This document shows positions 1-64,000 of a stretch of DNA of 64,000 bases, piece by piece. The stretch is from assembly GCF_022565915.1 (NCBI RefSeq), contig NZ_JAJOYX010000001.1:496001-560000 (forward strand), in the 5' to 3' direction. Each line of letters opens with the position of its first letter. Position 1 is the first letter of the stretch. Source of the stretch: Nesterenkonia sp. LB17. Its GTDB lineage: Bacteria; Actinomycetota; Actinomycetes; Actinomycetales; Micrococcaceae. The notes beneath the pieces were generated by a model that had not been told where the DNA came from, did not search any database, and saw only the letters and a program-made list of their open reading frames with translations. The translations under genes were made by a program, and so were the position numbers.

Positions 1-1
1 G

Positions 2-175
2 GTCGACGAGCTCTGCCGCCAGCTTGAGCAGTACCTCGACGGTGAGAACCCGATGAGCGTCGACGAGGTCCGCACCATCACCTTCAGCGGCGCCCACGGC
101 CACAACGGCTACGACGAGGCCCAGGTGGACGCCTTCCTGGACAAGATGACCGAGATCATGGCCTCCGTCGGCTGA
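2..175 (+). CDS. DivIVA-domain protein, C-terminal end only
   Basis: The window opens inside this gene; 57 codons remain before the TGA at 173-175. The visible end carries a DivIVA-type repeat (VRTITFSGAHG, then GYDEAQVDAFLDKM), as found in the short DivI1A-domain proteins of actinobacteria, which are linked to polar growth or septum placement. The start and any further repeats lie outside the window. Codon use and GC match the neighbours. The family assignment rests on this one short repeat but the motif is distinctive; the cellular role is inferred from the family. Confidence 0.75.
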   Translation, partial: VDELCRQLEQYLDGENPMSVDEVRTITFSGAHGHNGYDEAQVDAFLDKMTEIMASVG

Positions 176-439
176 CCCTTTCCTTTCTCTCTCTTCTCGA
201 TGAGGGTCCTGGGACCCGGCTCCGCGGAGTTTTCCCCAGGACCGGATCAGCTGCTCCGGCTCCACAGCCGAGGCCTCGGCCGCCCCTGGCGCGTTGCCCG
301 GGTGTGCACTGAATACCGTGGAGTCACTGGACCTGCCCCGGGATGGTCGCCGCCGACGCGCGCTGTTCGTGCCGGCGACAGGACGACGACGGGCGCGTCT
401 CCTGGCCTCCGGCATGCCGCGCCGCCGTTCCATATCAGC

Positions 440-950
440 AGCCCCGCAGGAGGTTCCCGCGTGCAGCGGCCTGACTTGGTTGTGGGGCACCGGATCACGG
501 TGCCTGAGCGGTTCATCGTCGACCTCGCAGGCTTCAGGGTCACCTCGCCCGCCTATCTGGGGCGTGCGGGAGGCGCTGGAGCTCATCTGCGAAGGCGTCG
601 ATTCGCCGCAGGAGTCCCGACTGCGCTTCTTCATGCATCTCGCCGGCTTGCCTGAACCGCGGGTGAATCCGGTGATCCGGCATCCCAGCGGGCACCCGTG
701 GTTCGAGCCTGACCTGGCGATCCCGGAGTTCCGCGTCTCGATCCAGTAGGAGGGGGAGGAGCTCCACTCCACACCGGGCAGCGTCCGTAAAGATGTGCGC
801 CGCAGCGAGATCACCGAGCAGCTGGGCTGGCTCGAGGTCAGGATCACCGCGGACCACATGGGGGATCAGGGGCGCCGCGGGATCCAACGCATCCAGTGTG
901 TCCTGGTCCAGCAAGGCTGGCGTCCCGAAAATCCCACCACACACAGTTGA
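440..950 (+). pseudogene. Decayed DUF559-type (VSR-fold) endonuclease-domain gene
   Basis: Two reading frames together recover a familiar actinobacterial protein. One frame (about 460-560) gives PERFIVDLAGFRVTSPA, matching the usual GxRVTSPARTxxDLA segment. A second frame (about 565-950) gives the nuclease domain: EGVDSPQESRLR, LAGLPEPRVN, PDLAIPEFRVSIQ, then a TAG at 747-749 where the family has tyrosine of the (V/I)xYEGExH motif. The same frame then continues cleanly with EGEELH, LGWLEVRITADH and a final QQGWRP before TGA at 948-950. One frameshift near 555-570 plus one nonsense codon therefore break the gene. The upstream 176-440 stretch has no clear coding sense and may be the eroded N-terminus. 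Intact relatives are stand-alone proteins of about 300 residues of unknown role. Confidence 0.75.
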
Positions 951-1017
951 GGGGCGGATTCTCCGAGCAGCCTCTGCCGTTTCCGGCATGAAGTACTCGT
1001 AGAATCCGCCCCTCAAC
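946..1017. repeat. 72-nt palindromic element with nested GNRA hairpin, between convergent genes
   Basis: Arms 946-967 and 996-1017 are 22-bp inverted repeats with a single mismatch. Read on the minus strand, the 28-nt interior holds TGCCG-GAAA-CGGCA, a 5-bp stem with a GNRA tetraloop. The element starts at the stop codon of the decayed nuclease gene and ends 19 bp before the stop of the minus-strand symporter gene, so a bidirectional terminator is the simplest reading. No T-tract follows either arm. The tetraloop favours a role in the minus-strand transcript, downstream of the symporter. Confidence 0.7.
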
Positions 1018-1036
1018 GAATGGGGGTGAAGAAGGC

Positions 1037-2695
1037 CTAGTGGTCGGCGGCCTTCTCGGCGCCGACACCGGTCAGCGAGCGGATCTCCATCTCGGCCTGC
1101 TTGGCCGGATCCTCCGCCACCTTCGAGGTCAGCGAACCGATCCAACCCAGCAGGAAGGCCAGCGGGATCGAGATCAGACCCGGGTTGGTCAGCGGGTACA
1201 GCGCCAGGTCGATCTCCGGGAAGAACGAGGTGTCGCGGCCCCAGACCACGGGCGAGAAGGCGATCAGCAGCAGCGCCGAGCCGAGTCCGCCGTACATGGA
1301 CCACAGCGCGCCACGGGTGGTGAAGCGCTTCCAGAACAGCGAGAACAGGATCGTCGGCAGGTTCGCCGAGGCGGCGACCGCGAAGGCCAGCGCCACCAGG
1401 AAGGCGACGTTCTGCCCCTGTGCACCGATGCCGCCGAGGATCGCGAGGATGCCGACCACGATCACGGTCATCTTGGCAGCCTTGACCTCGCCGGCGGAGT
1501 CGATCTTGCCCTTCTTGATGACCTGGGCGTAGACGTCGTGGGCGAAGGAGGCCGAGGCCGTGATCGTCAGACCCGCGACCACCGCGAGGATGGTGGCGAA
1601 GGCGACGGCGGCGATGAAGCCCAGCAGGAACGTCCCGCCGAGCTCGTAGGCCAGCAGCGGTGCCGCGGAGTTCTGCCCGCCGGGTGCTGCCAGGATCGTC
1701 TCGGTGTCCAGCAGTGCCGCTGCGCCGTAGCCCAGCACCAGGGTGAACAGGTAGAACGCGCCGATCAGGGCGATGGCCACCACGACGGACTTGCGTGCGT
1801 CCTTGGCGGTGGGAACCGTGTAGAAGCGGATCAACACGTGCGGCAGGGCGGCGGTGCCCAGAACCAGTGCGATGCCCAGGGACATGAAGTCCAGCTTGGT
1901 GAAGAGATCCGCGCCGTACTGCAGGCCGGGCTCGAGGAGAGCCTCTTCACCGGTGTTGTCCACCGCTGCGCCGAGCAGCTCGGAGAAGTTGAAGCCGTAG
2001 AGCGCCAGGACCCAGACGGTCATGACGGCAGAGCCGGCGATCAGCAGGGTGGCCTTGATGATCTGCACCCAGGTGGTGCCCTTCATTCCGCCGATGAAGA
2101 CGTAGAAGATCATCAGCGAGCCGACCACAGCGATGATCAGTGACTGACCGATCCCGCTCTCGATGCCGAGCAGCAGCGCGACCAGCGCGCCGGCGCCCGC
2201 CATCTGTGCGAGCAGGTAGAACAGGCAGACCGCAAGGGTTGAGATGGCTGCGGCAATGCGGACCGGCTGCTGACGCAGACGGAAGCTGAGCACGTCGGCC
2301 ATGGTGAACTTGCCGGTGTTGCGCATCAGTTCGGCGACCAGCAGCAGGGCGATCAGCCATGCCACCAGGAAGCCGATGGAGTAGAGGAAGCCGTCGTAGC
2401 CGTAGATCGCGATGGCGCCCACGATGCCCAGGAAGGACGCCGCCGAGAGGTAGTCGCCGGCGATGGCGGTGCCGTTCTGCGTGCCGGAGAAGGAGCGTCC
2501 GCCTGCGTAGTAGTCGGCGGCGGTGCTGGTGTTCTTCGACGCGCGGATCACGAAGAACAGCGTGACGCCCACGAAGACGAGGAAGATGGAGATGTTCGCC
2601 AGCGGGCTGCCGACGTCGGAGCCCGCTTCCGCGGCCGCGGTCGCGAGCGGCGTCAGTCCGGCATCTGTGATCGATGCGTTGATCAGGGAGTTCAT
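1037..2695 (-). CDS. actP: Sodium/solute symporter, cation-acetate (ActP-like) type
   Basis: A 552-residue polytopic membrane protein of the SSS family, close in length to E. coli ActP (549). Diagnostic stretches are the AGGRSFSGTQNGTAIAGDY segment after the first helix, YLSAASFLG, the RFYTVP motif and SASFAHDVY. It should import acetate or a related short carboxylate with Na+ or H+. The upstream DUF485 gene overlaps it by one base (TGATG at 2693-2697), the usual yjcH-actP pairing, so both are co-transcribed and probably translationally coupled. A second, divergent symporter lies at 5453-6985. The exact substrate (acetate, propionate, pyruvate) cannot be told from sequence. Confidence 0.88.
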   Translation of the reverse strand: MNSLINASITDAGLTPLATAAAEAGSDVGSPLANISIFLVFVGVTLFFVIRASKNTSTAADYYAGGRSFSGTQNGTAIAGDYLSAASFLGIVGAIAIYGYDGFLYSIGFLVAWLIALLLVAELMRNTGKFTMADVLSFRLRQQPVRIAAAISTLAVCLFYLLAQMAGAGALVALLLGIESGIGQSLIIAVVGSLMIFYVFIGGMKGTTWVQIIKATLLIAGSAVMTVWVLALYGFNFSELLGAAVDNTGEEALLEPGLQYGADLFTKLDFMSLGIALVLGTAALPHVLIRFYTVPTAKDARKSVVVAIALIGAFYLFTLVLGYGAAALLDTETILAAPGGQNSAAPLLAYELGGTFLLGFIAAVAFATILAVVAGLTITASASFAHDVYAQVIKKGKIDSAGEVKAAKMTVIVVGILAILGGIGAQGQNVAFLVALAFAVAASANLPTILFSLFWKRFTTRGALWSMYGGLGSALLLIAFSPVVWGRDTSFFPEIDLALYPLTNPGLISIPLAFLLGWIGSLTSKVAEDPAKQAEMEIRSLTGVGAEKAADH

Positions 2696-3057
2696 CAGTG
2701 CTTGTCCTCCTCAGGAAGGCCCGCGCCTCGGGCTTCGAGCTCGATGCGGATCGCCGAGGATTTCGGGTCCATCTTCGAGTTGCTGAACCAGACATAGAGT
2801 CCGGTGATCACGAATGTGGTGACGAACTGCGCGAGTCCGAGCACCAGGCCGAGGTTGATGTTTCCCCAGACCGGGATCGCCATCACGTCCGGGAAGAACG
2901 CGGCGACGATCACGAACGCGATGTACCAGATGAGGAAGAACGCCGTCATCGGGAAGACGAAGCTCCGGTGCGTCCGGCGAAGCTCCTGGAAGTCTTCGCG
3001 CGCCTGCACCTCCTGGTAGTCAACGGGCCCCGCGTCGGGGGCATTGACTTGTGTCAT
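2695..3057 (-). CDS. DUF485 small membrane protein (YjcH-like)
   Basis: A 120-residue protein with two predicted membrane helices (about residues 35-60 and 70-95) in the DUF485 arrangement: EDFQELRRTHRSFVFPMTAFFL, then LGLAQFVTTFVITGLYVWF. DUF485 proteins are almost always encoded just upstream of an SSS acetate-type symporter, as here, and are thought to be an accessory subunit; their biochemical role is not settled. The start is supported by AAGGAG six bases upstream of the ATG at 3055-3057. It is the first gene of the minus-strand operon and is divergent from the sensor kinase gene. Confidence 0.85.
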   Translation of the reverse strand: MTQVNAPDAGPVDYQEVQAREDFQELRRTHRSFVFPMTAFFLIWYIAFVIVAAFFPDVMAIPVWGNINLGLVLGLAQFVTTFVITGLYVWFSNSKMDPKSSAIRIELEARGAGLPEEDKH

Positions 3058-3130
3058 TGCGGCTCCTTAAAAAGTAGCGTCGGCACGCGGAAGCGGGCCT
3101 CGGTCACATGTGTGTACCTCCAGAGTGCAG

Positions 3131-3146
3131 TGTGACCCGGGTCACG
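3131..3146. promoter_or_regulatory. CRP/GlxR-like palindrome
   Basis: TGTGACCCGGGTCACG matches the CRP-family consensus TGTGA-N6-TCACA at all positions but the last; its core 3132-3145 is a perfect 14-bp palindrome. It sits in the 200-bp divergent region between the DUF485-symporter operon and the kinase operon, 74 bp from the DUF485 start. In corynebacteria the cAMP regulator GlxR binds such sites and controls acetate metabolism genes, so control of one or both operons by a cAMP receptor protein is a reasonable inference. Confidence 0.65.
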
Positions 3147-3168
3147 ATCGGCCTCAGCGCGATGTTGT

Positions 3169-3200
3169 GCGATGAGCGGCACTGGATTAGCGATGAGTGG
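3169..3200. promoter_or_regulatory. Direct repeats with 21-bp period, probable LytTR binding site
   Basis: GCGATGAGCGG (3169-3179) and GCGATGAGTGG (3190-3200) are 11-bp direct repeats, 21 bp apart from start to start, with a weaker GCGATGTTG at 3159. LytTR-domain regulators bind paired direct repeats about two helical turns apart; the E. coli YpdB site has the same period. The LytTR regulator gene lies about 1 kb downstream, so autoregulation and control of the divergent symporter are likely. Binding is inferred. Confidence 0.5.
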
Positions 3201-3274
3201 TCATCGGGCTGCGCCTGGCGGTCGGATCATGAGCTGTGCAACAGATCGACCCGCGCCCTCATAGGATGAGCACG

Positions 3275-4177
3275 ATGAATTTCCTGGCAGAGCTCGCCCC
3301 CCTGGTGCTCGCCCTGGCCCTGGTGGTCGGGGTGATCCTGGCTGCCGTCCTGCTCTACCGCACCCACGACGACGACGCCGGCCCCGCCTCGACCCGGGAT
3401 GCGGTGATCAGCCCGGAGATCCGGGCACAGCTGAGCGAGGCGCCGGTGGAGGAGCAGCTGCGGCGCCAGCTCGTCGAGGCAGAGCTGCGCTCGCTGCGCG
3501 CGCAGATCTCCCCGCACTTCATCTACAACAGCCTCAACGCCATCGCCGCGACGATTCCCACCGACCCGGTCAGGGCGCGTGAGCTGGTGCTGGACTTCGC
3601 AGACTTCACCCGGTACAGCCTGCGCGCCGAAGGGGAGTTCACCACGCTGCGCGAGGAGCTGGCCGCGGTCGAAAGCTATGTGCTGCTGGAGAAGGCGCGC
3701 TTCGGCGACCGCATCCAGGTGAAGCTGCAGATCGCCCCGGAGGTGCTCGGCGTGCGCATCCCCTTCCTTGCGGTGCAGCCTCTGGTGGAGAATGCGGTCC
3801 GCCACGGAATGGATTCGGACTCCGGATCCGGCACGGTCTGGCTGCGAGCCGCGGACACCGCCACCCATGCCGAGATCAGCGTGGAGGACGACGGGCACGG
3901 CGCAGATCCCGAAGCGATGCACCAGGTGCTCCACGGGGAGGCCGGCAACGCCCACATCGGGGTGCGCAATGTGGATCTGCGGCTGCGCCAGGCCTACGGC
4001 GCCGACGCCGGGCTGGTGGTGGAGACCGCACTCGGGGCCGGGATGAAGGTCTCCATGCGGGTCCCGAAGTTTCAGCCCGATCCGTTCCAGCCCGATCCGT
4101 TCCAGCCCGAGAAGCACCACCCAGACCGCCCAGAGCAGCAGCCAGTCCAGCGTCATGAGCCCCAGGGAGGATCCTGA
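3275..4177 (+). CDS. LytS/YpdA-type sensor histidine kinase
   Basis: About 300 residues: one N-terminal membrane helix (residues 7-28), a short linker, the His_kinase domain with QISPHFIYNSLN (phospho-acceptor His81) and an HATPase_c domain with LVQPLVENAVRHG-like N-box and a G-rich lid (EDDGHGADPEA). There is no large sensor domain, unlike LytS or BtsS with many helices, so the signal may be sensed through a partner membrane protein such as a symporter. ATG at 3275 is chosen for AGGA eight bases upstream; ATG at 3266 and GTG at 3236 are possible. The C-terminus carries a FQPDP repeat. The stop overlaps the regulator start (TGATG). Confidence 0.85.
   Translation: MNFLAELAPLVLALALVVGVILAAVLLYRTHDDDAGPASTRDAVISPEIRAQLSEAPVEEQLRRQLVEAELRSLRAQISPHFIYNSLNAIAATIPTDPVRARELVLDFADFTRYSLRAEGEFTTLREELAAVESYVLLEKARFGDRIQVKLQIAPEVLGVRIPFLAVQPLVENAVRHGMDSDSGSGTVWLRAADTATHAEISVEDDGHGADPEAMHQVLHGEAGNAHIGVRNVDLRLRQAYGADAGLVVETALGAGMKVSMRVPKFQPDPFQPDPFQPEKHHPDRPEQQPVQRHEPQGGS
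4073..4110 (+). repeat. 15-bp tandem repeat inside the kinase gene
   Basis: The unit CAGCCCGATCCGTTC occurs at 4073-4087 and 4088-4102, followed by a partial third copy to 4110. Being a multiple of three it encodes repeated FQPDP in the C-terminal tail of the kinase. Copy number could vary between strains without breaking the frame. Confidence 0.9.
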
Positions 4178-4935
4178 TGGAAGCGAGTGTGAATCCGCAG
4201 GGCCTGACCGTCCTGGTGGTCGACGACGAACCGCTGGCGCTGTCTCAGATGAAGTGGCTGCTCGCCGCCGAACCCCAGGCGGGCGAGGTGTTCACCGCAG
4301 CGGACGCGCGCAGCGCGGAACAGGTGCTGCAGCAGCGACGGATCGATGTGGTGCTGCTGGACATCCACATGCCCGGGATGAGCGGTCTGGCGCTGGCGCG
4401 CCGGCTGCGGGACCTCCCGGCGGTCGAGCCCCAGGCTGAGGCCGGACCGCAGGTGGTCTTCGTGACCGCCGATGCCCATCCGGCGGTGGAGGCCTTCGAG
4501 CTCGAAGCCCGGGACTATCTGCTCAAACCGGTGCGCGGCGAGCGGCTGGCCGAGGCGCTGCGTCGGGCGGCGGCGGCCCGGGAGACCGCCGCGCAGGATC
4601 GGCCCGAGCCGGTCAGGGTCGCGGTGCTGCAGGGAGACTCCACGGTGCTGGTGAACCTGCAGGACATCCGCTGGGTCCAGGCCCATGGAGACTACGCCCG
4701 GCTCCACACCCAGGCCGGGACCTACCTGCTGCGCACCCCGCTCGCGGAGCTTGCCGAGGCCTGGGAGGAGCACGGGTTCATCCGCACCCACCGGTCCTCC
4801 CTGGTCAACCTCATCCACGTGCAGCGGGTGACCCGCCGACAGGGACGGATGCTCATCGAAGTGCCCGGTGCCGAGCTTGAGGTCAGCCGACGGCTGATGC
4901 CCCAGGTGCGCGAGCGCCTGGAGACCGGCCGCTGA
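4177..4935 (+). CDS. LytTR-family response regulator
   Basis: 252 residues: receiver domain (about 10-135) with the acidic pair D16/D17, phospho-acceptor D62 in VVLLDIHMPGMSG and the K of LLKPVRGERL, then a LytTR DNA-binding domain (about 145-250) recognisable from VNLQDIRWVQAHGDYARLHT and FIRTHRSSLVNLIHV. It is the cognate partner of the kinase that overlaps it upstream. Regulators of this class (YpdB, BtsR) control carboxylate transporters in enterobacteria, consistent with the two symporter genes here. Its likely targets are the 21-bp-period repeats at 3169-3200. Confidence 0.9.
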   Translation: MEASVNPQGLTVLVVDDEPLALSQMKWLLAAEPQAGEVFTAADARSAEQVLQQRRIDVVLLDIHMPGMSGLALARRLRDLPAVEPQAEAGPQVVFVTADAHPAVEAFELEARDYLLKPVRGERLAEALRRAAAARETAAQDRPEPVRVAVLQGDSTVLVNLQDIRWVQAHGDYARLHTQAGTYLLRTPLAELAEAWEEHGFIRTHRSSLVNLIHVQRVTRRQGRMLIEVPGAELEVSRRLMPQVRERLETGR

Positions 4936-5456
4936 TGAGCGACTCCGACGCAGGCCCCACCGGCCCCACCGGCCCAACAGGCCCCGCCGCCCTGCGGATC
5001 GCGGTTCGCGGCCCCGAGGCGGTGCCCACCGTGCGCGAGGCGCTGCTGACCCGCAGCCAGGCCGCCGACCACGCCCGTACCGCCGGAGCAGACTCCGATC
5101 AGCGCGCCCAGGCGGTGCGTGGGCTGATCCGCGCCCAGCTGCGGCTCGCGCTGATCCTCGGCGTCGGATTCTTCTGCACCGTGGTGGTGACCAGCCTGCT
5201 GCTGGTCACCACCGGGCTCGGATCGCTCACGCTCTGGGGCGTGCCGCTGACCTGGGCCGTCCCCGGCGTCGGCTTCTTCCCGGTGCTGCTGGGCCTGGCC
5301 TGGTACTTCCGCCGGCGCTCAGAGGCCAATGAGCAGCTGTGGGCCGAGGTGCTCGGACTCAGCCTGCAGAGCCCCGGCACCAGGCCCCGCACAGCAGCCG
5401 TAGCCTCACCCGCCCAGACCGCCCAGACCGCCCCGACCGCCGAGGACCCGCGGTGA
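4935..5456 (+). CDS. Small two-helix membrane protein, possible symporter accessory subunit
   Basis: 173 residues. Residues 1-17 are a collagen-like GPTGPTGPTGP run from a 9-bp DNA repeat; two helices follow (about 75-98 and 108-130) with a charged RRRSEANEQ exit, and the tail has an AQTAQTAPTA repeat. Size, topology and its position directly before an SSS symporter parallel the DUF485 protein at 2695-3057, so it may be the accessory subunit of the second symporter, although I cannot see a clear DUF485 signature. It overlaps the regulator gene by one base and the symporter gene by four. Confidence 0.7.
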   Translation: MSDSDAGPTGPTGPTGPAALRIAVRGPEAVPTVREALLTRSQAADHARTAGADSDQRAQAVRGLIRAQLRLALILGVGFFCTVVVTSLLLVTTGLGSLTLWGVPLTWAVPGVGFFPVLLGLAWYFRRRSEANEQLWAEVLGLSLQSPGTRPRTAAVASPAQTAQTAPTAEDPR

Positions 5457-6985
5457 CCGGTGAGCAGATCGCCGTCCTGGGCGCCGTCGCCCTGGTGTGC
5501 GCGGTGACCCTGCTGCTCGGCGGCCCGGGCCTCTCGCGCAGCACCGGGGACTTCTTCGTGGCCTCACGCCGGGTCCCGCCCTGGATGAACGCCTCGGCGA
5601 TCGCCGGGGAGTTCCTCTCCGCAGCGAGCTTCCTGGGCGTGGCCGGGCTGATCCTGGCCCACGGGACCTACGGGCTGTGGTTCCCGGTCGGCTACACCGC
5701 AGGCTTCCTGATCGTGCTGCTGTTCATGGCCGCCCCGCTGCGCCGATCCGGGGCCTATACGATCCCGGACTTCGTGGTGCTGCGCTTCCGCTCCGCGATG
5801 ATGCGCAGGATGACGGTCATCGTCGTGGTCGCCGCCGGCTGGCTCTACATCGTCCCGCAGCTCCATGGCGCCTCGATCGCGCTCTCGGCCACCGGCGGGG
5901 CGCCCGGCTGGGTGGGACCGCTGCTGGTCGCCCTCGTGGTGCTCTTCGTGGTGCTCACCGGCGGGATGCGTTCGGTGACCCTCGCCCAGGCGGTCCAATA
6001 CTGGGTCAAGCTCACCGCGCTGCTGGTGCCCACGGTGTTCATCCTGCTCCAGGTCGGATTCTGGGAGCGGCTGGAGCTGCCGGAGTTCAACGGCGCCTGG
6101 TCCGCCGGGCTGGCCTCGCTGAGCGACTCCGGGGACCAGTGGGGGGAGTTCTCCCGCAGCCTCTCCGTGATGGTGGCCCTGATGATGGGCACCCTCGGGC
6201 TGCCCCACGTCCTGGTCCGCTTCTACACCAACCCCGACGGCGGCGCCGCCCGCCGCACCACCACCTTCCTGCTGGGCCTGCTCGTGCTGTTCTACCTGCT
6301 GCCGGTGCTGCTCGGGGTCATCGCCCGGATGGTCTGGGGCACGACGACGGGGGCCGGTGCGCTGGCGGGCACCGGTGGTCTGAGCCACGACACCGCGATC
6401 CTGCGGCTGCCTGCCGCGGTCTTCGACGGTCTGGCCAGCGACCTGCTCACCGCGCTGATCGCCGGGGGAGCCTTCGCCGCGTTCCTCTCCACCACCTCCG
6501 GGCTGGTGGTCTCGGTGTCTGGAGTGCTCTCGCAGGAGTTCTTCTCCGGCACCGTGCGCGGATTCCGGCTCGGTGCGCTGCTGGCGATCACGGTCCCGCT
6601 GGTGGTGGGATCGGCGACCTCCGAGTTGGCGCTCGCCGGTGCGGTGGCGATGGTCTTCACCTTCACCGCCTCCGCGCTGGCCCCGGTGATGCTGCTCGGG
6701 GTGTGGTGGCGCGGGCTCACCGCGCAGGGCGCGTTCTGGGGCATGACGGTGGGCGCGGTGAGCTCGCTGACCGCGCAGGTGCTGGGTCTGGCCCTGGGGG
6801 AGGGCCCGGTGCAGGACGGAGCGACGCAGCTGCTGGTCTCCCCGGCGCTGTGGTGCGTCCCGCTGGCCTTCGCGGTGACGGTGCTGGTGAGCAGGTTCGG
6901 TCGTCAACAGCCGCCGAGTCACACCGATGCGGTCATGGAACGGCTGCACACGCCTGAGCTCGCCGCGCTGCGGCCGGGCCGCTGA
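5453..6985 (+). CDS. Second SSS-family cation/carboxylate symporter
   Basis: A 510-residue SSS protein. Matching landmarks to the first symporter are FFVASRRVPPWMNASAIAGE, FLSAASFLGVAG, a GGMRSVTLAQAVQYW segment, PHVLVRFYTNP and TTSGLVVSVSG. The GTG at 5453 is chosen because it overlaps the upstream stop (GTGA), placing it in the kinase-regulator operon; an upstream in-frame start would duplicate coding of the previous gene. A symporter co-transcribed with a sensor kinase suggests a transporter whose expression, or whose flux, is coupled to the sensing of its substrate. Substrate is likely a short carboxylate. Confidence 0.85.
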   Translation: MTGEQIAVLGAVALVCAVTLLLGGPGLSRSTGDFFVASRRVPPWMNASAIAGEFLSAASFLGVAGLILAHGTYGLWFPVGYTAGFLIVLLFMAAPLRRSGAYTIPDFVVLRFRSAMMRRMTVIVVVAAGWLYIVPQLHGASIALSATGGAPGWVGPLLVALVVLFVVLTGGMRSVTLAQAVQYWVKLTALLVPTVFILLQVGFWERLELPEFNGAWSAGLASLSDSGDQWGEFSRSLSVMVALMMGTLGLPHVLVRFYTNPDGGAARRTTTFLLGLLVLFYLLPVLLGVIARMVWGTTTGAGALAGTGGLSHDTAILRLPAAVFDGLASDLLTALIAGGAFAAFLSTTSGLVVSVSGVLSQEFFSGTVRGFRLGALLAITVPLVVGSATSELALAGAVAMVFTFTASALAPVMLLGVWWRGLTAQGAFWGMTVGAVSSLTAQVLGLALGEGPVQDGATQLLVSPALWCVPLAFAVTVLVSRFGRQQPPSHTDAVMERLHTPELAALRPGR

Positions 6986-7029
6986 CGCGCAGCCGGCCCG
7001 AGACGCAGGGCACCTGAAGCTCGGTGCAC

Positions 7030-7057
7030 CTGAAGTTCAGGTGCAGCTGAACTTCAG
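7030..7057. terminator. Bidirectional hairpin between convergent genes
   Basis: CTGAAGTTCAG (7030-7040) and CTGAACTTCAG (7047-7057) form a perfect 11-bp stem with a 6-nt loop between the convergent symporter and oxidoreductase genes; the right arm contains the TGA of the minus-strand gene. A near copy of the left arm (CACCTGAAGCTC) lies just upstream at 7011-7022. There is no T-tract. Confidence 0.65.
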
Positions 7058-8154
7058 CGCAGCCGTGGCTCGCCCGGGTAGCGCAGTCCGATCTGGGCGC
7101 GGATCTCATCCAGGGTGCCCATGATCCGCACCGAATCGTCCACGCTGAGCCGCTCGCCTCCGAGCACCCCGCGGGCCACGTAGTCCTCGGCCGCGAGGGC
7201 CTGATGCTGCATGCCCACACCGTCGCGGGCAGACTCGTAGCGCTCCAGCAGCGTGCCGTCGGCGGCGCGATGGCTGAAGTCCGTCGAGGTGTACCAGACC
7301 CCGTCGATGTCGATCCGCCCTTCGGTGCCCACGATATGGGCGGTGTTGGGGCCCTTCGCGCGCGAGGAGGTCGTCGTCGTCGAGAGTGCCCCTGAGAGGT
7401 GGGTCATCACGGTGGCGACCTCGGTGTCCGCGCCGGTGGCACCGAAATGTGCGGCGGCCTGGATGCTGATCGGTTCGCCGAGGATGTCCCAGGCGAAGGA
7501 GATCGGGTAGATGCCGAGGTCCAGCAGGGCGCCGCCGCCGAGGGTCAGCGCGTTGATCCGGTGCTCCGGGTCGGTGGGCAGGGACTGGGTGTGATCGGCG
7601 AAGACGGTGCGGACCTCGCCGATTCCGCCGGCGGCGATGATCTCGCGAATCCGGCGCATATGCGGCAGGTATCGGGTCCACATGGCCTCCATGACCAGCA
7701 GTCCCCGGCGCGCGGCGAGGTCGCGCAGCTCCACGGCTTCGGCGCGGTTGAGCGTGAACGGCTTCTCCACGAGCACATGCTTGCCCGCTTCGAGCGCCAT
7801 CCCGGCGGTCTCGCGGTGCATCGGATGCGGGGTGGCCACGTAGATGATGTCGACCTCGGGGTCCGCCACGAGCGCCTCATAGGAGTCGTGGGCGCGGGGA
7901 ATCCCATAGGTGGTTGCGAAGCGCTGCGCGGACTCCGCAGAGCGGGAGCCTACGGCGCGCACGTCGAGTCCGGCGATCAGCGCATCGGAGGTGAACTGCC
8001 CGGCGATGAACCCGGTGGCCAGGATGCCCCAGCGCAGTGAACCCGGGCGTGGAGCGGGGGCCGCGGGGTGTGTCTCGACCTGTGTCTCGGCGGAGCGAGC
8101 GGAGTCGAGGGGAGAGTCTTCGGGAAACGCCGGCGTTGCGTGGCTCACAGTCAT
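7054..8154 (-). CDS. Gfo/Idh/MocA-family NAD(P)-dependent oxidoreductase
   Basis: 366 residues. An N-terminal Rossmann domain (from about residue 40: LRWGILATGFIAGQF, with AVGSRSAESAQRFA) is followed by the family signature VLVEKPFTLNRAEA and a C-terminal alpha/beta substrate domain (GEVRTVFADHTQSL, GGGALLDLGIYPISFA). Residues 1-38 are a polar, low-complexity extension. Members oxidise or reduce sugars, inositols or trans-dihydrodiols; the substrate here is unknown. The gene stands alone, convergent to the symporter and divergent from the sigma factor. Confidence 0.85.
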   Translation of the reverse strand: MTVSHATPAFPEDSPLDSARSAETQVETHPAAPAPRPGSLRWGILATGFIAGQFTSDALIAGLDVRAVGSRSAESAQRFATTYGIPRAHDSYEALVADPEVDIIYVATPHPMHRETAGMALEAGKHVLVEKPFTLNRAEAVELRDLAARRGLLVMEAMWTRYLPHMRRIREIIAAGGIGEVRTVFADHTQSLPTDPEHRINALTLGGGALLDLGIYPISFAWDILGEPISIQAAAHFGATGADTEVATVMTHLSGALSTTTTSSRAKGPNTAHIVGTEGRIDIDGVWYTSTDFSHRAADGTLLERYESARDGVGMQHQALAAEDYVARGVLGGERLSVDDSVRIMGTLDEIRAQIGLRYPGEPRLR

Positions 8155-8490
8155 GGGCCTGAGAATACACCGAGCAGGAGTTTTCCTCAGGCTGCTGATT
8201 CGGACAATGGTCTGCGCAGCGGCAAAACCCTAGGGTGGCACCCCAGGGCACCCCGGAGGGTGTGGACTTTAGTCTCTAGAGTGAACAAGGGCCCGCCGGC
8301 CCCTTCGCCGGTGGATCCACCCCTGCAGGACTCCCTGCCAGATCTCCGGGATGCTTCGCTATGCCTGTTCCTCCCAGCTCCGCCGTGACTGCCCCGCCGC
8401 CTGCCCTCAGCCCACTCCCTTCCAGGCAAGACCAGTTCTCGACCCGCAGCCGCCAGGAGCGCTCCACCGCCACACGAGGGGGTGCCTCCG
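8155..8490. other. Divergent intergenic region without a gene
   Basis: 336 bp between the divergent oxidoreductase and sigma-factor genes. It is expected to hold both promoters. Visible structure is limited to small GC hairpins such as GGGTG/CACCC near 8233-8245 and a less GC-rich stretch (about 8270-8290) that could contain a promoter. I see no coding sequence, RNA gene or convincing operator. Confidence 0.5.
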
Positions 8491-9060
8491 ATGCAGGCAG
8501 AAGATGACACACAGTTGGACGTCCGTGACGCCTTTGCCGCGCATGGAGGGGCTCTCTTCTCCTTCGCGCGCAAGGCCCTGGGTGACCGAGCCGAGGCAGA
8601 GGACTGTGTTCAGGAGGCCTTCATCCGCGCCTGGCGAAACAGAGACCTCTACCGCAGCGAACGGGGTTCGGTGCGGACATGGCTGTTCGCCATCACGCGG
8701 AACCTGATCATCGATTCCCTGCGCGCCCGCGCCCGGCGCCCGGCGCCGTCGGACCTGGAGAAGATGCAGTGGCCGAGCGAGCAGGTGACGGAGGACATCC
8801 TCATTGTGGAGCGGCTGGTCCTCTATGAGGCCCTGGCCACACTCACCTACGAGCACCGCCAGGTGATCGCCGCTGTCCAGCTGAACGGCGTCGGCTATTC
8901 GGAGCTTTCGGCGCAGACGGGGGTTCCGGTCGCGACCTTGCGGACGCGGATGTATTACGGGCTGAGATCATTGCGGACGGCCCTGGGAGGCCATGCGCGC
9001 GAGGAGGGAGATGCCTTCGCGGCCGGAGGCGCCGATGACGTACAGCGAGCCTACGACTGA
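8491..9060 (+). CDS. ECF-type RNA polymerase sigma factor
   Basis: 189 residues with region 2 (ALGDRAEAEDCVQEAFIRAW, then RGSVRTWLFAITRNLIIDSL) and region 4 (ALATLTYEHRQVIAA, GYSELSAQTGVPVATLRTRM). ATG at 8491 has GAGGGGG eight bases upstream; an in-frame GTG at 8482 is less likely. No anti-sigma gene (zinc-finger or otherwise) adjoins it: the next gene is the convergent LuxR ATPase regulator. Regulation may therefore be transcriptional or through a distant partner. Confidence 0.9.
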   Translation: MQAEDDTQLDVRDAFAAHGGALFSFARKALGDRAEAEDCVQEAFIRAWRNRDLYRSERGSVRTWLFAITRNLIIDSLRARARRPAPSDLEKMQWPSEQVTEDILIVERLVLYEALATLTYEHRQVIAAVQLNGVGYSELSAQTGVPVATLRTRMYYGLRSLRTALGGHAREEGDAFAAGGADDVQRAYD

Positions 9061-9076
9061 GCTGGTTGGTCCCGGC

Positions 9077-11779
9077 TCAGGCGCGGACGCCGGGTGCGAA
9101 TCCCGGCGTCTGCTCCGGGGGGCTGGTGCGCTGCGAGGTCACCGCCGCCGCGGTCCAGAGCTCACGCCGGGAGTCCATCCTCAGCTTCGGCAGCAGGTTC
9201 GCCACGTGATACTCCACGGTCTTCTGCGAGACGAACAGGCTCTCGGAGATCTGACGGTTGGTCCGGCCCTGAGAGATCAGGTGAGCGATGTCCCGTTCCC
9301 GCGGAGTGAGCGAGGCATAGCGGCCAGCCACGGAGAGAAGTCTGCCCTTGACCGCGGTCAGCTCCGGAGCCGCGCCGAGCTGGGCGAAGATGTCCCGCGC
9401 CGCCTCGAGCTGATCGTCAGCCTCTGTGTGCTCTCCGCGTTCGCGATGGACGACGCCGAGGCTGTGGTGGAGTCGGGCCTTGGTGTGCGGAAAGTCTGCG
9501 GTGAGCCAGATGGCGGCCCGGTAGTCCGCCACGGCAGTCATGAGATCTCCGCGCTGCGCGGCGAGCTTGGCCCGCAGCGCCTGCGGGTGGCCATAGGGCA
9601 GCGGCAGCGCGGGGTGCGCGGCCACCTTCTGCGAGAACGTCGCCAGGAGTCGCTCGGCCTCTGCAAGCCGCGCTCGGGTCGGATTCTCGAGGTCCAGCAG
9701 CGCTTCGATCTCCAGCGCCCGCCACCCGATGAGACCCACGCGCTCGGTCCAGGTGCTCAGCTTGCTGCCCCGAAAATCGGCGATCACGCCGAGGGCCCGC
9801 TCCTGGTCCCCAGCCATCCTCGCCGTCCAGGCCATCGCGGTCATGACGTTATAGAGGGGCAGTGCGCTGGAGGTGGTCACATGATGACTCAGCCAGTCAG
9901 CATGTTCGGCGGCGGCGGTCTCATCGGCATGGGCGACGGCGGCCATCGCCAGGACCGCATGGGAGCTTGCGAGACCACGCCAGTCATGCGTGGTGCGAGC
10001 CATCGCGATCACCCGCTCCGCGCGCAGGATCGCGTCGGTCCAGCGTCCCAGCTGGAACTCCATCATGGCCTGTTCAGCCATTCCGCGCTGGGCCGCCGCA
10101 GGGACCACCCGGCGATGCCGGCCCTCCTCGGCGCGCTCCAGATCATCCAGTGCGGCAGTCGTATGGCCGGCGTAGAAGTGCGCGCGTGCGCGGAAGTAGA
10201 GCGCATCGGTGTGTTCGGCGGTATCGGCGGCTTCGATCAGGAAGGCGTTCAGACGAGTGATGGACTCCTCGACTGCTCCGGAGTTCCACAGCGCGTAGAC
10301 CTCGTGCATGACCAGCACTCGGCTCAGGGCCCTGTCGATGGGGGTGGCGGGCTCGACCTCAAGGCTTTGTGCCGCCGCGACGGCGGCCTGTGCGGCACGC
10401 GCATCGGCCGCGGCGATCTCCACAGAGCACAGCAGGATCAGCATGCGCCAATGAGTGAGATCGTCCAAGGACTTGTTCGACCATGGATTGCGCAGCTGGG
10501 TCAGCAGCAGGCGGCGGGCCTCGGCGAGCCGACCGGTGAAGAACGCCAGTCCGGCGTGGAAGAACGCGGCCAGGGCGGGGTCTTCGAGCAGCCCGACCTC
10601 CGTGAAGAGGGAGGCCATGCCGCCCGGGTTCTCCGCGATGCCCACGGTGAGACAGGAGGAGACCATCCGCCGGTACCGTTCGGGCCCACGGCTGACACCC
10701 ATGGCCAGCGCAAGGTATTCCGCACTGGAGGAATAGTCTCCCGCTTCCAGCGCTCGGATCCCTTCGCTTTCGAGGGTGTCGCCGAGCTCGGGGTCCCCGT
10801 CGGGGGAGGCCGCGCTGAGATGTCTGGCCTGTGCGAGACCGCTCGTGCGCCGGGCGAGGAGATCGTGCAGCCGCCGACGCCTGGCAGGGTCGATCAGCGC
10901 GACCGTCGCCTCGCGCCAGGCTTGATCGTGAAGACACACTTCTCGACCATTGCCGGTCAGGATGGGGTTGAGCGCATCTACCAGAGAATCGACGTCCAAC
11001 GCGGCCGTCACCGTGCGGGTGGCCGCTTCGAGGGCGAGTGCGGCGACCTCCGCGGTCTGCCCGGTCGACGAGTCGCCGCCGTCGAGGGCGAGGACCTCGA
11101 GGAAGGTGCGCAGACATGGTGCCATCTGCTCGAGTTCGGGCTGCAGGAATGACTGTGGAATCACTGAGCGGGCCATGGCGTCGGAGGTCAGTCCGGCGCC
11201 GGCGAGGCGCAGTGCGAGGCCACGGTTTCCGGCCGCGCGGGCGTGCACCACAGCGAGAGACTTTTCGGCGAGGCGATGGCCGTGCTGGCGCAGCAGCTTG
11301 TCGAGCTCGTGCTTTGTGACGCCACGCAGGGTGATCCGGGTCCCGGTCTGCGCGGCCATCTTCGCGAGCCGACGGGTGAGTGGATCGGTGGTGGGGGAGG
11401 CAGTCGCGATGATCAGCACCGGAGGACCCGCATTGAGCGTCAGCGCGCCGTGATCGATCAGCTGCTCCAGGGACGCCTGGATCCCGGGCTCGACACGGTG
11501 CAGGTCATCGGCCACCAGGCAGTACGGGCCCGGTCCGTGCTGCTGCAGCGCCTCGCCCACTTCTGCGTCTGGTGTCAGATCGGAGACGGCCATGACGGTC
11601 AGTCCGGCGGAGGCCGCCCAGGCTCGCGCCTCGCCCGCGAGCGTGGACTTCCCAGAACCGATGGTGCCCTCGAGGAAGCAGACGGCACTCCGCCCGGCAA
11701 GAGTGCTGTAGATCGCGCGCAGCACCTTCGCGCGCTCCGGGTCTCGACCCATCGCGACCCTGGCGGCTGTGGCGTTCAC
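9077..11779 (-). CDS. Large LuxR-family ATPase regulator (LAL type)
   Basis: 900 residues. An N-terminal STAND-like ATPase has a Walker A at 38-46 (GTIGSGKST) and an acidic Walker B at 89-92 (VADD). A long alpha-helical, TPR-like middle follows, then a C-terminal LuxR helix-turn-helix (about 838-890: LTPRERDIAHLISQGRTNRQ, then VSQKTVEYHVANLLPKL). Proteins of this plan act as ATP-dependent transcription activators triggered by a small molecule or protein. GTG at 11777-11779 is preceded by AAGGGGGT. Target and signal are unknown; no partner is adjacent except the convergent sigma factor gene. Confidence 0.88.
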   Translation of the reverse strand: MNATAARVAMGRDPERAKVLRAIYSTLAGRSAVCFLEGTIGSGKSTLAGEARAWAASAGLTVMAVSDLTPDAEVGEALQQHGPGPYCLVADDLHRVEPGIQASLEQLIDHGALTLNAGPPVLIIATASPTTDPLTRRLAKMAAQTGTRITLRGVTKHELDKLLRQHGHRLAEKSLAVVHARAAGNRGLALRLAGAGLTSDAMARSVIPQSFLQPELEQMAPCLRTFLEVLALDGGDSSTGQTAEVAALALEAATRTVTAALDVDSLVDALNPILTGNGREVCLHDQAWREATVALIDPARRRRLHDLLARRTSGLAQARHLSAASPDGDPELGDTLESEGIRALEAGDYSSSAEYLALAMGVSRGPERYRRMVSSCLTVGIAENPGGMASLFTEVGLLEDPALAAFFHAGLAFFTGRLAEARRLLLTQLRNPWSNKSLDDLTHWRMLILLCSVEIAAADARAAQAAVAAAQSLEVEPATPIDRALSRVLVMHEVYALWNSGAVEESITRLNAFLIEAADTAEHTDALYFRARAHFYAGHTTAALDDLERAEEGRHRRVVPAAAQRGMAEQAMMEFQLGRWTDAILRAERVIAMARTTHDWRGLASSHAVLAMAAVAHADETAAAEHADWLSHHVTTSSALPLYNVMTAMAWTARMAGDQERALGVIADFRGSKLSTWTERVGLIGWRALEIEALLDLENPTRARLAEAERLLATFSQKVAAHPALPLPYGHPQALRAKLAAQRGDLMTAVADYRAAIWLTADFPHTKARLHHSLGVVHRERGEHTEADDQLEAARDIFAQLGAAPELTAVKGRLLSVAGRYASLTPRERDIAHLISQGRTNRQISESLFVSQKTVEYHVANLLPKLRMDSRRELWTAAAVTSQRTSPPEQTPGFAPGVRA

Positions 11780-11828
11780 GCGCGGACCCCCTTAGGTTCA
11801 AGACGTCACCGTCAGTGGCATTGAACAC

Positions 11829-11857
11829 ATACTAGGCCCAGGTCAGAACAATGTCAT
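11829..11857 (-). promoter_or_regulatory. Sigma-70-like promoter of the 900-residue regulator gene
   Basis: On the minus strand, ATGACA (11852-11857) and TAGTAT (11829-11834) are separated by exactly 17 bp, matching 5/6 and 4/6 of the consensus. The start codon lies 50 bp downstream. A GTGTC-N7-GACAC inverted repeat just upstream of the -35 (about 11862-11878) could be an operator. Confidence 0.6.
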
Positions 11858-11928
11858 GAGTGTGTCGCGATTTGACACTGTTCAGCGCGGCAGGCGCGGC
11901 AAGGGTGCAGGCGGAGTCGCAGGGCCGC

Positions 11929-12396
11929 TCAGCCCAGCTGCAGGATCTTCTCCTGCACCACCTTGGCGCGGACGTTGGAGAAGCTGGACTCTTCGCCGGT
12001 CTCGGTGAAGCCCAGGGACTCCAGGATCTTCAGCGTGCCGAGGTTGTCCACCACCACGCGGGCGGTGACGGGGCGTTCGGGGAACTCGGTGAGGAACTTC
12101 TGCACGGCCTCGGTGGTGATGCCCTGGCCCCAGAAGCGCTTCTCGATCCAGAACGTGATCTCCCGGCTGTCCTCATCCTCGAACGCGGCGATCGAGCCGA
12201 CAGGCTGGCCGTCGCGATCGATGGTGCGCACGATGATGTCATCGGAGTTCAGCAGCTCGCCCCAATGGTGGTCGAAGACGCTGCGGTCCTTGGGGTTGGT
12301 CGAGGCGAATGCGGCCATATGTGCGGCGTCGGCATCCTGCTGGAACACGAAGAACTGCTCCAGGTCCTCGGTCTCCACTGCACGCAGTGTGATCAT
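11929..12396 (-). CDS. GNAT acetyltransferase, RimJ/RimL-like
   Basis: 155 residues. The fold is recognisable from ITLRAVETEDLEQFF at the N-terminus, the REITFWIEKRFWGQGITTEA acetyl-CoA-binding loop (Q/RxxGxG/A variant) and VVVDNLGTLKILESLGFTET near the C-terminus. It should transfer acetyl from acetyl-CoA to an amine; the acceptor is unknown. ATG at 12394-12396 is chosen for the AAGGAG upstream rather than the in-frame start 33 bases earlier. The gene is divergent from dxr. Confidence 0.8.
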   Translation of the reverse strand: MITLRAVETEDLEQFFVFQQDADAAHMAAFASTNPKDRSVFDHHWGELLNSDDIIVRTIDRDGQPVGSIAAFEDEDSREITFWIEKRFWGQGITTEAVQKFLTEFPERPVTARVVVDNLGTLKILESLGFTETGEESSFSNVRAKVVQEKILQLG

Positions 12397-12492
12397 CGGT
12401 GAGGCTCCTTCATCGGCTTGTGGCCGCATGGGTCTGCAACTGCTGTGCTCCCAGCGTACTGTGCACGCCCATCACGGGCGACCTCGGTGCGC

Positions 12493-12498
12493 CATAAT
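12493..12498 (+). promoter_or_regulatory. -10 element of dxr, probable leaderless start
   Basis: CATAAT lies seven bases before the ATG at 12506, the spacing expected if transcription begins at that ATG. No Shine-Dalgarno sequence precedes it. The -35 region is poor. An alternative ATG at 12497 overlaps the -10 and is less likely. Confidence 0.5.
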
Positions 12499-12505
12499 GG
12501 TGGCT

Positions 12506-13789
12506 ATGGCTTCCCCCAAGCGCCGCGTGGCGATCCTCGGTTCCACCGGTTCCATCGGAACCCAGGCGCTGCAGGTCATCGCCGCACACCCGGACCGATT
12601 CGAGGTCGTGGCTCTGGCCGCGGGGTCCAATGCCGCACTGCTGGCCGAGCAGGTCGCCGCAACCGGCGCCGAGCTGGTCGGGATCGCCGACGACGGCGCG
12701 GCCGGCGAGCTTCAGCGCGCGCTGTCAGCCGGCTCGCCGGGTTCGTCCCCGGCGGTCGGCACGGCGGGGCGCCGCCCCGAGATCCTCACCGGTGAGGAAG
12801 CGGCCGTGCAGATCGCCGGAGAGTCCGGCGCCGACGTCGTGCTCAACGGGATGACCGGCTCCATCGGTCTGCGCCCCACCCTCGCCGCGCTGCGCTCCGG
12901 CGCCACCCTGGCGCTGGCGAACAAGGAGTCACTGGTGGTCGGCGGCGCGCTGGTCGCCGAGGCGCTGCAGCGCCCGGGACAGCTGGTCCCGGTGGACTCC
13001 GAGCACTCCGCGCTGGCGCAGGCGCTGAGCTCCGGTCGACATGAGCGTGGACTCTGCTCCGTCCCCGCACACGGGAACTCCCAGCTCAGCGGCGCCTCGG
13101 AGGTCTCCGGCCTGGTGGTCACCGCCTCCGGCGGGCCCTTCCGCGGCTGGGACGCCGCCGCGCTCGCCGAGGTCACCCCTGCCCAGGCGCTGAAACACCC
13201 GAACTACGCGATGGGCCGGGTGGTCACCACCAACTCCGCGACCATGGTGAACAAGGCGCTGGAGGTGATCGAGGCGCATCTGCTCTTCGACATCGAGCTG
13301 GCGGACATCCAGACCGTGGTGCATCCGCAGCAGTGGATCCACTCGATGGTCCAGTTCCGGGACGGCTCCACCATCGCCCAGGCGGGCCACCCACGGATGC
13401 TGATCCCGATCGCGCTGGGACTGTCCTGGCCCGAACGCCTCGAGCAGATCGATGTGCCCATCGACTGGACCCAGGCCATGCAGTGGGACTTCGAGCCGCT
13501 CGATGAGCAGGCCTTCCCCGCCGTCGCCCTGGCCAAGAGCGCCTGCGCCGCCTCACCCACCCACATGGCCGTCTACAACGCCGCCAACGAACAAGCCGTA
13601 GAGGCCTTCCACGCCGGCCGGCTCAGCTTCCCGGGCATCGTCGCCACGGTCGAAGCCGTGCTTGAGCGCTACCACCCCACGAGCAGCCGCGCCGCACCTT
13701 CGCTCCAGGAGGTCCTGGGCGCGGAGCACTGGGCCCGGGCCGCCGCCGATGAGCGCATCGCCGCCGGATCAGTCCAGGTGCGCGCATGA
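12506..13789 (+). CDS. dxr: 1-deoxy-D-xylulose 5-phosphate reductoisomerase
   Basis: 427 residues, second step of the MEP isoprenoid pathway. NADPH-binding LGSTGSIGTQ at the N-terminus, LANKESLVVGG, the metal/substrate motif VPVDSEHSA and TASGGPFRG are all present, as is the C-terminal NAANEQAVEAF. Between VDSEHSALAQ and TASGGPFRG there is an insert of roughly 15 residues relative to the usual spacing. The gene overlaps the protease gene by four bases (ATGA) in the conserved actinobacterial order dxr-protease-ispG. Translation probably starts from a leaderless mRNA. Confidence 0.95.
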   Translation: MASPKRRVAILGSTGSIGTQALQVIAAHPDRFEVVALAAGSNAALLAEQVAATGAELVGIADDGAAGELQRALSAGSPGSSPAVGTAGRRPEILTGEEAAVQIAGESGADVVLNGMTGSIGLRPTLAALRSGATLALANKESLVVGGALVAEALQRPGQLVPVDSEHSALAQALSSGRHERGLCSVPAHGNSQLSGASEVSGLVVTASGGPFRGWDAAALAEVTPAQALKHPNYAMGRVVTTNSATMVNKALEVIEAHLLFDIELADIQTVVHPQQWIHSMVQFRDGSTIAQAGHPRMLIPIALGLSWPERLEQIDVPIDWTQAMQWDFEPLDEQAFPAVALAKSACAASPTHMAVYNAANEQAVEAFHAGRLSFPGIVATVEAVLERYHPTSSRAAPSLQEVLGAEHWARAAADERIAAGSVQVRA

Positions 13790-15306
13790 TCGCGCTGCTG
13801 ATGATCGCCGGCATCGTGATCGTCGCCCTCGGGATCGCGCTGTCCATCGCGCTGCATGAGATCGGGCATCTGCTGCCCGCCAAGCTCTTCAAGGTCCGCG
13901 TCACCCAGTACATGGTCGGCTTCGGCCCCACCCTGTGGTCCCGCCGCCGCGGCGAGACCGAATACGGGGTCAAAGCGATCCCGCTGGGCGGCTACGTCGC
14001 GATGATCGGGATGTACCCGCCCCCGGATGAGACCGGGACGATGAACCACCCCGTCGAGGAGGACCACGAATCGGCCGAGGCCGCCCTGGGCGAGGATGCC
14101 GCCCCGCGGGACCCCTATCTGCGCGAGGTCGGCGCCCAGTACGGCGCCCCCGCCGCGTCGTCGTCGAGTGCAGGTGCTGACGGCGGCGGACCCGGCAGCG
14201 GACCCGGCACGACGACCAAGACCGTCCGCTCGCAGTCCACCGGGATCTTCCAGCAGCTCTCCGCCGACGCCCGCGAGGTCGCGGCCGAGGATCTGCAGCC
14301 CGGGGACGAGGACCGGATGTTCTACCGGCTGCCCACCTGGAAGCGGATCATCATCATGCTCGGCGGCCCGGCCATGAACGGGCTGATCGCGCTGTCGCTG
14401 ACCGCCGGGATCATCTCCTTCCACGGCACCGCCGAACCAAACACCACGGTCCGCGAGGTCTTCGAATGCGTGGTCTCCGCCGATGCCGCCGACGCCGGGC
14501 AGAGCGAGTGCACCGCCGACGACCCCGCCGGACCGGCCTATGAGGCGGGTCTGCGCCCGGGCGATCAGATCCTCGCCTTCAACGGTCAGTCGGTGGACAC
14601 CTGGGACGAGCTCACCGAGCTGATCCGCGAGTCGGCCGACGAGTCCAGCGAGGTCACCTACGTCCGCGCCGGTGAGGAGACCACCACCACGCTGACCCCG
14701 ATCCTCACCGAGCGACCGATCAGCGACGGGCTGGGCCGGGCCCAGCGTGACGACGACGGCGCGCTCATCACCGAACCGGTGGGCTTCATCGGAATGGGTG
14801 CTGACCAGGAGCTGGTCCAGCAGCCGTTCTGGGAGGCCGGGCCGGTGGTGTGGGAGCAGTCCAAGGCGGTCGGAGCCGTCGTCGCGAACCTGCCGGTGCG
14901 CCTCTACGACGTGGCCGTGTCCACCTTCACCTCCGCCGAGCGGGACCCCGACGGGCCGCTCTCGGTGGTGGGTGTGGGGCGGATCGCCGGGGAGCTCTCC
15001 GCTCAGGAGGAGATCCCGCTGGAGTCTCGCTTCGCCTCGCTGATCTCCCTGGTGGCAGGGGTCAACGTGGCGCTGATGGTGTTCAACCTGATCCCGCTGC
15101 TGCCGCTCGACGGCGGCCACGTCGCCGGGGCGCTGTATGAGAGCCTGCGCCGTCGACTCGCCAAGCTGCTGGGCCGCCCGGATCCGGGACCCTTCGACAT
15201 CTCCAAGCTGCTGCCGCTGACCTATGTGGTCGTTGGAATGCTGCTGGTCATGGGCGTGTTGTTGATCTATGCGGACATCGTGAACCCGATCCGCCTCTTC
15301 GACTAG
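13786..15306 (+). CDS. rseP: Site-2 intramembrane protease (RseP/Rip1 family, M50)
   Basis: 506 residues. Zinc motif HEIGH at 24-28 in the first helix, a membrane-reentrant GxxxxLGGYV region (AIPLGGYVAMIGM), a PDZ domain in the middle (GPAYEAGLRPGDQILAFNG) and the C-terminal LLPLDGGHV motif carrying the third zinc ligand. Such proteases cleave anti-sigma factors or other membrane substrates. A long acidic, flexible insert (about residues 85-180) between the LGGYV loop and the second helix is typical of actinobacterial members. No substrate anti-sigma gene is adjacent. Sits between dxr and ispG as in mycobacteria. Confidence 0.92.
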   Translation: MIALLMIAGIVIVALGIALSIALHEIGHLLPAKLFKVRVTQYMVGFGPTLWSRRRGETEYGVKAIPLGGYVAMIGMYPPPDETGTMNHPVEEDHESAEAALGEDAAPRDPYLREVGAQYGAPAASSSSAGADGGGPGSGPGTTTKTVRSQSTGIFQQLSADAREVAAEDLQPGDEDRMFYRLPTWKRIIIMLGGPAMNGLIALSLTAGIISFHGTAEPNTTVREVFECVVSADAADAGQSECTADDPAGPAYEAGLRPGDQILAFNGQSVDTWDELTELIRESADESSEVTYVRAGEETTTTLTPILTERPISDGLGRAQRDDDGALITEPVGFIGMGADQELVQQPFWEAGPVVWEQSKAVGAVVANLPVRLYDVAVSTFTSAERDPDGPLSVVGVGRIAGELSAQEEIPLESRFASLISLVAGVNVALMVFNLIPLLPLDGGHVAGALYESLRRRLAKLLGRPDPGPFDISKLLPLTYVVVGMLLVMGVLLIYADIVNPIRLFD

Positions 15307-15369
15307 CCGCGTCCACACCGGGCGGTACCATGGGAGAGGCGGGTGACCCTCGCCGATGCCCCAAGAATC

Positions 15370-15388
15370 TGACGTCTGACCGACGTCA
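15370..15388. promoter_or_regulatory. Inverted repeat upstream of ispG
   Basis: TGACGTC-TGACC-GACGTCA, a perfect 7-bp inverted repeat ending 26 bp before the ispG start. It could be an operator or a small leader hairpin. A possible -10 (TACCAT) lies about 40 bp upstream, so ispG may have its own promoter. Confidence 0.4.
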
Positions 15389-15414
15389 ACACTCAAGATC
15401 CATCAGGAGAGTCT

Positions 15415-16584
15415 GTGCCCGCGATCAATCTCGGAATGCCCTCCGCGCCGCCGCCAGTGCTGGCGCCGCGCCGGAAGACGCGCAACTTCCAGGTCGGGTC
15501 AGTAGGTGTGGGCAGTGATCACCGCGTCTCGGTGCAGTCGATGACGACCACCAAGACCCATGACATCAACGGCACTCTGCAGCAGATCGCCGAGCTCACC
15601 GCCTCTGGCTGCGACATCGTCCGGGTGGCATGCCCCACGGACAAGGACGCCGAGGCGCTGAAGATCATTGCGATGAAGTCGCAGATCCCGGTGATCGCCG
15701 ACATCCACTTCCAGCCCAAGTACGTGTTCGCCGCCATCGAGGCCGGCTGCGGGGCCGTGCGCGTGAACCCCGGCAATATCCGACAGTTCGATGACAAGGT
15801 CGGCGAGATCGCCAGGGCCGCCAGCGACGCCGGCGTCTCCATCCGCATCGGCGTCAATGCCGGGTCCCTGGACAAGCGGGTCATGGACAAGTACGGCAAG
15901 GCCACGCCCGAGGCGCTGGTCGAATCCGCCGTCTGGGAGGCCTCGCTGTTCGAGGAGCACGGCTTCCACGACTTCAAGATCTCGGTCAAGCACAACGACC
16001 CGGTGATCATGGTCCAGGCCTACCAGATGCTCGCCGAGCGCGGGGACTGGCCCCTCCACCTGGGCGTCACCGAGGCCGGACCGGCCTTCCAGGGCACCAT
16101 CAAGTCCTCCGTGGCCTTCGGCGCGCTGCTCTCCCAGGGCATCGGCGACACCATCCGCGTCTCGCTCTCCGCCCCGCCGGCCGAAGAGGTCAAGGTGGGC
16201 AACCAGCTGCTGGAATCGCTGAACCTGCGCCCGCGCAAGCTCGAGATCGTCTCCTGCCCCTCCTGCGGACGCGCCCAGGTCGACGTCTACACCCTGGCCG
16301 ATGACGTCACCGCCGGCCTTGAGGGCATGACCGTGCCGCTGCGCGTGGCCGTCATGGGCTGCGTGGTCAACGGACCAGGCGAGGCCCGCGACGCGGACCT
16401 CGGCGTGGCCTCGGGCAACGGCAAGGGACAGATCTTCGTCAAGGGCGAAGTCATCAAGACCGTGCCCGAGGACCAGATCGTGGAGACCCTGATCGAAGAA
16501 GCCAACCGGCTGGCCGAGGAGATGGAACGCGAATCCGATGGAGATGCTCAGGCAGCGAGTGCCCCTGTGGTCTCCGTCAGCTGA
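15415..16584 (+). CDS. ispG: 4-hydroxy-3-methylbut-2-en-1-yl diphosphate synthase
   Basis: 389 residues, [4Fe-4S] enzyme of the MEP pathway that converts MEcPP to HMBPP. The TIM-barrel begins with [22 protein letters not shown] and SVKHNDP are well conserved; the cluster cysteines are C281 and C284 (CPSCGR) and C316 ([10 protein letters not shown]), with a glutamate following. GTG at 15415 is preceded by AGGAGAG. It continues the dxr-protease cluster, giving two MEP-pathway steps side by side, and its end overlaps the next gene by 47 bases. Confidence 0.96.
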
Positions 16585-17452
16585 CGCCGCAGCCGCACGC
16601 GTGCACCGCGCCACCCGCGGAGAGGTCCGTGTGCTCGGACACGGGGACACCCCTGCGCTCGAGCAGCTGCTCGCCACCGATCCGGTGGCCAATGTCTCGG
16701 TCACCGCGACCGTGCGTGCCCGCCGCTCTGCCGCGCCCGGCAAGGGCCGCAACGGCGCCGTGGTGCTCGGCATCGACGGCGAGAACGGGCTGCTCGCCGC
16801 CTGCTGGACGGGCAGCAACATCATCCCCGTGGCGGCAACCGCCGCCCAGGGAGAACTCCTAGGGGTGGCCGTCGGTGCGATGCGCCGACGAGTGGCCTCG
16901 ATCTACGGGGGCGCCGATGCTGCCCTGCACCTCTTCGAGGCCACCGGTTGGACCGGCGCACGCGACGTCCGGCCGGACCAGCCGCTGATGTCGATCACCG
17001 AGGTGTCTGAAGTGGAGCCGCTCGCGGGGGCACGGCTGTCCCAGTCGGGGGACTTCCCCCGGGTGGAGACGGCCAGTGCGGCGATGTTCACCGAAGAGCT
17101 GGGATTCTCCCCCTACGCCCAGGGCGCAAGCCAGTACCGGGAGCGCGTGCGCGGACTCATCAACGCAGGACACTCGATCATCGCGGTGGATCCCGAGACC
17201 TCCGAGATCGTCTTCAAGGCCGAGTTCGGCGCGGTCAGCCCCGAGGTGGTCCAGGTCCAGGGCGTCTGGGTGCGGCCCAGCCACCGCGGACGTGGCCTGG
17301 CCGGGCCGGGGATGGCCGCCGTGGTCGAGCACGGACTCAAGTTGGCGCCCACCGTGAGCCTGTATGTGAACAGCTACAACACTGCGGCGATTCGCGCCTA
17401 CGAGCGTGTTGGATTCACCCAGGTGGGGACGTTCGCGACCATACTGTTCTAG
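16538..17452 (+). CDS. GNAT acetyltransferase with DUF4081-type N-terminal domain
   Basis: 304 residues. The N-terminal half ([19 protein letters not shown], then [16 protein letters not shown]) matches the DUF4081-type domain that precedes GNAT in many actinobacteria; the C-terminal half is a GNAT domain with [20 protein letters not shown] (acetyl-CoA loop RGRGLA) and [20 protein letters not shown]. It is regularly found directly after ispG in this order. Substrate unknown. The 47-base overlap with ispG implies coupled translation; a later start is possible but would truncate the N-terminal domain. Confidence 0.85.
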
Positions 17453-18538
17453 ATGACTTTCTTCCCCTCCACTCGCGCCGCGCAGCGCCGCCGCCGTCCC
17501 ACCGTCGGCGCAGCGCTCGGGCTCCTCGGAGTGCTCCTGCTCACCGGCTGTGAGAGCTCCCCCGCGGAGCAGGCCGGGACGCCGGCGGCCGAGCCGGACA
17601 CCAGCACCGGGGGAGTCCAGCAGCAGGTCCCTGAACCCTCCGGCAACCAGCTCTCCCACGAGGAGATGCGTGAGCAGCTGGAGTCCCGCTACCCGGATGC
17701 CGCGCTGAGCGACACCTCGGAGTACTGGGCGGGACTGCGCGACATCGAGACCGAGCTGCAGCGGCTGGTGGTCGACCCGCCTGAGTGCAAGCAGTTCGTG
17801 GTGCGTTCGGCGGTGCCGGTTCCTGCCGGCGCGCTGGTGGCCTACGCGGACGAGACGACCGAGTCTGCTGAGGACCGGAGCGATGAGCAGCCCGAGGAGC
17901 CCGAAGATGCCCAGGGCGACCCCGAAGCCGGTACGTTCGGTGACCGGGCGCGCTTCCAGCTCGCCAGCACCGAGGACGACGAGTCCGGAGATGACTCTGC
18001 AGATGAATCCGAGTCAGGAGAAGATGCCGACCCTGAGGGCGACGGCGCATCCGGTGATCCAGGGAACGGAGACTCCGACGACTCCGACGACTCCGGTGAC
18101 TCAGAGAACGGCGGCTCCGAGGACGAGGAAGAGCCCGAGCCCGAGCCCGTCACCGTGGACCTGCCCGGAGCGCGCCAGGCCGTGATCTATACCTTCCGCG
18201 ATTGGCGCGCCGCGGATGCGTACCTCGCCGCGGAAGAGGACGGACTGGACTCCTGCGACTCCTACACCGCCAGCCGCGGCGGAGAGGACTCCGCAGAGAC
18301 CTCCACCTCGGTGGACACCGTCGACGTCTCCTCCACCGCCGACGCCGCACTGGGCACCACCCGGCGGATCAGCGCTGAGGGCGAGACCGAGCACAATGCC
18401 GCCATCACCCTGCGCGGCGGCTCGCACATCGTCACGGTGGCGGTCCCGCTGGAAGACGCGCTCTCCGAGGAGGAGGCCGAGGTCGCCGTCGAAGAGCTCC
18501 AGGCCGAAGCCGCCGACCTCCTCGAGAGCCTCGACTGA
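17453..18538 (+). CDS. Acidic lipoprotein of unknown function
   Basis: 361 residues. A basic N-region (RRRR), a hydrophobic h-region and the lipobox LLTGC with Cys33 indicate export and lipid anchoring. The middle (about 125-225) is a Ser/Asp/Glu/Gly-rich low-complexity stretch, and the C-terminal 130 residues form a more ordered domain (AVIYTFRDWRAADAYLAAEE, then ITLRGGSHIVTVAVPLED). The gene begins immediately after the preceding stop with no gap. I do not recognise the C-terminal domain. The acidic stretch might span the cell wall or bind cations; that is speculation. Confidence 0.75.
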   Translation: MTFFPSTRAAQRRRRPTVGAALGLLGVLLLTGCESSPAEQAGTPAAEPDTSTGGVQQQVPEPSGNQLSHEEMREQLESRYPDAALSDTSEYWAGLRDIETELQRLVVDPPECKQFVVRSAVPVPAGALVAYADETTESAEDRSDEQPEEPEDAQGDPEAGTFGDRARFQLASTEDDESGDDSADESESGEDADPEGDGASGDPGNGDSDDSDDSGDSENGGSEDEEEPEPEPVTVDLPGARQAVIYTFRDWRAADAYLAAEEDGLDSCDSYTASRGGEDSAETSTSVDTVDVSSTADAALGTTRRISAEGETEHNAAITLRGGSHIVTVAVPLEDALSEEEAEVAVEELQAEAADLLESLD

Positions 18539-18566
18539 CCTCCTGCTCGAAACAGGAATCGGTCAG
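18535..18566 (+). terminator. Hairpin at the end of the dxr-ispG operon
   Basis: CTGACC (18535-18540) pairs with GGTCAG (18561-18566) around an inner CCTG/CAGG stem. The left arm contains the stop codon of the lipoprotein gene. No T-tract follows, so confidence is moderate. Confidence 0.45.
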
Positions 18567-18625
18567 CCGCAGGCGGTCGATGAAAGCCCCCGTCACAGGT
18601 GATTCAGCCCAGCGTTCATGCACCG

Positions 18626-18655
18626 TTGACAGCGCTGCGCGGGCCTGCTCAGAAT
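18626..18655 (+). promoter_or_regulatory. Promoter of the FAD oxidoreductase gene
   Basis: A perfect -35 TTGACA (18626-18631) and CAGAAT (18650-18655) are 18 bp apart. The start codon lies about 90 bp downstream. Confidence 0.5.
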
Positions 18656-18743
18656 TAAGTCATTCCCCACCACGCCGCATTGAAGCGCTCCGGCGATCGG
18701 GCGCCCGGCGTCAAGAGACAACCTCCACATGGAGGGCGCAGAC

Positions 18744-20147
18744 ATGGACACAGATCGAGACCTCGACCAGTCCTTGCAGGAACTCAGATCCTCGTTGTCG
18801 GGCGTGGTGATCGAACCGGACCATCCGCTGTACGAAGACGCGCGCCGGGTATGGAACGGCATGGTGGACGTTCATCCCCGCGCCGTGGTCCGAGCCGGCA
18901 GCATCGCCGATGTCGAGCCCGTGCTCGACCTCGCACAACGCACTGGAACGCCGCTCGCGGTCCGCGGCGGAGGACATAATGTGGCCGGGCACGGCACCGT
19001 CGAGGCAGGGCTGGTCCTGGACCTCAGCCTGCTGCGCGGCGTCGACGTGAATGCTGAGACTCAGATCGTGACGGTCGAGCCCGGCGCGACCCTCGCCGAT
19101 GTGGACGCGGCCACGGTCCCGCACGGCCTCGCGGTCCCGCTCGGGGTGATCAGCGCCACCGGGGTCGCTGGACTGACCCTGGGTGGCGGGGTCGGCTGGC
19201 TGACCCGGGCCTGCGGCCTGACGCTGGACAACCTGATCTCCGCGGAGGTGATCACCAGCAACCTGGAGCACGTGCATGCAGATGCGCAGAACAGCCCAGA
19301 CCTGTTCTGGGCGCTCCGCGGAGGGGGCGGGAACTTCGGACTGGTGACCTCCTTCGTCTACCGGGCACAGCGACTGCCGGAACAGGTTCTGGGTGGAAAT
19401 CTGGTCTACGGCCGGCCCCACTGGCGGCAGGCGCTGCAGGCGTTCGCCCGGTGGACCGAGGACCTGCCCGACGAGATGACCAGCATCCTCTCGATCATTC
19501 GGCTGCCCTCGGAGTACGGGGTCGGCGAGGAGCCGGTGCTGGTCATCGGGGTCGTCTGGGTCGGAGCAGACCTGGATGAGGGTTCGCGACTGGTGGACCG
19601 GCTGCGCGAGCATGCCCCGCCCGACGCCGAGGAGATCGAGCCGGTCCAATGGCTTGCATGGCAGTCGGCAATGGACGGGCTCTTCCCCAAGGGTGCGCGC
19701 GGCTATTGGAAGAACGCCTCCTTCTCGCGTCTCGATGACGAGGTCATCGACGCGCTGCTGGAGATCGCCGGGGAGCTCACCTGGATCGGTACGGGCTTCG
19801 ACATCCATCATATGGACGGCGCCTTCGGCCGGGTGGCCGAGGATGCCACCGCTTTTCCCAACCGCTCGGCCCGCTATTGGCTCAACATCTACGGGTTCTG
19901 GCAGGACCCGTCCGAGGACTCTCGCCTGACGGCGTTTGCTCGGCGGGCGCACGCCGCCGTGGAACCCCACGCCGACGACGGCCAGTATGTGAACTTCCTC
20001 GGCGCTGAGCATGAGACCGATCCGACGGGGGCCGTTCAGGAGGTCTACGGCGGGCACAAGACCCGACGGCTGATCGAGATCAAGACTCGCTACGATCCGA
20101 CCAACCTGTTCCGGCTGAACCACAACATCAGGCCGGCGTCGGTCTAG
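18744..20147 (+). CDS. FAD-linked oxidoreductase, berberine-bridge/6-hydroxynicotine-oxidase type
   Basis: 467 residues. The N-terminal FAD_binding_4 domain contains RGGGHN (74-79) whose His78 is the usual covalent 8-alpha-histidyl FAD attachment residue, and GLTLGGGVGWLTRACGL, ALRGGGGNFGLVTSF. The C-terminus is a BBE domain ending YDPTNLFRLNHNIRP. The protein has no second (cysteinyl) FAD attachment CxxV/G that I can see, so it is probably a mono-covalent oxidase. Substrate unknown. ATG at 18744 has GGAGGG seven bases upstream; the ATG at 18729 does not. Confidence 0.87.
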   Translation: MDTDRDLDQSLQELRSSLSGVVIEPDHPLYEDARRVWNGMVDVHPRAVVRAGSIADVEPVLDLAQRTGTPLAVRGGGHNVAGHGTVEAGLVLDLSLLRGVDVNAETQIVTVEPGATLADVDAATVPHGLAVPLGVISATGVAGLTLGGGVGWLTRACGLTLDNLISAEVITSNLEHVHADAQNSPDLFWALRGGGGNFGLVTSFVYRAQRLPEQVLGGNLVYGRPHWRQALQAFARWTEDLPDEMTSILSIIRLPSEYGVGEEPVLVIGVVWVGADLDEGSRLVDRLREHAPPDAEEIEPVQWLAWQSAMDGLFPKGARGYWKNASFSRLDDEVIDALLEIAGELTWIGTGFDIHHMDGAFGRVAEDATAFPNRSARYWLNIYGFWQDPSEDSRLTAFARRAHAAVEPHADDGQYVNFLGAEHETDPTGAVQEVYGGHKTRRLIEIKTRYDPTNLFRLNHNIRPASV

Positions 20148-20208
20148 CCGGCGTCGATCGAGACGGTGCGGACCTGGCCGGCGTCGACGGAGGCCGCGCC
20201 GTCGATGA

Positions 20209-21003
20209 TCAGCCGAAGAGGTCCATGGCCACGTCGTAGCCCAGCTTGATCACCAGCGCGAAGACCACCACCAGGAACACCGCCCGGATGAACTTGGATC
20301 CCTTGGCGATCGCCATCCGCGCGCCGAGGTAGCCCCCGGCCATGTTCGCGGCACCCAGCACCAGCCCGAGACCGATGAACACGTGTCCGGCGGGGAAGAA
20401 ATACAGCAGCGCGCCGAGGTTCGTGGCCACGTTGACCACCTTCGCCTGCGCCGAGGAGTTCAGGAAGTTGTAGCCCAGCACGGTGACCAGGGCGATGACC
20501 AGGAAGGTGCCGGTGCCTGGGCCGAGCACACCGTCGTAGAAGCCGACGATCAGCCCGATCGTCACCGCGCGCGCCAGGTGGCCCATCCCCGCGTGCCGCA
20601 GCTTCTCCAGCTGCCCGACGTGGGGTTTCACTGCGGTGAACACGCCCACGCCGATCAGTGCGAGCAGGATCAGCGGCAGGATGATCCGCTCCGGGAGCGA
20701 GGCGGCGACCGCCGCGCCGCCGTAGCTGGCCAGCAGCGCCGCCGCGGCCATCGGCAGCGCCGTGGTCATCGAGGGCCTGACCCGTCGCGCGTAGGTGATC
20801 GCCGACGTCGTCGTCCCGAAGATCGACCCGAGCTTGTTGGTGGCCAGCGCCTGGACCGGGGTGATCCCCGGGACCATCAGCAGCGCCGGCAGCTGCAGCA
20901 GCCCGCCCCCGCCGACGACGGCGTCCACCCACCCGGCCGCGAAGCCGGCCATGACCAGCAGCAGCAGGGTCACCCAGGTGATCTCGAGGCCGCCACCGAT
21001 CAC
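20209..21003 (-). CDS. TSUP (TauE/SafE) family membrane transporter
   Basis: 264 residues, about eight hydrophobic segments. Family features are GFAAGWVDAVVGGGGLLQLPAL at the N-terminus, ATNKLGSIFGTTTSA, and the second repeat GFYDGVLGPGTGTFLV. Members export sulfite, sulfoacetate or related organosulfur anions. It is separated by 29 bp from proS on the same strand and may be co-transcribed with it. No sulfur gene is adjacent here, unlike the second TSUP gene at 46474. Confidence 0.85.
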   Translation of the reverse strand: MIGGGLEITWVTLLLLVMAGFAAGWVDAVVGGGGLLQLPALLMVPGITPVQALATNKLGSIFGTTTSAITYARRVRPSMTTALPMAAAALLASYGGAAVAASLPERIILPLILLALIGVGVFTAVKPHVGQLEKLRHAGMGHLARAVTIGLIVGFYDGVLGPGTGTFLVIALVTVLGYNFLNSSAQAKVVNVATNLGALLYFFPAGHVFIGLGLVLGAANMAGGYLGARMAIAKGSKFIRAVFLVVVFALVIKLGYDVAMDLFG

Positions 21004-21032
21004 GAGATCAGTGGCGGCCTCGAGGGTCTCGG

Positions 21033-22838
21033 TCAGCGCAGACCCTTGACGTGTTCGAGCACCGCCGCCGCGGCTTCGGCCACCGGGACCTCGTGGGATT
21101 CACCGGAGCGGCGGTCCTTGAGCTCGATGGTGCCGTTCTTCAGGCCGCGGCCCACGGTGACCAGCATCGGGACCCCGAGCAGCTCGGCGTCGCCGAACTT
21201 CACGCCGGGGGAGACCTTGGGCCGATCATCGTAGATCGCGGTCAGGCCGGCGGCTTCGAGCTCGCTGATCAGCGCCTCGGCGGCCGCGTAGACCTCCTCG
21301 CCCTTGCCGGTGGCGACCAGATGCACATCGGCCGGAGCGATCGCGGCGGGCCAGATCAGGCCCTTGTCGTCGTGGGTGGCCTCGGCGATGGCGGCCAGCG
21401 CGCGGGTCACGCCGAAGCCGTAGGAGCCCATGGTCACGGTGGCGAGCTTTCCGTTGACGTCGAGGACCTGCAGGCCGAGCGCCTCGGCGTAGCGGGTGCC
21501 GAGGTGGAAGATGTGGCCCATCTCGATGCCGCGGCGGGTGCGCAGCGGACCGGAGCCGTCCGGGGCCGGGTCACCGGATTCCACGACCACAGACTCGATG
21601 ATGCCGTCCCAGCCGAAGTCGCGCCCGGCGACCAGGCCGAACACGTGCTGGTCAGATGCGTTGGCACCGGTGATCCAGCTGGTGCCCGACACCACGCGGG
21701 GATCCACCAGGTAGCTGATGCCGGTGCTGGACTCCTCGCCCAGGACCGGCGCGTCCAGGGAGAGTCCGGGGCCGATGTAGCCGCGGACGAGTCCGGGGTG
21801 CTTCTTCAGGTCCGCCTCGTTCGCGGCCTCCAGTGCGACCTCGCCGCCGACGCCGAGGAGGCCGCCGATGGTGGCTTCGGCGCGCTTGAGGTCCACCTCG
21901 CGGCTGCCCGGCACGCCGAGCACCACGATCCGGCGGGTGCCGTCAGGCAGCACGGCCGCGACGACGACGTTCTTCAGCGTGTCCGCCGCAGTCCATTCGC
22001 GGTCGGCCCGGGGCTGGTGGGTGTTCGCGGCGTCGACCAGGGTGGCGATGGTGTCGGTGCCGGGGGTGTGGTGGACCTGGGCCTCCGGCAGTCCGGAGAA
22101 GTCCAGCGGCTCGGGAGCCGGAGTGGTCACCGCCTCGACGTTGGCGCGGAAGCCGCCCTCGGACTCCACGAAGGTGTCTTCGCCGACGTCACAGGGGAAG
22201 AGGAACTCCTCGGACGCCGAGCCGCCCATCGCGCCGGACTGTGCGTTGACCGGGACCACGGGCAGGCCGAGCCGGTCGAAGATCCGCAGGTAGGCCTCGC
22301 GGTGGGCCGCATAGGCCGCGCTCTGGTCCGCTTCGGTCAGCGCGAAGGAATAGGAGTCCTTCATGATGAACTCGCGGCCGCGGAGCAGGCCTGCCCGGGG
22401 GCGGGCTTCATCGCGGTACTTCGTCTGGATCTGATAGATCGAGAGCGGCAGGTCCTTATAGGAGCTGTAGAGGTCCTTCACCAGCAGGGTGAAGACCTCC
22501 TCGTGGGTGGGTGCCAGCAGGTAGTCCGCGTCCTTGCGGTCCTTGAGCCGGAAGATCCCGTCGCCGTAGTCGTCCCAGCGGCCGGTCGCCTCATAGGGCT
22601 CCTTGGGCAGCAGTGCCGGGAAGTGCACCTCCTGGGCGCCGATCCGGTTCATCTCCTCACGGACGATCGCCTCGATCTTCCGCAGCACGGTCAGCCCCAG
22701 CGGCAGCCAGCTGTAGACGCCCGGGGCGGCGCGGCGGATGTAGCCGGCGCGGACCAGCAGCTGGTGGCTGGCGACCTCGGCGTCGGCCGGGTTGTCGCGC
22801 AGCGTGCGGAGGAACAGGTGAGACAGGCGGAGCGGCAC
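21033..22838 (-). CDS. proS: Prolyl-tRNA synthetase, bacterial type with editing domain
   Basis: 601 residues. Class II motif 1 region ([17 protein letters not shown]), motif 2 ([21 protein letters not shown]) and motif 3 ([13 protein letters not shown]) are present, and the INS editing insertion occupies about residues 220-400 between motifs 2 and 3. The anticodon-binding domain closes the protein. The GTG at 22838 is chosen because the family starts with (M)xLRMSxLFxxTLRD-like sequence here; no good Shine-Dalgarno is visible. Longer in-frame extension upstream has no conservation and overlaps the divergent promoter. Confidence 0.95.
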
Positions 22839-22951
22839 AGGTGAACTCGTTTCCGGTGAGGGATCTTCTACCGGCCCAAGTCTAAGGGGCGCTCGCAGAT
22901 GAGCTCCCACGCGTCGTCGACCAGGCCTCCCGCGCCGTCGCGCGGCGTGGA

Positions 22952-22957
22952 TATACT
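22952..22957 (+). promoter_or_regulatory. -10 element of the second LuxR ATPase gene, probable leaderless start
   Basis: TATACT (5/6 match) ends seven bases before the GTG at 22964, so transcription should start on or next to that codon. No Shine-Dalgarno is present. The -35 is not evident. Confidence 0.55.
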
Positions 22958-22963
22958 CCCAGC

Positions 22964-25537
22964 GTGGCCGCCTCGAGGCCAGCGCATCCGACAGTGCCAT
23001 GGGCCCGTTATCGCATTCCGGCGAGTCGGCCGGACCTGTTGCCGCGTCCCCGCGTGACCGCGGCCATCGAGCGCGCGGTCACAGGACACCGGATGACCGT
23101 CATCAGCGCCCCCAGCGGTCACGGCAAGACTCGGGCCGCCGCCGAATGGGCGAGGCATCAGCTGCGTCCGGTCGCCTGGCTCTGCCTGGGTCCGGCCGAC
23201 GATGAACCGGCGGCGCTCACGTCGGGTGTCATCACTGCCCTGCGCGGACTGCTCCACGCCGGCGATGATCTTCGCGAGGCGCTGGGTGAGCTGGATCCGG
23301 GCTCCGACGCGAACACGCTCTACGACCAGGTCTGCCGGACCTTCGAGCAGCCTGCGTCTGTCTCCGTGCTGGTGATCGACGACGCCCAGCGAGCCGCAGG
23401 TCAGTTGAGGGCCGGCTTGCTGGGCATGCTCGTCGACGACGCCCCCGAACACCTGCGGCTGGTGTTCCTGGGAACCACCCCGATCGAGGCCTGGCTGGCG
23501 AAACAGATCCTGGAGGGCTCGGCCGTCCATCTCTCCGCAGCGGATCTGGCCTTCGACCGGTCAGAGACCGAGGGCCTGCTGAAGCGATTCGGAAACAGCC
23601 TGGACTCGCGCGAGGTGCTCGAGAGCACGCAGGGATGGCCTATCGCCGTGCAGACGGCCGCGCTGGCCAGCCAGCGGCCTCCCGGAGCGGGAGACAGCCT
23701 CGAGGACCTGTTGAGGAGCTACGTGCAGACCCAGATCCTTGACGGGCTGGGTGAATCGCTGGCGGTGTTCATCCTCACCACGACTGCCTGCACGGAGCTG
23801 ACGGCCGAGCTCGCCACCGCACTGTCCGGTCGAGACGACGCTGCCGCGGTGCTGGATGAGCTGGTCGACCGCGGCATCTTCCTGAGTCGGCATTGCGAAT
23901 CGGGCGAGACCCCGACCTACCGGTGGCATCCGATCTTCGCGCGGCAGTGCACCCAGATCCTGCGCCGTCAGGACCCGACGGCGCTGAACCTGCTCCACCT
24001 CAGGGCAGGGGAGCAGCTGTCGTCCACCAACCCCCTGAGCGCACTGCGCCACTTCCAGGCGGCTCAGGATCATGATCGTGCCCATCAGGTGCTGGTCGCG
24101 AACTGGCTGGAGCTGATCATCGGGGACCACGCCCGACAGGTCGCCACCTTCTGCGCGGGCCTTCCGCAGCGCTTATCCGGCGCGGCCACGACACAGCTCA
24201 TCCTCGCCTGCGCCGAAGATGTCATGGGCGAGCATCAGGTGTCACGCACCCGATTCCGCAAGGTGCTGGACTCGCTGCCCGATGACACCACGGACGAGGG
24301 TGTGGAGTCCGTGCTCCGGGTCGCGCGACTGTTCCTCACCGACGACCCCAGAGCGGCGCTGACGGCGGCGCGGGACGTCCATGCGCGGCTCTCTGTCTCG
24401 GGGGAGTTCGAGGGACGGGAGCGGGTCGGGGTGCTGTTCCTGCTGGCCTGGACCGAGCTGCGGCTCCGCCTGCACCCTGAGTCTGCCCCCGAGATCATGT
24501 CTGCCGCCGCCCGCGAGTGGGGAGCGATGGGGGAGGCCCAGCTTGAGCGAAGCGCACTGGGCAGTCTCGCCATGGTCGATCTGTGGGATGGCAGGAACGC
24601 CCGCGCCCGTCGCATCCTGAGCGAGGTCGATGCTCCGCTTCAGGCATCGACCTCGATATCGACACACTACGAGGGCAGTGCGCTCGGCACCGCGATGGGA
24701 CTGCTGGCGTACTGGTCTGCAGACTTCGATGACGCCACCGAATGGTTCGGTCGCGTCATCGAGGCGGGGGACGCCCCTGTTCCTCTCGGCGGCGCGGTGC
24801 GGACGTTCCTGGCCTTCAGCGCTGCGGGTGCCCGGGATCCGGCCCTGTGTCGAAGGGCTGCCCTCGAGCTGGAGGCTGTGTCACGGGAGGAGGCCCAGGG
24901 GGTGCAGTGGCCGATCTTCCGGGATGCGGCGCAGGCCGTGCTGGCGGAGGTCGCGGGGCACCGGCCGAGGGCCCTGGCGCTGGTGGAGCGACACCCTGAT
25001 GCGGCAGACCTTCCGATGATCGGGGTCGTGCTGGCCGGCATTCTGCGGCGAGCCGGGGATCCCGCTCGCGCATTCCGCCTGCTGTCCCGGCATCGAGCAT
25101 TCATGGGAATCTCCTACGTGGCGATCTCCGCACGAATCTCAGCTGCCCTGGTCCACCGGATGCGCGGGGAACCGGACGTCGCCCACGAATACTGTGAGTA
25201 CGCCCTGGACATCGCGGAGCGCGAAGACATCCGCCAGCCCTTCTGCGACGGTGACCTGAATCTTCGCCTGCTGCTCACGGACCATCTGACCCGACGCACA
25301 TCCCATGAGGCCTTCATCGCCAGCGCCCTGACGGCTGAACAGAGCCGCCGCGGGGTCCTCGCGGCCCTCTCCGGCCGGGAGGTCGAGGTGTACCGCCTGC
25401 TCCAGACCTCCAAGACGATCCAGGAGATCGCGGACGCGCTGATGGTCTCGGTGAACACGGTCAAGACCCACCAGCGAGCGATCCACCGGAAGCTGGGGGT
25501 CCGGACCCGCCGCGAGGCTCAGCAGCTCGCGCCCTGA
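22964..25537 (+). CDS. MalT-like LuxR-family ATPase regulator
   Basis: 857 residues. Walker A at 49-56 (APSGHGKT), Walker B near 136-140 (VLVIDD), a winged-helix/TPR middle region and a C-terminal LuxR helix-turn-helix (about 795-857: [36 protein letters not shown] in pieces). The plan is that of MalT and AlkS, in which ATP and an inducer drive oligomerisation. It is the second such regulator in the window; the two share architecture but little sequence, so they are not a recent duplication. No clear target operon is adjacent. Confidence 0.87.
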
Positions 25538-25547
25538 ACCTGGAGCC

Positions 25548-25934
25548 TCAGGCGAGGGCCCTGGCCTTGAGCGACCTGAACTCCTCCTCGGTGATGGTGC
25601 CCGAATCGCGCATCAGGGCCGCCTTCTCGATCTCGACGCTGGGACTGGTCACGCCCACCTCCCGCAGCCGCGCGAGCATCGCCTCATGGCTTCTCTGATC
25701 AGCTGCGGCGCCGCGCTCAGCCATCCCGCCGCCACGAGCGATGAGATAGATCAATGCGGTGAGGAAGGGCAGGAATATCAAGAAGAACACCCAGACCGCT
25801 TTGGAGAACCCGCCGAGCTTCCTGTCCCGAAAGATGTCTCCGATGATGCTGAACATGACCATCAGATAGGCCACAAACACGAAGGCCCATACGAACCACC
25901 AGATGATGGACCAGAACGATTCCCAGAATTCCAT
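25548..25934 (-). CDS. SHOCT-domain membrane protein with PLDc_N-like helices
   Basis: 128 residues. Two hydrophobic helices (about 5-35 and 45-68; WWFVWAFVFVAYLMVMFSII and VFFLIFLPFLTALIYLIARG) in the phospholipase-D-nuclease N-terminal style are followed by a SHOCT motif (ALMRDSGTITEEEFRSLKA) at the C-terminus. Such proteins are common in actinobacteria; the SHOCT motif is an oligomerisation element. ATG at 25934 (with AAGGGC upstream) is preferred to one 57 bases earlier. It is divergent from the DUF6325-SHOCT pair, which suggests a shared stress-related function. Confidence 0.78.
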   Translation of the reverse strand: MEFWESFWSIIWWFVWAFVFVAYLMVMFSIIGDIFRDRKLGGFSKAVWVFFLIFLPFLTALIYLIARGGGMAERGAAADQRSHEAMLARLREVGVTSPSVEIEKAALMRDSGTITEEEFRSLKARALA

Positions 25935-26019
25935 GACATTGCCCTTCTGTGCACGCTGCCGCCGTCGAGGAGTTGACACCTTGAGCGTCACACAGACCCC
26001 GCGGCGGGTGGACTGAAAA

Positions 26020-26036
26020 TCACCCGTTCCGGGTGA
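26020..26036. promoter_or_regulatory. Inverted repeat in the divergent SHOCT/DUF6325 promoter region
   Basis: TCACCCG-TTC-CGGGTGA, a perfect 7-bp inverted repeat centred between the two divergent genes. It is a candidate operator for coordinated control. Confidence 0.35.
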
Positions 26037-26139
26037 GCAGAACGCCGCCGCGCGGTCGGCTCTGCGAGCATCGGATCAGACACCCCCTGTGCTGCAGGGC
26101 TCTGCCGGACCGCGGAGATCACCGGAGAGGGAAAAGACC

Positions 26140-26583
26140 ATGCCTGACTTTCGATACGGCCCCGTGGAGATCTATCTGCTCGCCTTCGAGGGACAAGAGC
26201 CGGCCCCCGGTGCCCTGACCGCTCTGGCAGATGTGCTCTCCACCGGCGCGGTGAGACTCCTTGACCTGGTCGCGGTGAGCAAGGACGAGGCCGGACGAGC
26301 GGCCATGCTCGACCTGGCGGGACGCGACCGGCTGGGACTGAGCGTGGGGCCGGACCCGGTGACCGAGGGGCTGATCGGCGAGGAGGACCTCATCGAGCTC
26401 GCCGCGCCGCTGGCCTGCGGGTCTTCGGCGGTGGTGCTGGCCCTGGAGCTCAGGTTCGAGCTGATGCTCGCAGACCGGCTGGCCCAGGGGGAGGCGGAGG
26501 TCCTGCGCACCACGCGAGTACCGGCCCCGGTCGTCAACGCACTCATCGACCTGTATGACCCCGTGGAGGGAGGACCGCCGTGA
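26140..26583 (+). CDS. DUF6325/DUF1269-like protein
   Basis: 147 residues. The pattern FRYGPVEIYLLAFEG...TGAVRLLDLVAVSKDE and the tail VPAPVVNALIDL correspond to the small actinobacterial DUF6325 (formerly DUF1269-like) family of unknown function. It is mainly soluble, with a hydrophobic strand pair (SSAVVLALELRFELMLADRL). ATG at 26140 is preceded by GAGAGGG. It overlaps the downstream SHOCT gene by four bases (GTGA), a pairing seen widely, so the two proteins probably act together. Confidence 0.75.
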   Translation: MPDFRYGPVEIYLLAFEGQEPAPGALTALADVLSTGAVRLLDLVAVSKDEAGRAAMLDLAGRDRLGLSVGPDPVTEGLIGEEDLIELAAPLACGSSAVVLALELRFELMLADRLAQGEAEVLRTTRVPAPVVNALIDLYDPVEGGPP

Positions 26584-26936
26584 CGATCGAACGTGTCGGA
26601 CGCCCGGGGCTGATCGGACTGGCTGCCCGAACGTCTGTGCTGCTCGGCGCCACCCAGGCCTTGACCGGGGAGGGGGACGTCTATCAGCAGCGTCGGGCAC
26701 GGGACCGCGACGACCAGGAGCACTACGCCGCCGCCCATCAGCAGGCGCGCATCGAGGCAGCCGCGCTGGCGGCGATCGCCCATGCCGCTCCTCCGGCCCC
26801 GCTCGCACCTGTGCCGCTGGCAGTTCCCAGCGGCACGAGCTTCATGGATGACCTGCAGCGGCTCGCCGAGCTGAGACGATCGGGTCTGCTCAGCGAGGAG
26901 GAGTTCGCGGCCGCGAAGGGCAAGCTCCTCCGCTGA
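26580..26936 (+). CDS. SHOCT-domain protein
   Basis: 118 residues. The N-terminus (RPGLIGLAARTSVLLGATQAL) is weakly hydrophobic, the middle is Ala/Gln-rich and likely helical, and the last 30 residues are a canonical SHOCT motif (LQRLAELRRSGLLSEEEFAAAKGKLL). GTG start overlaps the stop of the DUF6325 gene. Together with the divergent gene at 25548 it forms a three-gene SHOCT/DUF6325 set; function unknown. Confidence 0.8.
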   Translation: MTIERVGRPGLIGLAARTSVLLGATQALTGEGDVYQQRRARDRDDQEHYAAAHQQARIEAAALAAIAHAAPPAPLAPVPLAVPSGTSFMDDLQRLAELRRSGLLSEEEFAAAKGKLLR

Positions 26937-27100
26937 GCCGCCGCTGCGCCGCCGCCGAGCGATCACCCCCGACGTTCCCGGAGACTCGGTCCGCCAGCGG
27001 GCCGGGGCTGAGCGGGGCGCACCCACAGGGCCCGGTAGGAGGTGCGGCGAGTCTCAGGCACAATAGAGACGCACCGCAGACCACCACCGATAGGACCGTC

Positions 27101-27646
27101 ATGGCCACCGCCCCCCGCCCCACCGGTGAGCAGCGCTTCCAGGATGCCCGCGCCGCGAAGATCGCCGAGCTGATCACGCCTGCGATCACCGCGCAGGGGC
27201 TGTACCTCGAGGAGATCGAGCTCGCCGCAAACGGGCCCACCACCACGCTGAAGGTCTCGGTGGATCTGCTCACCGGCACCGACCAGGTGGATCTGGACAC
27301 CATCGCCGAACTGTCCCAGGCCATCTCCGCCCGGTTCGACGAGGACGACGTCCTGCCCGAACTCGACAGCTATGACCTCGAGGTCTCCACCCCCGGCGCG
27401 ACCCGCCCGCTGACCACACCGCGGCACTTCGAGCGCAACCTGGGCCGGATGCTGGAGATCACCCAGGCCGGGCACAGCCCGATCCTGGCCCGGCTGCAGG
27501 CGGTCAGCGACGGCTCCATCACCGTGGTCGAGCAGAAGCCGACCCCCAAGAAGGGGATGCCGGTGAAGTACGGAGATCCCGCGGAGATCAGTCTCGCGGC
27601 GATCACCCACGCACGAGTGCAGGTAGAGTTTTCCCACACGCAGTAG
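27101..27646 (+). CDS. rimP: Ribosome maturation factor RimP
   Basis: 181 residues, the protein that assists 30S maturation. The N-terminal alpha/beta domain has LYLEEIELAANGPTTTLKV and VDLDTIAELSQAISARFDE; the conserved YDLEVSTPGATRPLTTPRHF links to a C-terminal SH3-like barrel. It is the first gene of the nusA-infB operon, the usual order. A weak -10 (CACAAT near 27059) and AGGACC before the ATG fit transcription starting just upstream. Confidence 0.93.
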   Translation: MATAPRPTGEQRFQDARAAKIAELITPAITAQGLYLEEIELAANGPTTTLKVSVDLLTGTDQVDLDTIAELSQAISARFDEDDVLPELDSYDLEVSTPGATRPLTTPRHFERNLGRMLEITQAGHSPILARLQAVSDGSITVVEQKPTPKKGMPVKYGDPAEISLAAITHARVQVEFSHTQ

Positions 27647-27670
27647 ATACTGGCTTAACCGGAGGCACAA

Positions 27671-28648
27671 GTGGATATCGATATGAGCGCACTGCGCATG
27701 CTTGTCAAAGAGCGAGAGATCCCGCTGCAGCGGCTGATCCCCGCCATCGAACAGGCGCTGGTGCTGGCTTACCACAAATCGCCCGGAGCGCTGCAGCACG
27801 CCCGGGCTGAGATCGATCAGTCCACTGGCCACGTCACGGTGTGGGCCAAGGAGCAGGACGAGAACGGCACCTTCATCGGGGAGTTCGACGACACCCCCCG
27901 GGACTTCGGACGGGTCGCCGCCTCCACCGCCCGCCAGGTCATCATGCAGCGGATCCGCGACGCCGAGGACGATCAGGTCCTGGGCCAGTTCAAGGGCCGC
28001 GAGGGCGAGCTGATCTCCGGCACCATCCAGCAGGGCCGCAACCCCAACATGGTCCAGGTGGACCTGGGCAGCGTCGAGGCGCTGCTGCCCCCGCAGGAGC
28101 ATGTCCCCGGCGAGGAATACGTCCACGGTCATCGGATCCGCGCCTTCGTCGTCGACGTCCACCGCGGCATGCGCGGACCTTCCATCACGCTCTCGCGCTC
28201 ACACCCGGGCCTGGTGAAGAAGCTCTTCGAGCATGAGGTCCCCGAGATCGCCGACGGCTCCGTGGAGATCACGGCCATCGCGCGTGAGGCCGGGCACCGC
28301 ACCAAGATCGCGGTGCGCGCCCACCAGTCGGGGATCAACGCCAAGGGTGCCTGCATCGGCTCCATGGGCTCCCGCGTCCGGGCGGTCATGAACGAGCTCA
28401 ACGACGAGAAGATCGACATCATCGATCACTCCGACGACGCCGCCGAGTTCATCGCCCATGCACTCTCACCCTCGAAGGTGAAATCGGTCACCATCCTGGA
28501 CGAGGCCACCCGCAGCGCCCGCGTGGTCGTCCCGGACTATCAGCTCTCCCTGGCCATCGGCAAGGAGGGCCAGAACGCCCGCCTCGCCGCGAAGCTCACC
28601 GGGTGGCGGATCGACATCGTCTCCGACGCCACGCTCGCCGCACCCTGA
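27671..28648 (+). CDS. nusA: Transcription termination/antitermination factor NusA
   Basis: 325 residues, the short actinobacterial form without the C-terminal acidic repeats of E. coli NusA. Order: N-terminal RNA polymerase-binding domain (residues 1-105), S1 domain (GELISGTIQQGRNPNMVQVD), and two KH domains (GACIGSMGSRVRAVMNEL and LAIGKEGQNARLAAKLTGW). GTG at 27671 follows GGAGGC. It lies 24 bp after rimP. Confidence 0.95.
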   Translation: MDIDMSALRMLVKEREIPLQRLIPAIEQALVLAYHKSPGALQHARAEIDQSTGHVTVWAKEQDENGTFIGEFDDTPRDFGRVAASTARQVIMQRIRDAEDDQVLGQFKGREGELISGTIQQGRNPNMVQVDLGSVEALLPPQEHVPGEEYVHGHRIRAFVVDVHRGMRGPSITLSRSHPGLVKKLFEHEVPEIADGSVEITAIAREAGHRTKIAVRAHQSGINAKGACIGSMGSRVRAVMNELNDEKIDIIDHSDDAAEFIAHALSPSKVKSVTILDEATRSARVVVPDYQLSLAIGKEGQNARLAAKLTGWRIDIVSDATLAAP

Positions 28649-28702
28649 CCGGCCGCCCACTCCCACGTTTCTGCTCGACGCCGCCGGAAGGGGTAGACTG
28701 TC

Positions 28703-28978
28703 ATGGTTCCAGTGCGTACCTGTATCGGCTGTCGCCGTGAGGTCGCTCAGGACAAGGCAATAAGGCTCGCACTCAGCGCAGCCCAGAACGCCGATCCTGC
28801 ACCGCCGCTGGTGGTGTGGGACACCGATCGGGCCCTGCCCGGACGAGGCGCCTGGCTGCACCCGCAGCGTGAGTGCTTCGAGACCGCCGTCAAGCGCAAG
28901 GCCTTCAACCGGGCCTTCCGCCGGACCGTGGACCCGAGGACGCTCGACCTGCACGACATTATTGGCACCAACGGTTGA
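28703..28978 (+). CDS. ylxR: YlxR/RnpM family RNA-binding protein (DUF448)
   Basis: 91 residues. The family signature VRTCIGCRRE (CxxC) begins the protein, followed by GRGAWLHPQRECFETAVKRKAFNRAFRR. YlxR-type proteins bind RNA; in Firmicutes it modulates RNase P. It sits between nusA and infB as usual. ATG at 28703 is preceded by AAGGGG at nine-base spacing; TAGACT at 28694-28699 looks like a -10 element but is too close to serve this ATG as a leaderless start. Confidence 0.9.
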   Translation: MVPVRTCIGCRREVAQDKAIRLALSAAQNADPAPPLVVWDTDRALPGRGAWLHPQRECFETAVKRKAFNRAFRRTVDPRTLDLHDIIGTNG

Positions 28979-29156
28979 CGCCGCCTGGGGCTGCAGCAAT
29001 GCAGCGGACAGTCGGAAGAGACCAGAAAGCGGGTTCAGAGAGATGGATCCCCGATGAAGACCGACGCATGAGTTCGCAGCGATGACCCATCACAGCAACT
29101 CCGTCACGGTTTCAGAACAGTTCAAACGGCCTTCGCCGATGAACCGCTGACATCAG

Positions 29157-29176
29157 CCCCGCTGGTGCCAGCGGGG
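29157..29176 (+). promoter_or_regulatory. GC-rich hairpin in the infB leader
   Basis: CCCCGCTGG-TG-CCAGCGGGG is a perfect 9-bp palindromic stem 26 bp upstream of the infB start codon, inside a 220-bp non-coding gap that is long for this operon. No T-tract follows, so a role in mRNA stability, processing or attenuation is more likely than simple termination. Confidence 0.5.
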
Positions 29177-29201
29177 AAGCGTGGGCCAGACAAGGAGAAA
29201 T

Positions 29202-32093
29202 GTGGCCAAGGCCCGCGTACACGAGCTCGCCAAAGAGCTCGGCATCACCTCGAAAGAAGCCCTCGCAAAACTGCAGGGCATGGGCGAATTTGTGAAGTCG
29301 CCCTCCTCCACCGTGGAGCCCCCGGTGGCGAAGAAGCTGCGTCAGGCATTCCCTGACGCCAAGCCCGCCGCCGACGCCCCCGCGTCCAACGGCGCTGCCC
29401 GCCCAGGTCCGAAGAAGTCCGACGGTGCCTCCGCGCCCGCCGCTGACAGCTCAGGCCCGGCGCAGCCCGCCGCATCAGGATCCTCCGCGCCACGGCCCGG
29501 CGGTTTCAAGCCCGGCCCCCGGCCCGGCCCGAAGCCTGCTGCAGCGCCCGAACCCGAAGCCCCCGCAGCTGCTGCCCCCAAGGCGTCGGCCCCGAAGGCC
29601 GAGACCCCGGCTCCTGAGGCCGAAGCTCCCAAGGCTGAAGCCCCCAAGGCTGCCGAGAAGCCCGCTGCGAGCACGGAGGCTCCGGCTGAGAAGCCCGCCT
29701 CCAAGCCCGCCGCATCAGGCGCCAAGCCCGGCGGTCCCCGCCCGGGCAACAACCCCTACGCACCGAGCCAGGGCATGGGCGCCGAGCGCCAGGCCCCGCG
29801 TCCCGGTGGAACCGGCGGCCCCCGCCCCGGTCCCAAACCGGCTGGACCCCGCCCGGGCAACAACCCGTTCGCACCCCAGCAGGGCATGCGCAATGAGCGC
29901 AGCGGTGGACCCCGTCCCCGCGGCGGTCAGGGCGCACCAGCCGGCGCTCCGCGTCCGGGTGCACCTCGCCCGGCCGGCGCCTCACGTCCCGGCGCACCGG
30001 CAGCAGGCGGCGCAGCCCGCCCCGCAGCCGCACCACGTCCGGGCGGTCCCAAGCCGTCGATGATGCCCAGCCAGACCCCGGCTCCTGCCGGTGGTCGTCC
30101 CGGCGCCCCCGCCGGTGGCCCGCCACGCGGCGGTCGCGGCGGCGGTCCTCGCCGTGGCGGCGCAGCAGGTGCCTTCGGTCGCGGCGGCTCCAAGGCCAAG
30201 GCTCGCAAGTCGAAGCGCGCAAAGCGCCAGGAGATGGAGCAGCGTCAGTCCCGCGAGATCGGCGGCGTGCGCGTTCCCAAGGGAGACGGCACCACCGTCG
30301 TGCGGCTGCGCCGCGGCTCCTCGCTGGGCGATTTCGCCGAGAAGATCAATGCCGAGCCGGCAGCCATGGTCACCGTGCTGATGAAGCTCGGTGAGATGGC
30401 CACAGCCAACCAGTCCCTCGACGAAGAGACCTTCCACCTGCTGGGCGATGAGCTGGGCTATCCGGTCCAGATCGTCTCCCCGGAGGACGAGGACCGCGAG
30501 CTGCTGAACACCTTCGACATCAACATCGAAGATGAGCTGGCAGCCGAGGGCTCCGACGAGCTCTCCGCCCGTGCCGCCGTCGTGACCGTCATGGGTCACG
30601 TCGACCACGGCAAGACCCGACTCCTGGACTCCATCCGCAGCGCGAAGGTGACCGAAGGCGAAGCCGGCGGCATCACCCAGCACATCGGTGCCTACCAGGT
30701 CCACGTCGAGCACGAGGGCGTCGAGCGCGGCCTGACCTTCATCGATACTCCCGGTCACGAGGCGTTCACCGCCATGCGTGCTCGTGGTGCGAAGGTCACC
30801 GACATCGCGGTGCTGGTCGTGGCCGCCGATGACGGCGTCATGCCCCAGACCATCGAAGCGCTGAACCACGCGAAGGCCGCCAACGTGCCGGTCGTCGTCG
30901 CGGTCAACAAGATGGACAAGGAAGGCGCCTCCCCGGACAAGGTCCGTGGTCAGCTGGCCGAATACGGTCTGGTGCCCGAGGAGTACGGCGGCGACACCAT
31001 GTTCGTCAACGTCTCCGCGCTGAAGCACCTGCACATCGACGAGCTCCTCGAGGCCGTGCTGCTCACCGCAGACGCAGCCCTGGAGCTCACCGCGAACCCG
31101 AACAAGGCAGCTCGCGGCGTGGCCATCGAAGCGAACCTGGACAAGGGTCGCGGCGCCGTGGCCACTGTGCTGGTCCAGTCGGGCACGCTGCGGGTGGGCG
31201 ACAACATGGTCGCCGGCACAGCTCACGGCCGCGTCCGCGCCATGTTCGATGAGCACGGTGAGACCGTCAAGGAGGCCCTGCCCTCCCGTCCGGTGCAGGT
31301 GCTGGGTCTGTCTTCGGTGCCTCGCGCCGGTGACACCTTCCTGTCCACCTCCGATGACCGCACTGCTCGGCAGATCGCTGAGAAGCGTGAAGCCGTGGAG
31401 CGCAACGCTCAGCTGGCCAAGCGCCGCAAGCGCATCAGCCTGGAAGACTTCGACCAGGCTGTGGCCGACGGCAAGATCGACACGCTCAACCTCATCCTCA
31501 AGGGCGACGTCTCCGGTGCCGTGGAGGCCCTGGAAGATGCGCTGCTCAAGATCGATGTGGGTGCCGATGTGCAGCTGCGCGTCATCCACCGCGGCGTCGG
31601 TGCGATCACGCAGAACGACGTGAACCTGGCCACTGTGGATAACGCAGTGATCATCGGCTTCAACGTCCGACCTGCGGAGCGCGTCAACGACCTGGCCGAG
31701 CGTGAAGGCGTGGACATGCGCTTCTACTCGGTCATCTACGCCGCGATCGATGACATCGAGGCAGCCCTGAAGGGCATGCTGAAGCCAGAGTACGAAGAGG
31801 CTTCACTGGGCAGCGCGGAGGTCCGCGAGGTCTTCCGCTCCTCGAAGTTCGGCAGCATCGCCGGTTCGATCGTCCGCTCCGGCCTCATCCGCCGCAATGC
31901 CAAGGCGCGCCTGGTGCGCGATGGCAACGTGGTGGCAGACAACCTCACCATCGAGTCGCTCAAGCGCTTCAAGGACGACGCCACCGAGGTCCGCGACGGC
32001 TTCGAGTGCGGCATCGGCCTCGGATCGTTCAACGACATCCGCGAAGGTGACAGCATCGAGACCTGGGAGATGCGCGAAATTCCGCGCTCCTGA
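29202..32093 (+). CDS. infB: Translation initiation factor IF-2
   Basis: 963 residues. The N-terminal IF2_N motif ([16 protein letters not shown]) is followed by a roughly 300-residue Ala/Pro/Gly-rich linker with repeats such as PGNNP(Y/F)AP.QGM and [15 protein letters not shown], then the GTPase core: G1 GHVDHGKT, G3 DTPGHEAF, G4 NKMD, G5 SAL, and C-terminal beta-barrel domains. GTG at 29202 ([11 protein letters not shown]) is chosen by alignment to the family start with AAGGAG just upstream; an earlier GTG at 29181 adds seven unconserved residues. Confidence 0.96.
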
Positions 32094-32122
32094 CCAGGCC
32101 CGCCGGTTTCACCGGTGACAGC

Positions 32123-32155
32123 TCCGGGGACCCTGCCACAGGCGGGGTCCCCGGA
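32123..32155 (+). terminator. Strong hairpin between infB and rbfA
   Basis: 15-bp arms 32123-32137 and 32141-32155 (TCCGGGGACCC... / ...GGGTCCCCGGA) pair with one T-G wobble around an ACA loop. No T-tract follows. It may be a partial terminator or an RNase-resistant 3' end that sets the infB/rbfA expression ratio. Confidence 0.6.
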
Positions 32156-32240
32156 CCTGTCCGCAGACCATACCCACCTGGCCCCGCATCAAGCGCGGAT
32201 CCAGGCCAGGGACACACAAGTCTTCTGAAAGGAGCGCATC

Positions 32241-32738
32241 ATGGCAGATCCAGCACGCGCCGCCCGATTGGCGCAGCGCATCAAGGTGATCGTGGCCGAG
32301 GCGCTGCGCCGCCGGGTCAAGGATGAGCGCGCAGAACTGATCACCGTCACCGACGCCCGGGTGACCAATGATCTCCAGCACTCCACGGTGTACTACACCG
32401 TCATGGCCCCGGACGAGGAGTCCCGGGCAGGGGCCGAGGCCGTCCTGGCCGCGAACCAGGGCACCCTGCGCTACGAGCTCGGTCGGCAGCTGAACATCCG
32501 GCTGACCCCGACTCTGGAGTTCGTCGCCGACGAGATCCCGGAGACGGCCGCGCACATGGAGGACCTCCTGCGCAAGGCCCGCGAACAGGACGAGCAGGTC
32601 GCCGCCCTGCGCAAGGACGCCCAGCCCGCCTCGGAGGAGAAGCCCTACCGCTGGCAGGTCGAGGAGGAGCCGGCCGCATCGCAGGACGACGCCGCATCCG
32701 ACGACGACGCCGGCCGCTCCAGCTCCGCGGATCGCTGA
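32241..32738 (+). CDS. rbfA: 30S ribosome-binding factor RbfA
   Basis: 165 residues, a cold-related 30S maturation factor. The KH-like core is visible in ARLAQRIKVIVAEALRRRVKD, ITVTDARVTNDLQHSTVYYTV and NIRLTPTLEFVADEIPE. A C-terminal acidic, disordered extension (about 125-165) is added beyond the usual 120-130 residues. It is preceded by GAAAGGAG and lies between infB and truB in the normal order. Confidence 0.94.
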   Translation: MADPARAARLAQRIKVIVAEALRRRVKDERAELITVTDARVTNDLQHSTVYYTVMAPDEESRAGAEAVLAANQGTLRYELGRQLNIRLTPTLEFVADEIPETAAHMEDLLRKAREQDEQVAALRKDAQPASEEKPYRWQVEEEPAASQDDAASDDDAGRSSSADR

Positions 32739-32765
32739 GCGCACGGAAGCTGAGGCTGGATACGC

Positions 32766-33857
32766 ATGGGGAAGAAGCAGAAGCCTGAAGAGCTGGAGGT
32801 CGGCTCCGGACTTGTCCTGGTGGACAAGCCGGCCGGCCTGACCAGCCATGACGTGGTCGGACGGATCCGCAAGCTCGCCGGGACCCGCAAGGTGGGCCAT
32901 GCCGGCACTCTGGATCCGATGGCCACAGGCGTCCTGGTGGTCGGGATCAACCGCGCAACCAGGCTGCTGACCCATATCGTCGGAGTGGACAAGACCTACA
33001 CCGCCACCGTGCGGCTGGGTCAGTCCACCTCCACCGACGACGCCGAGGGCGAGGTGCTGCAGACCCGGTTCGCCAATGCGGTGACCCCGGAGGCCATCGC
33101 GGCCGAGATCGGGAAGCTCACCGGCGCGATCCAGCAGGTCCCCGCCACGGTCTCCGCGATCAAGGTGGACGGCCAGCGCGCCCACGCCCGGGCCCGCGCC
33201 GGCGAAGAGGTCGCGCTGAAGTCCCGCGACGTCACGGTCCATGACTTCGAGGTCTTCGAGATCCGCCGGATCGACGGCGGCAAGCTCGTCGACGTCGACA
33301 TCGAGGTCCGGGTCTCCTCCGGCACCTACGTGCGCGCCCTGGCCCGGGATCTGGGCGAGGCGCTCGAGGTCGGCGGTCACCTCACCGCGCTGCGCCGCAC
33401 CGCGGTGGGCTCCTACAGCATCGACCAGACCCTGACCCTGGACCAGCTGGACGAGGACTTCGGCTACATCGGCCTCGCCGAAGCCGCCGAGCACCTCTTC
33501 CCGGCGCGTCAGCTCACCGCGGAGGAGACCGAGAACCTCGGCTACGGCCGGCGGATCACCGCCTCGGGCACCGGCGAGGACCCGCAGCTCACCGCGGCCT
33601 TCGACCCCGACGGGGAGCTGGTCGCGCTGCTCATCGATGTGCCCGCCAAGAAGGGCGCCTCGGCCTCACCGGACGCCGCCCATGCCGCGGACTCCGACTC
33701 CATCGACTACCAGGCCAAGCCCGAGCTGGTCTTTGCGATCAGCACCGGACCTGGCTCGGCCGATTCAGCATCGGTGGATTCAGGGTCGGAGACTGCCGGA
33801 ACCGGGGCTCAGCCCGCCGGAACCGGCGTCACACAGCCGCCCGGAGCCTCCGAATGA
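32766..33857 (+). CDS. truB: tRNA pseudouridine(55) synthase TruB
   Basis: 363 residues. The catalytic motif VGHAGTLDPMATGVL with the active-site Asp, LVLVDKPAGLTSHDVV at the N-terminus, KTYTATVRLGQSTSTDDAEG and the PUA-like C-terminal domain are all present. The C-terminus extends about 60 residues beyond the family end with an Ala/Ser/Gly/Thr-rich low-complexity tail. It overlaps the downstream membrane-protein gene by four bases (ATGA). Confidence 0.95.
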   Translation: MGKKQKPEELEVGSGLVLVDKPAGLTSHDVVGRIRKLAGTRKVGHAGTLDPMATGVLVVGINRATRLLTHIVGVDKTYTATVRLGQSTSTDDAEGEVLQTRFANAVTPEAIAAEIGKLTGAIQQVPATVSAIKVDGQRAHARARAGEEVALKSRDVTVHDFEVFEIRRIDGGKLVDVDIEVRVSSGTYVRALARDLGEALEVGGHLTALRRTAVGSYSIDQTLTLDQLDEDFGYIGLAEAAEHLFPARQLTAEETENLGYGRRITASGTGEDPQLTAAFDPDGELVALLIDVPAKKGASASPDAAHAADSDSIDYQAKPELVFAISTGPGSADSASVDSGSETAGTGAQPAGTGVTQPPGASE

Positions 33858-34219
33858 CGGTGATGTTCCTCATAGGCGCCATCGTCTGTGGGCTCTCCGT
33901 GCTGGTCTGCTGGGTGATGACCGCGGCCCGCGATCACCCCGCGGACTCCTCGATCATCTCGCTGGCCGCGATCGAGCTCTACCTCATCGCCTACGGCATC
34001 TACGCCGGGATCCGGCAGATCGCCGGGGCTCCGGTGGCCGGCGAGGCGTGGGAGTTCTGGGGCTATATCCTGACTGCACTTCTGCTTCCGGTCGGAGTGT
34101 TCATCTGGGCCATGATCGACAAGACCCGCTGGTCCAACCTGGTGATGAGCTTCGTCGGACTTGTCGTGTTCGTGATGGTCTACCGCTTGGAGGAGATCTG
34201 GTGGGGAAGCGCGCTATGA
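33854..34219 (+). CDS. Small four-helix membrane protein
   Basis: 121 residues, four predicted helices (about 3-24, 34-55, 68-90, 94-114) and almost no loops; no motif I can assign. It is translationally coupled at both ends (ATGA overlap with truB and with the next gene). The pair of small membrane proteins sits between truB and ribF, a place where actinobacteria often have only small unassigned genes. Function unknown. Confidence 0.8.
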   Translation: MTVMFLIGAIVCGLSVLVCWVMTAARDHPADSSIISLAAIELYLIAYGIYAGIRQIAGAPVAGEAWEFWGYILTALLLPVGVFIWAMIDKTRWSNLVMSFVGLVVFVMVYRLEEIWWGSAL

Positions 34220-34668
34220 CCCGGCCGTCGCCGGACGTGCCGGCCAACGCCTCGCCCACTCCGCGCAACCGCGGAGTCGGCATGCTGATCATCACCGCCT
34301 ACGGCATCTTTGCCGTCTCCTCCTTCGCCCGAGCGCTGTATCAGATCCTCACCGACTTCGACGCCTCCCCGGTGTCCTACTCGCTCAGCGCCTTCGCCGC
34401 CGCCGTCTACATCGTCGCCACCCTTGCCCTGGCTCGGATCGGCCCCCGCGCCTGGCTGGTGGCCCTGATCGCGGTGCTGGTGGAGCTGACCGGGGTGCTC
34501 GGCGTCGGCTTGTGGACCTACCTGGATCCGGAGCTCTTCAACGAGGCCACCGTGTGGTCCCACTTCGGTGCCGGCTACGGGTTCGTGCCGCTGCTGCTGC
34601 CGTTCATCGGCCTGTTCTGGCTGCTGCGGCACCGGCCGGGCACCGAGGCCGCGCGGGACACCCAGTGA
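34216..34668 (+). CDS. Four-helix integral membrane protein
   Basis: 150 residues: a 20-residue polar N-terminus, then four helices (about 22-46, 54-75, 80-103, 125-143). The layout (GVGMLIITAYGIFAVSSFARALYQ, ALARIGPRAWLVALIAVLVEL) resembles an actinobacterial integral membrane family without assigned function. ATG at 34216 overlaps the previous stop, and its own stop overlaps the ribF start (TGATG). The coupling suggests a membrane pair, perhaps linked to flavin or riboflavin handling; that is only positional inference. Confidence 0.8.
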   Translation: MTRPSPDVPANASPTPRNRGVGMLIITAYGIFAVSSFARALYQILTDFDASPVSYSLSAFAAAVYIVATLALARIGPRAWLVALIAVLVELTGVLGVGLWTYLDPELFNEATVWSHFGAGYGFVPLLLPFIGLFWLLRHRPGTEAARDTQ

Positions 34669-35699
34669 TGAGCGATAGGCTGATCGGCGTGCAGTTCTGG
34701 AATGGTCTTGAAGAAGTCCCCCGCGGGCTCGGACCCACCGCCGTGACCATCGGCAACTTCGACGGCGTCCACCTGGGTCACCAGGAGGTCCTGACCCGTC
34801 TGGTCGCCGCCGCCCACGGGCCGGCCGATGGTGCCGCAGTGGACGCTTCTCCGCGCGCCCAGGCCGTGGCGATCACCTTCGATCCGCACCCGCTGCAGGT
34901 CCACCGGCCCGAAGAGTCCCCGGAGATGCTCACCGGCACCGCGGAGAAGGTCCAGCGCCTGGCCGAGACCGGCATCGACGCGCTGCTGGTGCTGCACTAC
35001 AACCTCGACCTCGCCGGGCTCACCCCCGAGGAGTTCGTCAAGACCTATTTCGTGGACACGCTGAACGCCTCCGTGGTCGTCATCGGCCACGACGTGCGCT
35101 TCGGCCGCGGGAACTCCGGGAACTTCGAGACCATGGTCGAGCTGGGCCGACGCTACGGCTTCAGCGTGCTCGGCGTGGATGATTTCGCGCTGATCGGGCA
35201 TTCGGTGGCCGAGACCGAGCGGCGCTGCTCCTCGACCTGGGTGCGTGAGGCCCTGGAGGCCGGCGACGTCGCCGCGGCGGCCGAGGTGCTCGGACGCCCG
35301 CACGCGGTGCTCGGCGAGGTGGTCCACGGGGCCGCCCGCGGACGCGACCTGGGCTTCCCGACCGCGAATCTGGGCCGCGACTCCGAGGGCATGATCCCCG
35401 CCGACGGCGTCTACGCCGGCTGGCTGGTCGATGCCGCCGGCGCCCGCTGGCCCGCGGCGATCTCGGTGGGCTCGAATCCGACCTTCCACGGGGTCGAGCG
35501 GGTGGTGGAATCCCACGTGATCGACCGGCCCACCGAGGCGGTGGAGGAGTTCGACCTCTACGGCCAGCACGTGCGGGTGGAGTTCGTCGAGCACCTGCGC
35601 GGCATGGTCGCCTATGAAGGCGTGGAGAAGCTGGTCGAGCAGATGTACCAGGACGTGGAGCAGACCCGCCAGGTCCTCGCCCGCCTCTCCGTCGAGTAG
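34668..35699 (+). CDS. ribF: Bifunctional riboflavin kinase/FAD synthetase
   Basis: 343 residues. The N-terminal FAD synthetase module has the nucleotidyltransferase motif IGNFDGVHLGHQ, AITFDPHP and VVIGHDVRFG; the C-terminal riboflavin kinase module has GRDLGFPTANL with the nucleotide-binding PTAN and DGVYAGW. It makes FMN then FAD from riboflavin. ATG at 34668 overlaps the preceding stop by one base. Confidence 0.95.
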   Translation: MSDRLIGVQFWNGLEEVPRGLGPTAVTIGNFDGVHLGHQEVLTRLVAAAHGPADGAAVDASPRAQAVAITFDPHPLQVHRPEESPEMLTGTAEKVQRLAETGIDALLVLHYNLDLAGLTPEEFVKTYFVDTLNASVVVIGHDVRFGRGNSGNFETMVELGRRYGFSVLGVDDFALIGHSVAETERRCSSTWVREALEAGDVAAAAEVLGRPHAVLGEVVHGAARGRDLGFPTANLGRDSEGMIPADGVYAGWLVDAAGARWPAAISVGSNPTFHGVERVVESHVIDRPTEAVEEFDLYGQHVRVEFVEHLRGMVAYEGVEKLVEQMYQDVEQTRQVLARLSVE

Positions 35700-35713
35700 A
35701 CCGGATTCGGCAC

Positions 35714-36601
35714 GTGCCCTCCCGCCCGAAGCCACGGCCCGCCCAGCAGGCGCTGATCTCCGACCCAGAACGACGACGTCGCCTGGGTGCCTCCTTCGCC
35801 GATGACACCTCGCTCGAGGAGGCCCGGCGCTACGACGCGGTCCGTCCCCGCTACCCCGACGAGGTGGTGGACCAGCTGCTGCGCGTGGCTGGATCCTGCG
35901 CTTCCGTCGGGCCGCCGGTGGTCGCAGACCTCGGCGCCGGCACCGGGATCCTGGCCCGGGCCCTGCTGGCCCGCGGTGCCAGCGTCCACGCGGTCGAGCC
36001 CTCTGCGGCCATGACCGAGGTCATGTGCGCCCGCAGCGTCGAGCAGAATCCGGAGCAGAGCCCCGGACAGACCCGCCCGCCGCACCGCCTTCAGGTGCAC
36101 CGCACCACGGCGGAGGCGACAGGGTTGGAGCAGGCGAGCTGCGACGTCGTCGTCGCGGCCCAGGCCTGGCACTGGTTCGATGACGCCCTGGTGCAGGACG
36201 AGGTGCGCCGGATCCTGCGGCCGCAGGGAGTGCTGGGGGTGGTCGCGAACTATCTGGACACCTCGGTGCCCTGGGTGCACCGGCTGACCCGGATCATGCG
36301 CGCCGGGGATGTCTACCGGCCGGGCTGGACCCCGCCGGTGGACCCGGCACGCTTCACCGCCTGGGACACCACTCAGACCCGGTGGGAGCGGAAGATGACA
36401 CCTGAACAGATCCGGGAGCTCTCCACCACGCTGAGCTCCTGGCTCTCCGCGGAAGAGCCCGCCCGAGCCCGCCGCCGGGCCAACCTGGACTGGTACCTCG
36501 ACGAACACCTGGAGCTCACCCCGGGGGAGCCGGTCGCGCTGCCGTACCTGACCGTGCTGCACACCAGCGTTTCCCGTGTGCCAGGCGCTCCTGTATCGTA
36601 G
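35714..36601 (+). CDS. Class I SAM-dependent methyltransferase
   Basis: 295 residues. The SAM-binding motif I VADLGAGTGILARALLARG, an acidic motif II (VHAVEPSAAMTEVM) and DVVVAAQAWHWFDDA (motif IV region) define a methyltransferase of the Methyltransf_11 type. Start is GTG at 35714. It lies between ribF and rpsO, 14 bp after ribF, and is probably the last gene of that transcript. The target molecule is unknown. Confidence 0.85.
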   Translation: MPSRPKPRPAQQALISDPERRRRLGASFADDTSLEEARRYDAVRPRYPDEVVDQLLRVAGSCASVGPPVVADLGAGTGILARALLARGASVHAVEPSAAMTEVMCARSVEQNPEQSPGQTRPPHRLQVHRTTAEATGLEQASCDVVVAAQAWHWFDDALVQDEVRRILRPQGVLGVVANYLDTSVPWVHRLTRIMRAGDVYRPGWTPPVDPARFTAWDTTQTRWERKMTPEQIRELSTTLSSWLSAEEPARARRRANLDWYLDEHLELTPGEPVALPYLTVLHTSVSRVPGAPVS

Positions 36602-36605
36602 AAAG

Positions 36606-36619
36606 GTCGCTTCGGCGAC
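36606..36619 (+). promoter_or_regulatory. UUCG-capped hairpin upstream of rpsO
   Basis: GTCGC-TTCG-GCGAC is a perfect 5-bp stem with the very stable UUCG tetraloop, located at the end of the methyltransferase gene and 97 bp before rpsO. It may be part of a structured rpsO leader (a GGGC/GCCC hairpin follows at about 36669-36680) such as the S15 autoregulatory elements known in other bacteria; that role is unproven here. Confidence 0.4.
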
Positions 36620-36716
36620 GTCGTCATGCTGCAGTCCGCGGTGGCTGACACTGGTCCCTGGCCCTCACGGGCAAAGCCCGGTCCTGTTCGCGGTACAACA
36701 ATGAAGGAGCTCTTCC

Positions 36717-36986
36717 ATGGCTTTAGATCCCGTTGTCAAACAGGAGATCATCAAGGAGTACGCAACTTCCGAGGGTGACACTGGTTCACCCGAGGTCCAG
36801 GTTGCGGTTCTGACGCGTCGGATCTCCGACCTCACCGAGCACCTGAAGGTGCACAAGCATGATCACCACACCCGTCGCGGTCTGATGATCCTGGTGGGTC
36901 GCCGTCGTCGTCTGCTGAAGTACCTTGCTGCTACGGACATCGAGCGCTACCGTTCGCTGATCAAGCGTCTCGGTATCCGCCGATGA
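36717..36986 (+). CDS. rpsO: Small ribosomal subunit protein uS15
   Basis: 89 residues, exactly the family length. [53 protein letters not shown] and [14 protein letters not shown] are conserved. AAGGAGC precedes the ATG. The gene sits before pnp, as in many bacteria, but a terminator separates the two. Confidence 0.97.
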
Positions 36987-37022
36987 GCTTCAGCGTCAAA
37001 CGCTGATCACCAAGCAACGAAA

Positions 37023-37070
37023 CAGGCGGCTCCCGAAACGGTCTTCATGACCGTAGGAGCCGCCTGCTTT
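37023..37070 (+). terminator. Rho-independent terminator after rpsO
   Basis: CAGGCGGCTCC (37023-37033) pairs with GGAGCCGCCTG (37056-37066); an inner ACGGTC/GACCGT stem extends it, and CTTTGT follows. A smaller CAGCGT-CAA-ACGCTG hairpin (36991-37005) precedes it, right after the rpsO stop. Confidence 0.8.
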
Positions 37071-37098
37071 GTATGCGAGGATAGTGGGTGGCGCACCC

Positions 37099-37229
37099 GC
37101 CAGTGAGAGGGATCGAACTCATATGTTCCGGTCCTCGGTAGTAGCCTCCGGGAGGCACGACACGTGCCAGGCCCGTGGGCTTCGATCGATGACCGACCGT
37201 ATGTACGCAGATCCTTTCCTCTCACTGGC
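37099..37229 (+). ncRNA. Actino-pnp RNA leader
   Basis: The 5' leader of pnp is closed by a perfect 12-bp stem: GCCAGTGAGAGG (37099-37110) with CCTCTCACTGGC (37218-37229), continued inward by GATC/GATC. Inside are smaller hairpins, for example GCCT/AGGC near 37144-37156 and CACG-ACA-CGTG just after. Position directly before pnp in an actinobacterium matches the described Actino-pnp motif, thought to mediate PNPase autoregulation in the way E. coli pnp does through RNase III cleavage of its leader. Ends are set by the closing stem. Confidence 0.75.
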
Positions 37230-37267
37230 TCGCCAGCAATGCACGCTACTGAGAGGAGACACCTGTA

Positions 37268-39505
37268 ATGCAGGGTCCCGAGATTCACTACACCGAAGCC
37301 GTGATCGACAACGGATCATTCGGTACACGTACGATTTCCTTCGAGACCGGCCGCCTCGCCAAGCAGGCCGCCGGTTCCGTCCTGGTCACCATGGACGAGG
37401 ACACCACGCTGCTCTCGGCCACCACGGTGGGCAAGTCACCCCGCGAGGGCTTCGACTTCTTCCCGCTGACGGTCGACGTCGAAGAGCGCATGTACGCCGC
37501 AGGTCGCATCCCCGGCAGCTTCTTCCGCCGCGAGGGTCGCCCCTCGACCGACGCGATCCTGGCCTGCCGCCTGATCGACCGCCCGCTGCGCCCCGCCTTC
37601 AAGAAGGGCATCCGCAACGAGGTCCAGGTCGTCGAGACCATCCTCTCGATCAACCCGGACGACCTCTACGACGTGGTCGCCATCAACGCCGCCTCGATGT
37701 CCACCCAGCTCTCCGGTCTGCCGTTCTCCGGCCCGATCGGTGCAGTGCGCGTGGCCCTCGTGGACACCGGCTCAGGCGCCCAGTGGGTCGCCTTCCCGAA
37801 GCACTCCCAGCTCAAGGACGCCGTGTTCAACATGGTCGTCGCCGGTCGAGTCGTCAACGACGACATCGCCGTGCTGATGGTCGAGGCCGAAGCCACCGAT
37901 GACTCCTGGAAGCTCATCAAGGAGCAGGGCCGCACCGCGCCCACCGAGGACATCGTGTCCGAGGGTCTCGAGGCTGCCAAGCCGTTCATCAAGGTCCTCT
38001 GCGACGCACAGGCAGACCTGGCAGCTCGCGCCGCCAAGCCCGCCATCGACATCCCGACCTTCGTGGACTACGAGTCCGACGTGCTGGCCGCGGTGGAGTC
38101 CTCCGCTTCGGAGCGTCTGAGCGCGGTCTACCAGATCGCTGACAAGCAGGAGCGCGACGCTGCCGACTCCGAGCTGAAGGCCGAGGTCCGCGAGGACCTC
38201 GCCGGCGAGGGCAAGGAGTTCGAGGGTCGCGGCGGCGAAGTCGCCAAGGCCTTCGGTGCGGTGACCAAGCAGGTCATCCGCCAGCGGATCCTGCGCGACC
38301 AGGTCCGCATCGACGGACGCGGCCTGACGGACATCCGCCAGCTCACCGCCGAGGTCGAGGTCCTTCCCCGGGTGCACGGCTCGGCCATCTTCGAGCGCGG
38401 CGACACCCAGATCATGGGCGTCACCACGCTGAACATGCTCAAGCTCGAGCAGAACATCGACTCGCTGTCGCCGGTGAAGACCAAGCGCTACATGCACAAC
38501 TACAACTTCCCGCCGTATTCGGTCGGTGAGACCGGCCGCGTGGGTTCACCCAAGCGCCGCGAGATCGGCCATGGTGCTCTTGCTGAGCGCGCCATGATGC
38601 CGGTGCTGCCGTCCCGCGAGGAGTTCCCCTACGCGATCCGCCAGGTCTCTGAGGCCCTGGGCTCCAACGGCTCCACCTCGATGGGTTCGGTCTGCGCCTC
38701 GACGCTGTCCATGCTCAACGCCGGTGTGCCGCTGAAGGCTCCGGTCGCAGGCATCGCCATGGGCCTGGTCTCCGACCAGGTCGACGGTGAGACCCGCTAC
38801 GCCGCCCTGACCGACATCCTCGGCGCCGAAGATGCTTTCGGCGACATGGACTTCAAGGTCGCCGGCACCTCCGAGTTCGTCACAGCCATCCAGCTGGACA
38901 CCAAGCTCGACGGCATCCCCGCTTCGGTGCTCTCCGCAGCGCTGAAGCAGGCCCGCGAAGCTCGCCTGCACATCCTGAGCGTCATGGCCGCCGCCATCGA
39001 CACCCCGGATGAGATGTCCGAGTTCGCACCGCGCATCATCTCGGTGATGGTCCCCGTGGACAAGATCGGTGAGGTCATCGGCCCGAAGGGCAAGATGATC
39101 AACCAGATCCAGGAGGACACCGGCACCGACATCTCGATCGAGGATGACGGCACCGTGCTGATCGGCGCGACCAACGGCGAAGCTGCTGAGGCAGCCCGCG
39201 CCGCGGTCAATGCGATCGCCAACCCGCAGGTCCCCGAGATCGGCGAGCGGTACCTGGGCACCGTGGTCAAGCTGACCACGTTCGGCGCGTTCATCTCGCT
39301 GACCCCGGGCAAGGATGGCCTGCTGCACATCTCCGAGCTGCGCAAGCTCAACGAGGGCAAGCGCGTGGATGACGTCGAAGACGTCGTCAACGTCGGCCAG
39401 CGCATCCAGGTCGAGATCTCCAAGGTCGATGACCGCGGAAAGCTCAGCCTGGCACCCGTCGTCGAAGGTGACGGCTCCTCGGAGTCGGACAACGACGACG
39501 CGTGA
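37268..39505 (+). CDS. pnp: Polyribonucleotide nucleotidyltransferase (PNPase)
   Basis: 745 residues: two RNase PH-like domains separated by an alpha-helical domain, then a KH domain ([17 protein letters not shown]) and a C-terminal S1 domain ([20 protein letters not shown]). Catalytic-core stretches such as [20 protein letters not shown] and FPPYSVGE are intact. It degrades RNA 3' to 5' by phosphorolysis and belongs to the RNA degradosome. GAGAGGAGAC precedes the ATG; the leader carries the Actino-pnp structure. Confidence 0.97.
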
Positions 39506-39542
39506 TCAGCTTCTGCTGAACGGCTCCAGCTGAGCCGCTAGG

Positions 39543-39588
39543 ACGGCCGGTGAGGTTCCCTTCGGGGCCTCACCGGCCGTTCTTGTGT
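39543..39588 (+). terminator. Rho-independent terminator after pnp
   Basis: ACGGCCGGTGAGG (39543-39555) and CCTCACCGGCCGT (39568-39580) form a perfect 13-bp stem, followed by TTCTTGTGT. Confidence 0.85.
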
Positions 39589-39630
39589 CACGGGGTCTCA
39601 GGCCCACACCCATCCAGCTGCTCTGTCACG

Positions 39631-39703
39631 CATCGAGTGTGTAATTCGACCGCGTTCTGGGCCCGAATCCCGGAAAATATCTGCACGAATTGCACACTCG
39701 ATG
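39631..39703. repeat. 73-nt palindromic element downstream of pnp
   Basis: CATCGAGTGTGTAATTCG (39631-39648) and CGAATTGCACACTCGATG (39686-39703) are 18-bp inverted repeats with one mismatch. The 37-nt interior contains TTCTGGG/CCCGGAA (39655-39675), an inner stem with one mismatch. Size and nested plan match the element at 946-1017, with limited local sequence resemblance. It lies after the pnp terminator and just before the small gene at 39752. Confidence 0.65.
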
Positions 39704-39751
39704 ACGCGGCGGGGGTTCAGCGTCTCGATGGACCATGGCAAGGTGGGTCCC

Positions 39752-40030
39752 ATGGACCATGTGGTGGGATGGCTGTTCCTCGCCTTCTGGGTCGTGCTCG
39801 GCGGGGCGGTGGTGGTCCGCCTGGTGCTGGCCCTCCGACAACGACGCCGCGGATCCTCGCTGCAGGAATCGGTGCTGCGCCCGGTGCTGAGAACAGGCAC
39901 GGCCGGGGTCTGGCCGACCCTCGACGCGCGCGCCGGAGAGCATCCCGAAGACGTGCCGGAGGGAGCGGAGCCCCGCAACGAGGCGGAGGATCAGCACCAC
40001 GACCAGGCTGAGGGTCAGTCCCGGGAGTAG
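39752..40030 (+). CDS. Hypothetical small single-helix membrane protein
   Basis: 92 residues. One helix (about 3-25: HVVGWLFLAFWVVLGGAVVVRL) is followed by a basic RQRRRG stop-transfer and a polar tail ending in an acidic, Gln/His-rich stretch. ATG at 39752 has AAGGTGGG six bases upstream. The gene runs convergently 16 bp into the MFS gene at 40015. It is short and without known relatives that I recognise; a non-coding alternative cannot be excluded. Confidence 0.5.
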   Translation: MDHVVGWLFLAFWVVLGGAVVVRLVLALRQRRRGSSLQESVLRPVLRTGTAGVWPTLDARAGEHPEDVPEGAEPRNEAEDQHHDQAEGQSRE

Positions 40031-41319
40031 TCCCGCGCGTTGCTCACACCCAGCGCATTGGCCACCGCGGCGAGGATGATCAGCAGCGCGGCGACCAGCG
40101 GCACCAGCGCCGCGACCTGGGTCCCGAAGCCCTCAGCCAGATACCCGGTGATCGCCGAGGAGGACGACTGACCGATCACGATCGCCGTGGTCAGCAGCGA
40201 CATCACCGTGGTGGAGCGCCCGCGCGGGCTCCGCTCGGCCACCAGGCTGAACTGGGTGACCAGGGTCGGGCCGATCCCCACTCCCATCACCAGCAGCACC
40301 AGCAGCAGCACCGGCAGGGCCGAGGCGAACTGCAGTCCGATGGTGCCCAGCAGCAGCACGCCGCCGAAGCTCAGCCAGCGCGCCTGAAGGCTGAAGCTCG
40401 CCGGGAACAGGGCCGCGGCGAGGGCGAAGACCGCCGAGCCGATGCCCATCGCGCCGTAGACCAGCCCGGCGCGTTCGGCGTAGCCGAGGTCGGCCATGAA
40501 GGAGGTCAGCGTGGTCAAGGTGGAGCCGAAGATCAGCCCGATGCCCAGCGCGCCGGCCATCAGCACCAGCAGCCGCGGCGCGAACAGTGACCGCACCGGT
40601 GCGGGCTCCTGGTGGGTGGCGGCGTTCTTGGGCACTACGTCCGCGGTGCGGTGCAGCGCGAAGGTGATCAGGAAGCACAGGGTCAGGATCGCGGCGCCGA
40701 TCATCGGTGCCGCTCCGCCGAGCGTGGCGGCGAGCAGGCCCACGATGACCGGACCGAAGACGAAGGTGATCTCGTCGGCGGCGGACTCATACGCCATCGT
40801 GGAGTTCATCGTCTTCTGCTGCCGTGCCGGGGGCAGCTCGCGGAAGATCACGCCCACCAGTCGGCTGCGCGACATCGGCGGGACCTGCGGAGCGGTGGCT
40901 CCCACGAAGAAGGCTGAGGTCAGCACGGCCCAGGTGCCGAAGGGGCTGTAGACCACCCAGGCCATGGCGAGCAGCGAGAGGCTGCTGGCGGAGCCGGCGA
41001 TCAGCAGCACCCGGCGCTGGCCCCAGCGGTCCGCCGCGGCTCCGATGAGCGGGCCGAAGATCGCGGTGCCCAGACCGACCATGGCCGATGTCAGTCCGCC
41101 CAGGCTGATGGAATCCCGTGCGGCCACCACCAGGGTCAGCACCCCGACCACCATCATCGCGTAGGGGAAGCGCGCCAGCAGGGCCACCGGGAAATAGGCG
41201 GGGCCCACGGCGCCGCGCAGGGTCTGCCGCGGGTCGGAGCCGGGGAAGCTGGGTGCGGGACGAGTGCCTGGCTCAGCAGCTGGTCGCGGCTGCATGGCGT
41301 CGGACTGGTGCGCGGGCAT
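40015..41319 (-). CDS. MFS transporter
   Basis: 434 residues, about 12 hydrophobic segments, with the MFS motif A variant AAADRWGQRRVLL after helix 2 and a central cytoplasmic loop (RTADVVPKNAATHQEP). The first 45 residues are polar and proline-rich. The plan fits a drug or metabolite exporter; no substrate can be named. It is a single gene, convergent with the small gene at 39752. Confidence 0.82.
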   Translation of the reverse strand: MPAHQSDAMQPRPAAEPGTRPAPSFPGSDPRQTLRGAVGPAYFPVALLARFPYAMMVVGVLTLVVAARDSISLGGLTSAMVGLGTAIFGPLIGAAADRWGQRRVLLIAGSASSLSLLAMAWVVYSPFGTWAVLTSAFFVGATAPQVPPMSRSRLVGVIFRELPPARQQKTMNSTMAYESAADEITFVFGPVIVGLLAATLGGAAPMIGAAILTLCFLITFALHRTADVVPKNAATHQEPAPVRSLFAPRLLVLMAGALGIGLIFGSTLTTLTSFMADLGYAERAGLVYGAMGIGSAVFALAAALFPASFSLQARWLSFGGVLLLGTIGLQFASALPVLLLVLLVMGVGIGPTLVTQFSLVAERSPRGRSTTVMSLLTTAIVIGQSSSSAITGYLAEGFGTQVAALVPLVAALLIILAAVANALGVSNARDYSRD

Positions 41320-41663
41320 GGTGGTGGATCCTCCGGGAGTCGGCTCTCGCGTGCTCAGTGCCGCCTTGACTCCACAGCGAGGCCGCCGCCGAGACAGGTT
41401 GATACACGAAATGTCAGCGCTCCCGCGATGCGGCCGCAGCTGGACCGGGCCGGGGGAGGGCAGAGTTCTCAGCGTACCGGCTGTCCTTCAGCTGGCGCCA
41501 TCTGCACTTCCTGCCTCCGGCGCTCAACGCGTCGCGCGCCGGAGGGCTTCCTCGGCGCCTGGGCTGTCTGAAGAGAGGGCCACCGGTGGACATCAGCCTC
41601 GTGTCCAGGGGCGCCAGGGGTGCCGGTGAGGAGGTGCTGAGTTCAAGGACTTGCAGAGGCTTC
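41320..41663. other. Intergenic region without a recognisable gene
   Basis: 344 bp between the MFS gene and the rhodanese gene, both on the minus strand. It should contain the MFS promoter (a less GC-rich stretch near 41395-41420) and the 3' end of the rhodanese transcript. Open frames here have no family resemblance and no Shine-Dalgarno. I see no RNA gene or strong hairpin. Confidence 0.4.
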
Positions 41664-41966
41664 TCAGGGGAGTGCCGTCGGATGACCCTCTTTGGCCCAT
41701 AGAGTCATTCCGCCCTCCATGCTCTCGACGGTGAATCCTGCGTCGCTCAGGGTCTGCGCCGCCGTCAGACTTCTCCGACCGCTGCGGCACACTGTGATCG
41801 TCGGCCGTGCGGAGTCGAGTTCCGGCAGCCGTGTCTGCAGCTGTCCCAGGGGTATATGGAGGGCTCCCGGGATCATGCCAGCGCTGACTTCTTCATCTTC
41901 TCGCACGTCAACGATCTGAGCCGTCTCCATCCGTTTGAACGTCATTGAAGGTGAGACTTCCTGCAT
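41664..41966 (-). CDS. Single-domain rhodanese
   Basis: 100 residues: the rhodanese CH2A region (IVDVREDEEVSAGMIPGALHIPLGQL) and the active-site loop TVCRSGRRS with catalytic Cys. It transfers sulfane sulfur between thiols or to cyanide. AGGAGG six bases before the ATG at 41964-41966 fixes the start; sequence further upstream is unrelated. It lies downstream of the MFS gene on the same strand (50-bp gap) and probably shares its transcript, as one edge of the sulfur cluster. Confidence 0.88.
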   Translation of the reverse strand: MQEVSPSMTFKRMETAQIVDVREDEEVSAGMIPGALHIPLGQLQTRLPELDSARPTITVCRSGRRSLTAAQTLSDAGFTVESMEGGMTLWAKEGHPTALP

Positions 41967-42016
41967 TGTGGCCTCCTGGGCTATGGGTCGAGGGTCGAAA
42001 CTGAATTGTGTGCAGT

Positions 42017-43381
42017 TCAATGTCTGCTCATCGAGGGCCTCTGGTGGGTCTCGTACATCCGTGCCGCCACTATCGCGGCCGAGACTGCGCTGACGGCGGC
42101 AGCCACCCACACCGCGGCAGAGAGTCCCATCAGGTCGGCCACGATCCCGCCCAGCACAGCCCCGGCTGCGTAGCCGAGATCGCGCCAGACCCTGTAGACG
42201 CCTACCGCACGACCGCGCCAGGCCGGGTGGGCGACGTCGCCGACCACGGCGAGCAGCGTCGGGTAGACCATCGCAGTGCCGGCCCCGAGCAGAGCCGTGC
42301 CCGCGGCCCAGCTGCTGAAGTCATCACCCGAGGCGATCAGCATCAGAGCCACGGCTTGCGTGGACATCCCTGCGGTGATCAGATGTTTGCGCCCGATCCG
42401 ATCCGAGAGCGCGCCGGTGACCAGCTGCCCCGCTCCCCACACGCCTGGGTACAGCGCGAAGAGTAGCCCGACCTCGCCTACCGAGAGGTCGGCCGTGGCG
42501 AAGAGCAGGGGAAAGAGACCCCAGGAGAGACCGAAGTTGAGATTATTGACCAGCCCAGCCTGGCTGGCCGAAGAGAGGGCCGGTTCCCGGAAGCTCGTCT
42601 GGACTGCGACCTGCCGGCTGGTGAGGTCTGCGTGCAGGTGATCGTGGGTGCCGTCGGCACGGGCCACATGCTCGGCCGCCTCCAAGTGGGCGTGCCCGAT
42701 AGTCTCGCGCACGAACGCACCTGAGAGCAGCAGCGCCAGGGCGGTGTAGGCGAGGCCCAACAGGAACGGTGCCGGGCGCAGCCCGAACTGCTCCGCCAGG
42801 TATCCCGCCAGCAGGGAGGTCACGGCTACAGCGCCATACCCTGCGGCTTCGTTCAGCCCCATGGCCAAGCCGCGCTTGGTGGGCCCCACGAGGTCGATCT
42901 TCATCACTACTGTGGTGGACCAGGTGAGCCCCTGGTTGATGCCCAGCAGGACATTTGCGGCGATGATCCAGCCCCAGCCCGGCGCGAGGATCAACATCAG
43001 CGGAACGGGCACGGCGAAGAGCCAGCCGATGAGAAGTACCGGCTTGCGGCCGTACCTGTCCGACAAGGTCCCGGCGAAGTAGTTGGCGATGGCCTTGGTG
43101 ACGCCGAAGGCGGCGACGTAGGTGAAGATGAACGTATAGCCCGTGAGCTCGAACTCGGATTCCGCGAGCAGCGGGAGCACCGTCTGCTGTTGGCCGACCA
43201 TGCCTCCCACCAGGGCATTCACCGCGACGAGGAGGGTGAACTGGGAGATGTTGGCGCGCAGTCCCAGCGTCGGTGGCCCTGCGGGGGACCGACGCGCGCT
43301 CATGTCTCCACCTGCGGGCTCGCCGTGAAGCGCTGGGTCCGCTCGACGGCGGCCCCAGCGTTCCTGCGAATGTGAGTGCAT
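42017..43381 (-). CDS. MFS transporter of the reactive-sulfur cluster
   Basis: 454 residues (428 if ATG at 43303 is used). Twelve helices with MFS motif A (GTLSDRYGRKPVLL, repeated in the second half as GALSDRIGRKHLI) and a central His/Asp-rich cytoplasmic loop (EAAEHVARADGTHDHLHAD). ATG at 43381 is chosen for GAAGGG with six-base spacing; the later ATG has a poorly spaced GGAG. It is divergent from the ArsR-rhodanese regulator and upstream of the rhodanese gene, so export of a sulfur compound, or of a thiol-reactive toxin, is plausible but not shown. Confidence 0.83.
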   Translation of the reverse strand: MHSHSQERWGRRRADPALHGEPAGGDMSARRSPAGPPTLGLRANISQFTLLVAVNALVGGMVGQQQTVLPLLAESEFELTGYTFIFTYVAAFGVTKAIANYFAGTLSDRYGRKPVLLIGWLFAVPVPLMLILAPGWGWIIAANVLLGINQGLTWSTTVVMKIDLVGPTKRGLAMGLNEAAGYGAVAVTSLLAGYLAEQFGLRPAPFLLGLAYTALALLLSGAFVRETIGHAHLEAAEHVARADGTHDHLHADLTSRQVAVQTSFREPALSSASQAGLVNNLNFGLSWGLFPLLFATADLSVGEVGLLFALYPGVWGAGQLVTGALSDRIGRKHLITAGMSTQAVALMLIASGDDFSSWAAGTALLGAGTAMVYPTLLAVVGDVAHPAWRGRAVGVYRVWRDLGYAAGAVLGGIVADLMGLSAAVWVAAAVSAVSAAIVAARMYETHQRPSMSRH

Positions 43382-43449
43382 CCCGAACCCTTCATGAGGC
43401 TCGCCCTTCCTAGGCCGGCGCTGCCCGAGGAGTCGGGCTGATCTCGTAT

Positions 43450-43491
43450 TCCAAAGAAAACTAGAATACTGGTTGTTATGATAATCCAAAG
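43450..43491. promoter_or_regulatory. Divergent promoter/operator of the ArsR-rhodanese and MFS genes
   Basis: TCCAAAGAA occurs twice as a direct repeat, at 43450-43458 and 43483-43491, flanking an AT-rich core uncommon in this genome (CTAGAATACTGGTTGTTATG). TATGATAAT (43477-43485) can serve as a -10 for the regulator and TATTCT, read on the minus strand, for the MFS gene. This is the expected site of ArsR-type autoregulation. Confidence 0.5.
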
Positions 43492-43507
43492 AAGTCTGGA
43501 GGATCAA

Positions 43508-44233
43508 TTGGGTGATCGGCAGAAGAAGACCGTGCTGTTCGAGCAGCTGGCCCGAGTGGGGAAGGCGCTGGGCAGCGGCAAGCGCCTGGAGCTGCTGGAT
43601 CTGCTTGCCCAGGGCGAGCGAAGCGTCGAGCACCTGGCGGCTGCAGCTCAGCTGGGGCTGAGCACCACCTCGGCTCATCTGCAGGTGCTCAAGCAGGCTG
43701 GGTTGGTGACCACTCGCCGGGACGGTACCCGGGTGCACTACGGCTTGGCGGGCCTGGATGTGATCCGGCTCTATGAGCAGCTTCGAAATGTGGCCGGTGA
43801 ACGAGTCTCCGATGTTGGTCGCGCCCGGGAGGACTATCTGGCCAGCGGTCGGGCTGCCGGGGCCCCGGGTGAGCAGGACGAGGTTGGCCGGGACGAGCTT
43901 CTGGCCAGGGTTGCCGCGGGCGAGGTTACGGTGCTTGATGTACGTCCTGTCGAGGAGTATGTGGCCGCCCATATCCCAGGTGCCGTGTCCATCCCGGTGG
44001 AGGAGCTTCCTCGGCGGATCAACGAGCTGCCGTCCGGTCAGGACGTCGTTGCATACTGCCGTGGTGCCTACTGTGTGCTCGCGTACGAAGCGGTGGATCT
44101 CCTGCGTGCCGCCGGCCGGACTGCCTGGCGGCTGCATGAGGGCATGCTGGAGTGGCGCCTGACCGAGCTGCCTGTAGACACAGGCCCTGGCCTGGTGGCC
44201 TCCGGAGTGGCTGCACGCCTGCATGACCAGTGA
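43508..44233 (+). CDS. ArsR-family regulator fused to a rhodanese domain
   Basis: 241 residues. An ArsR winged helix (about 8-95: LGSGKRLELLDLLAQGERSV, LGLSTTSAHLQVLKQAGLVTTRRDG) is joined to a rhodanese domain (about 125-225: VTVLDVRPVEEYVAAHIPGA, active loop CRGAYC with Cys184 and Cys189). The ArsR half has no cysteine, so it lacks the paired thiols of SqrR/BigR; sensing is likely done by the rhodanese cysteines. TTG at 43508 is chosen for GGAGG at five-base spacing; the ATG at 43478 would lie inside the promoter region. Divergent from an MFS gene and upstream of the CstB-like operon. Confidence 0.85.
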   Translation: MGDRQKKTVLFEQLARVGKALGSGKRLELLDLLAQGERSVEHLAAAAQLGLSTTSAHLQVLKQAGLVTTRRDGTRVHYGLAGLDVIRLYEQLRNVAGERVSDVGRAREDYLASGRAAGAPGEQDEVGRDELLARVAAGEVTVLDVRPVEEYVAAHIPGAVSIPVEELPRRINELPSGQDVVAYCRGAYCVLAYEAVDLLRAAGRTAWRLHEGMLEWRLTELPVDTGPGLVASGVAARLHDQ

Positions 44234-44305
44234 GGACGTCCTCTCCCAGCTCACATCGGCAAGGTCCAGAGCGCTATGGAGCCCGGGTGACTTGGCTAGA
44301 TTTGT

Positions 44306-44353
44306 ATACCCCAGGGGGTATGTGCGAGAGTAGTGACATACCCCCTGGGGTAT
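44306..44353. promoter_or_regulatory. Pair of CstR/CsoR-type operators
   Basis: ATACCCCAGGGGGTAT (44306-44321) and ATACCCCCTGGGGTAT (44338-44353) are 16-bp near-palindromes and exact reverse complements of each other, centred 32 bp (three helical turns) apart. They end 27 bp before the CstB-like gene. ATACCCC/GGGGTAT is the operator form known for CsoR/CstR-family repressors; the cognate gene is the last of this operon (47350). Confidence 0.85.
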
Positions 44354-44380
44354 CCATTGACTTTCAAAGGAAGGGATCTC

Positions 44381-45772
44381 ATGCTTCTTGAACGGATCTA
44401 CGACGAGGACCTGGCTCAGGCCAGCTACTTCATCGGCTGCCAGTCCAAGGGCGAGGCCATCGTCATCGATGCCCGCCGCGACAACAGCGAATACTTCGAA
44501 CTGGCCGCCCGCCACGGCATGCGCATCACCGCCGTGGCCGAGACCCACATCCACGCCGATTACCTCTCCGGCACCCGCGAGCTCGCTGCCGCCGCGAACG
44601 CGGAGGCCTACGTCTCCGGCGAGGGCGGCGATGACTGGCAGTACGGCTTCGACGCCACCCGGCTGACCCACGGGGACACCATCAAGCTGGGCAACATCAC
44701 CATTGAGGCCCGCCACACCCCCGGCCACACCCCTGAGCACCTGGTGTTCCTGGTGACCGACGGCGCCTTCAGCAACGACCCCGGCTACATGATCTCCGGA
44801 GACTTCGTCTTCGCCGGAGACCTCGGCCGCCCCGACCTCCTCGATGAAGCCGCCGGGGGAGTGGACACCCGCTTCGTGGGAGCCAAGCAGCTCTTCACCA
44901 GCCTCAAAGAGCAGTTCCTCACGCTGCCCGATCATGTGCTGGTCTACCCCGGCCACGGCTCCGGCAGCGCCTGCGGCAAGGCACTCGGCGCGCTTCCCGC
45001 CACCACGGTCGGCTACGAGCGGATCAACGCCTGGTGGTCCAAGCACCTGGCCAATGACGATGAACAGGGCTTCATCGATGAGCTGCTCGACGGCCAGCCA
45101 GACGCGCACGCCTACTTCGGTCGGATGAAGCGCGAGAACAAGGAAGGCCCCGCAGTGCTCGGCCCGCTGAGCCCCCTCGAGGCCTTCACCTCGGACCAGG
45201 TGCGCAGCGCCCTGGAAGAGGACCGCGCGATCTTCGTGGACACCCGCACCAACGACGAGGTCAAGCAGGGCACCGTCCTCGCTGCGCTGAACATCCCCGC
45301 CGGCGGCAAGTTCGCCAGCTACGGCGCCTGGGCCTACGACCCGGAGAAGGAGCAGCAGCCGCTGATCCTCCTGGCCGCGGATCAGGACCAGGCCGAGGAC
45401 ATGCGGAATCACCTGATGCGAGTGGGCATCGATGCGGTCAAGGGCTACACGGTCAGCATCGCCGACCTGCCGCAGACTCAGCCGGCCACCATCACCCCTG
45501 CCGAGCTGGAGAACTTCGAGCCTGCTCTGCTGCTGGATGTGCGCAACAAGTCCGAACACGCCGACGGCCACGTCCCCGGCTCCAAGCAGCTCAGCGCCGG
45601 CCGCGTGCTGTGGAACCAGGATCAGCTTCCTGCTTCCGGCCCGATCGTCACCTACTGCCAGTCCGGGGTCCGGAACTCGGTGGCCGCCAGCGCGCTGCGC
45701 CGGCAGGGCCATGACGTCCGCGAACTCGTCGGCAGCTATGCCGGCTGGTCAGACTGGAACAAATCACACTGA
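44381..45772 (+). CDS. cstB: CstB-like persulfide dioxygenase: MBL domain, pseudo-rhodanese, rhodanese
   Basis: 463 residues. A metallo-beta-lactamase domain (1-250) carries the iron ligands of persulfide dioxygenases: HIHAD (56-60), H116 in GHTPEH, D147 and H192. The first rhodanese-like domain (about 265-365) has LLAADQDQ where the catalytic cysteine loop belongs, so it is catalytically dead. The second (about 375-463) has the active loop YCQSGVRN with Cys426. This three-part order is that of Staphylococcus CstB, which oxidises persulfides to thiosulfate. ATG at 44381 follows GGAAGGG and lies just after the paired operators. Confidence 0.92.
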   Translation: MLLERIYDEDLAQASYFIGCQSKGEAIVIDARRDNSEYFELAARHGMRITAVAETHIHADYLSGTRELAAAANAEAYVSGEGGDDWQYGFDATRLTHGDTIKLGNITIEARHTPGHTPEHLVFLVTDGAFSNDPGYMISGDFVFAGDLGRPDLLDEAAGGVDTRFVGAKQLFTSLKEQFLTLPDHVLVYPGHGSGSACGKALGALPATTVGYERINAWWSKHLANDDEQGFIDELLDGQPDAHAYFGRMKRENKEGPAVLGPLSPLEAFTSDQVRSALEEDRAIFVDTRTNDEVKQGTVLAALNIPAGGKFASYGAWAYDPEKEQQPLILLAADQDQAEDMRNHLMRVGIDAVKGYTVSIADLPQTQPATITPAELENFEPALLLDVRNKSEHADGHVPGSKQLSAGRVLWNQDQLPASGPIVTYCQSGVRNSVAASALRRQGHDVRELVGSYAGWSDWNKSH

Positions 45773-45829
45773 TCAGACTGTTCTGGTCTCAGCAGCACCA
45801 CACACTTTTCGAGAGGAAACACCAGCCCT

Positions 45830-46477
45830 ATGGCTAACACCACCACGAGCACCCTGAACCCGACGACGACGGCGGCCGCATCCCCGATGAGCCCCACCGA
45901 ACTCGTCGAGAAGCTCCGCTCACAGAACGCCCCGCTGCTCGTCGACGTGCGCACCCCTGCGGAGCACGAGTCGCTGCGGGTCCCCGGGTCCCACAACGTC
46001 CCGCTGGATCTGCTGCAGAAGAACAAGGAGACCCTGGCCGAGCAGTTCAACGGCGATATCGTGCTGATCTGCCAGACCGGCAACCGCGCCAACCAGGCCC
46101 TGCAGCACCTGCGCGCTGCAGGAGTGGACACGGCACGGGTGCTCGAGGGCGGCGTCGTCGCCATGGAAGCGCAGCACAGCCAGCACACGCACCGTGGCCA
46201 GCAGCGCTGGGCCATGGATCGCCAGGTCCGGATGGTCGCCGGATCGCTGGTGCTCGCCGGGTTCCTCGGCGGCAAGCTGATCTCCCCAAAGGTCGGCTAC
46301 GTCGCCGGCGCGATCGGTGCGGGGCTGACCTTCTCCGCGGCGACCGATTCCTGTGCGATGGCCGCGGCGCTGAACAAGATGCCGTGGAACAAGGTGGAGG
46401 CTGACCCGACCGTGGAGGCATTCCTGGCGCAGATTCCTCGCTCCACGCAGATCCAGACTCCGGCGTCGCGGGGGTGA
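45830..46477 (+). CDS. Rhodanese with C-terminal membrane domain (YgaP-like)
   Basis: 215 residues. A Thr-rich N-terminus is followed by a rhodanese domain (about 20-115) with active Cys81 in LICQTGNRA, then two hydrophobic segments (about 132-150 and 152-172) in a DUF2892-like membrane domain as in E. coli YgaP. It places sulfurtransferase activity at the membrane, next to the exporter gene with which it overlaps by four bases (GTGA). Confidence 0.87.
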   Translation: MANTTTSTLNPTTTAAASPMSPTELVEKLRSQNAPLLVDVRTPAEHESLRVPGSHNVPLDLLQKNKETLAEQFNGDIVLICQTGNRANQALQHLRAAGVDTARVLEGGVVAMEAQHSQHTHRGQQRWAMDRQVRMVAGSLVLAGFLGGKLISPKVGYVAGAIGAGLTFSAATDSCAMAAALNKMPWNKVEADPTVEAFLAQIPRSTQIQTPASRG

Positions 46478-47316
46478 GTACCGGTCTCATCCTGGCGATG
46501 ATCCTTTCCGTCATCATCGGGATCTCGCTGGGCCTGCTCGGCGGCGGGGGTACGATCCTTGCGGTTCCGCTTCTGACCTACGTGGCGGGAATGCCGCCGA
46601 AGGAGGCGATCGCCGCCTCGATGTTCATCATCGGGGTCACCTCCGCGGTCAGCGTGGTCGCCCATGCCAAGCGCGGGAACGTGCAGTGGCGAACCGGGTT
46701 CATCTTCGGCGCCGCGGCCATGGTGGGAGCCTTCGGCGGCGGACTGTTGGGGAGCCGACTGCCCAGCGTCGTGCTGATGGTGGCCTTCGGCATCATGATG
46801 GTTGCCACGGCGTTGGCGATGATCCTGGACCGTCGCGCCAAAGCCTCTGGTCAGCCTAGGAAGAAGCTTCCGCTGGCCAAGATCCTGATCGAAGGACTCG
46901 TGGTCGGTCTGGTGACCGGCATGGTCGGTGCCGGTGGCGGGTTCCTGGTGGTTCCGGCGCTGGTGCTGCTCGGCGGGCTCTCGATGCCCGCCGCGGTGGG
47001 CACCTCGCTGCTGATCATCTCGATGAAGTCCTTCACCGGGCTCGCCGGGTATCTGACCTCGGTGAGCATCGACTGGGTCCCGGTGCTGATCATCACCGTG
47101 ATCACGGTGATCGGCGCGCTGATCGGCACCGCGTTCGGCAAGCACGTCCCAGAGAAGGCGCTGAAGAAGGCCTTCGGATATCTGGTGTTGGCCATGGGCG
47201 TGGTGGTGTTCCTCCAGGAGCTGCCGCTGGCCTACGGCCTGGGCGCCGCAGCGGCCATCGTGGTGCTGCTCGGGACCCTGCTGTACCGCCGGCGCGGAGA
47301 TCAGCTGGCAACATAG
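46474..47316 (+). CDS. tauE: TauE/SafE-family sulfite/organosulfur exporter
   Basis: 280 residues, eight hydrophobic segments in two repeats (GISLGLLGGGGTILAVPLLTY in pieces; GLVTGMVGAGGGFLVVPALV). GTG start overlaps the preceding stop. In CstR-controlled operons a TauE homologue accompanies cstA/cstB and is thought to export sulfite or thiosulfate formed by persulfide oxidation; the same role is inferred here. It shares family, not close sequence, with the transporter at 20209. Confidence 0.9.
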   Translation: MSTGLILAMILSVIIGISLGLLGGGGTILAVPLLTYVAGMPPKEAIAASMFIIGVTSAVSVVAHAKRGNVQWRTGFIFGAAAMVGAFGGGLLGSRLPSVVLMVAFGIMMVATALAMILDRRAKASGQPRKKLPLAKILIEGLVVGLVTGMVGAGGGFLVVPALVLLGGLSMPAAVGTSLLIISMKSFTGLAGYLTSVSIDWVPVLIITVITVIGALIGTAFGKHVPEKALKKAFGYLVLAMGVVVFLQELPLAYGLGAAAAIVVLLGTLLYRRRGDQLAT

Positions 47317-47349
47317 AGACGAATCAGTGCGAGAAACAGGGAGAGAATC

Positions 47350-47628
47350 ATGAGAGAAGCCGATCCGGAGACACAGCGCAAGATCGTGAACCGCCTGAAG
47401 CGGGCCCGCGGCCAGCTGGACTCGGTGATCAACGCCGTGGAGAACGGCGGCAGCTGCCGCGACGTGGTCACCCAGCTCGCGGCGGTGTCCACCGCCCTGG
47501 ACCGCGCCGGGTTCAGCGTGGTCTCCTCGGCGATGCAGTTCTGCGTCACCGACCCTGAGCGGGCGGCGGAGACCGAGGACGGGTTGACCGTGGAGGAGCT
47601 CGAGAAGCTCTTCCTCTCGCTCTCCTGA
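47350..47628 (+). CDS. cstR: CsoR-family repressor, CstR (persulfide-sensing) type
   Basis: 92 residues, an all-helical CsoR-fold protein (RKIVNRLKRARGQLDSVINAVENG, in pieces). Copper-sensing CsoR uses Cys36-His61-Cys65; here Cys36 and Cys65 are kept but position 61 is alanine. Two cysteines without the histidine are the mark of CstR, which forms di- to tetrasulfide links between them on exposure to sulfane sulfur and leaves the DNA. It is the last gene of the operon headed by the paired operators, so it should repress its own transcript. Confidence 0.9.
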   Translation: MREADPETQRKIVNRLKRARGQLDSVINAVENGGSCRDVVTQLAAVSTALDRAGFSVVSSAMQFCVTDPERAAETEDGLTVEELEKLFLSLS

Positions 47629-47719
47629 GCTGAGCAGGCCGGGGCTGCGGGTCAGGGCAGCGCCACCGAGGTGCTTCCGGCTGCATGACGCCGGCCGTGC
47701 TCACCGCCGTGCATACATT

Positions 47720-47754
47720 CGAAAGGCCCAGCCGCACATCGGCTGGGCCTTTCG
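47720..47754 (+). terminator. Terminator of the cstB-cstR operon
   Basis: CGAAAGGCCCAGCCG (47720-47734) and CGGCTGGGCCTTTCG (47740-47754) form a perfect 15-bp stem with a CACAT loop; the GAAA/TTTC ends give the usual A-rich/T-rich flanks within the stem itself, making it usable in both directions. Confidence 0.85.
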
Positions 47755-47906
47755 CGCGTGATCGTTCGCATCGGGTTCTTCGCCGCCGCGGCACAATTCC
47801 AGACGCTGCCGCGCACCCGCTCCGAGCCGTGCTCATCTCTGGCGGCAGGCCCCTGTGCATCGCTGGCATCATGGGACTCAGCTGCCCTGCACAGGAGAGG
47901 ACACAT

Positions 47907-48809
47907 ATGACATTGCTGGTCATGGGATCGGTGAACCGCGACATCACCGCGCGGCTGCCTGAGTTCCCACAGCCCGGAGAGACCCTGCTGGCCACCGCGT
48001 CGCAGACCGCCACCGGGGGCAAGAGTGCGAACCAGGCAGTGGCCGCAGCGCTGGTCGGCGCCGAGGCGCAGCTGATCGCTCGCTGCGGGTCCGACGCCGC
48101 CGGGGCCGAAGCGGTGAACGCGCTGCGCGAGGCAGGGGTTCACGTCGACGCCGTCGCTCCGGGCCGCGGCGCCCAGGGGATGGCCTTCATCACCGTGCGC
48201 GCTGACGGGGAGAACACCATCGTGGTGGTCCCCGGGGCCAACGCGGAACTCCAAGCCCAGGACTGCCCGGAAGCGCTGCTGGACCAGGCCGACTGGATCC
48301 TGCTCAGCCTGGAGGTCCCGCTGGACACCGTCCTGGAGGTGGCTGCCCGCGCCCGCGCGGCCGGGACAAACGTGGCGCTGAACGCCTCACCACTGTCTGA
48401 GCAGACGTTGGATCTCCGCCACGTGGACCTGGTGATCGTCAATGAAGGTGAGGCCGACCATCTGCTGGCGGATGCCGGCGCGGCCCACCGTCACTCGCAG
48501 GCCCCGACACCCGAAGACCCGACCGGCGCGCTGGGCATCGAGACCCTCATCGTCACGCGCGGAGCAGCCGGGGCGAGCATCCATGAATCTGGCTTGGAAC
48601 CGGTGCATGTGCCCAGCGTCCAGGTGCAGGCAGTCGACACCAGCGGCGCCGGGGACGCCTTCGCCGGCGCCCTGCTCGGACGGCTGACCTGCGGAGACAG
48701 TATGAAGACGGCGGCGACCATCGCCTCGAGGTTCGCCGCCGCCACGACCACCCGGCTCGGCGCCCAGGCCTCCTACCCGCGGGACTTCACAATCGCGACA
48801 GATTCGTGA
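47907..48809 (+). CDS. PfkB-family carbohydrate kinase, ribokinase-like
   Basis: 300 residues. The two PfkB signatures are present: GGKSANQAVAAALVGAEAQL near the N-terminus and DTSGAGDAFAGALLGRL with the catalytic Asp near residue 250, plus the anion-hole GAGD. VMGSVNRDITARL is the ribokinase-type start. It phosphorylates ribose or a related sugar at the expense of ATP. AGGAGAGG precedes the ATG at 47907. No sugar transporter is adjacent. Its end overlaps the minus-strand oxidoreductase gene by 23 bp. Confidence 0.87.
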   Translation: MTLLVMGSVNRDITARLPEFPQPGETLLATASQTATGGKSANQAVAAALVGAEAQLIARCGSDAAGAEAVNALREAGVHVDAVAPGRGAQGMAFITVRADGENTIVVVPGANAELQAQDCPEALLDQADWILLSLEVPLDTVLEVAARARAAGTNVALNASPLSEQTLDLRHVDLVIVNEGEADHLLADAGAAHRHSQAPTPEDPTGALGIETLIVTRGAAGASIHESGLEPVHVPSVQVQAVDTSGAGDAFAGALLGRLTCGDSMKTAATIASRFAAATTTRLGAQASYPRDFTIATDS

Positions 48810-50451
48810 CCGCGGGCCCTTCCAGAAGCTCCCCGTCGGCGGCGAAGCGTGAGCCGTGCAGCGGGCAGTCCCAGGACAGGGCCGCGTCGTTCCACTTCAG
48901 CACCCCACCCAGGTGGGGGCAGATCGCGGAGACCTTGCACGTCTGACCGTCCACGGTGGAGACCCCGACAGGTTTCCCATGGTCGCGACCCACATTGGCC
49001 TCGCCCTCCTCGGGGGTGTCCTCGGGCAGCGAGCGCAGCTCGGCGCCCACCCAGCCGGCCACCAGGGTCCCGCCCACCTCCAGGTTGTCCTTGATCCCGG
49101 TGAACACGTCCGAAGGCGTGACCATCCGTTTGCTCAGCGTCTCGGCCCAGGCCATGTGCCCGCCGAGGATCTGCGCCGAGATGGCCAGCGCCGCGGCCAC
49201 CGCGTTGCTCATGCCCCATTTGTTGTACCCGGTGGCCAGATAGATCCTTCCGCCGCCGCGGGGCAGCGCGCCGAAGAACGGGACGTATTGCGCGGTGCGG
49301 TAGTCCTGGGCGGACCACACGTGGGTGCGCCTCGCGCCGGGGAAATGGGCCTGCGCCCAGGCCTCGAGATCATCCACGGCGGCGCGCTCGGAGGGTGAAC
49401 GGCCCACTCCGTGATCGTTGCCGCCGATCAGCAGCAGCTCCTCACCGTTCACCGGGACCGTGCGCAGGGTTCGGCCAGGGGTGTCGGCACTGAGATACAT
49501 TCCCTTCGGGATGCTGACCGGAGCGCCGGGCACCCGATAGGTCATCGCGTAGGAGCGGTTGGGTTTGAGCTTGGCGAAATAGCCGCCGCGATCCAGGACC
49601 GGGACCCCGGTGGCGAGCATCAGCCGCGCCGCGGTCACCTGACCCTGGGAGGTCTCCACGGTCAGCGGCGCCTCATCCACTGCCGGGTCCAGAGGGGAGC
49701 CTTCGGTGTCGTCCTCCACCGAGGCCCGGGGAGTTCCCGTACGGGATTTCGCACCGGCGCCCCCGGCAGTGTCGGATGCGTCACCAGCCGCGGAGCCGTT
49801 GGAGGTCGCCCCGGTGACCCTGACCCCTTCGATGAGTTCCCCGCCGCGTTGACGGAGCTCCTCGGCCAGGGCGGCGAGGACCTCCATGGGGTGGAACTGA
49901 GTCTGCTTCGCCAGTGCCACGGCGCCGCTGACCTCGAACGGCAGATCGGTCTGATCGGTCCAGGTCACCGGCAACCCAGCCTCCTGGCAGGCGGCGAACT
50001 CCTCCTGCACCGAGGAGAGTCCGGATTCTGTGGTGGCGTAGGTGTAGGCGGTGCGATGCTGATAGGGCACCCCGTGTTCCTGCATATAGCGGACCAGCCA
50101 GGAGACGCCCTCATCGTTGCCGTCCACATACGCCTGCAGCACCTCAGCGGAGTGGTGCCTGCGGATGCTGGAGAGCGTGGTGCCCTGCAGCAGAGAGAGC
50201 TTCGCGGTGGTGTTGCCGGTGGCGACAACCCCGACTGCTCGGGCTTCCAGCACCGCCACCTTATGCCCTGCCCGGGCCAGCAGCACCGCCGTGGTCAGAC
50301 CGGTCAGGCCCGCTCCGGCGACGACGGTGTCATAGTGCGCGCCCTCGGTGAAGGAGTCGCTGGGGATGGACTCCGGGGAGTAGGTGTCCAGCCAGACCGA
50401 GCGGTGGGTGTTCGAGGGCTCATAGGCGGTGTGCGGGCTCTGTGAGTTCAC
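48787..50451 (-). CDS. FAD-dependent oxidoreductase with C-terminal Rieske domain
   Basis: 554 residues. A DAO-type flavoprotein domain (about 35-430) has the GxGxxG dinucleotide motif DTVVAGAGLTGLTTAVLL and GNTTAKLSLLQGT; the C-terminal 90 residues are a Rieske [2Fe-2S] domain with CPHLGG and CPLHGSRF (C-x-H ... C-x2-H). An Ala/Ser/Gly/Asp-rich insert interrupts the flavin domain (about 235-275). Electrons probably pass between flavin and Rieske centre; substrate unknown. GTG at 50451 is preceded by GAAGGAC and chosen over a longer frame without a ribosome site. Confidence 0.87.
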   Translation of the reverse strand: MNSQSPHTAYEPSNTHRSVWLDTYSPESIPSDSFTEGAHYDTVVAGAGLTGLTTAVLLARAGHKVAVLEARAVGVVATGNTTAKLSLLQGTTLSSIRRHHSAEVLQAYVDGNDEGVSWLVRYMQEHGVPYQHRTAYTYATTESGLSSVQEEFAACQEAGLPVTWTDQTDLPFEVSGAVALAKQTQFHPMEVLAALAEELRQRGGELIEGVRVTGATSNGSAAGDASDTAGGAGAKSRTGTPRASVEDDTEGSPLDPAVDEAPLTVETSQGQVTAARLMLATGVPVLDRGGYFAKLKPNRSYAMTYRVPGAPVSIPKGMYLSADTPGRTLRTVPVNGEELLLIGGNDHGVGRSPSERAAVDDLEAWAQAHFPGARRTHVWSAQDYRTAQYVPFFGALPRGGGRIYLATGYNKWGMSNAVAAALAISAQILGGHMAWAETLSKRMVTPSDVFTGIKDNLEVGGTLVAGWVGAELRSLPEDTPEEGEANVGRDHGKPVGVSTVDGQTCKVSAICPHLGGVLKWNDAALSWDCPLHGSRFAADGELLEGPAVTNLSRL

Positions 50452-50601
50452 AGGTCGTCCTTCCTCAGGCTGCTGCCGGTGGCCGGGAGCGGAGTCCCGG
50501 CGATGGTCCTCATCCTGGTGGCTGGAGCTGGGAGTATCCAGCATTCACGCCCGTACCCTCCGCCTGTTCATCCCGCCCGAATCACCTGCAGGGAGTCGGG
50601 A

Positions 50602-52779
50602 TCAGCCGCGCATGCCCAGCGCGAAGGGGAGCACCTCTGCCGCACCCGCCCCGCGCAGCTCCCGGGCTGCCACGGTGAGCGTCCAGCGCGAGACGACCTC
50701 GTCGTCGACCAGCAGCACCGAGGCGCCGTTGATCTTCTCGGCGAGTTCCTTCGGCACCGCGAACTTCCCCAAGAGCCCGGCCAGCCGGAAGGCGCTGTTG
50801 GTGTCCGGGGTGCTGGTGGGACCGCCGTCGACCCACTCCAGTGCTCCGGCGTAGGGCAGCCGACCGACCTGGGCCAGCGCCCGGGCGATGGAGTCCACCA
50901 GCACCGGATGCTTCCGGGAGGGCATCGAGACGACGACGTCGGGTCGACGCGCCCAGCCCCATTCGGCCAGGACCCGGATCGCTCCACGCACCAGCTGTTC
51001 GGAGACCTCCGCGTCGGCGCCCTGGAGCGCCTCGCGGACAGGGGTGCCCCAGCCGAGGTCGCTCAGCCGGGCGAGTGCTCGTCCCGGCTGAGACTGTGCC
51101 TCGGCCGGGAGCTTTCCCTTGAGGTTGATCCCGAGTGCGTCCAGCCCGGTGGGCCACTGCTTGCGCGGGGCGATCTCCAGACCGACGCGGTCCAGGCTGT
51201 CTTTGGCCTCGGCGAGGGCCGACTGGGAGACATCGTGTGGGAACCAGGTCTCTGCGCAGGTGTCACAGCGACCGCAGGGCTGGGCTTCCTCGTCGTCGAG
51301 GGCGTGGGCCAGGAAGACCATTCGACAGACCCCGGCGGGGAGCCGCTCGTAGTCGAGCATCAGCTGCTGCTCGGCCCGGCGCATCGCGAGGATGGTGTCA
51401 TAACGCTCGGCGTCATAGGTCCACGGTCTGCCCGTGGAGAGCCAGCCGCCGGATACCCGGCGGACGCTGCCGTCGACCTCCAGGACCTTGAGCAGCAGCT
51501 CCAACGGGGAGCGGCGGATCTCCACCATGGCCTCGAGCTTGGCCACCGAGAGCGTGGTCTCGGGGGAGAGGGCGCCCAGCACGGCATCGGCGCGTTCCTG
51601 GGTCGGCATGGAGGCCTGGGCGAAGTACTCCCAGATGCGGATGTCCTCCTTGCCGGGAAGCAGCAGCACGTCGGCGCTGTCCACCGCGCGTCCTGCACGG
51701 CCGATCTGCTGGTAGTAGGAGACCGGGGAGGAAGGGGCGCCGAGGTGGACCACGAACCCGAGGTCCGGCTTGTCGAAGCCCATGCCCAGCGCGCTCGTCG
51801 CGATCAACGCCTTCACCGTGTTGTCCTTGAGCGCCTGCTCCAGCTGCTGGCGCTCATCCGGGTCGGTCTGCCCGGTGTAGGCGGCGACCTTGTAGCCGTG
51901 GGAATTCAGGTGCGCGGCGAGGTCGGTGGCCTGGGAGATGGTCAGCGCGTAGACAATCCCGCTGCCGGTGAGGTCCTTCAGATGTTGGGTGAGCCAGGCG
52001 ATGCGCTGTTCGGAGTCGGGCAGCGAGAGGACGCCCAGGCGCAGGGATTCACGGCTGAGCGTGCCGCGCAGCACCAGGACCTCCTTGTCAGCCCCCTGAA
52101 GTCCGGTAGCTTCCCCGGCAGGGGTGAGCTGGGCGGCGATGTCATCGACCACCCGTGAGTTCGCGGTGGCGGTGGTGGCCAGGACCGGGACCTCGGCGGG
52201 GAGGTTGCGCACGATCTCCCCGATGCGGCGGTAGTCGGGCCGGAAGTCATGACCCCAGTCGGAGATGCAGTGAGCCTCATCGACCACCAGCATGCCCATA
52301 CGCTGCAGCAGCCCGGGCAGGACCTCGTCGCGGAAGCGCGGGTTGGCCAGACGTTCGGGGGAGATCAGCAGCACGTCGAGCTCGTCATTGCGCAGGGATT
52401 CCATGATGGAGTCCCATTCGTGGGCGTTGGCGGAGCTGACCGCCTGGGCGCGCACCCCGGCGCGGGTGGCGGCGGCGATCTGGTCGCGCATCAGCGCGAT
52501 CAGCGGGGAGACGATCAGGCTGACCCCGCGTCCGCGGCTGCGCAGCAGATGAGCGGCCAGGAAGTAGACCGCAGACTTTCCCCAGCCGGTCTTCTGCACC
52601 ACCAGCACCCGGCGTCGTTCCTGCACCAGCGCGGAGATCGCCTCGAACTGGCCGTCACGGAAGTCCACCTCGGCTCCGGCCAGCGCGGCCAGGCGCTCGC
52701 GGGCCTCGGTGTAGAAGGCCGGATCGCGCTCGGCGGCGGAGGAGTCAGGGCTGGCTGTGTTCGTGCTGGGGATGCTCAC
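50602..52779 (-). CDS. recQ: RecQ-family DNA helicase with phosphoribosyltransferase-like C-terminus
   Basis: 725 residues. Helicase core: motif I TGWGKS (64-69), DEAH box (167-170), motif VI QQIGRAGR (357-364). The RQC-type zinc site is formed by Cys485, 502, 505 and 508. No HRDC domain follows; the C-terminal 200 residues end in VLLVDDEVVSRWTL (688-701), a PRPP-binding-like loop of phosphoribosyltransferases with SRW in place of the usual T(G/S)xT core. RecQ-PRTase fusions occur in actinobacteria but the function of the added domain is unknown. It unwinds DNA 3' to 5' in repair. Confidence 0.92.
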   Translation of the reverse strand: MSIPSTNTASPDSSAAERDPAFYTEARERLAALAGAEVDFRDGQFEAISALVQERRRVLVVQKTGWGKSAVYFLAAHLLRSRGRGVSLIVSPLIALMRDQIAAATRAGVRAQAVSSANAHEWDSIMESLRNDELDVLLISPERLANPRFRDEVLPGLLQRMGMLVVDEAHCISDWGHDFRPDYRRIGEIVRNLPAEVPVLATTATANSRVVDDIAAQLTPAGEATGLQGADKEVLVLRGTLSRESLRLGVLSLPDSEQRIAWLTQHLKDLTGSGIVYALTISQATDLAAHLNSHGYKVAAYTGQTDPDERQQLEQALKDNTVKALIATSALGMGFDKPDLGFVVHLGAPSSPVSYYQQIGRAGRAVDSADVLLLPGKEDIRIWEYFAQASMPTQERADAVLGALSPETTLSVAKLEAMVEIRRSPLELLLKVLEVDGSVRRVSGGWLSTGRPWTYDAERYDTILAMRRAEQQLMLDYERLPAGVCRMVFLAHALDDEEAQPCGRCDTCAETWFPHDVSQSALAEAKDSLDRVGLEIAPRKQWPTGLDALGINLKGKLPAEAQSQPGRALARLSDLGWGTPVREALQGADAEVSEQLVRGAIRVLAEWGWARRPDVVVSMPSRKHPVLVDSIARALAQVGRLPYAGALEWVDGGPTSTPDTNSAFRLAGLLGKFAVPKELAEKINGASVLLVDDEVVSRWTLTVAARELRGAGAAEVLPFALGMRG

Positions 52780-52829
52780 GTGACCACTCTGTCACAGCCC
52801 TATGACACGGCTTCCGGGACGAGATGTGA

Positions 52830-53222
52830 TCAGCTCAACGCCGTTTCATCATCCATTGCTGCATCTTCCACCGCTGCATCCTCCGCGCGGAGGGTCCGAG
52901 TGATCTCGACCCAGCGGCGCAGGAACGCCGGCTCGTCGAGGCGCCGTCGTCGCATCCAGGAGGTGACCTCGTCATTGCACTTGCTCGCGTTGCAGGAACG
53001 GCAGGCAGGCACCACGTTGTCGATCGTGTAACGCCCACCCCGGGAGATCGGGGATACGCAGTCCTTCTGGAGAGGAGCACCTTCGGCGCCGCAGTAGGCG
53101 CAGCGTGCCCACGCCTGGAGGATGCGGAACCACTGGTCCTTCGTCAGGTCGCTTCCCGAGGCGGCGACGCGTCTGGTCCGCCGGCGCGCGGCGCGGACGC
53201 GGCGAGTGTTGCGAACCGGCAT
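52830..53222 (-). CDS. HNH endonuclease
   Basis: 130 residues. A basic N-terminus (RRVRAARRRTRRVAA) precedes the HNH core: CAYCG and CRSCN zinc knuckles flanking DCVSPISRGGRYTIDNVVPAC, where the first catalytic position is Asp (DCVSP) rather than the more common DHxxP. The last 20 residues contain an EDAAVEDAAM repeat. It may be a restriction-type, homing-type or repair nuclease. It stands alone, 50 bp upstream of recQ on the same strand, and could be co-transcribed with it. Confidence 0.85.
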   Translation of the reverse strand: MPVRNTRRVRAARRRTRRVAASGSDLTKDQWFRILQAWARCAYCGAEGAPLQKDCVSPISRGGRYTIDNVVPACRSCNASKCNDEVTSWMRRRRLDEPAFLRRWVEITRTLRAEDAAVEDAAMDDETALS

Positions 53223-53275
53223 GGCCCGAGATTAGCACCGCGGGGGCCGTCCTCCGGGTGCCACACGCACCGAGG

Positions 53276-53321
53276 ATCGCAATCTTGAGCGCCGAAGCCG
53301 GCACGTCCTTAGGGTCGCGAT
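53276..53321. repeat. 46-nt stem with nested GC hairpin, between divergent genes
   Basis: On the plus strand ATCGCAATCTTGAG (53276-53289) can pair with CTTAGGGTCGCGAT (53308-53321) over 14 positions with one A-C mismatch and G-T wobbles; the interior holds GCCG-AAGC-CGGC. Wobble pairs that keep the helix only on this strand suggest an RNA element in the plus-strand transcript upstream of the deacetylase gene. It is in the 326-bp divergent gap, where no terminator is expected; the rest of the gap shows the promoter at 53438-53466 and nothing else. Confidence 0.45.
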
Positions 53322-53437
53322 GATCCGGTCGAATCACTAGGTAACCGGCCGCAGACTGATGACGAGAACCACTCCCAGGCATCGAACAGTGAGTTCGGGT
53401 GGCGTTCCGGTGTCACAGCACTCTGACGAGCTGCCAT

Positions 53438-53466
53438 GTGACAGCGATCATTCATCTCAGTAGAAC
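53438..53466 (+). promoter_or_regulatory. Promoter of the HDAC-family gene
   Basis: GTGACA (53438-53443) and TAGAAC (53461-53466) are exactly 17 bp apart. The -35 lies in the right arm of a TGTCACA/TGTGACA inverted repeat (53411-53417 and 53437-53443), and TGTGA-N6-TCA at 53437 partly matches a CRP/GlxR site, so it may be regulated. Confidence 0.45.
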
Positions 53467-53548
53467 TACCGATGCCCTCGGGGCTGTCCTGGCTGATGCT
53501 GAGACCAGCCGTACACCGGCCCCTAAACTACCCGAGAGGAACGGCCTC

Positions 53549-54667
53549 ATGACCTCGACCACCGGTTATATATGGAACACGCTCTACGGCTGGACTGACA
53601 CGGGAAGCGGCGGACTGTTGCCGCCGAGCGTCGATTCCCTGACTCAGCCGATCGGACATCATGTGGCACACCCGGATACCAAACGTCGTCTGCATGAGCT
53701 GATCTCAGCCTCGGGGCTCATTGATTCCCTGGAACAGATCGACGCCCAGCAGGCGACAGAAGCGGACATCCTGCGGGTCCATGACAAGGCGCACTACGAC
53801 CGAATCCTCGCCGAAAGCGCCCTTCCCAAGGGTGGCGACGCCGGTGACGGGGTCTCGCCGTTCGGCAATGGGGGGCACCGGATCGCCCTGCTGGCCGCCG
53901 GAGGGGCCATCGAGGCAGTCCGCGCGGTTGTCGAGGGTCATGTCAGCAACGCCTACGCGCTCATCAACCCTCCCGGGCATCACGCCGAACGCAGCACCGG
54001 CAGGGGCTTCTGCACCTTCAATAATGGAGCCATCGCCGCCGCATACGCTCTCGAGGTGCTGGGTCTGAAGCGAGTTGCCATCGTGGACTGGGATGTCCAC
54101 CATGGCAATGGAGCTCAGGACATCTTCCGCGAGTCTGCCGAAGTCCTGAACATCTCGGTGCACCAAGACCGTTGTTTCCCCTCTGATTCTGGTTTTCGCG
54201 ATGAGCGAGGTGAGGGGGAAGGATTCGGCTACACGCTCAATGTGCCACTGCCTCCGGGCGGAGGAAACGGTGCCTACGAGTACGCATTCGATACTGTCGT
54301 TCTGCCCGCCGTGAGGGCCTATCAGCCCGAGCTGATCATCGTCGCCAGCGGTTTCGATGCGTCCATCATGGATCCGCTGGCGCGCATGATGATGCGCAGT
54401 GATGGGTTCCGAAGCCTGGCGCGAAAGCTGGTGGATCTCTCCGCCGAGGTGTCCGAGGGCAGACTCGTCTGTCTGCAGGAGGGTGGATACAGCCCCATCT
54501 ACGTTCCGTTCTGTGGACTCGCGGTGATCGAAGAGCTGGCGGGCGTACACACAGGAACGTCGGATGCCTACACGCCGATCCTTGGTGCCATGGGCGGCGA
54601 TGAACTTCTCGACCACGAACGCGAGGCGGTCGATCTGGCAGGCGTGCTGGTCTCAGACATCCACTAG
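53549..54667 (+). CDS. Histone-deacetylase-family hydrolase (acetylpolyamine amidohydrolase type)
   Basis: 372 residues. Zinc and catalytic residues are all visible: GHH (His144/His145), DWDVHHGNG (zinc ligands Asp182, His184), ASGFDAS (Asp270) and QEGGY near the end with the catalytic Tyr. The NH2-terminal YIWNTLYGWTDTGS and LPPSVDSLTQPIGHH are typical of the class II/acetylpolyamine-hydrolase group. It should remove acetyl groups from polyamines or protein lysines. ATG at 53549 has GAGAGGA upstream. It ends four bases inside the convergent LuxR gene. Confidence 0.88.
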   Translation: MTSTTGYIWNTLYGWTDTGSGGLLPPSVDSLTQPIGHHVAHPDTKRRLHELISASGLIDSLEQIDAQQATEADILRVHDKAHYDRILAESALPKGGDAGDGVSPFGNGGHRIALLAAGGAIEAVRAVVEGHVSNAYALINPPGHHAERSTGRGFCTFNNGAIAAAYALEVLGLKRVAIVDWDVHHGNGAQDIFRESAEVLNISVHQDRCFPSDSGFRDERGEGEGFGYTLNVPLPPGGGNGAYEYAFDTVVLPAVRAYQPELIIVASGFDASIMDPLARMMMRSDGFRSLARKLVDLSAEVSEGRLVCLQEGGYSPIYVPFCGLAVIEELAGVHTGTSDAYTPILGAMGGDELLDHEREAVDLAGVLVSDIH

Positions 54668-55650
54668 CGCACTCTGTTGAAGACCCGCGCAAGGTCCCTG
54701 ATAGGCGCAGTGGAAGGACCTGGAATGAAGATCGAGGCCGTCGCAGCTCTTGCGGCGGCCTCCGCTCTCCTCCCGACACCCATCTTCCGCCGAATGCTGG
54801 CCATATGGGTGTTGATCGTCCGTTTGCTGAGCGTGAGCGCCGTCGCGATCTCTGTGTCTGTCCGACCGATGACCAGGCCGCTCAGGACGCGCAGCTCCTG
54901 CAGGCTCAGCTGCCAGAGATCTTCCCGCGTGACCTCCTGAGCGGTCACCGCGAGGTCGTCGTTCTCTGAGCGCCGGGACAAGGTCACGCGGACCCAGCTG
55001 CCGTCGAAATGCCAGATGTATCGGAGAGTGTCGAGGGGACTCTCCAAGAACTCAGCCACCACCATGATGAAGTTCGGATCCTTCAACAGCGGGACGCTCT
55101 CCTGCGTCGACGGGCACGGTGTTCCCGCAGTCCACCGCAGATGCACAGTCTCTGCGGTGGACTGACGAGCGGCATGACTGCGCAGCCCCAGAGCAAGGAG
55201 GCCCGACAAGCTCTGCGCCAAAGCCCGCTGGGCGGGTTGAAACGTGCCGGACTGTCTCGCGGAGAAGTGGACGAGCCCAAGATACTCGGACTCGTCGAAC
55301 AGCTCGAGGCTCATTCCGTCGCGATACCCCTCGGTGCTCAGATAGCGGCGGAACAGAGGTGTCCGGACGAACTGCTCACGCAGGTCCGCCCCGATGTCAC
55401 TGATCGAAGGGGGCAGGTGATCGACTGGATCGAGGCGGTCGGTGAAACCTATCTCGTAGTTCAGCGGGAAGAGGTTCTGCAGCGCCCAGGCCGTTCCGTT
55501 GCTGTACCCGAGCCGGGTGACCACCCGAGAGTCGCCGCTCCCCGGCTGGTGAATCACCAGGGCCGAGTCGAAGAGTATGTGGCGCTGCAATTGGCCAAGC
55601 GCCATCGTCAGACCGTGTCTCGGTGGGGGTTCACTGGGTAGCCCTCTCAT
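54664..55650 (-). CDS. LuxR-family regulator with N-terminal sensory domain
   Basis: 328 residues. The C-terminal LuxR helix-turn-helix is clear (about 245-305: LSLQELRVLSGLVIGRTDTE, ATALTLSKRTINTHMASIRR). The N-terminal 200 residues look like a GAF-type sensory domain (LQRHILFDSALVIHQPG, LGLVHFSARQSGTF). A convergent, overlapping arrangement with the deacetylase gene is seen; whether it regulates that gene is unknown. No Shine-Dalgarno precedes the ATG at 55648-55650, and a TAGCCT six bases upstream could give a leaderless transcript. Confidence 0.82.
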   Translation of the reverse strand: MRGLPSEPPPRHGLTMALGQLQRHILFDSALVIHQPGSGDSRVVTRLGYSNGTAWALQNLFPLNYEIGFTDRLDPVDHLPPSISDIGADLREQFVRTPLFRRYLSTEGYRDGMSLELFDESEYLGLVHFSARQSGTFQPAQRALAQSLSGLLALGLRSHAARQSTAETVHLRWTAGTPCPSTQESVPLLKDPNFIMVVAEFLESPLDTLRYIWHFDGSWVRVTLSRRSENDDLAVTAQEVTREDLWQLSLQELRVLSGLVIGRTDTEIATALTLSKRTINTHMASIRRKMGVGRRAEAAARAATASIFIPGPSTAPIRDLARVFNRVR

Positions 55651-55767
55651 AGGTAGAGGCTAGGCCCGACCAGTCAGCGTGCCAAGCAAGGCTCCTCCCA
55701 GACACCGGGCAGTGAGGCCTGGTAGCGTTCCGGCTAAGCTGCCGCGCCAGGTCTACCAGGAGGCATT

Positions 55768-57294
55768 ATGCCGATCTTCGAGTACGAGACCCACCTGCCC
55801 TTCTCCCGTGAAGACGTCTTCGACTGGTACGCCCGCCCGGGTGCGCTGGTGCGGCTGCATCCGCCCTTCGCCGGCCGAGTGATCGAGGAGCCCACCAATG
55901 GTCTGCAGGACGGGTCGGAGTCGGTGCTCGGGATCAACATGCCCAGCTTCTTCGGCACCACCCTGTCCTCCCTCGCCGATATGGCCGGCGCGGCCAGCTC
56001 GCTGCCGATGCGCGGGTACACCAAATGGCGCTCGCGGCACACCAATTTCAAGCCCGGACATGGCTTCTCCGATGAGATGATCTCGGGTCCCGCGAAGTCC
56101 TGGCGGCATGACCGCAGCTTCGAGGACGACGGCGCCGGGATGGTCCTGCGTGAAAAGGTCACCTACGAGCTGCCCCTGGTGGACAAGCTCCCCGCCGCGG
56201 TGCAGAAGGTGGTCGCTCGCCAGTTCGAGGCCGAACTGAACCGGATCTTCGCCTACCGCGGCCGACAGAGCAGCGATGACCTGGCCTTCCAGCAGTCCCA
56301 CGGCCGCCTGGCTTCACAGCTGAACCAAGACCCCCACCACGTGCCCGAGGTCGCCCCGATCAAGGTGGTCGCCGTGAGCGGCGCGTCCGGGCTGATCGGA
56401 CGCCAGGTCTGCGCGCTGCTCGGCGGTGCCGGCATCGAGGTCCGCCGGATGGTCCGCGGCCACGGGGACTCCTCTGGCGGAAAGACCGGAGAGATCATCT
56501 GGGATCCCGAGGCCGGAACCCTTGACCCGGAGGCGCTGCGCGACGTGGACGCCGTCATCCACCTCGCCGGACACCCGCTGGCCGCCCGCTTCACCGATGA
56601 GCACAAGAAGAAGGTCCTCGACTCCCGCGTGGAGGGGACCTCGCTGATCGCCACCACCCTCGCGCACCTGGAAGAAGCCGATCAGCGCGGCCGCGTGCTG
56701 ATCAGCAGCTCCGCCATCGGTTACTACGGTGCGACGCCGGCCGATCGCTCCAGCCGCAGCGCCATCCTGACCGAGGACTCACCTGCGGGCACTGACTTCC
56801 TCGCTGACGTCTGCAAGAAGTGGGAAGAGAGCACCGCGCCGGCGAAGAAGGCCGGGGTCAGGGTCGGGATCGTCCGCACCGGGATCGTGCAGACCCCCGC
56901 CGGCGGCGCGCTTTCTCAGCTGCTGCCGCTCTACACCCTCGGTGCTGGCGGACCACTGGGTGATAAGGAGTGGCAGAGCTGGATCAGCATCGATGACATC
57001 GCCTCATTGATCGTGCACCTGGCGCTGAACCCGCACGCCGAAGGTCCGGTCAACGGTGTCGGGCCTGAGCCGGTCACCGCCAAGCAGTACTCCAAGACCC
57101 TGGCCGCGGTCATGCGCCGCCCCTCGGCGATCCCGGTGCCGGCCTTCGGTCCGAAGCTGGTCCTCGGTGAGCAGGGTGCCAAGGAGATCGTCGGCGCGGA
57201 TCAGCAGGTCACGTCGGTGAAGGCCCAGTCCCTGGGATACGCGTTCCGCCACCACACCCTGCAAGAGGCCCTCGAGCACGTGCTCGGCAGCTGA
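55768..57294 (+). CDS. TIGR01777-family epimerase with SRPBCC N-terminal domain
   Basis: 508 residues. Residues 1-150 form an SRPBCC/START-like lipid-binding domain; 195-440 are an extended SDR with the NAD motif GASGLIGRQV and SSSAIGYYG; the last 50 residues match DUF1731 (RRPSAIPVPAFGPKLVLGE). YfcH-type proteins of this layout occur widely but no substrate is known. AGGAGGC precedes the ATG. The gene starts a short run with the CGDC redoxin gene 45 bp downstream. Confidence 0.88.
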   Translation: MPIFEYETHLPFSREDVFDWYARPGALVRLHPPFAGRVIEEPTNGLQDGSESVLGINMPSFFGTTLSSLADMAGAASSLPMRGYTKWRSRHTNFKPGHGFSDEMISGPAKSWRHDRSFEDDGAGMVLREKVTYELPLVDKLPAAVQKVVARQFEAELNRIFAYRGRQSSDDLAFQQSHGRLASQLNQDPHHVPEVAPIKVVAVSGASGLIGRQVCALLGGAGIEVRRMVRGHGDSSGGKTGEIIWDPEAGTLDPEALRDVDAVIHLAGHPLAARFTDEHKKKVLDSRVEGTSLIATTLAHLEEADQRGRVLISSSAIGYYGATPADRSSRSAILTEDSPAGTDFLADVCKKWEESTAPAKKAGVRVGIVRTGIVQTPAGGALSQLLPLYTLGAGGPLGDKEWQSWISIDDIASLIVHLALNPHAEGPVNGVGPEPVTAKQYSKTLAAVMRRPSAIPVPAFGPKLVLGEQGAKEIVGADQQVTSVKAQSLGYAFRHHTLQEALEHVLGS

Positions 57295-57339
57295 CACCGT
57301 CAGACAGCTGACCCTGGTCCAGAGAAGGAAGACTGCCCA

Positions 57340-57600
57340 ATGACAGAAGACACCAAGATCCGGATGTTCGGCGCCCAGTGGTGCGGGGACTGCCGGCGGA
57401 CCAAGGCCCAGCTCGACGCGCTCGAGCTGGACTATGACTACATCGACCTGGAGCACGACGTCGCCGCCGCGAAGGTGGCCGAGGAGATCTCCGGACGCAA
57501 GCAGATTCCCGTGGTCGTCTACCCCGACGGCTCACACCAGGTGGAGCCCTCCAACGCCGATGTCGAGGCCAAGCTTCGGGAGCTGGGCGCGACCTCTTGA
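57340..57600 (+). CDS. Glutaredoxin-like protein (CGDC active site)
   Basis: 86 residues, thioredoxin fold. The active site WCGDC lies at the N-terminus of helix 1 and the cis-proline region is IPVVVYPDGS. NrdH and mycoredoxin of actinobacteria have the same length; mycoredoxin-1 has CGYC, so a CGDC variant may differ in partner. It probably reduces protein or mycothiol mixed disulfides. GAAGGAAG precedes the ATG. Confidence 0.85.
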   Translation: MTEDTKIRMFGAQWCGDCRRTKAQLDALELDYDYIDLEHDVAAAKVAEEISGRKQIPVVVYPDGSHQVEPSNADVEAKLRELGATS

Positions 57601-57675
57601 GCTGAGCCTCAGGTCTACGGTCCAATGGGCGCAGCAGATCTGCCCGACCAGCTGCCGAATCCTGAGGGACGCCGG

Positions 57676-58386
57676 ATGAATATGCCAGTCCACGCCGGAG
57701 AGCCGCACACCGCAGGCATCGCGGGACGGCTGAACTGGTTGCGCGCCGGGGTGCTCGGCGCGAACGACGGGATCATCTCCGTCGCGGCCATCGTCGTCGG
57801 CGTGGCTGGAGCGACCAACCAGCTCGCGCCCATCGTGACCGCAGGCACCGCCGCCCTGGTCGGCGGCGCGATCTCCATGGCGCTGGGCGAGTACGTCTCG
57901 GTCAGCAGCCAGAGCGACAGTGAGAAGGCGCTGATCGAGAAGGAGCGCGGAGAGCTCGCACAGATGCCGGAGCAGGAGCTCGACGAGCTCACGGGCCTCT
58001 ACCAAGCGCGGGGGCTCTCCGCCGAGACCGCGCGCAAGGTCGCCGAGGAGCTCACCGCGGATGACGCGCTGGCGGCGCACCTCTCCGTCGAGCTCAACAT
58101 CGATCAGGAGGACCTGATCAGCCCGTGGCAGGCGGCGTTCGCCTCGGCCGCGGCCTTCACCGTCGGCGGGATCATTCCCTTCGCCGCGATCCTGCTGCCG
58201 CCTGATATCCGGATCGCGGCGACCTTCGCGCTGGTGCTGCTGACCCTGGCGCTGACCGGGGCACTAGGTGCTCGGCTCGGCGGCAGTCCGATGCTGCGGC
58301 CCACCATGCGGGTGGTGATCGGCGGAGCGATCGCGCTCGCGGCCACGTTCATCATCGGCACGCTGCTGGGCACCGGGTTCGGGTAG
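57676..58386 (+). CDS. VIT1/CCC1-family Fe/Mn transporter
   Basis: 236 residues with five predicted helices. The family core NWLRAGVLGANDGIISVAA, GAISMALGEYVSVSSQSD and the later GGIIPFAAILLP are present, with a helical cytoplasmic region (EKALIEKERGELAQMPEQEL) that binds metal in plant VIT1. It should move Fe2+ or Mn2+ across the membrane, likely outwards. ATG at 57676 follows GAGGGA; an in-frame start at 57625 is unsupported. Confidence 0.88.
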   Translation: MNMPVHAGEPHTAGIAGRLNWLRAGVLGANDGIISVAAIVVGVAGATNQLAPIVTAGTAALVGGAISMALGEYVSVSSQSDSEKALIEKERGELAQMPEQELDELTGLYQARGLSAETARKVAEELTADDALAAHLSVELNIDQEDLISPWQAAFASAAAFTVGGIIPFAAILLPPDIRIAATFALVLLTLALTGALGARLGGSPMLRPTMRVVIGGAIALAATFIIGTLLGTGFG

Positions 58387-58412
58387 TCGAGTCCCGCGCA
58401 AGCCCTGGACGC

Positions 58413-58958
58413 TCAGTTCATCAGCGCGATGTAGAAGTTCAGCGTCGAGGCATACAGCGTCCACGCCAAGTACGGGAGCAGCAAGTATGCCCCCACCCGG
58501 GAGATCGGCCAGAACCGCCAGATGGTCAGCCCGATCGCGACGATCAACACCACGATGAGCACCATCGCGGCCCAAAGAGCTGCGGTGCCGAAGAGCGGAT
58601 AGCCGCCGAAGAACAGCGGGGACCAGATGCTGTTGAGCACCAGCTGCCCCACGAACAGCGCCAGTGCCGGGGTGGCGTTGACGCTGTGCCGACGGCGCCA
58701 GACCAGCCAGGCGCCCACGCCCATCAGCAGATACAGCACGGTCCAGACCGGACCGAAGACCGCATCCGGCGGTGTCCAGGCGGCCTTGTCCGCGTCGGCG
58801 TACCAACCGTCGGTCTCATCGGCGGTGAGAATGTTGCCCAGGAACCCCACGGCCTGCGGGATCCCGACGAAGAGGATCAGCGCGATGAGCTGCTTCACCG
58901 TGGAGTCCGGGGTGCCATGTGGATCGAGCCAAGTTTCGGTGCGTGCCTGCGGAGTCAT
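58413..58958 (-). CDS. tspO: TspO/MBR-family tryptophan-rich sensory protein
   Basis: 181 residues, five helices. Family motifs: GWYADADKAAWTPPDAVFGP, VWTVLYLLMGVGAWLVWR, LVLNSIWSPLFF and YLAWTLYASTLNFYI. TspO proteins bind tetrapyrroles and react to oxidative or light stress. ATG at 58956-58958 has GGAAGGAC upstream. It is divergent from the TIGR03085 gene. Confidence 0.9.
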   Translation of the reverse strand: MTPQARTETWLDPHGTPDSTVKQLIALILFVGIPQAVGFLGNILTADETDGWYADADKAAWTPPDAVFGPVWTVLYLLMGVGAWLVWRRRHSVNATPALALFVGQLVLNSIWSPLFFGGYPLFGTAALWAAMVLIVVLIVAIGLTIWRFWPISRVGAYLLLPYLAWTLYASTLNFYIALMN

Positions 58959-58995
58959 CTCACGGTCCTTCCGTACCCAAGTGATGCCCCGACCA

Positions 58996-59001
58996 TACAC
59001 T
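58996..59001 (+). promoter_or_regulatory. -10 element of the TIGR03085 gene, probable leaderless start
   Basis: TACACT ends eight bases before the ATG at 59009 and no Shine-Dalgarno precedes it. This is the third probable leaderless start in the window. Confidence 0.5.
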
Positions 59002-59008
59002 TGGGCCT

Positions 59009-59614
59009 ATGACCTCTACAGCTTCTGAGCAACGCCAAGCCCTGGTCACTGCACTGCGCAGTGTCCCCGCCGACGCCCCGACGCTCTGCGAAGGGTGGGC
59101 CGCCGAGGACCTGGCTCTGCACATCGTGATCCGCGATTCCCGCCCGGACCTGATCATCGGTCCGGCGCTGCCGCTGGTGGGCGACGCGGCGCGCAGGACC
59201 CTGGATAAGCTGCGCGCCACCGGGTATGAGTCACTGGTCAACCGGGCGGAGGCCGGGCCGCCTCTCTACTTCCCGCAGAGCCTCCCACCGCTCAACGATC
59301 TGATGAACACCGCGGAGTTCTACATCCACACCGAGGACGTGCTGCGCGCGCAGTCGGACTTCGATCCGAAGAGCCCGCGCCGCATCTCCGAGAAGCTGCG
59401 CAGGCGACTCTGGAAGCAGGGCTCCACCGCGATGTTCGCGATGGCCGCGCGCAAGGCGAAGCGGCGCATCACGTTCATCAGCCCCGGCTACGGCGCGACG
59501 ACGAGCGGACCGTCCTCCGCCCCGCTGCAGGAGATTCAGGGCGCGCCCGAGGAGCTGCTGCTCTGGGCCTTCGGCCGCGAGGAGAAGGCCCAGGTCAGCA
59601 TCAGCGAGGGCTGA
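59009..59614 (+). CDS. TIGR03085-family metal-binding protein
   Basis: 201 residues, DinB/maleylpyruvate-isomerase-like fold. The pattern LVTALRSVPADAPTLCEGW, WAAEDLALHIVIRDSRPD, then FYIHTEDVLRAQ gives the histidines expected to bind metal (H106-type and H in HTEDV). Such actinobacterial proteins may act on mycothiol adducts; function is not established. It ends three bases before the convergent aldehyde dehydrogenase gene. Confidence 0.85.
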   Translation: MTSTASEQRQALVTALRSVPADAPTLCEGWAAEDLALHIVIRDSRPDLIIGPALPLVGDAARRTLDKLRATGYESLVNRAEAGPPLYFPQSLPPLNDLMNTAEFYIHTEDVLRAQSDFDPKSPRRISEKLRRRLWKQGSTAMFAMAARKAKRRITFISPGYGATTSGPSSAPLQEIQGAPEELLLWAFGREEKAQVSISEG

Positions 59615-59616
59615 AT

Positions 59617-61101
59617 CTAGAACGGGTAGGACGCGATCTCCGAGCGCACAGTCAGCCACTGGGTCTCGGTGAAGGACTCGATGTTCGCGCTCGCGCCGCC
59701 GAGCCGGGAGCCGGTGCCGGAATCGCCGACCCCGCCGAAGGGCGCGTTCGCTTCGTCGCCCACGGTCTGTTCGTTGATGTGGACCTTGCCGGAGTCGACC
59801 TGGTCGGCGATCTTCATGGCCAGGCCGACATCGCCGAGCACGCCCACCGAGAGCCCGTATTCGCTGCTGTTGATGATCTCCACGGCCTCCTCGATGGTGG
59901 AGAAGGAGATGACCGGAGCCACGGGGCCGAAGATCTCCTCGGTCCAGGCCGGGTTCTTAGGAGTGATCCCGGAGATCACGGTGGGGGAGTAGAAGAGGTC
60001 GGTGAAAACGCCGCCGGCCTCGACCGTGCCGCCGTCTGCGGTGGAGGATTCCACGATCGAGTGGATCCGGTCGAGCTGCTTGGCGTCGATGATGGGGCCG
60101 ATGGCGATGCCGTCCTCCGCCGGGTTGCCCACCGGAAGGTTCTTCGCCTTCTGGCTCAGCTTTGCGATGTACTCGTCCTTCAGGGACTCGTGCACCAGGT
60201 GGCGTCCGGTGGTCATGCAGACCTGACCCTGGTGCAGGAAGGAGCCGAAGGCACCGGCCGAGGCTGCCTTGTCCAGGTCGGCACCGGGCAGGATCACCAG
60301 GGCGTTGTTTCCGCCGAGCTCCAGGTGGGCGCGCTTGAGCAGCTTGCCCGCGGTCTCACCGACCATTCGTCCGGCCGCGGTGGAGCCGGTGAAGGAGATG
60401 ATGCGTACCTCGGGTGCCTCTGTGAGCGCCTTGCCGACCTCGCCGCCACCGGGTAGCAGGTGCAGCACGCCGGCGGGCAGGCCGGCTTCTTCGAAGATCC
60501 GGGCGATGGTCACGCCGCCGGAGACGGTGGTGCGTGGATCCGGCTTCAGCAGCACCGCATTGCCCAGCGCGAGTGCGGGGGCGACGGAGCGGATGGAGAG
60601 GATCAGCGGGAAGTTGAACGGGGAGATCACCGAGACGACGCCGGCGGGGCGGCGCCGCGCGAAGGACCAGCGCGGCTGCTCGGTGGTCAGCACCTCACCG
60701 GCGGGAGCGGAGGGCAGTGCGGCGGCCTCGAAGCACTCGGCCGCGGCGACGTGGGATTCCAGCGCGGCCTTGGCCGGGACTCCGCCGGTCTCACGGATGA
60801 TCCAGGTCTCGATCTCCTTGGCGTGCTCCTCGAAGAGGGTTCCGGCGCGGCGCAGCACTGCGGCGCGCTCGGAGGGCTTCATCGCGGCCCACTTCTTCTG
60901 CGCGGCGGCCGCCGCGGTGGCGGAGCGCTCGACGTCGGCGACGGAGGCGCCGCCGGCGGTGCCGAGGCTGTCGCCGGTGGCGGGCTCGGTGATCGGGATC
61001 AGCTCACCCCCGCCGGTCTGCCATTGGCCGGTGAAGACCTTGCTGTCCCAGCGGGCGTCGTCGAGGAGTGTGGTCGTGTCAAGCGTGGAGGTGGTGGACA
61101 T
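59617..61101 (-). CDS. NAD(P)-dependent aldehyde dehydrogenase (benzaldehyde-type)
   Basis: 494 residues. Catalytic Cys295 (HQGQVCMTTGR), Glu261 (ELGG), Lys186 and FTGSTAAGR are intact; VISPFNFPLILSIRSVAPAL and the EEIFGPVAPVISF segment resemble the benzaldehyde/salicylaldehyde dehydrogenase branch. It oxidises an aromatic or aliphatic aldehyde to the acid. ATG at 61099-61101 with GAGAGGT upstream is preferred to an in-frame start 75 bases earlier. The promoter region carries palindromes (61196-61233) and no regulator is adjacent. Confidence 0.88.
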   Translation of the reverse strand: MSTTSTLDTTTLLDDARWDSKVFTGQWQTGGGELIPITEPATGDSLGTAGGASVADVERSATAAAAAQKKWAAMKPSERAAVLRRAGTLFEEHAKEIETWIIRETGGVPAKAALESHVAAAECFEAAALPSAPAGEVLTTEQPRWSFARRRPAGVVSVISPFNFPLILSIRSVAPALALGNAVLLKPDPRTTVSGGVTIARIFEEAGLPAGVLHLLPGGGEVGKALTEAPEVRIISFTGSTAAGRMVGETAGKLLKRAHLELGGNNALVILPGADLDKAASAGAFGSFLHQGQVCMTTGRHLVHESLKDEYIAKLSQKAKNLPVGNPAEDGIAIGPIIDAKQLDRIHSIVESSTADGGTVEAGGVFTDLFYSPTVISGITPKNPAWTEEIFGPVAPVISFSTIEEAVEIINSSEYGLSVGVLGDVGLAMKIADQVDSGKVHINEQTVGDEANAPFGGVGDSGTGSRLGGASANIESFTETQWLTVRSEIASYPF

Positions 61102-61195
61102 GTGGTGACCTCTCGGGAGGGGAAAGACTGCACGGCAATTTTGCCTATCTCCATAGTGATCTGCCGCACAGCTCAATTCAAGTGTCGTGTGCGAA

Positions 61196-61233
61196 AAAGT
61201 CGACTTTCACATGTGTCGCGGTGAAGTGCGACA
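61196..61233. promoter_or_regulatory. Palindromes upstream of the aldehyde dehydrogenase gene
   Basis: AAAGTCGACTTT (61196-61207) is a perfect 12-bp palindrome, extended imperfectly to GTGCGAAA/TTTCACAT. TGTCGC/GCGACA (61214-61219 and 61228-61233) is a second 6-bp inverted repeat 8 bp apart. They lie 95-130 bp upstream of the start and are candidate operators for an aldehyde-responsive repressor. Confidence 0.45.
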
Positions 61234-61274
61234 ACGACCTGAGTCAGGCATTGAGAGCTCATTCTGAGCGTGGA

Positions 61275-61308
61275 ACCGGGTGAGTCCGGGCACCCGGACT
61301 CACCCGGT
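61275..61308 (-). terminator. Terminator of the coiled-coil membrane protein gene
   Basis: ACCGGGTGAGTCCGGG (61275-61290) and CCCGGACTCACCCGGT (61293-61308) are a perfect 16-bp inverted repeat with a two-base loop, 16 bp downstream of the stop at 61325. No T-tract follows. The remaining non-coding sequence to 61101 shows only the palindromes at 61196-61233. Confidence 0.65.
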
Positions 61309-61324
61309 GATGTCGACGAGATCT

Positions 61325-62026
61325 CTACTGTGCAGTCCATTCGCCGCAGTCGCTGGTCTCGAAGGCGACATCCGTCTCGGCGATGGTGACAAATCCCTGT
61401 CCCTCGGGGAGTCCATTGGTGATGATGTCGTCGAACTCACCGCTGAGTCCTGAGAGTCGGGCCCAGTAACAGAACCCTGAGGTGCTCTCGGTGCGATAGG
61501 TGCCCGGCTGGATCTCCTCGCCGACCAGGAACGTTCCTGAGCCCGGGATGGATCCGGAATGCGAGGCTGATGTTTCTTCCTGTGCGGACTGCTCGGCCGC
61601 TTCCGTTTCGGCTTCCTCCTCGGCCTGCAATGCCAGCTCCTCCTCCCGTGCGTCCAGGGCATCTTCACGGTCCTCGAGCTCGGATGCCCGGATCTCGATG
61701 GATTCCTCGTCTTCGGCGATGACCTCGCGGCGCTCCTCGAGGTCTGCCGGTTCCACTTCGACTTCCACCTCGACCTCTTCGGTGATGGTCTCCGTCTCGG
61801 TCTCGGTGACGATCTCAGGTTCGGGCTCTCCGCTGCTGCCGATACCGACCCCCGCAATAAGTGCCACTACGATGCCGACTATCCACGGCCAGCGACGGCT
61901 CTTCCTGGGCTTCTCCGGTGAGTCCGCACCGCCTGCAGCCGGCGGGTAAGGCTGGTGCTGCTCATTGGAGTACTGAGTGTTGGGGTGCTGCTCGGTTGGG
62001 TGCTGGTCCTGGTGCGAGTGATTCAT
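61325..62026 (-). CDS. Membrane-anchored coiled-coil protein with C-terminal secreted domain
   Basis: 233 residues. A His/Gln-rich N-terminus, a basic KPRKSRRW, one helix (about 45-65: WPWIVGIVVALIAGVGIG), a Glu/Thr/Val-rich repeat (VTETETETITEEVEVEVEVE in part), a coiled coil (about 95-160) and a C-terminal domain (about 170-233: GEEIQPGTYRTE, CYWARLSG, ETSDCGEW) that recurs at the C-terminus of actinobacterial secreted proteins of unknown role. ATG at 62024-62026 follows AAAGGAAC. The outward C-terminal domain would be held off the membrane by the coiled coil. Confidence 0.78.
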   Translation of the reverse strand: MNHSHQDQHPTEQHPNTQYSNEQHQPYPPAAGGADSPEKPRKSRRWPWIVGIVVALIAGVGIGSSGEPEPEIVTETETETITEEVEVEVEVEPADLEERREVIAEDEESIEIRASELEDREDALDAREEELALQAEEEAETEAAEQSAQEETSASHSGSIPGSGTFLVGEEIQPGTYRTESTSGFCYWARLSGLSGEFDDIITNGLPEGQGFVTIAETDVAFETSDCGEWTAQ

Positions 62027-62102
62027 GGTGTTCCTTTCCCTCGGGTCATTCACTGGGAGATCCAGTGCGCCGACGCGGAGAACAAAACATTTTCTGCGTC
62101 AG

Positions 62103-62121
62103 TAAAAATCACCTTAGGTGC
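62103..62121 (-). terminator. Possible weak terminator after the 353-residue membrane protein gene
   Basis: On the minus strand CACC-TAA-GGTG is followed by ATTTTTA. The stem is only four base pairs, so this is tentative; the region also holds the promoter of the gene at 61325. Confidence 0.3.
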
Positions 62122-62159
62122 GACCATGGACATGAATGCGAGCCGAACAGATACAACAA

Positions 62160-63221
62160 CTACCGAGGATCATCTTCGGTATATCGGCGCTGGAACTCGC
62201 GCTGGCCGTGCGTCACGCGGCGGATGTCCATACTGGAGTCGAAAGTGGACCCTATGGCGCCGGCGACGACGCCCATCGCCGCGCTGAGCCAGGCGATGTC
62301 GAGGTAGTTCAACAGGCTTACGTCACTGCCGATGAGATCAGCGAGGAAGTCCGGGTCGATGACCACGAGGGCGCCGAAGAAGATCGCCACCACAAGTGCC
62401 AGGTAGAGCATGGTCACGGCGACCAGCAGCGTCAGGATCGTAGAGCCGTTGTAGAGCATGACCACTCGGCCCACGTGCTTATTGATGGGTTTGTCCCACA
62501 GCCGGTTGGTGAAGATGAGCCATGCCACCATGCTGAGGATCACCGCGACTCCGATGGAGAGCAGGCGCACGGTGCTCAGTGCGTCGGCCATCTGCCAGAT
62601 CGAGTAGTAGAAGATGCCGAACGCGCCAACAGCTGAGGCTGCTGCGAGTGCCCCTGAAAGTTTGGGGGCGGTTCGCATCGGCTCGTTGGCGACGGTCATG
62701 CCTAGAATTGTTCGCGGATCTCCGGTCACGGTGTGCGCAAACAAGCGGTGTTGGTCGCCTGGTTCCGTGGACCTCCAGCGAGCCCATCGCTGGGAGTATT
62801 TCTTCTCCACCGGGCCGTGCTCGTCTGGCAGCAGCTTGAGAAGACAGTTCATGAAGATCTCGCGGATCCTGCGCTTCGTGTCCCACACGCCCAGAGTGGG
62901 GAAAGAGATGATCGCGGTTCGCTTGTCGGAGAAGATCTCCGCGACCAGGGCTTGTCCTTCTTCGTAGCGAGGTACTTCGGTGAGCACCAGCACTGCATCA
63001 GCGTCGAGGTGCTCGGCGTCGAGTTCGCCGATGGCCACGATGTCGAGCGCGCCGTCGGTGTCGATGCGCACGCTTCGGGTCTCGACCTCCACCTCGACAT
63101 CTTTCGTCAGCACCTGCCTCACCTCGGTGGTGAAACGTTCGGTGATCGCCTGGATCCTTCGGGTGGCTACTCCCGGATCCGCGATCAGCATCAAGCGCAA
63201 GGGTGTGTCGGGGGATGACAT
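62160..63221 (-). CDS. Conserved actinobacterial membrane protein of unknown function
   Basis: 353 residues. The N-terminal 200 residues are soluble and alpha/beta-like (RLMLIADPGVATRRIQAI, VLTEVPRYEEGQALVAEI, AIISFPTLGVWDTKRRIREI); the C-terminal 150 contain four helices (about 205-345). Proteins of this plan are widespread in actinobacteria and, as I recall, some are labelled as methylene-tetrahydrofolate dehydrogenase without support. I see no cofactor motif. ATG at 63221 with GGAGAACC upstream is chosen over a longer frame. Divergent from the asparaginase gene. Confidence 0.75.
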   Translation of the reverse strand: MSSPDTPLRLMLIADPGVATRRIQAITERFTTEVRQVLTKDVEVEVETRSVRIDTDGALDIVAIGELDAEHLDADAVLVLTEVPRYEEGQALVAEIFSDKRTAIISFPTLGVWDTKRRIREIFMNCLLKLLPDEHGPVEKKYSQRWARWRSTEPGDQHRLFAHTVTGDPRTILGMTVANEPMRTAPKLSGALAAASAVGAFGIFYYSIWQMADALSTVRLLSIGVAVILSMVAWLIFTNRLWDKPINKHVGRVVMLYNGSTILTLLVAVTMLYLALVVAIFFGALVVIDPDFLADLIGSDVSLLNYLDIAWLSAAMGVVAGAIGSTFDSSMDIRRVTHGQREFQRRYTEDDPR

Positions 63222-63384
63222 GTGCGGTTCTCCTTCAGTCTCCCCGCGCAGAGCCAGGCCCATATCGGGAGAGATCAGCGTGAGGCGTCACCTCGAGCGT
63301 AACTACAGTGAACGTCGTTGTCCTCACCGCTGGTCTGTGATGGACTCAAGGAAGACAGTGGCCACCACAAGAATCGAGGCTGAC

Positions 63385-64000
63385 ATGACCCGCATCGTCG
63401 TGCTGGCCACCGGAGGAACCATCTCCTCCCGTCAGAGCTCGGCAGGCGGGTCCCGCGCCAAGGATGACGCCGCAGACCTGATCAGCGCCCTGAGTACGCA
63501 CGGACTCGACGACTTCGGAGCCGGCGTCGAACTCGAGTCCGAGGACGTTGCGGTGCAGAACTCCTTCAACTTTTCTCTAGCCGACCTCTCCCGGATCGCC
63601 CACGAGGTCGCGCGGATCCTGCGCCGAGAAGACGTGGACGGCGTAGTCGTCACCCATGGCACCGACACCATGGAAGAGACCCTCGCGCTGCTGGGCTTCA
63701 CCCATGATGATCCGCGGCCGGTGGTGCTCACCGGAGCCCAACGCAGCCCCGATCACCCCGACAGCGACGGCCCACGCAACCTCCACGACGCCATCCACAC
63801 CGCGGCCTCGCCAGCTTCCCGCGACCAAGGCGTGCTGCTGGTCTTCGGCGGGGAGATCCACAGCGCACTGGGTCTGCGCAAGAACCACACCCTGGCCCCG
63901 CAGCCCTTCGGCCACCGCAGTGCAGGCGTGCTGGGCGCCGTCGTCGGCTCCGGCACCAACTACTTCGCCCAGGCGCTGACACCCGAGCCGCTCCCGCTGC
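63385..64000 (+). CDS. L-asparaginase, N-terminal part (gene runs off the window)
   Basis: The first 205 residues are visible. Both catalytic threonine motifs are there: ATGGTISSR near the N-terminus (Thr12-type nucleophile) and VVTHGTDTMEE (Thr-Asp of the second motif), followed by VVLTGAQRSPDHPDSDGP. It hydrolyses asparagine to aspartate and ammonia. No signal peptide precedes it, so it is probably cytoplasmic. The C-terminal dimerisation half lies beyond position 64000. ATG at 63385 has GAGGC upstream. Confidence 0.93.
   Translation, partial: MTRIVVLATGGTISSRQSSAGGSRAKDDAADLISALSTHGLDDFGAGVELESEDVAVQNSFNFSLADLSRIAHEVARILRREDVDGVVVTHGTDTMEETLALLGFTHDDPRPVVLTGAQRSPDHPDSDGPRNLHDAIHTAASPASRDQGVLLVFGGEIHSALGLRKNHTLAPQPFGHRSAGVLGAVVGSGTNYFAQALTPEPLPL

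Follow-up and report, generated by a model that had tools for sequence, protein, structure and literature searches.

A probable sulfane-sulfur operon of Nesterenkonia sp. LB17 and an unlinked small Cys/His-rich gene preceded by the same operator

We describe here a four-gene operon of Nesterenkonia sp. LB17 that very likely forms a sulfane-sulfur homeostasis circuit of the S. coelicolor type, and whose repressor, judging from its recognition pattern, would also control an unlinked 53-residue Cys/His-rich protein. The operon occupies positions 44306-47754 of the window (the whole 64,000-nucleotide stretch analyzed) and consists of two operators, a CstB-like enzyme, a membrane rhodanese, TauE, a repressor of the CsoR family and a strong hairpin. 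The best reading, given the genes present, the operators, the residues and the experimentally examined S. coelicolor counterpart, is that a CsoR-family dithiol repressor runs a persulfide/sulfane-sulfur operon. The operon itself is an ordinary member of an already known kind, probably a circuit for sensing and removing sulfane sulfur.

Layout of the operon

The ORFs, Pfam matches and operator pattern confirm the order of operators, enzyme, rhodanese, TauE-type exporter and repressor given in the earlier note:

44306-44321, no strand: operator 1, ATACCCCAGGGGGTAT, with the 16-bp palindrome pattern
44338-44353, no strand: operator 2, ATACCCCCTGGGGTAT, 32 bp from operator 1
44381-45772, plus strand: CstB-like (type III) persulfide dioxygenase with an MBL domain, a Cys-less rhodanese-like domain and an active-type rhodanese domain (Cys426)
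45830-46477, plus strand: rhodanese with a YgaP-like membrane domain (Cys81; Pfam Rhodanese and YgaP-like_TM)
46474-47316, plus strand: predicted TauE/SafE-family exporter (GTG start; Pfam TauE, 178.7 bits)
47350-47628, plus strand: CsoR-family repressor of CstR/ScCsoR type (C36, A61, C65; Pfam Trns_repr_metal, 76.6 bits)
47720-47754, plus strand: 15-bp hairpin 3' of the operon, probable terminator

Every NCBIfam match of the four proteins falls short of its model's cut-off. Six aligned homologues of the enzyme begin at the Met of the assigned ATG; an in-frame GTG upstream, at 44333, falls between the two operators. The GTG start of TauE overlaps the rhodanese stop, giving a 4-bp gene overlap. 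The terminator proposed earlier stands in part: the hairpin is strong (the folded stretch reaches -31.7 kcal/mol, with z -6.0), but it has no separate U-tract and is absent from the output of an intrinsic-terminator scan, so we regard it only as a likely terminator. A scan of 44200-47900 for one promoter type, sigma-70, found none. The ArsR-rhodanese fusion gene at 43478-44233 was rejected as an operon member and is not treated as conserved, since it is unmatched in seven Nesterenkonia loci (two with less than 2 kb of upstream sequence).

Residues of the proteins and the proposed circuit

Cys36 and Cys65 of the repressor are each present in 54/54 homologue alignments, and position 61, the His position of CsoR, is Ala here and A, G or S in all 54, never His, in accord with the earlier reading of these residues. 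The protein thus combines membership of the CsoR family with two conserved cysteines and no metal-ligand His, as in the CstR/ScCsoR type, and lacks the Cys-His-Cys metal site of copper CsoR proteins. CstR-type repressors occur in 24/30 same-genus genomes; five of the other six have a weaker CsoR-family match and one has none. The only other CsoR-family gene of the LB17 genome lies opposite genes that by eye resemble copZ and copA.

Membership of the CsoR/RcnR/FrmR Pfam family, and the fact that the repressor's only NCBIfam matches are FrmR and RicR (both below cut-off), would fit a copper or other metal sensor, or a formaldehyde sensor, heading a metal or aldehyde response. Such a role is highly improbable given the residues at position 61, the separate CsoR gene beside copper-type genes and the operon partners, which are a persulfide dioxygenase, a rhodanese and TauE; on these grounds we reject a copper or formaldehyde operon.

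The enzyme matches Pfam Lactamase_B and, at its C-terminus, Rhodanese. Residues H56, H58, D60, H112, D141 and H192, which we take to be the metal-site positions with roles as in ETHE1-type enzymes, are kept in 80/80 homologues. The first rhodanese-like domain (266-362) has no Cys, as in 78/80 homologues, and Cys426 of the second is kept in 80/80, in keeping with the one dead and one active domain claimed earlier. An MBL domain with persulfide dioxygenase ligands followed by an inactive and then an active rhodanese domain points to a type III enzyme. Cys81 of the membrane rhodanese is kept in 62/62 alignments.

From these features we infer the following circuit. Reduced repressor would occupy both operators and block the promoter. 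Persulfide or polysulfide would react with Cys36, with the help of Cys65, releasing the repressor from DNA and allowing the four genes to be made. The MBL enzyme would oxidize low-molecular-weight persulfide, yielding sulfite for TauE to export; transfer of sulfane sulfur would fall to the enzyme's rhodanese domain and to the membrane rhodanese, and newly made repressor would close the loop. The Cys36-Cys65 polysulfide bridge expected earlier may be wrong for this repressor, because for its actinobacterial relative ScCsoR the accessible part of the report records persulfidation of Cys37 only and no bridge (Lu et al. 2020, PMC7533328).

The earlier note saw no sqr or cstA nearby and left sqr to be sought elsewhere; both absences extend to the whole genome within the reach of our searches. 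A search with staphylococcal type II SQR gave no full-length match (best 18.9 bits over 55 residues), a further search gave four partial hits, all weak and the strongest at 33.6 bits, and no TusA was found by a search that was positive in 11/14 control genomes. The staphylococcal combination of sqr and a TusA-rhodanese cstA in the regulon is thus not seen here. Because neither gene was found, the circuit would serve to clear sulfane sulfur and not to oxidize H2S through the quinone pool.

Operators and the unlinked small gene

Both operators are 16-bp palindromes, ATACCCCNNGGGGTAT, and over 21 bp one is the inverted repeat of the other; the pattern upstream of pdo is ATACCn6GGTAT. Strict sites number three in the 2.8 Mb genome, which exceeds chance (reversed pattern, 0). 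Each of the seven Nesterenkonia loci has two sites, 32-34 bp apart. Among the best 80 enzyme relatives, 65 have a site within 120 bp upstream (reversed control, 0) and 15 do not; repressor, rhodanese and TauE are also present at 48/80 of these loci within the fetched stretch. Across 30 same-genus genomes, strict sites occur in 24/24 with a CstR-type repressor versus 0/6 without.

The recurrence of the operator elsewhere in the genome had been missed in the earlier reading of the operon. The third strict site lies 36 bp upstream of the ATG of an unlinked ORF:

G000:C4:245745-245903, minus strand: 53-residue ORF, MCx4Cx2C...TWxGCGxH...C, strict operator 36 bp before the ATG

This arrangement is not peculiar to one genome. 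A composite of operator and small-ORF start is found in 31/248 genomes sampled from the order, covering 20/85 genera (reversed pattern, 0). It is found in 4/396 genomes of the phylum (reversed controls, 0), a figure that says little on frequency because the phylum draw is mostly of distant lineages. We fetched 33 of the 36 distinct matches, and 33/33 are family members with the GCGxH core. In other genomes the small gene adjoins cstR or pdo. Among the best 30 fetched copies, each from a different genome, a site lies no more than 110 bp away in 15; 12 more, read by eye, either neighbor a gene for the repressor, the enzyme, TauE or a rhodanese or follow a more distant site; and three have neither. 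Where the gene occurs at named enzyme loci (n=22), 11 have a site in a promoter region shared with divergent pdo, so that the small gene is not necessarily the target of the site there. At a threshold of E <= 1e-15, which we set, the small gene is present in 44/62 genomes with the repressor versus 5/36 without, one of the five matching very weakly at 22.8 bits (Fisher p 6e-8, uncorrected for kinship). Its dN/dS of 0.13 indicates purifying selection.

The third operator could instead be coincidental or served by the copper CsoR, with the regulon confined to the operon. CsoR-family operators do look alike, and the small gene is absent from 12/24 repressor-bearing same-genus genomes. We nevertheless consider this improbable, given the composite matches against empty controls, the authenticity of every fetched member, the adjacency to repressor or enzyme genes in other genomes, the absence of strict sites from 6/6 same-genus genomes without a CstR-type repressor, and the palindrome by the copper-type genes, which is 17 bp as against 16 bp for the operon operators.

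We think the small protein is a member of the CstR regulon, perhaps a zinc- or persulfide-binding mini-protein. It has no family match in Pfam, NCBIfam or PHROGs. Its AlphaFold2 model (mean pLDDT 68) has no Foldseek match in the PDB with E at most 0.001 (best 6.8), and a profile search of PDB sequences found no relative (best E 0.13). Neither the matches listed in our literature search nor the string 'GCGQH' led to it, most subscription papers lying outside that search. A sulfur stress-zinc supply link has already been seen in an S. aureus transcriptome, in the part of that report available (PMC5480029). We tentatively suggest that actinobacterial persulfide regulons contain an undescribed Cys/His-rich protein of 37-66 residues, directly repressed by CstR, which may bind zinc via CxxC and GCGxH, act as a persulfide/zinc buffer and connect sulfur stress to zinc supply. 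Somewhat less likely, it is co-regulated yet binds zinc in a general role that has no connection with sulfur chemistry: the Cys/His spacing and the hairpin plus helix of the model resemble, in our reading, a zinc-binding treble clef, and some members occur in genomes without the repressor, whereas the regulon link itself speaks against this.

Relation to known systems

The staphylococcal cstR-cstA-cstB-sqr operon, reportedly described by Luebke in 2014, likewise has a CsoR-family dithiol repressor, and its three-domain CstB is 39% identical to the Nesterenkonia enzyme. The gene order differs, the repressor shares only 32% identity with a staphylococcal CstR in a 65-residue alignment, and sqr (type II query) and TusA/CstA were not found in the LB17 genome. 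TauE also belongs to the S. aureus regulon, for which the available text infers a single directly regulated operon, as against probably two units in Nesterenkonia (PMC5480029).

The earlier note was right about the kind of operon, as far as gene content, operators and residues can tell. It was mistaken in confining such systems to staphylococci and enterococci, and its first-actinobacterial novelty fails because the same four proteins, ScCsoR/ScPDO/Rhod/TauE (SCO0618-0621), were described in S. coelicolor in 2020. According to the sections available, ScCsoR has two conserved cysteines and recognizes a pair of ATACCn6GGTAT sites upstream of Scpdo; hydrogen polysulfide frees it from the DNA, its targets are pdo, tauE and rhod, and the four genes described include neither sqr nor cstA (Lu et al. 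2020, PMC7533328). Nesterenkonia too has the N6 operator at the head of pdo, tauE, a rhodanese gene and a gene for a CsoR-like regulator, but there all four are colinear in a single operon in which the repressor gene comes last. Its rhodanese has a YgaP-like membrane domain (a comparison made from the Nesterenkonia side only), and its extra operator before a small Cys-rich gene goes unmentioned in the text seen of PMC7533328. Outside staphylococci, CsoR-family repressors of sulfur oxidation genes also include, from partial texts, B. licheniformis YrkD, with an sqr, tusA, dsrE and nreBC gene set (PMC9918477), and T. thermophilus TTHA1953, with the Sox pathway (PMC10318464). No paper joining Nesterenkonia and persulfide appeared in the literature searched, which excluded most subscription papers.

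The LB17 operon itself suggests that actinobacteria commonly carry the S. coelicolor circuit as a module, found here in Micrococcaceae. The extension of the regulon matters more than the operon: operator, neighborhood, co-occurrence and selection tie an unnamed family (20/85 genera of one order) to persulfide sensing. The small protein would be a conserved, unnamed regulon member in many actinobacteria, and the place of an anonymous small ORF in sulfur stress physiology becomes open to experiment.

The operon and its Streptomyces counterpart

The 2.82-Mb LB17 genome belongs to the Micrococcaceae, with Nesterenkonia as its nearest named relatives. The persulfide operon that the earlier note placed at 44306-47754 is present in full, with two palindromic operators preceding four plus-strand genes and a strong hairpin behind them.

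Features of the operon (window coordinates)
44381-45772, plus strand, CstB-like enzyme (pdo, type III persulfide dioxygenase)
45830-46477, plus strand, membrane rhodanese
46474-47316, plus strand, TauE
47350-47628, plus strand, CsoR-family repressor
47720-47754, strong hairpin 3' of the operon

The note was right about the kind of system and wrong about its newness. It had limited described systems to staphylococci and enterococci, a claim that fails because a circuit in Streptomyces coelicolor was published in 2020 (Lu et al., PMC7533328); the operon is therefore ordinary in kind. The S. coelicolor circuit comprises the same four proteins, namely a two-Cys CsoR-like repressor, a type III PDO, a rhodanese and TauE. 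Two ATACCn6GGTAT sites precede pdo and another lies between the csoR and rhod genes; DNA binding, release by polysulfide and derepression have all been demonstrated for the repressor, which is reported to be persulfidated at Cys37 alone rather than forming a CstR-type bridge. The same paper gives 16 selected Streptomyces with similar circuits, and 1248 pdo-bearing genomes among 1977 Streptomyces, 773 of them with a csoR-like gene near pdo (PMC7533328).

The absence of sqr and cstA nearby was borne out, and the proposed search for sqr elsewhere in the LB17 genome returned, with a type II SQR query, only a 55-residue, 18.9-bit match (the same query reached E 4e-104 and 8e-98 in the comparison genomes G064 and G068). 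A CstA query gave four weak partial matches genome-wide, three being rhodanese genes of the window and the fourth lying on contig C5. A TusA query found no match in the LB17 genome; it was positive in 11 of 14 control genomes.

Immediately upstream of the operon and in the same direction lies an ArsR-type regulator fused to a rhodanese domain (43478-44233, plus strand; Pfam), which has no match in the seven Nesterenkonia enzyme loci. An additional single-domain rhodanese (41664-42110, minus strand; Pfam) adjoins an ORF read by eye as MFS-transporter-like, on the minus strand and extending to about 43.3 kb. Counting those of the operon, four rhodanese-domain genes lie within 5 kb. Downstream, 48787-50544 (minus strand) encodes a DAO FAD-dependent oxidoreductase fused to a Rieske domain (Pfam).

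Enzyme, repressor and operators among relatives

The enzyme contains MBL and C-terminal rhodanese domains (Pfam), and its N. aurantiaca counterpart matches it at 95% identity. In sequence comparison, the solved structures closest to it are 3tp9 (E 2.8e-102) and 3r2u (E 2.7e-83), both of which were deposited as MBL(-rhodanese) proteins; it shares 39% identity with S. cohnii CstB across 465 alignment columns. Among its best 80 relatives H56, H58, D60, H112, D141, H192 and Cys426 are invariant and the middle rhodanese-like domain is without Cys in 78. The proposed pairing of one dead and one active rhodanese domain holds at the level of sequence.

Over 65 residues the repressor shares 32% identity with S. 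cohnii CstR. As previously read from LB17, it pairs Cys36 and Cys65 with a non-His residue at the CsoR His position: both cysteines are conserved in 54/54 homologue alignments from the 80 enzyme loci (minimum 60 columns, minimum 40% identity), where A, G or S occupies position 61. One other PF02583 protein is encoded in the LB17 genome. Its gene stands opposite copper-chaperone-like and copper-type P-ATPase-like genes (by eye) with a 17-bp palindrome between them, and we infer a copper role.

Operators lie within 120 bp upstream of the enzyme in 65 of the 80 named loci, compared with 0/80 for the reversed pattern that served as chance control; 23 loci have at least two sites, and all seven Nesterenkonia loci have two, 32-34 bp apart. 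The repressor is present in at least 54 loci, rhodanese in at least 62, TauE in at least 69 and all of them in at least 48, these being lower bounds because contig ends cut some stretches. By our own count, 62 of 98 genomes drawn as relatives have a strong repressor match (E <= 1e-15). The same-genus genome G017, which is 62% complete, has fragmented enzyme and repressor matches, some with stops (C1:831205-832559, C1:35485-35756, C1:2696460-2696731), reflecting either decay or sequencing error.

A third operator and an unlinked small gene

The strict operator ATACCCCNNGGGGTAT occurs three times in the LB17 genome, twice upstream of the operon; its reversed pattern has no copy there.

Third operator (G000, the LB17 genome)
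C4:245940-245955, 36 bp upstream of the start codon (ATG) of a minus-strand 53-aa ORF

This ORF carries a GGAG ribosome-site motif, and its product reads MCRAVTCKTCGKTTWAGCGQHVDQVMRGV...CPGH...FFSRLFGR, with no family match in Pfam (best E 0.36), NCBIfam or PHROGs. The protein is matched in 49 of the 98 relative genomes, the weakest at 22.8 bits. Among the 30 best-matching copies, limited to one per genome, 15 have an operator within 110 bp upstream and a further 12 either have a more distant site upstream or adjoin genes for the repressor, enzyme, TauE or rhodanese (by eye); in three fetched stretches (L169, L172, L173) neither operator nor such neighbour lies within about 1.5 kb. By motif, the small gene is also present in 22 of the 80 enzyme loci, besides a split match in L088. 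A site lies within 110 bp upstream of it in 16 of these 22, and in 11 of the 16 a divergent pdo shares this stretch as its promoter region. In four loci (L107, L109, L112, L142) the small gene and pdo stand apart, and the small gene has a site of its own at a distance of 34-38 bp upstream; in L101 the site precedes the small gene by 59 bp and pdo comes after it. In L118, L136 and L143 the small gene comes after the repressor gene and has no separate site.

Plasmid records matching the small protein number 78. Of four plasmid stretches examined, those of Curtobacterium and Microbacterium have the regulator and then the small gene directly, whereas in those of Clavibacter and Nocardia the two lie about 2 kb and about 3 kb apart, respectively. 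A small Cys-rich protein 74% identical is encoded in the phage record MT835623.1 (19139-19300), a 'Bacteriophage sp.' contig that could be bacterial or mobile DNA filed in error.

A composite pattern (operator, 20-50 bp, then codons for M-C-x4-C-x2-C) was found in 31 of the 248 genomes sampled from the order, spanning 20 of 85 genera, and in 4 of 396 from a phylum-wide draw; neither draw gave a reversed match. G000 and G060 matches are common to both draws, leaving 36 distinct matches. The GCGxH core is encoded by all 33 that were fetched, and a ribosome-site-like motif is present in 32 of them.

Probable regulation and possible role of the small protein

Among 30 same-genus genomes, the strict site occurs in 24/24 with a CstR-type repressor and 0/6 without, two of these six being 65% and 82% complete. 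The small protein is found in 44/62 repressor-bearing genomes versus 5/36 others (Fisher p 6e-8 across 98 genomes, uncorrected for kinship). The gene is missing from 12 of the 24 repressor-bearing same-genus genomes and is therefore an accessory part.

Its dN/dS is 0.13 (36 pairs, nine Nesterenkonia copies), and C2, C7, C10, K12, T14, W15, G17, C18, G19, H21, V25 and C35 are invariant in 18 aligned members. A more divergent branch (L207, L208, L209, L214, L172; KPTW.GCG.H.E.AL.GV) includes two members of only 39 aa and has an operator upstream in 4/5 loci; another (L193, L215, L216; MCSP....C, SGCGMH), of 37-38 aa and without the C-terminal tail, likewise lies downstream of an operator.

The AlphaFold2 model is of modest confidence (mean pLDDT 68, rising to about 78 for residues 1-30). 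It places the CxxC between two short strands, followed by a helix beginning at GCGxH, an arrangement that we take to be the build of treble-clef zinc sites. Foldseek returned no significant match to this model. The small protein could bind zinc or persulfide, a role made attractive by the zinc-limitation response that sulfide causes in S. aureus (PMC5480029).

Through the operator, the analysis arrived at a widely conserved gene for a small protein, unlinked to the operon and probably an extension of its regulon; this gene is the part worth following.
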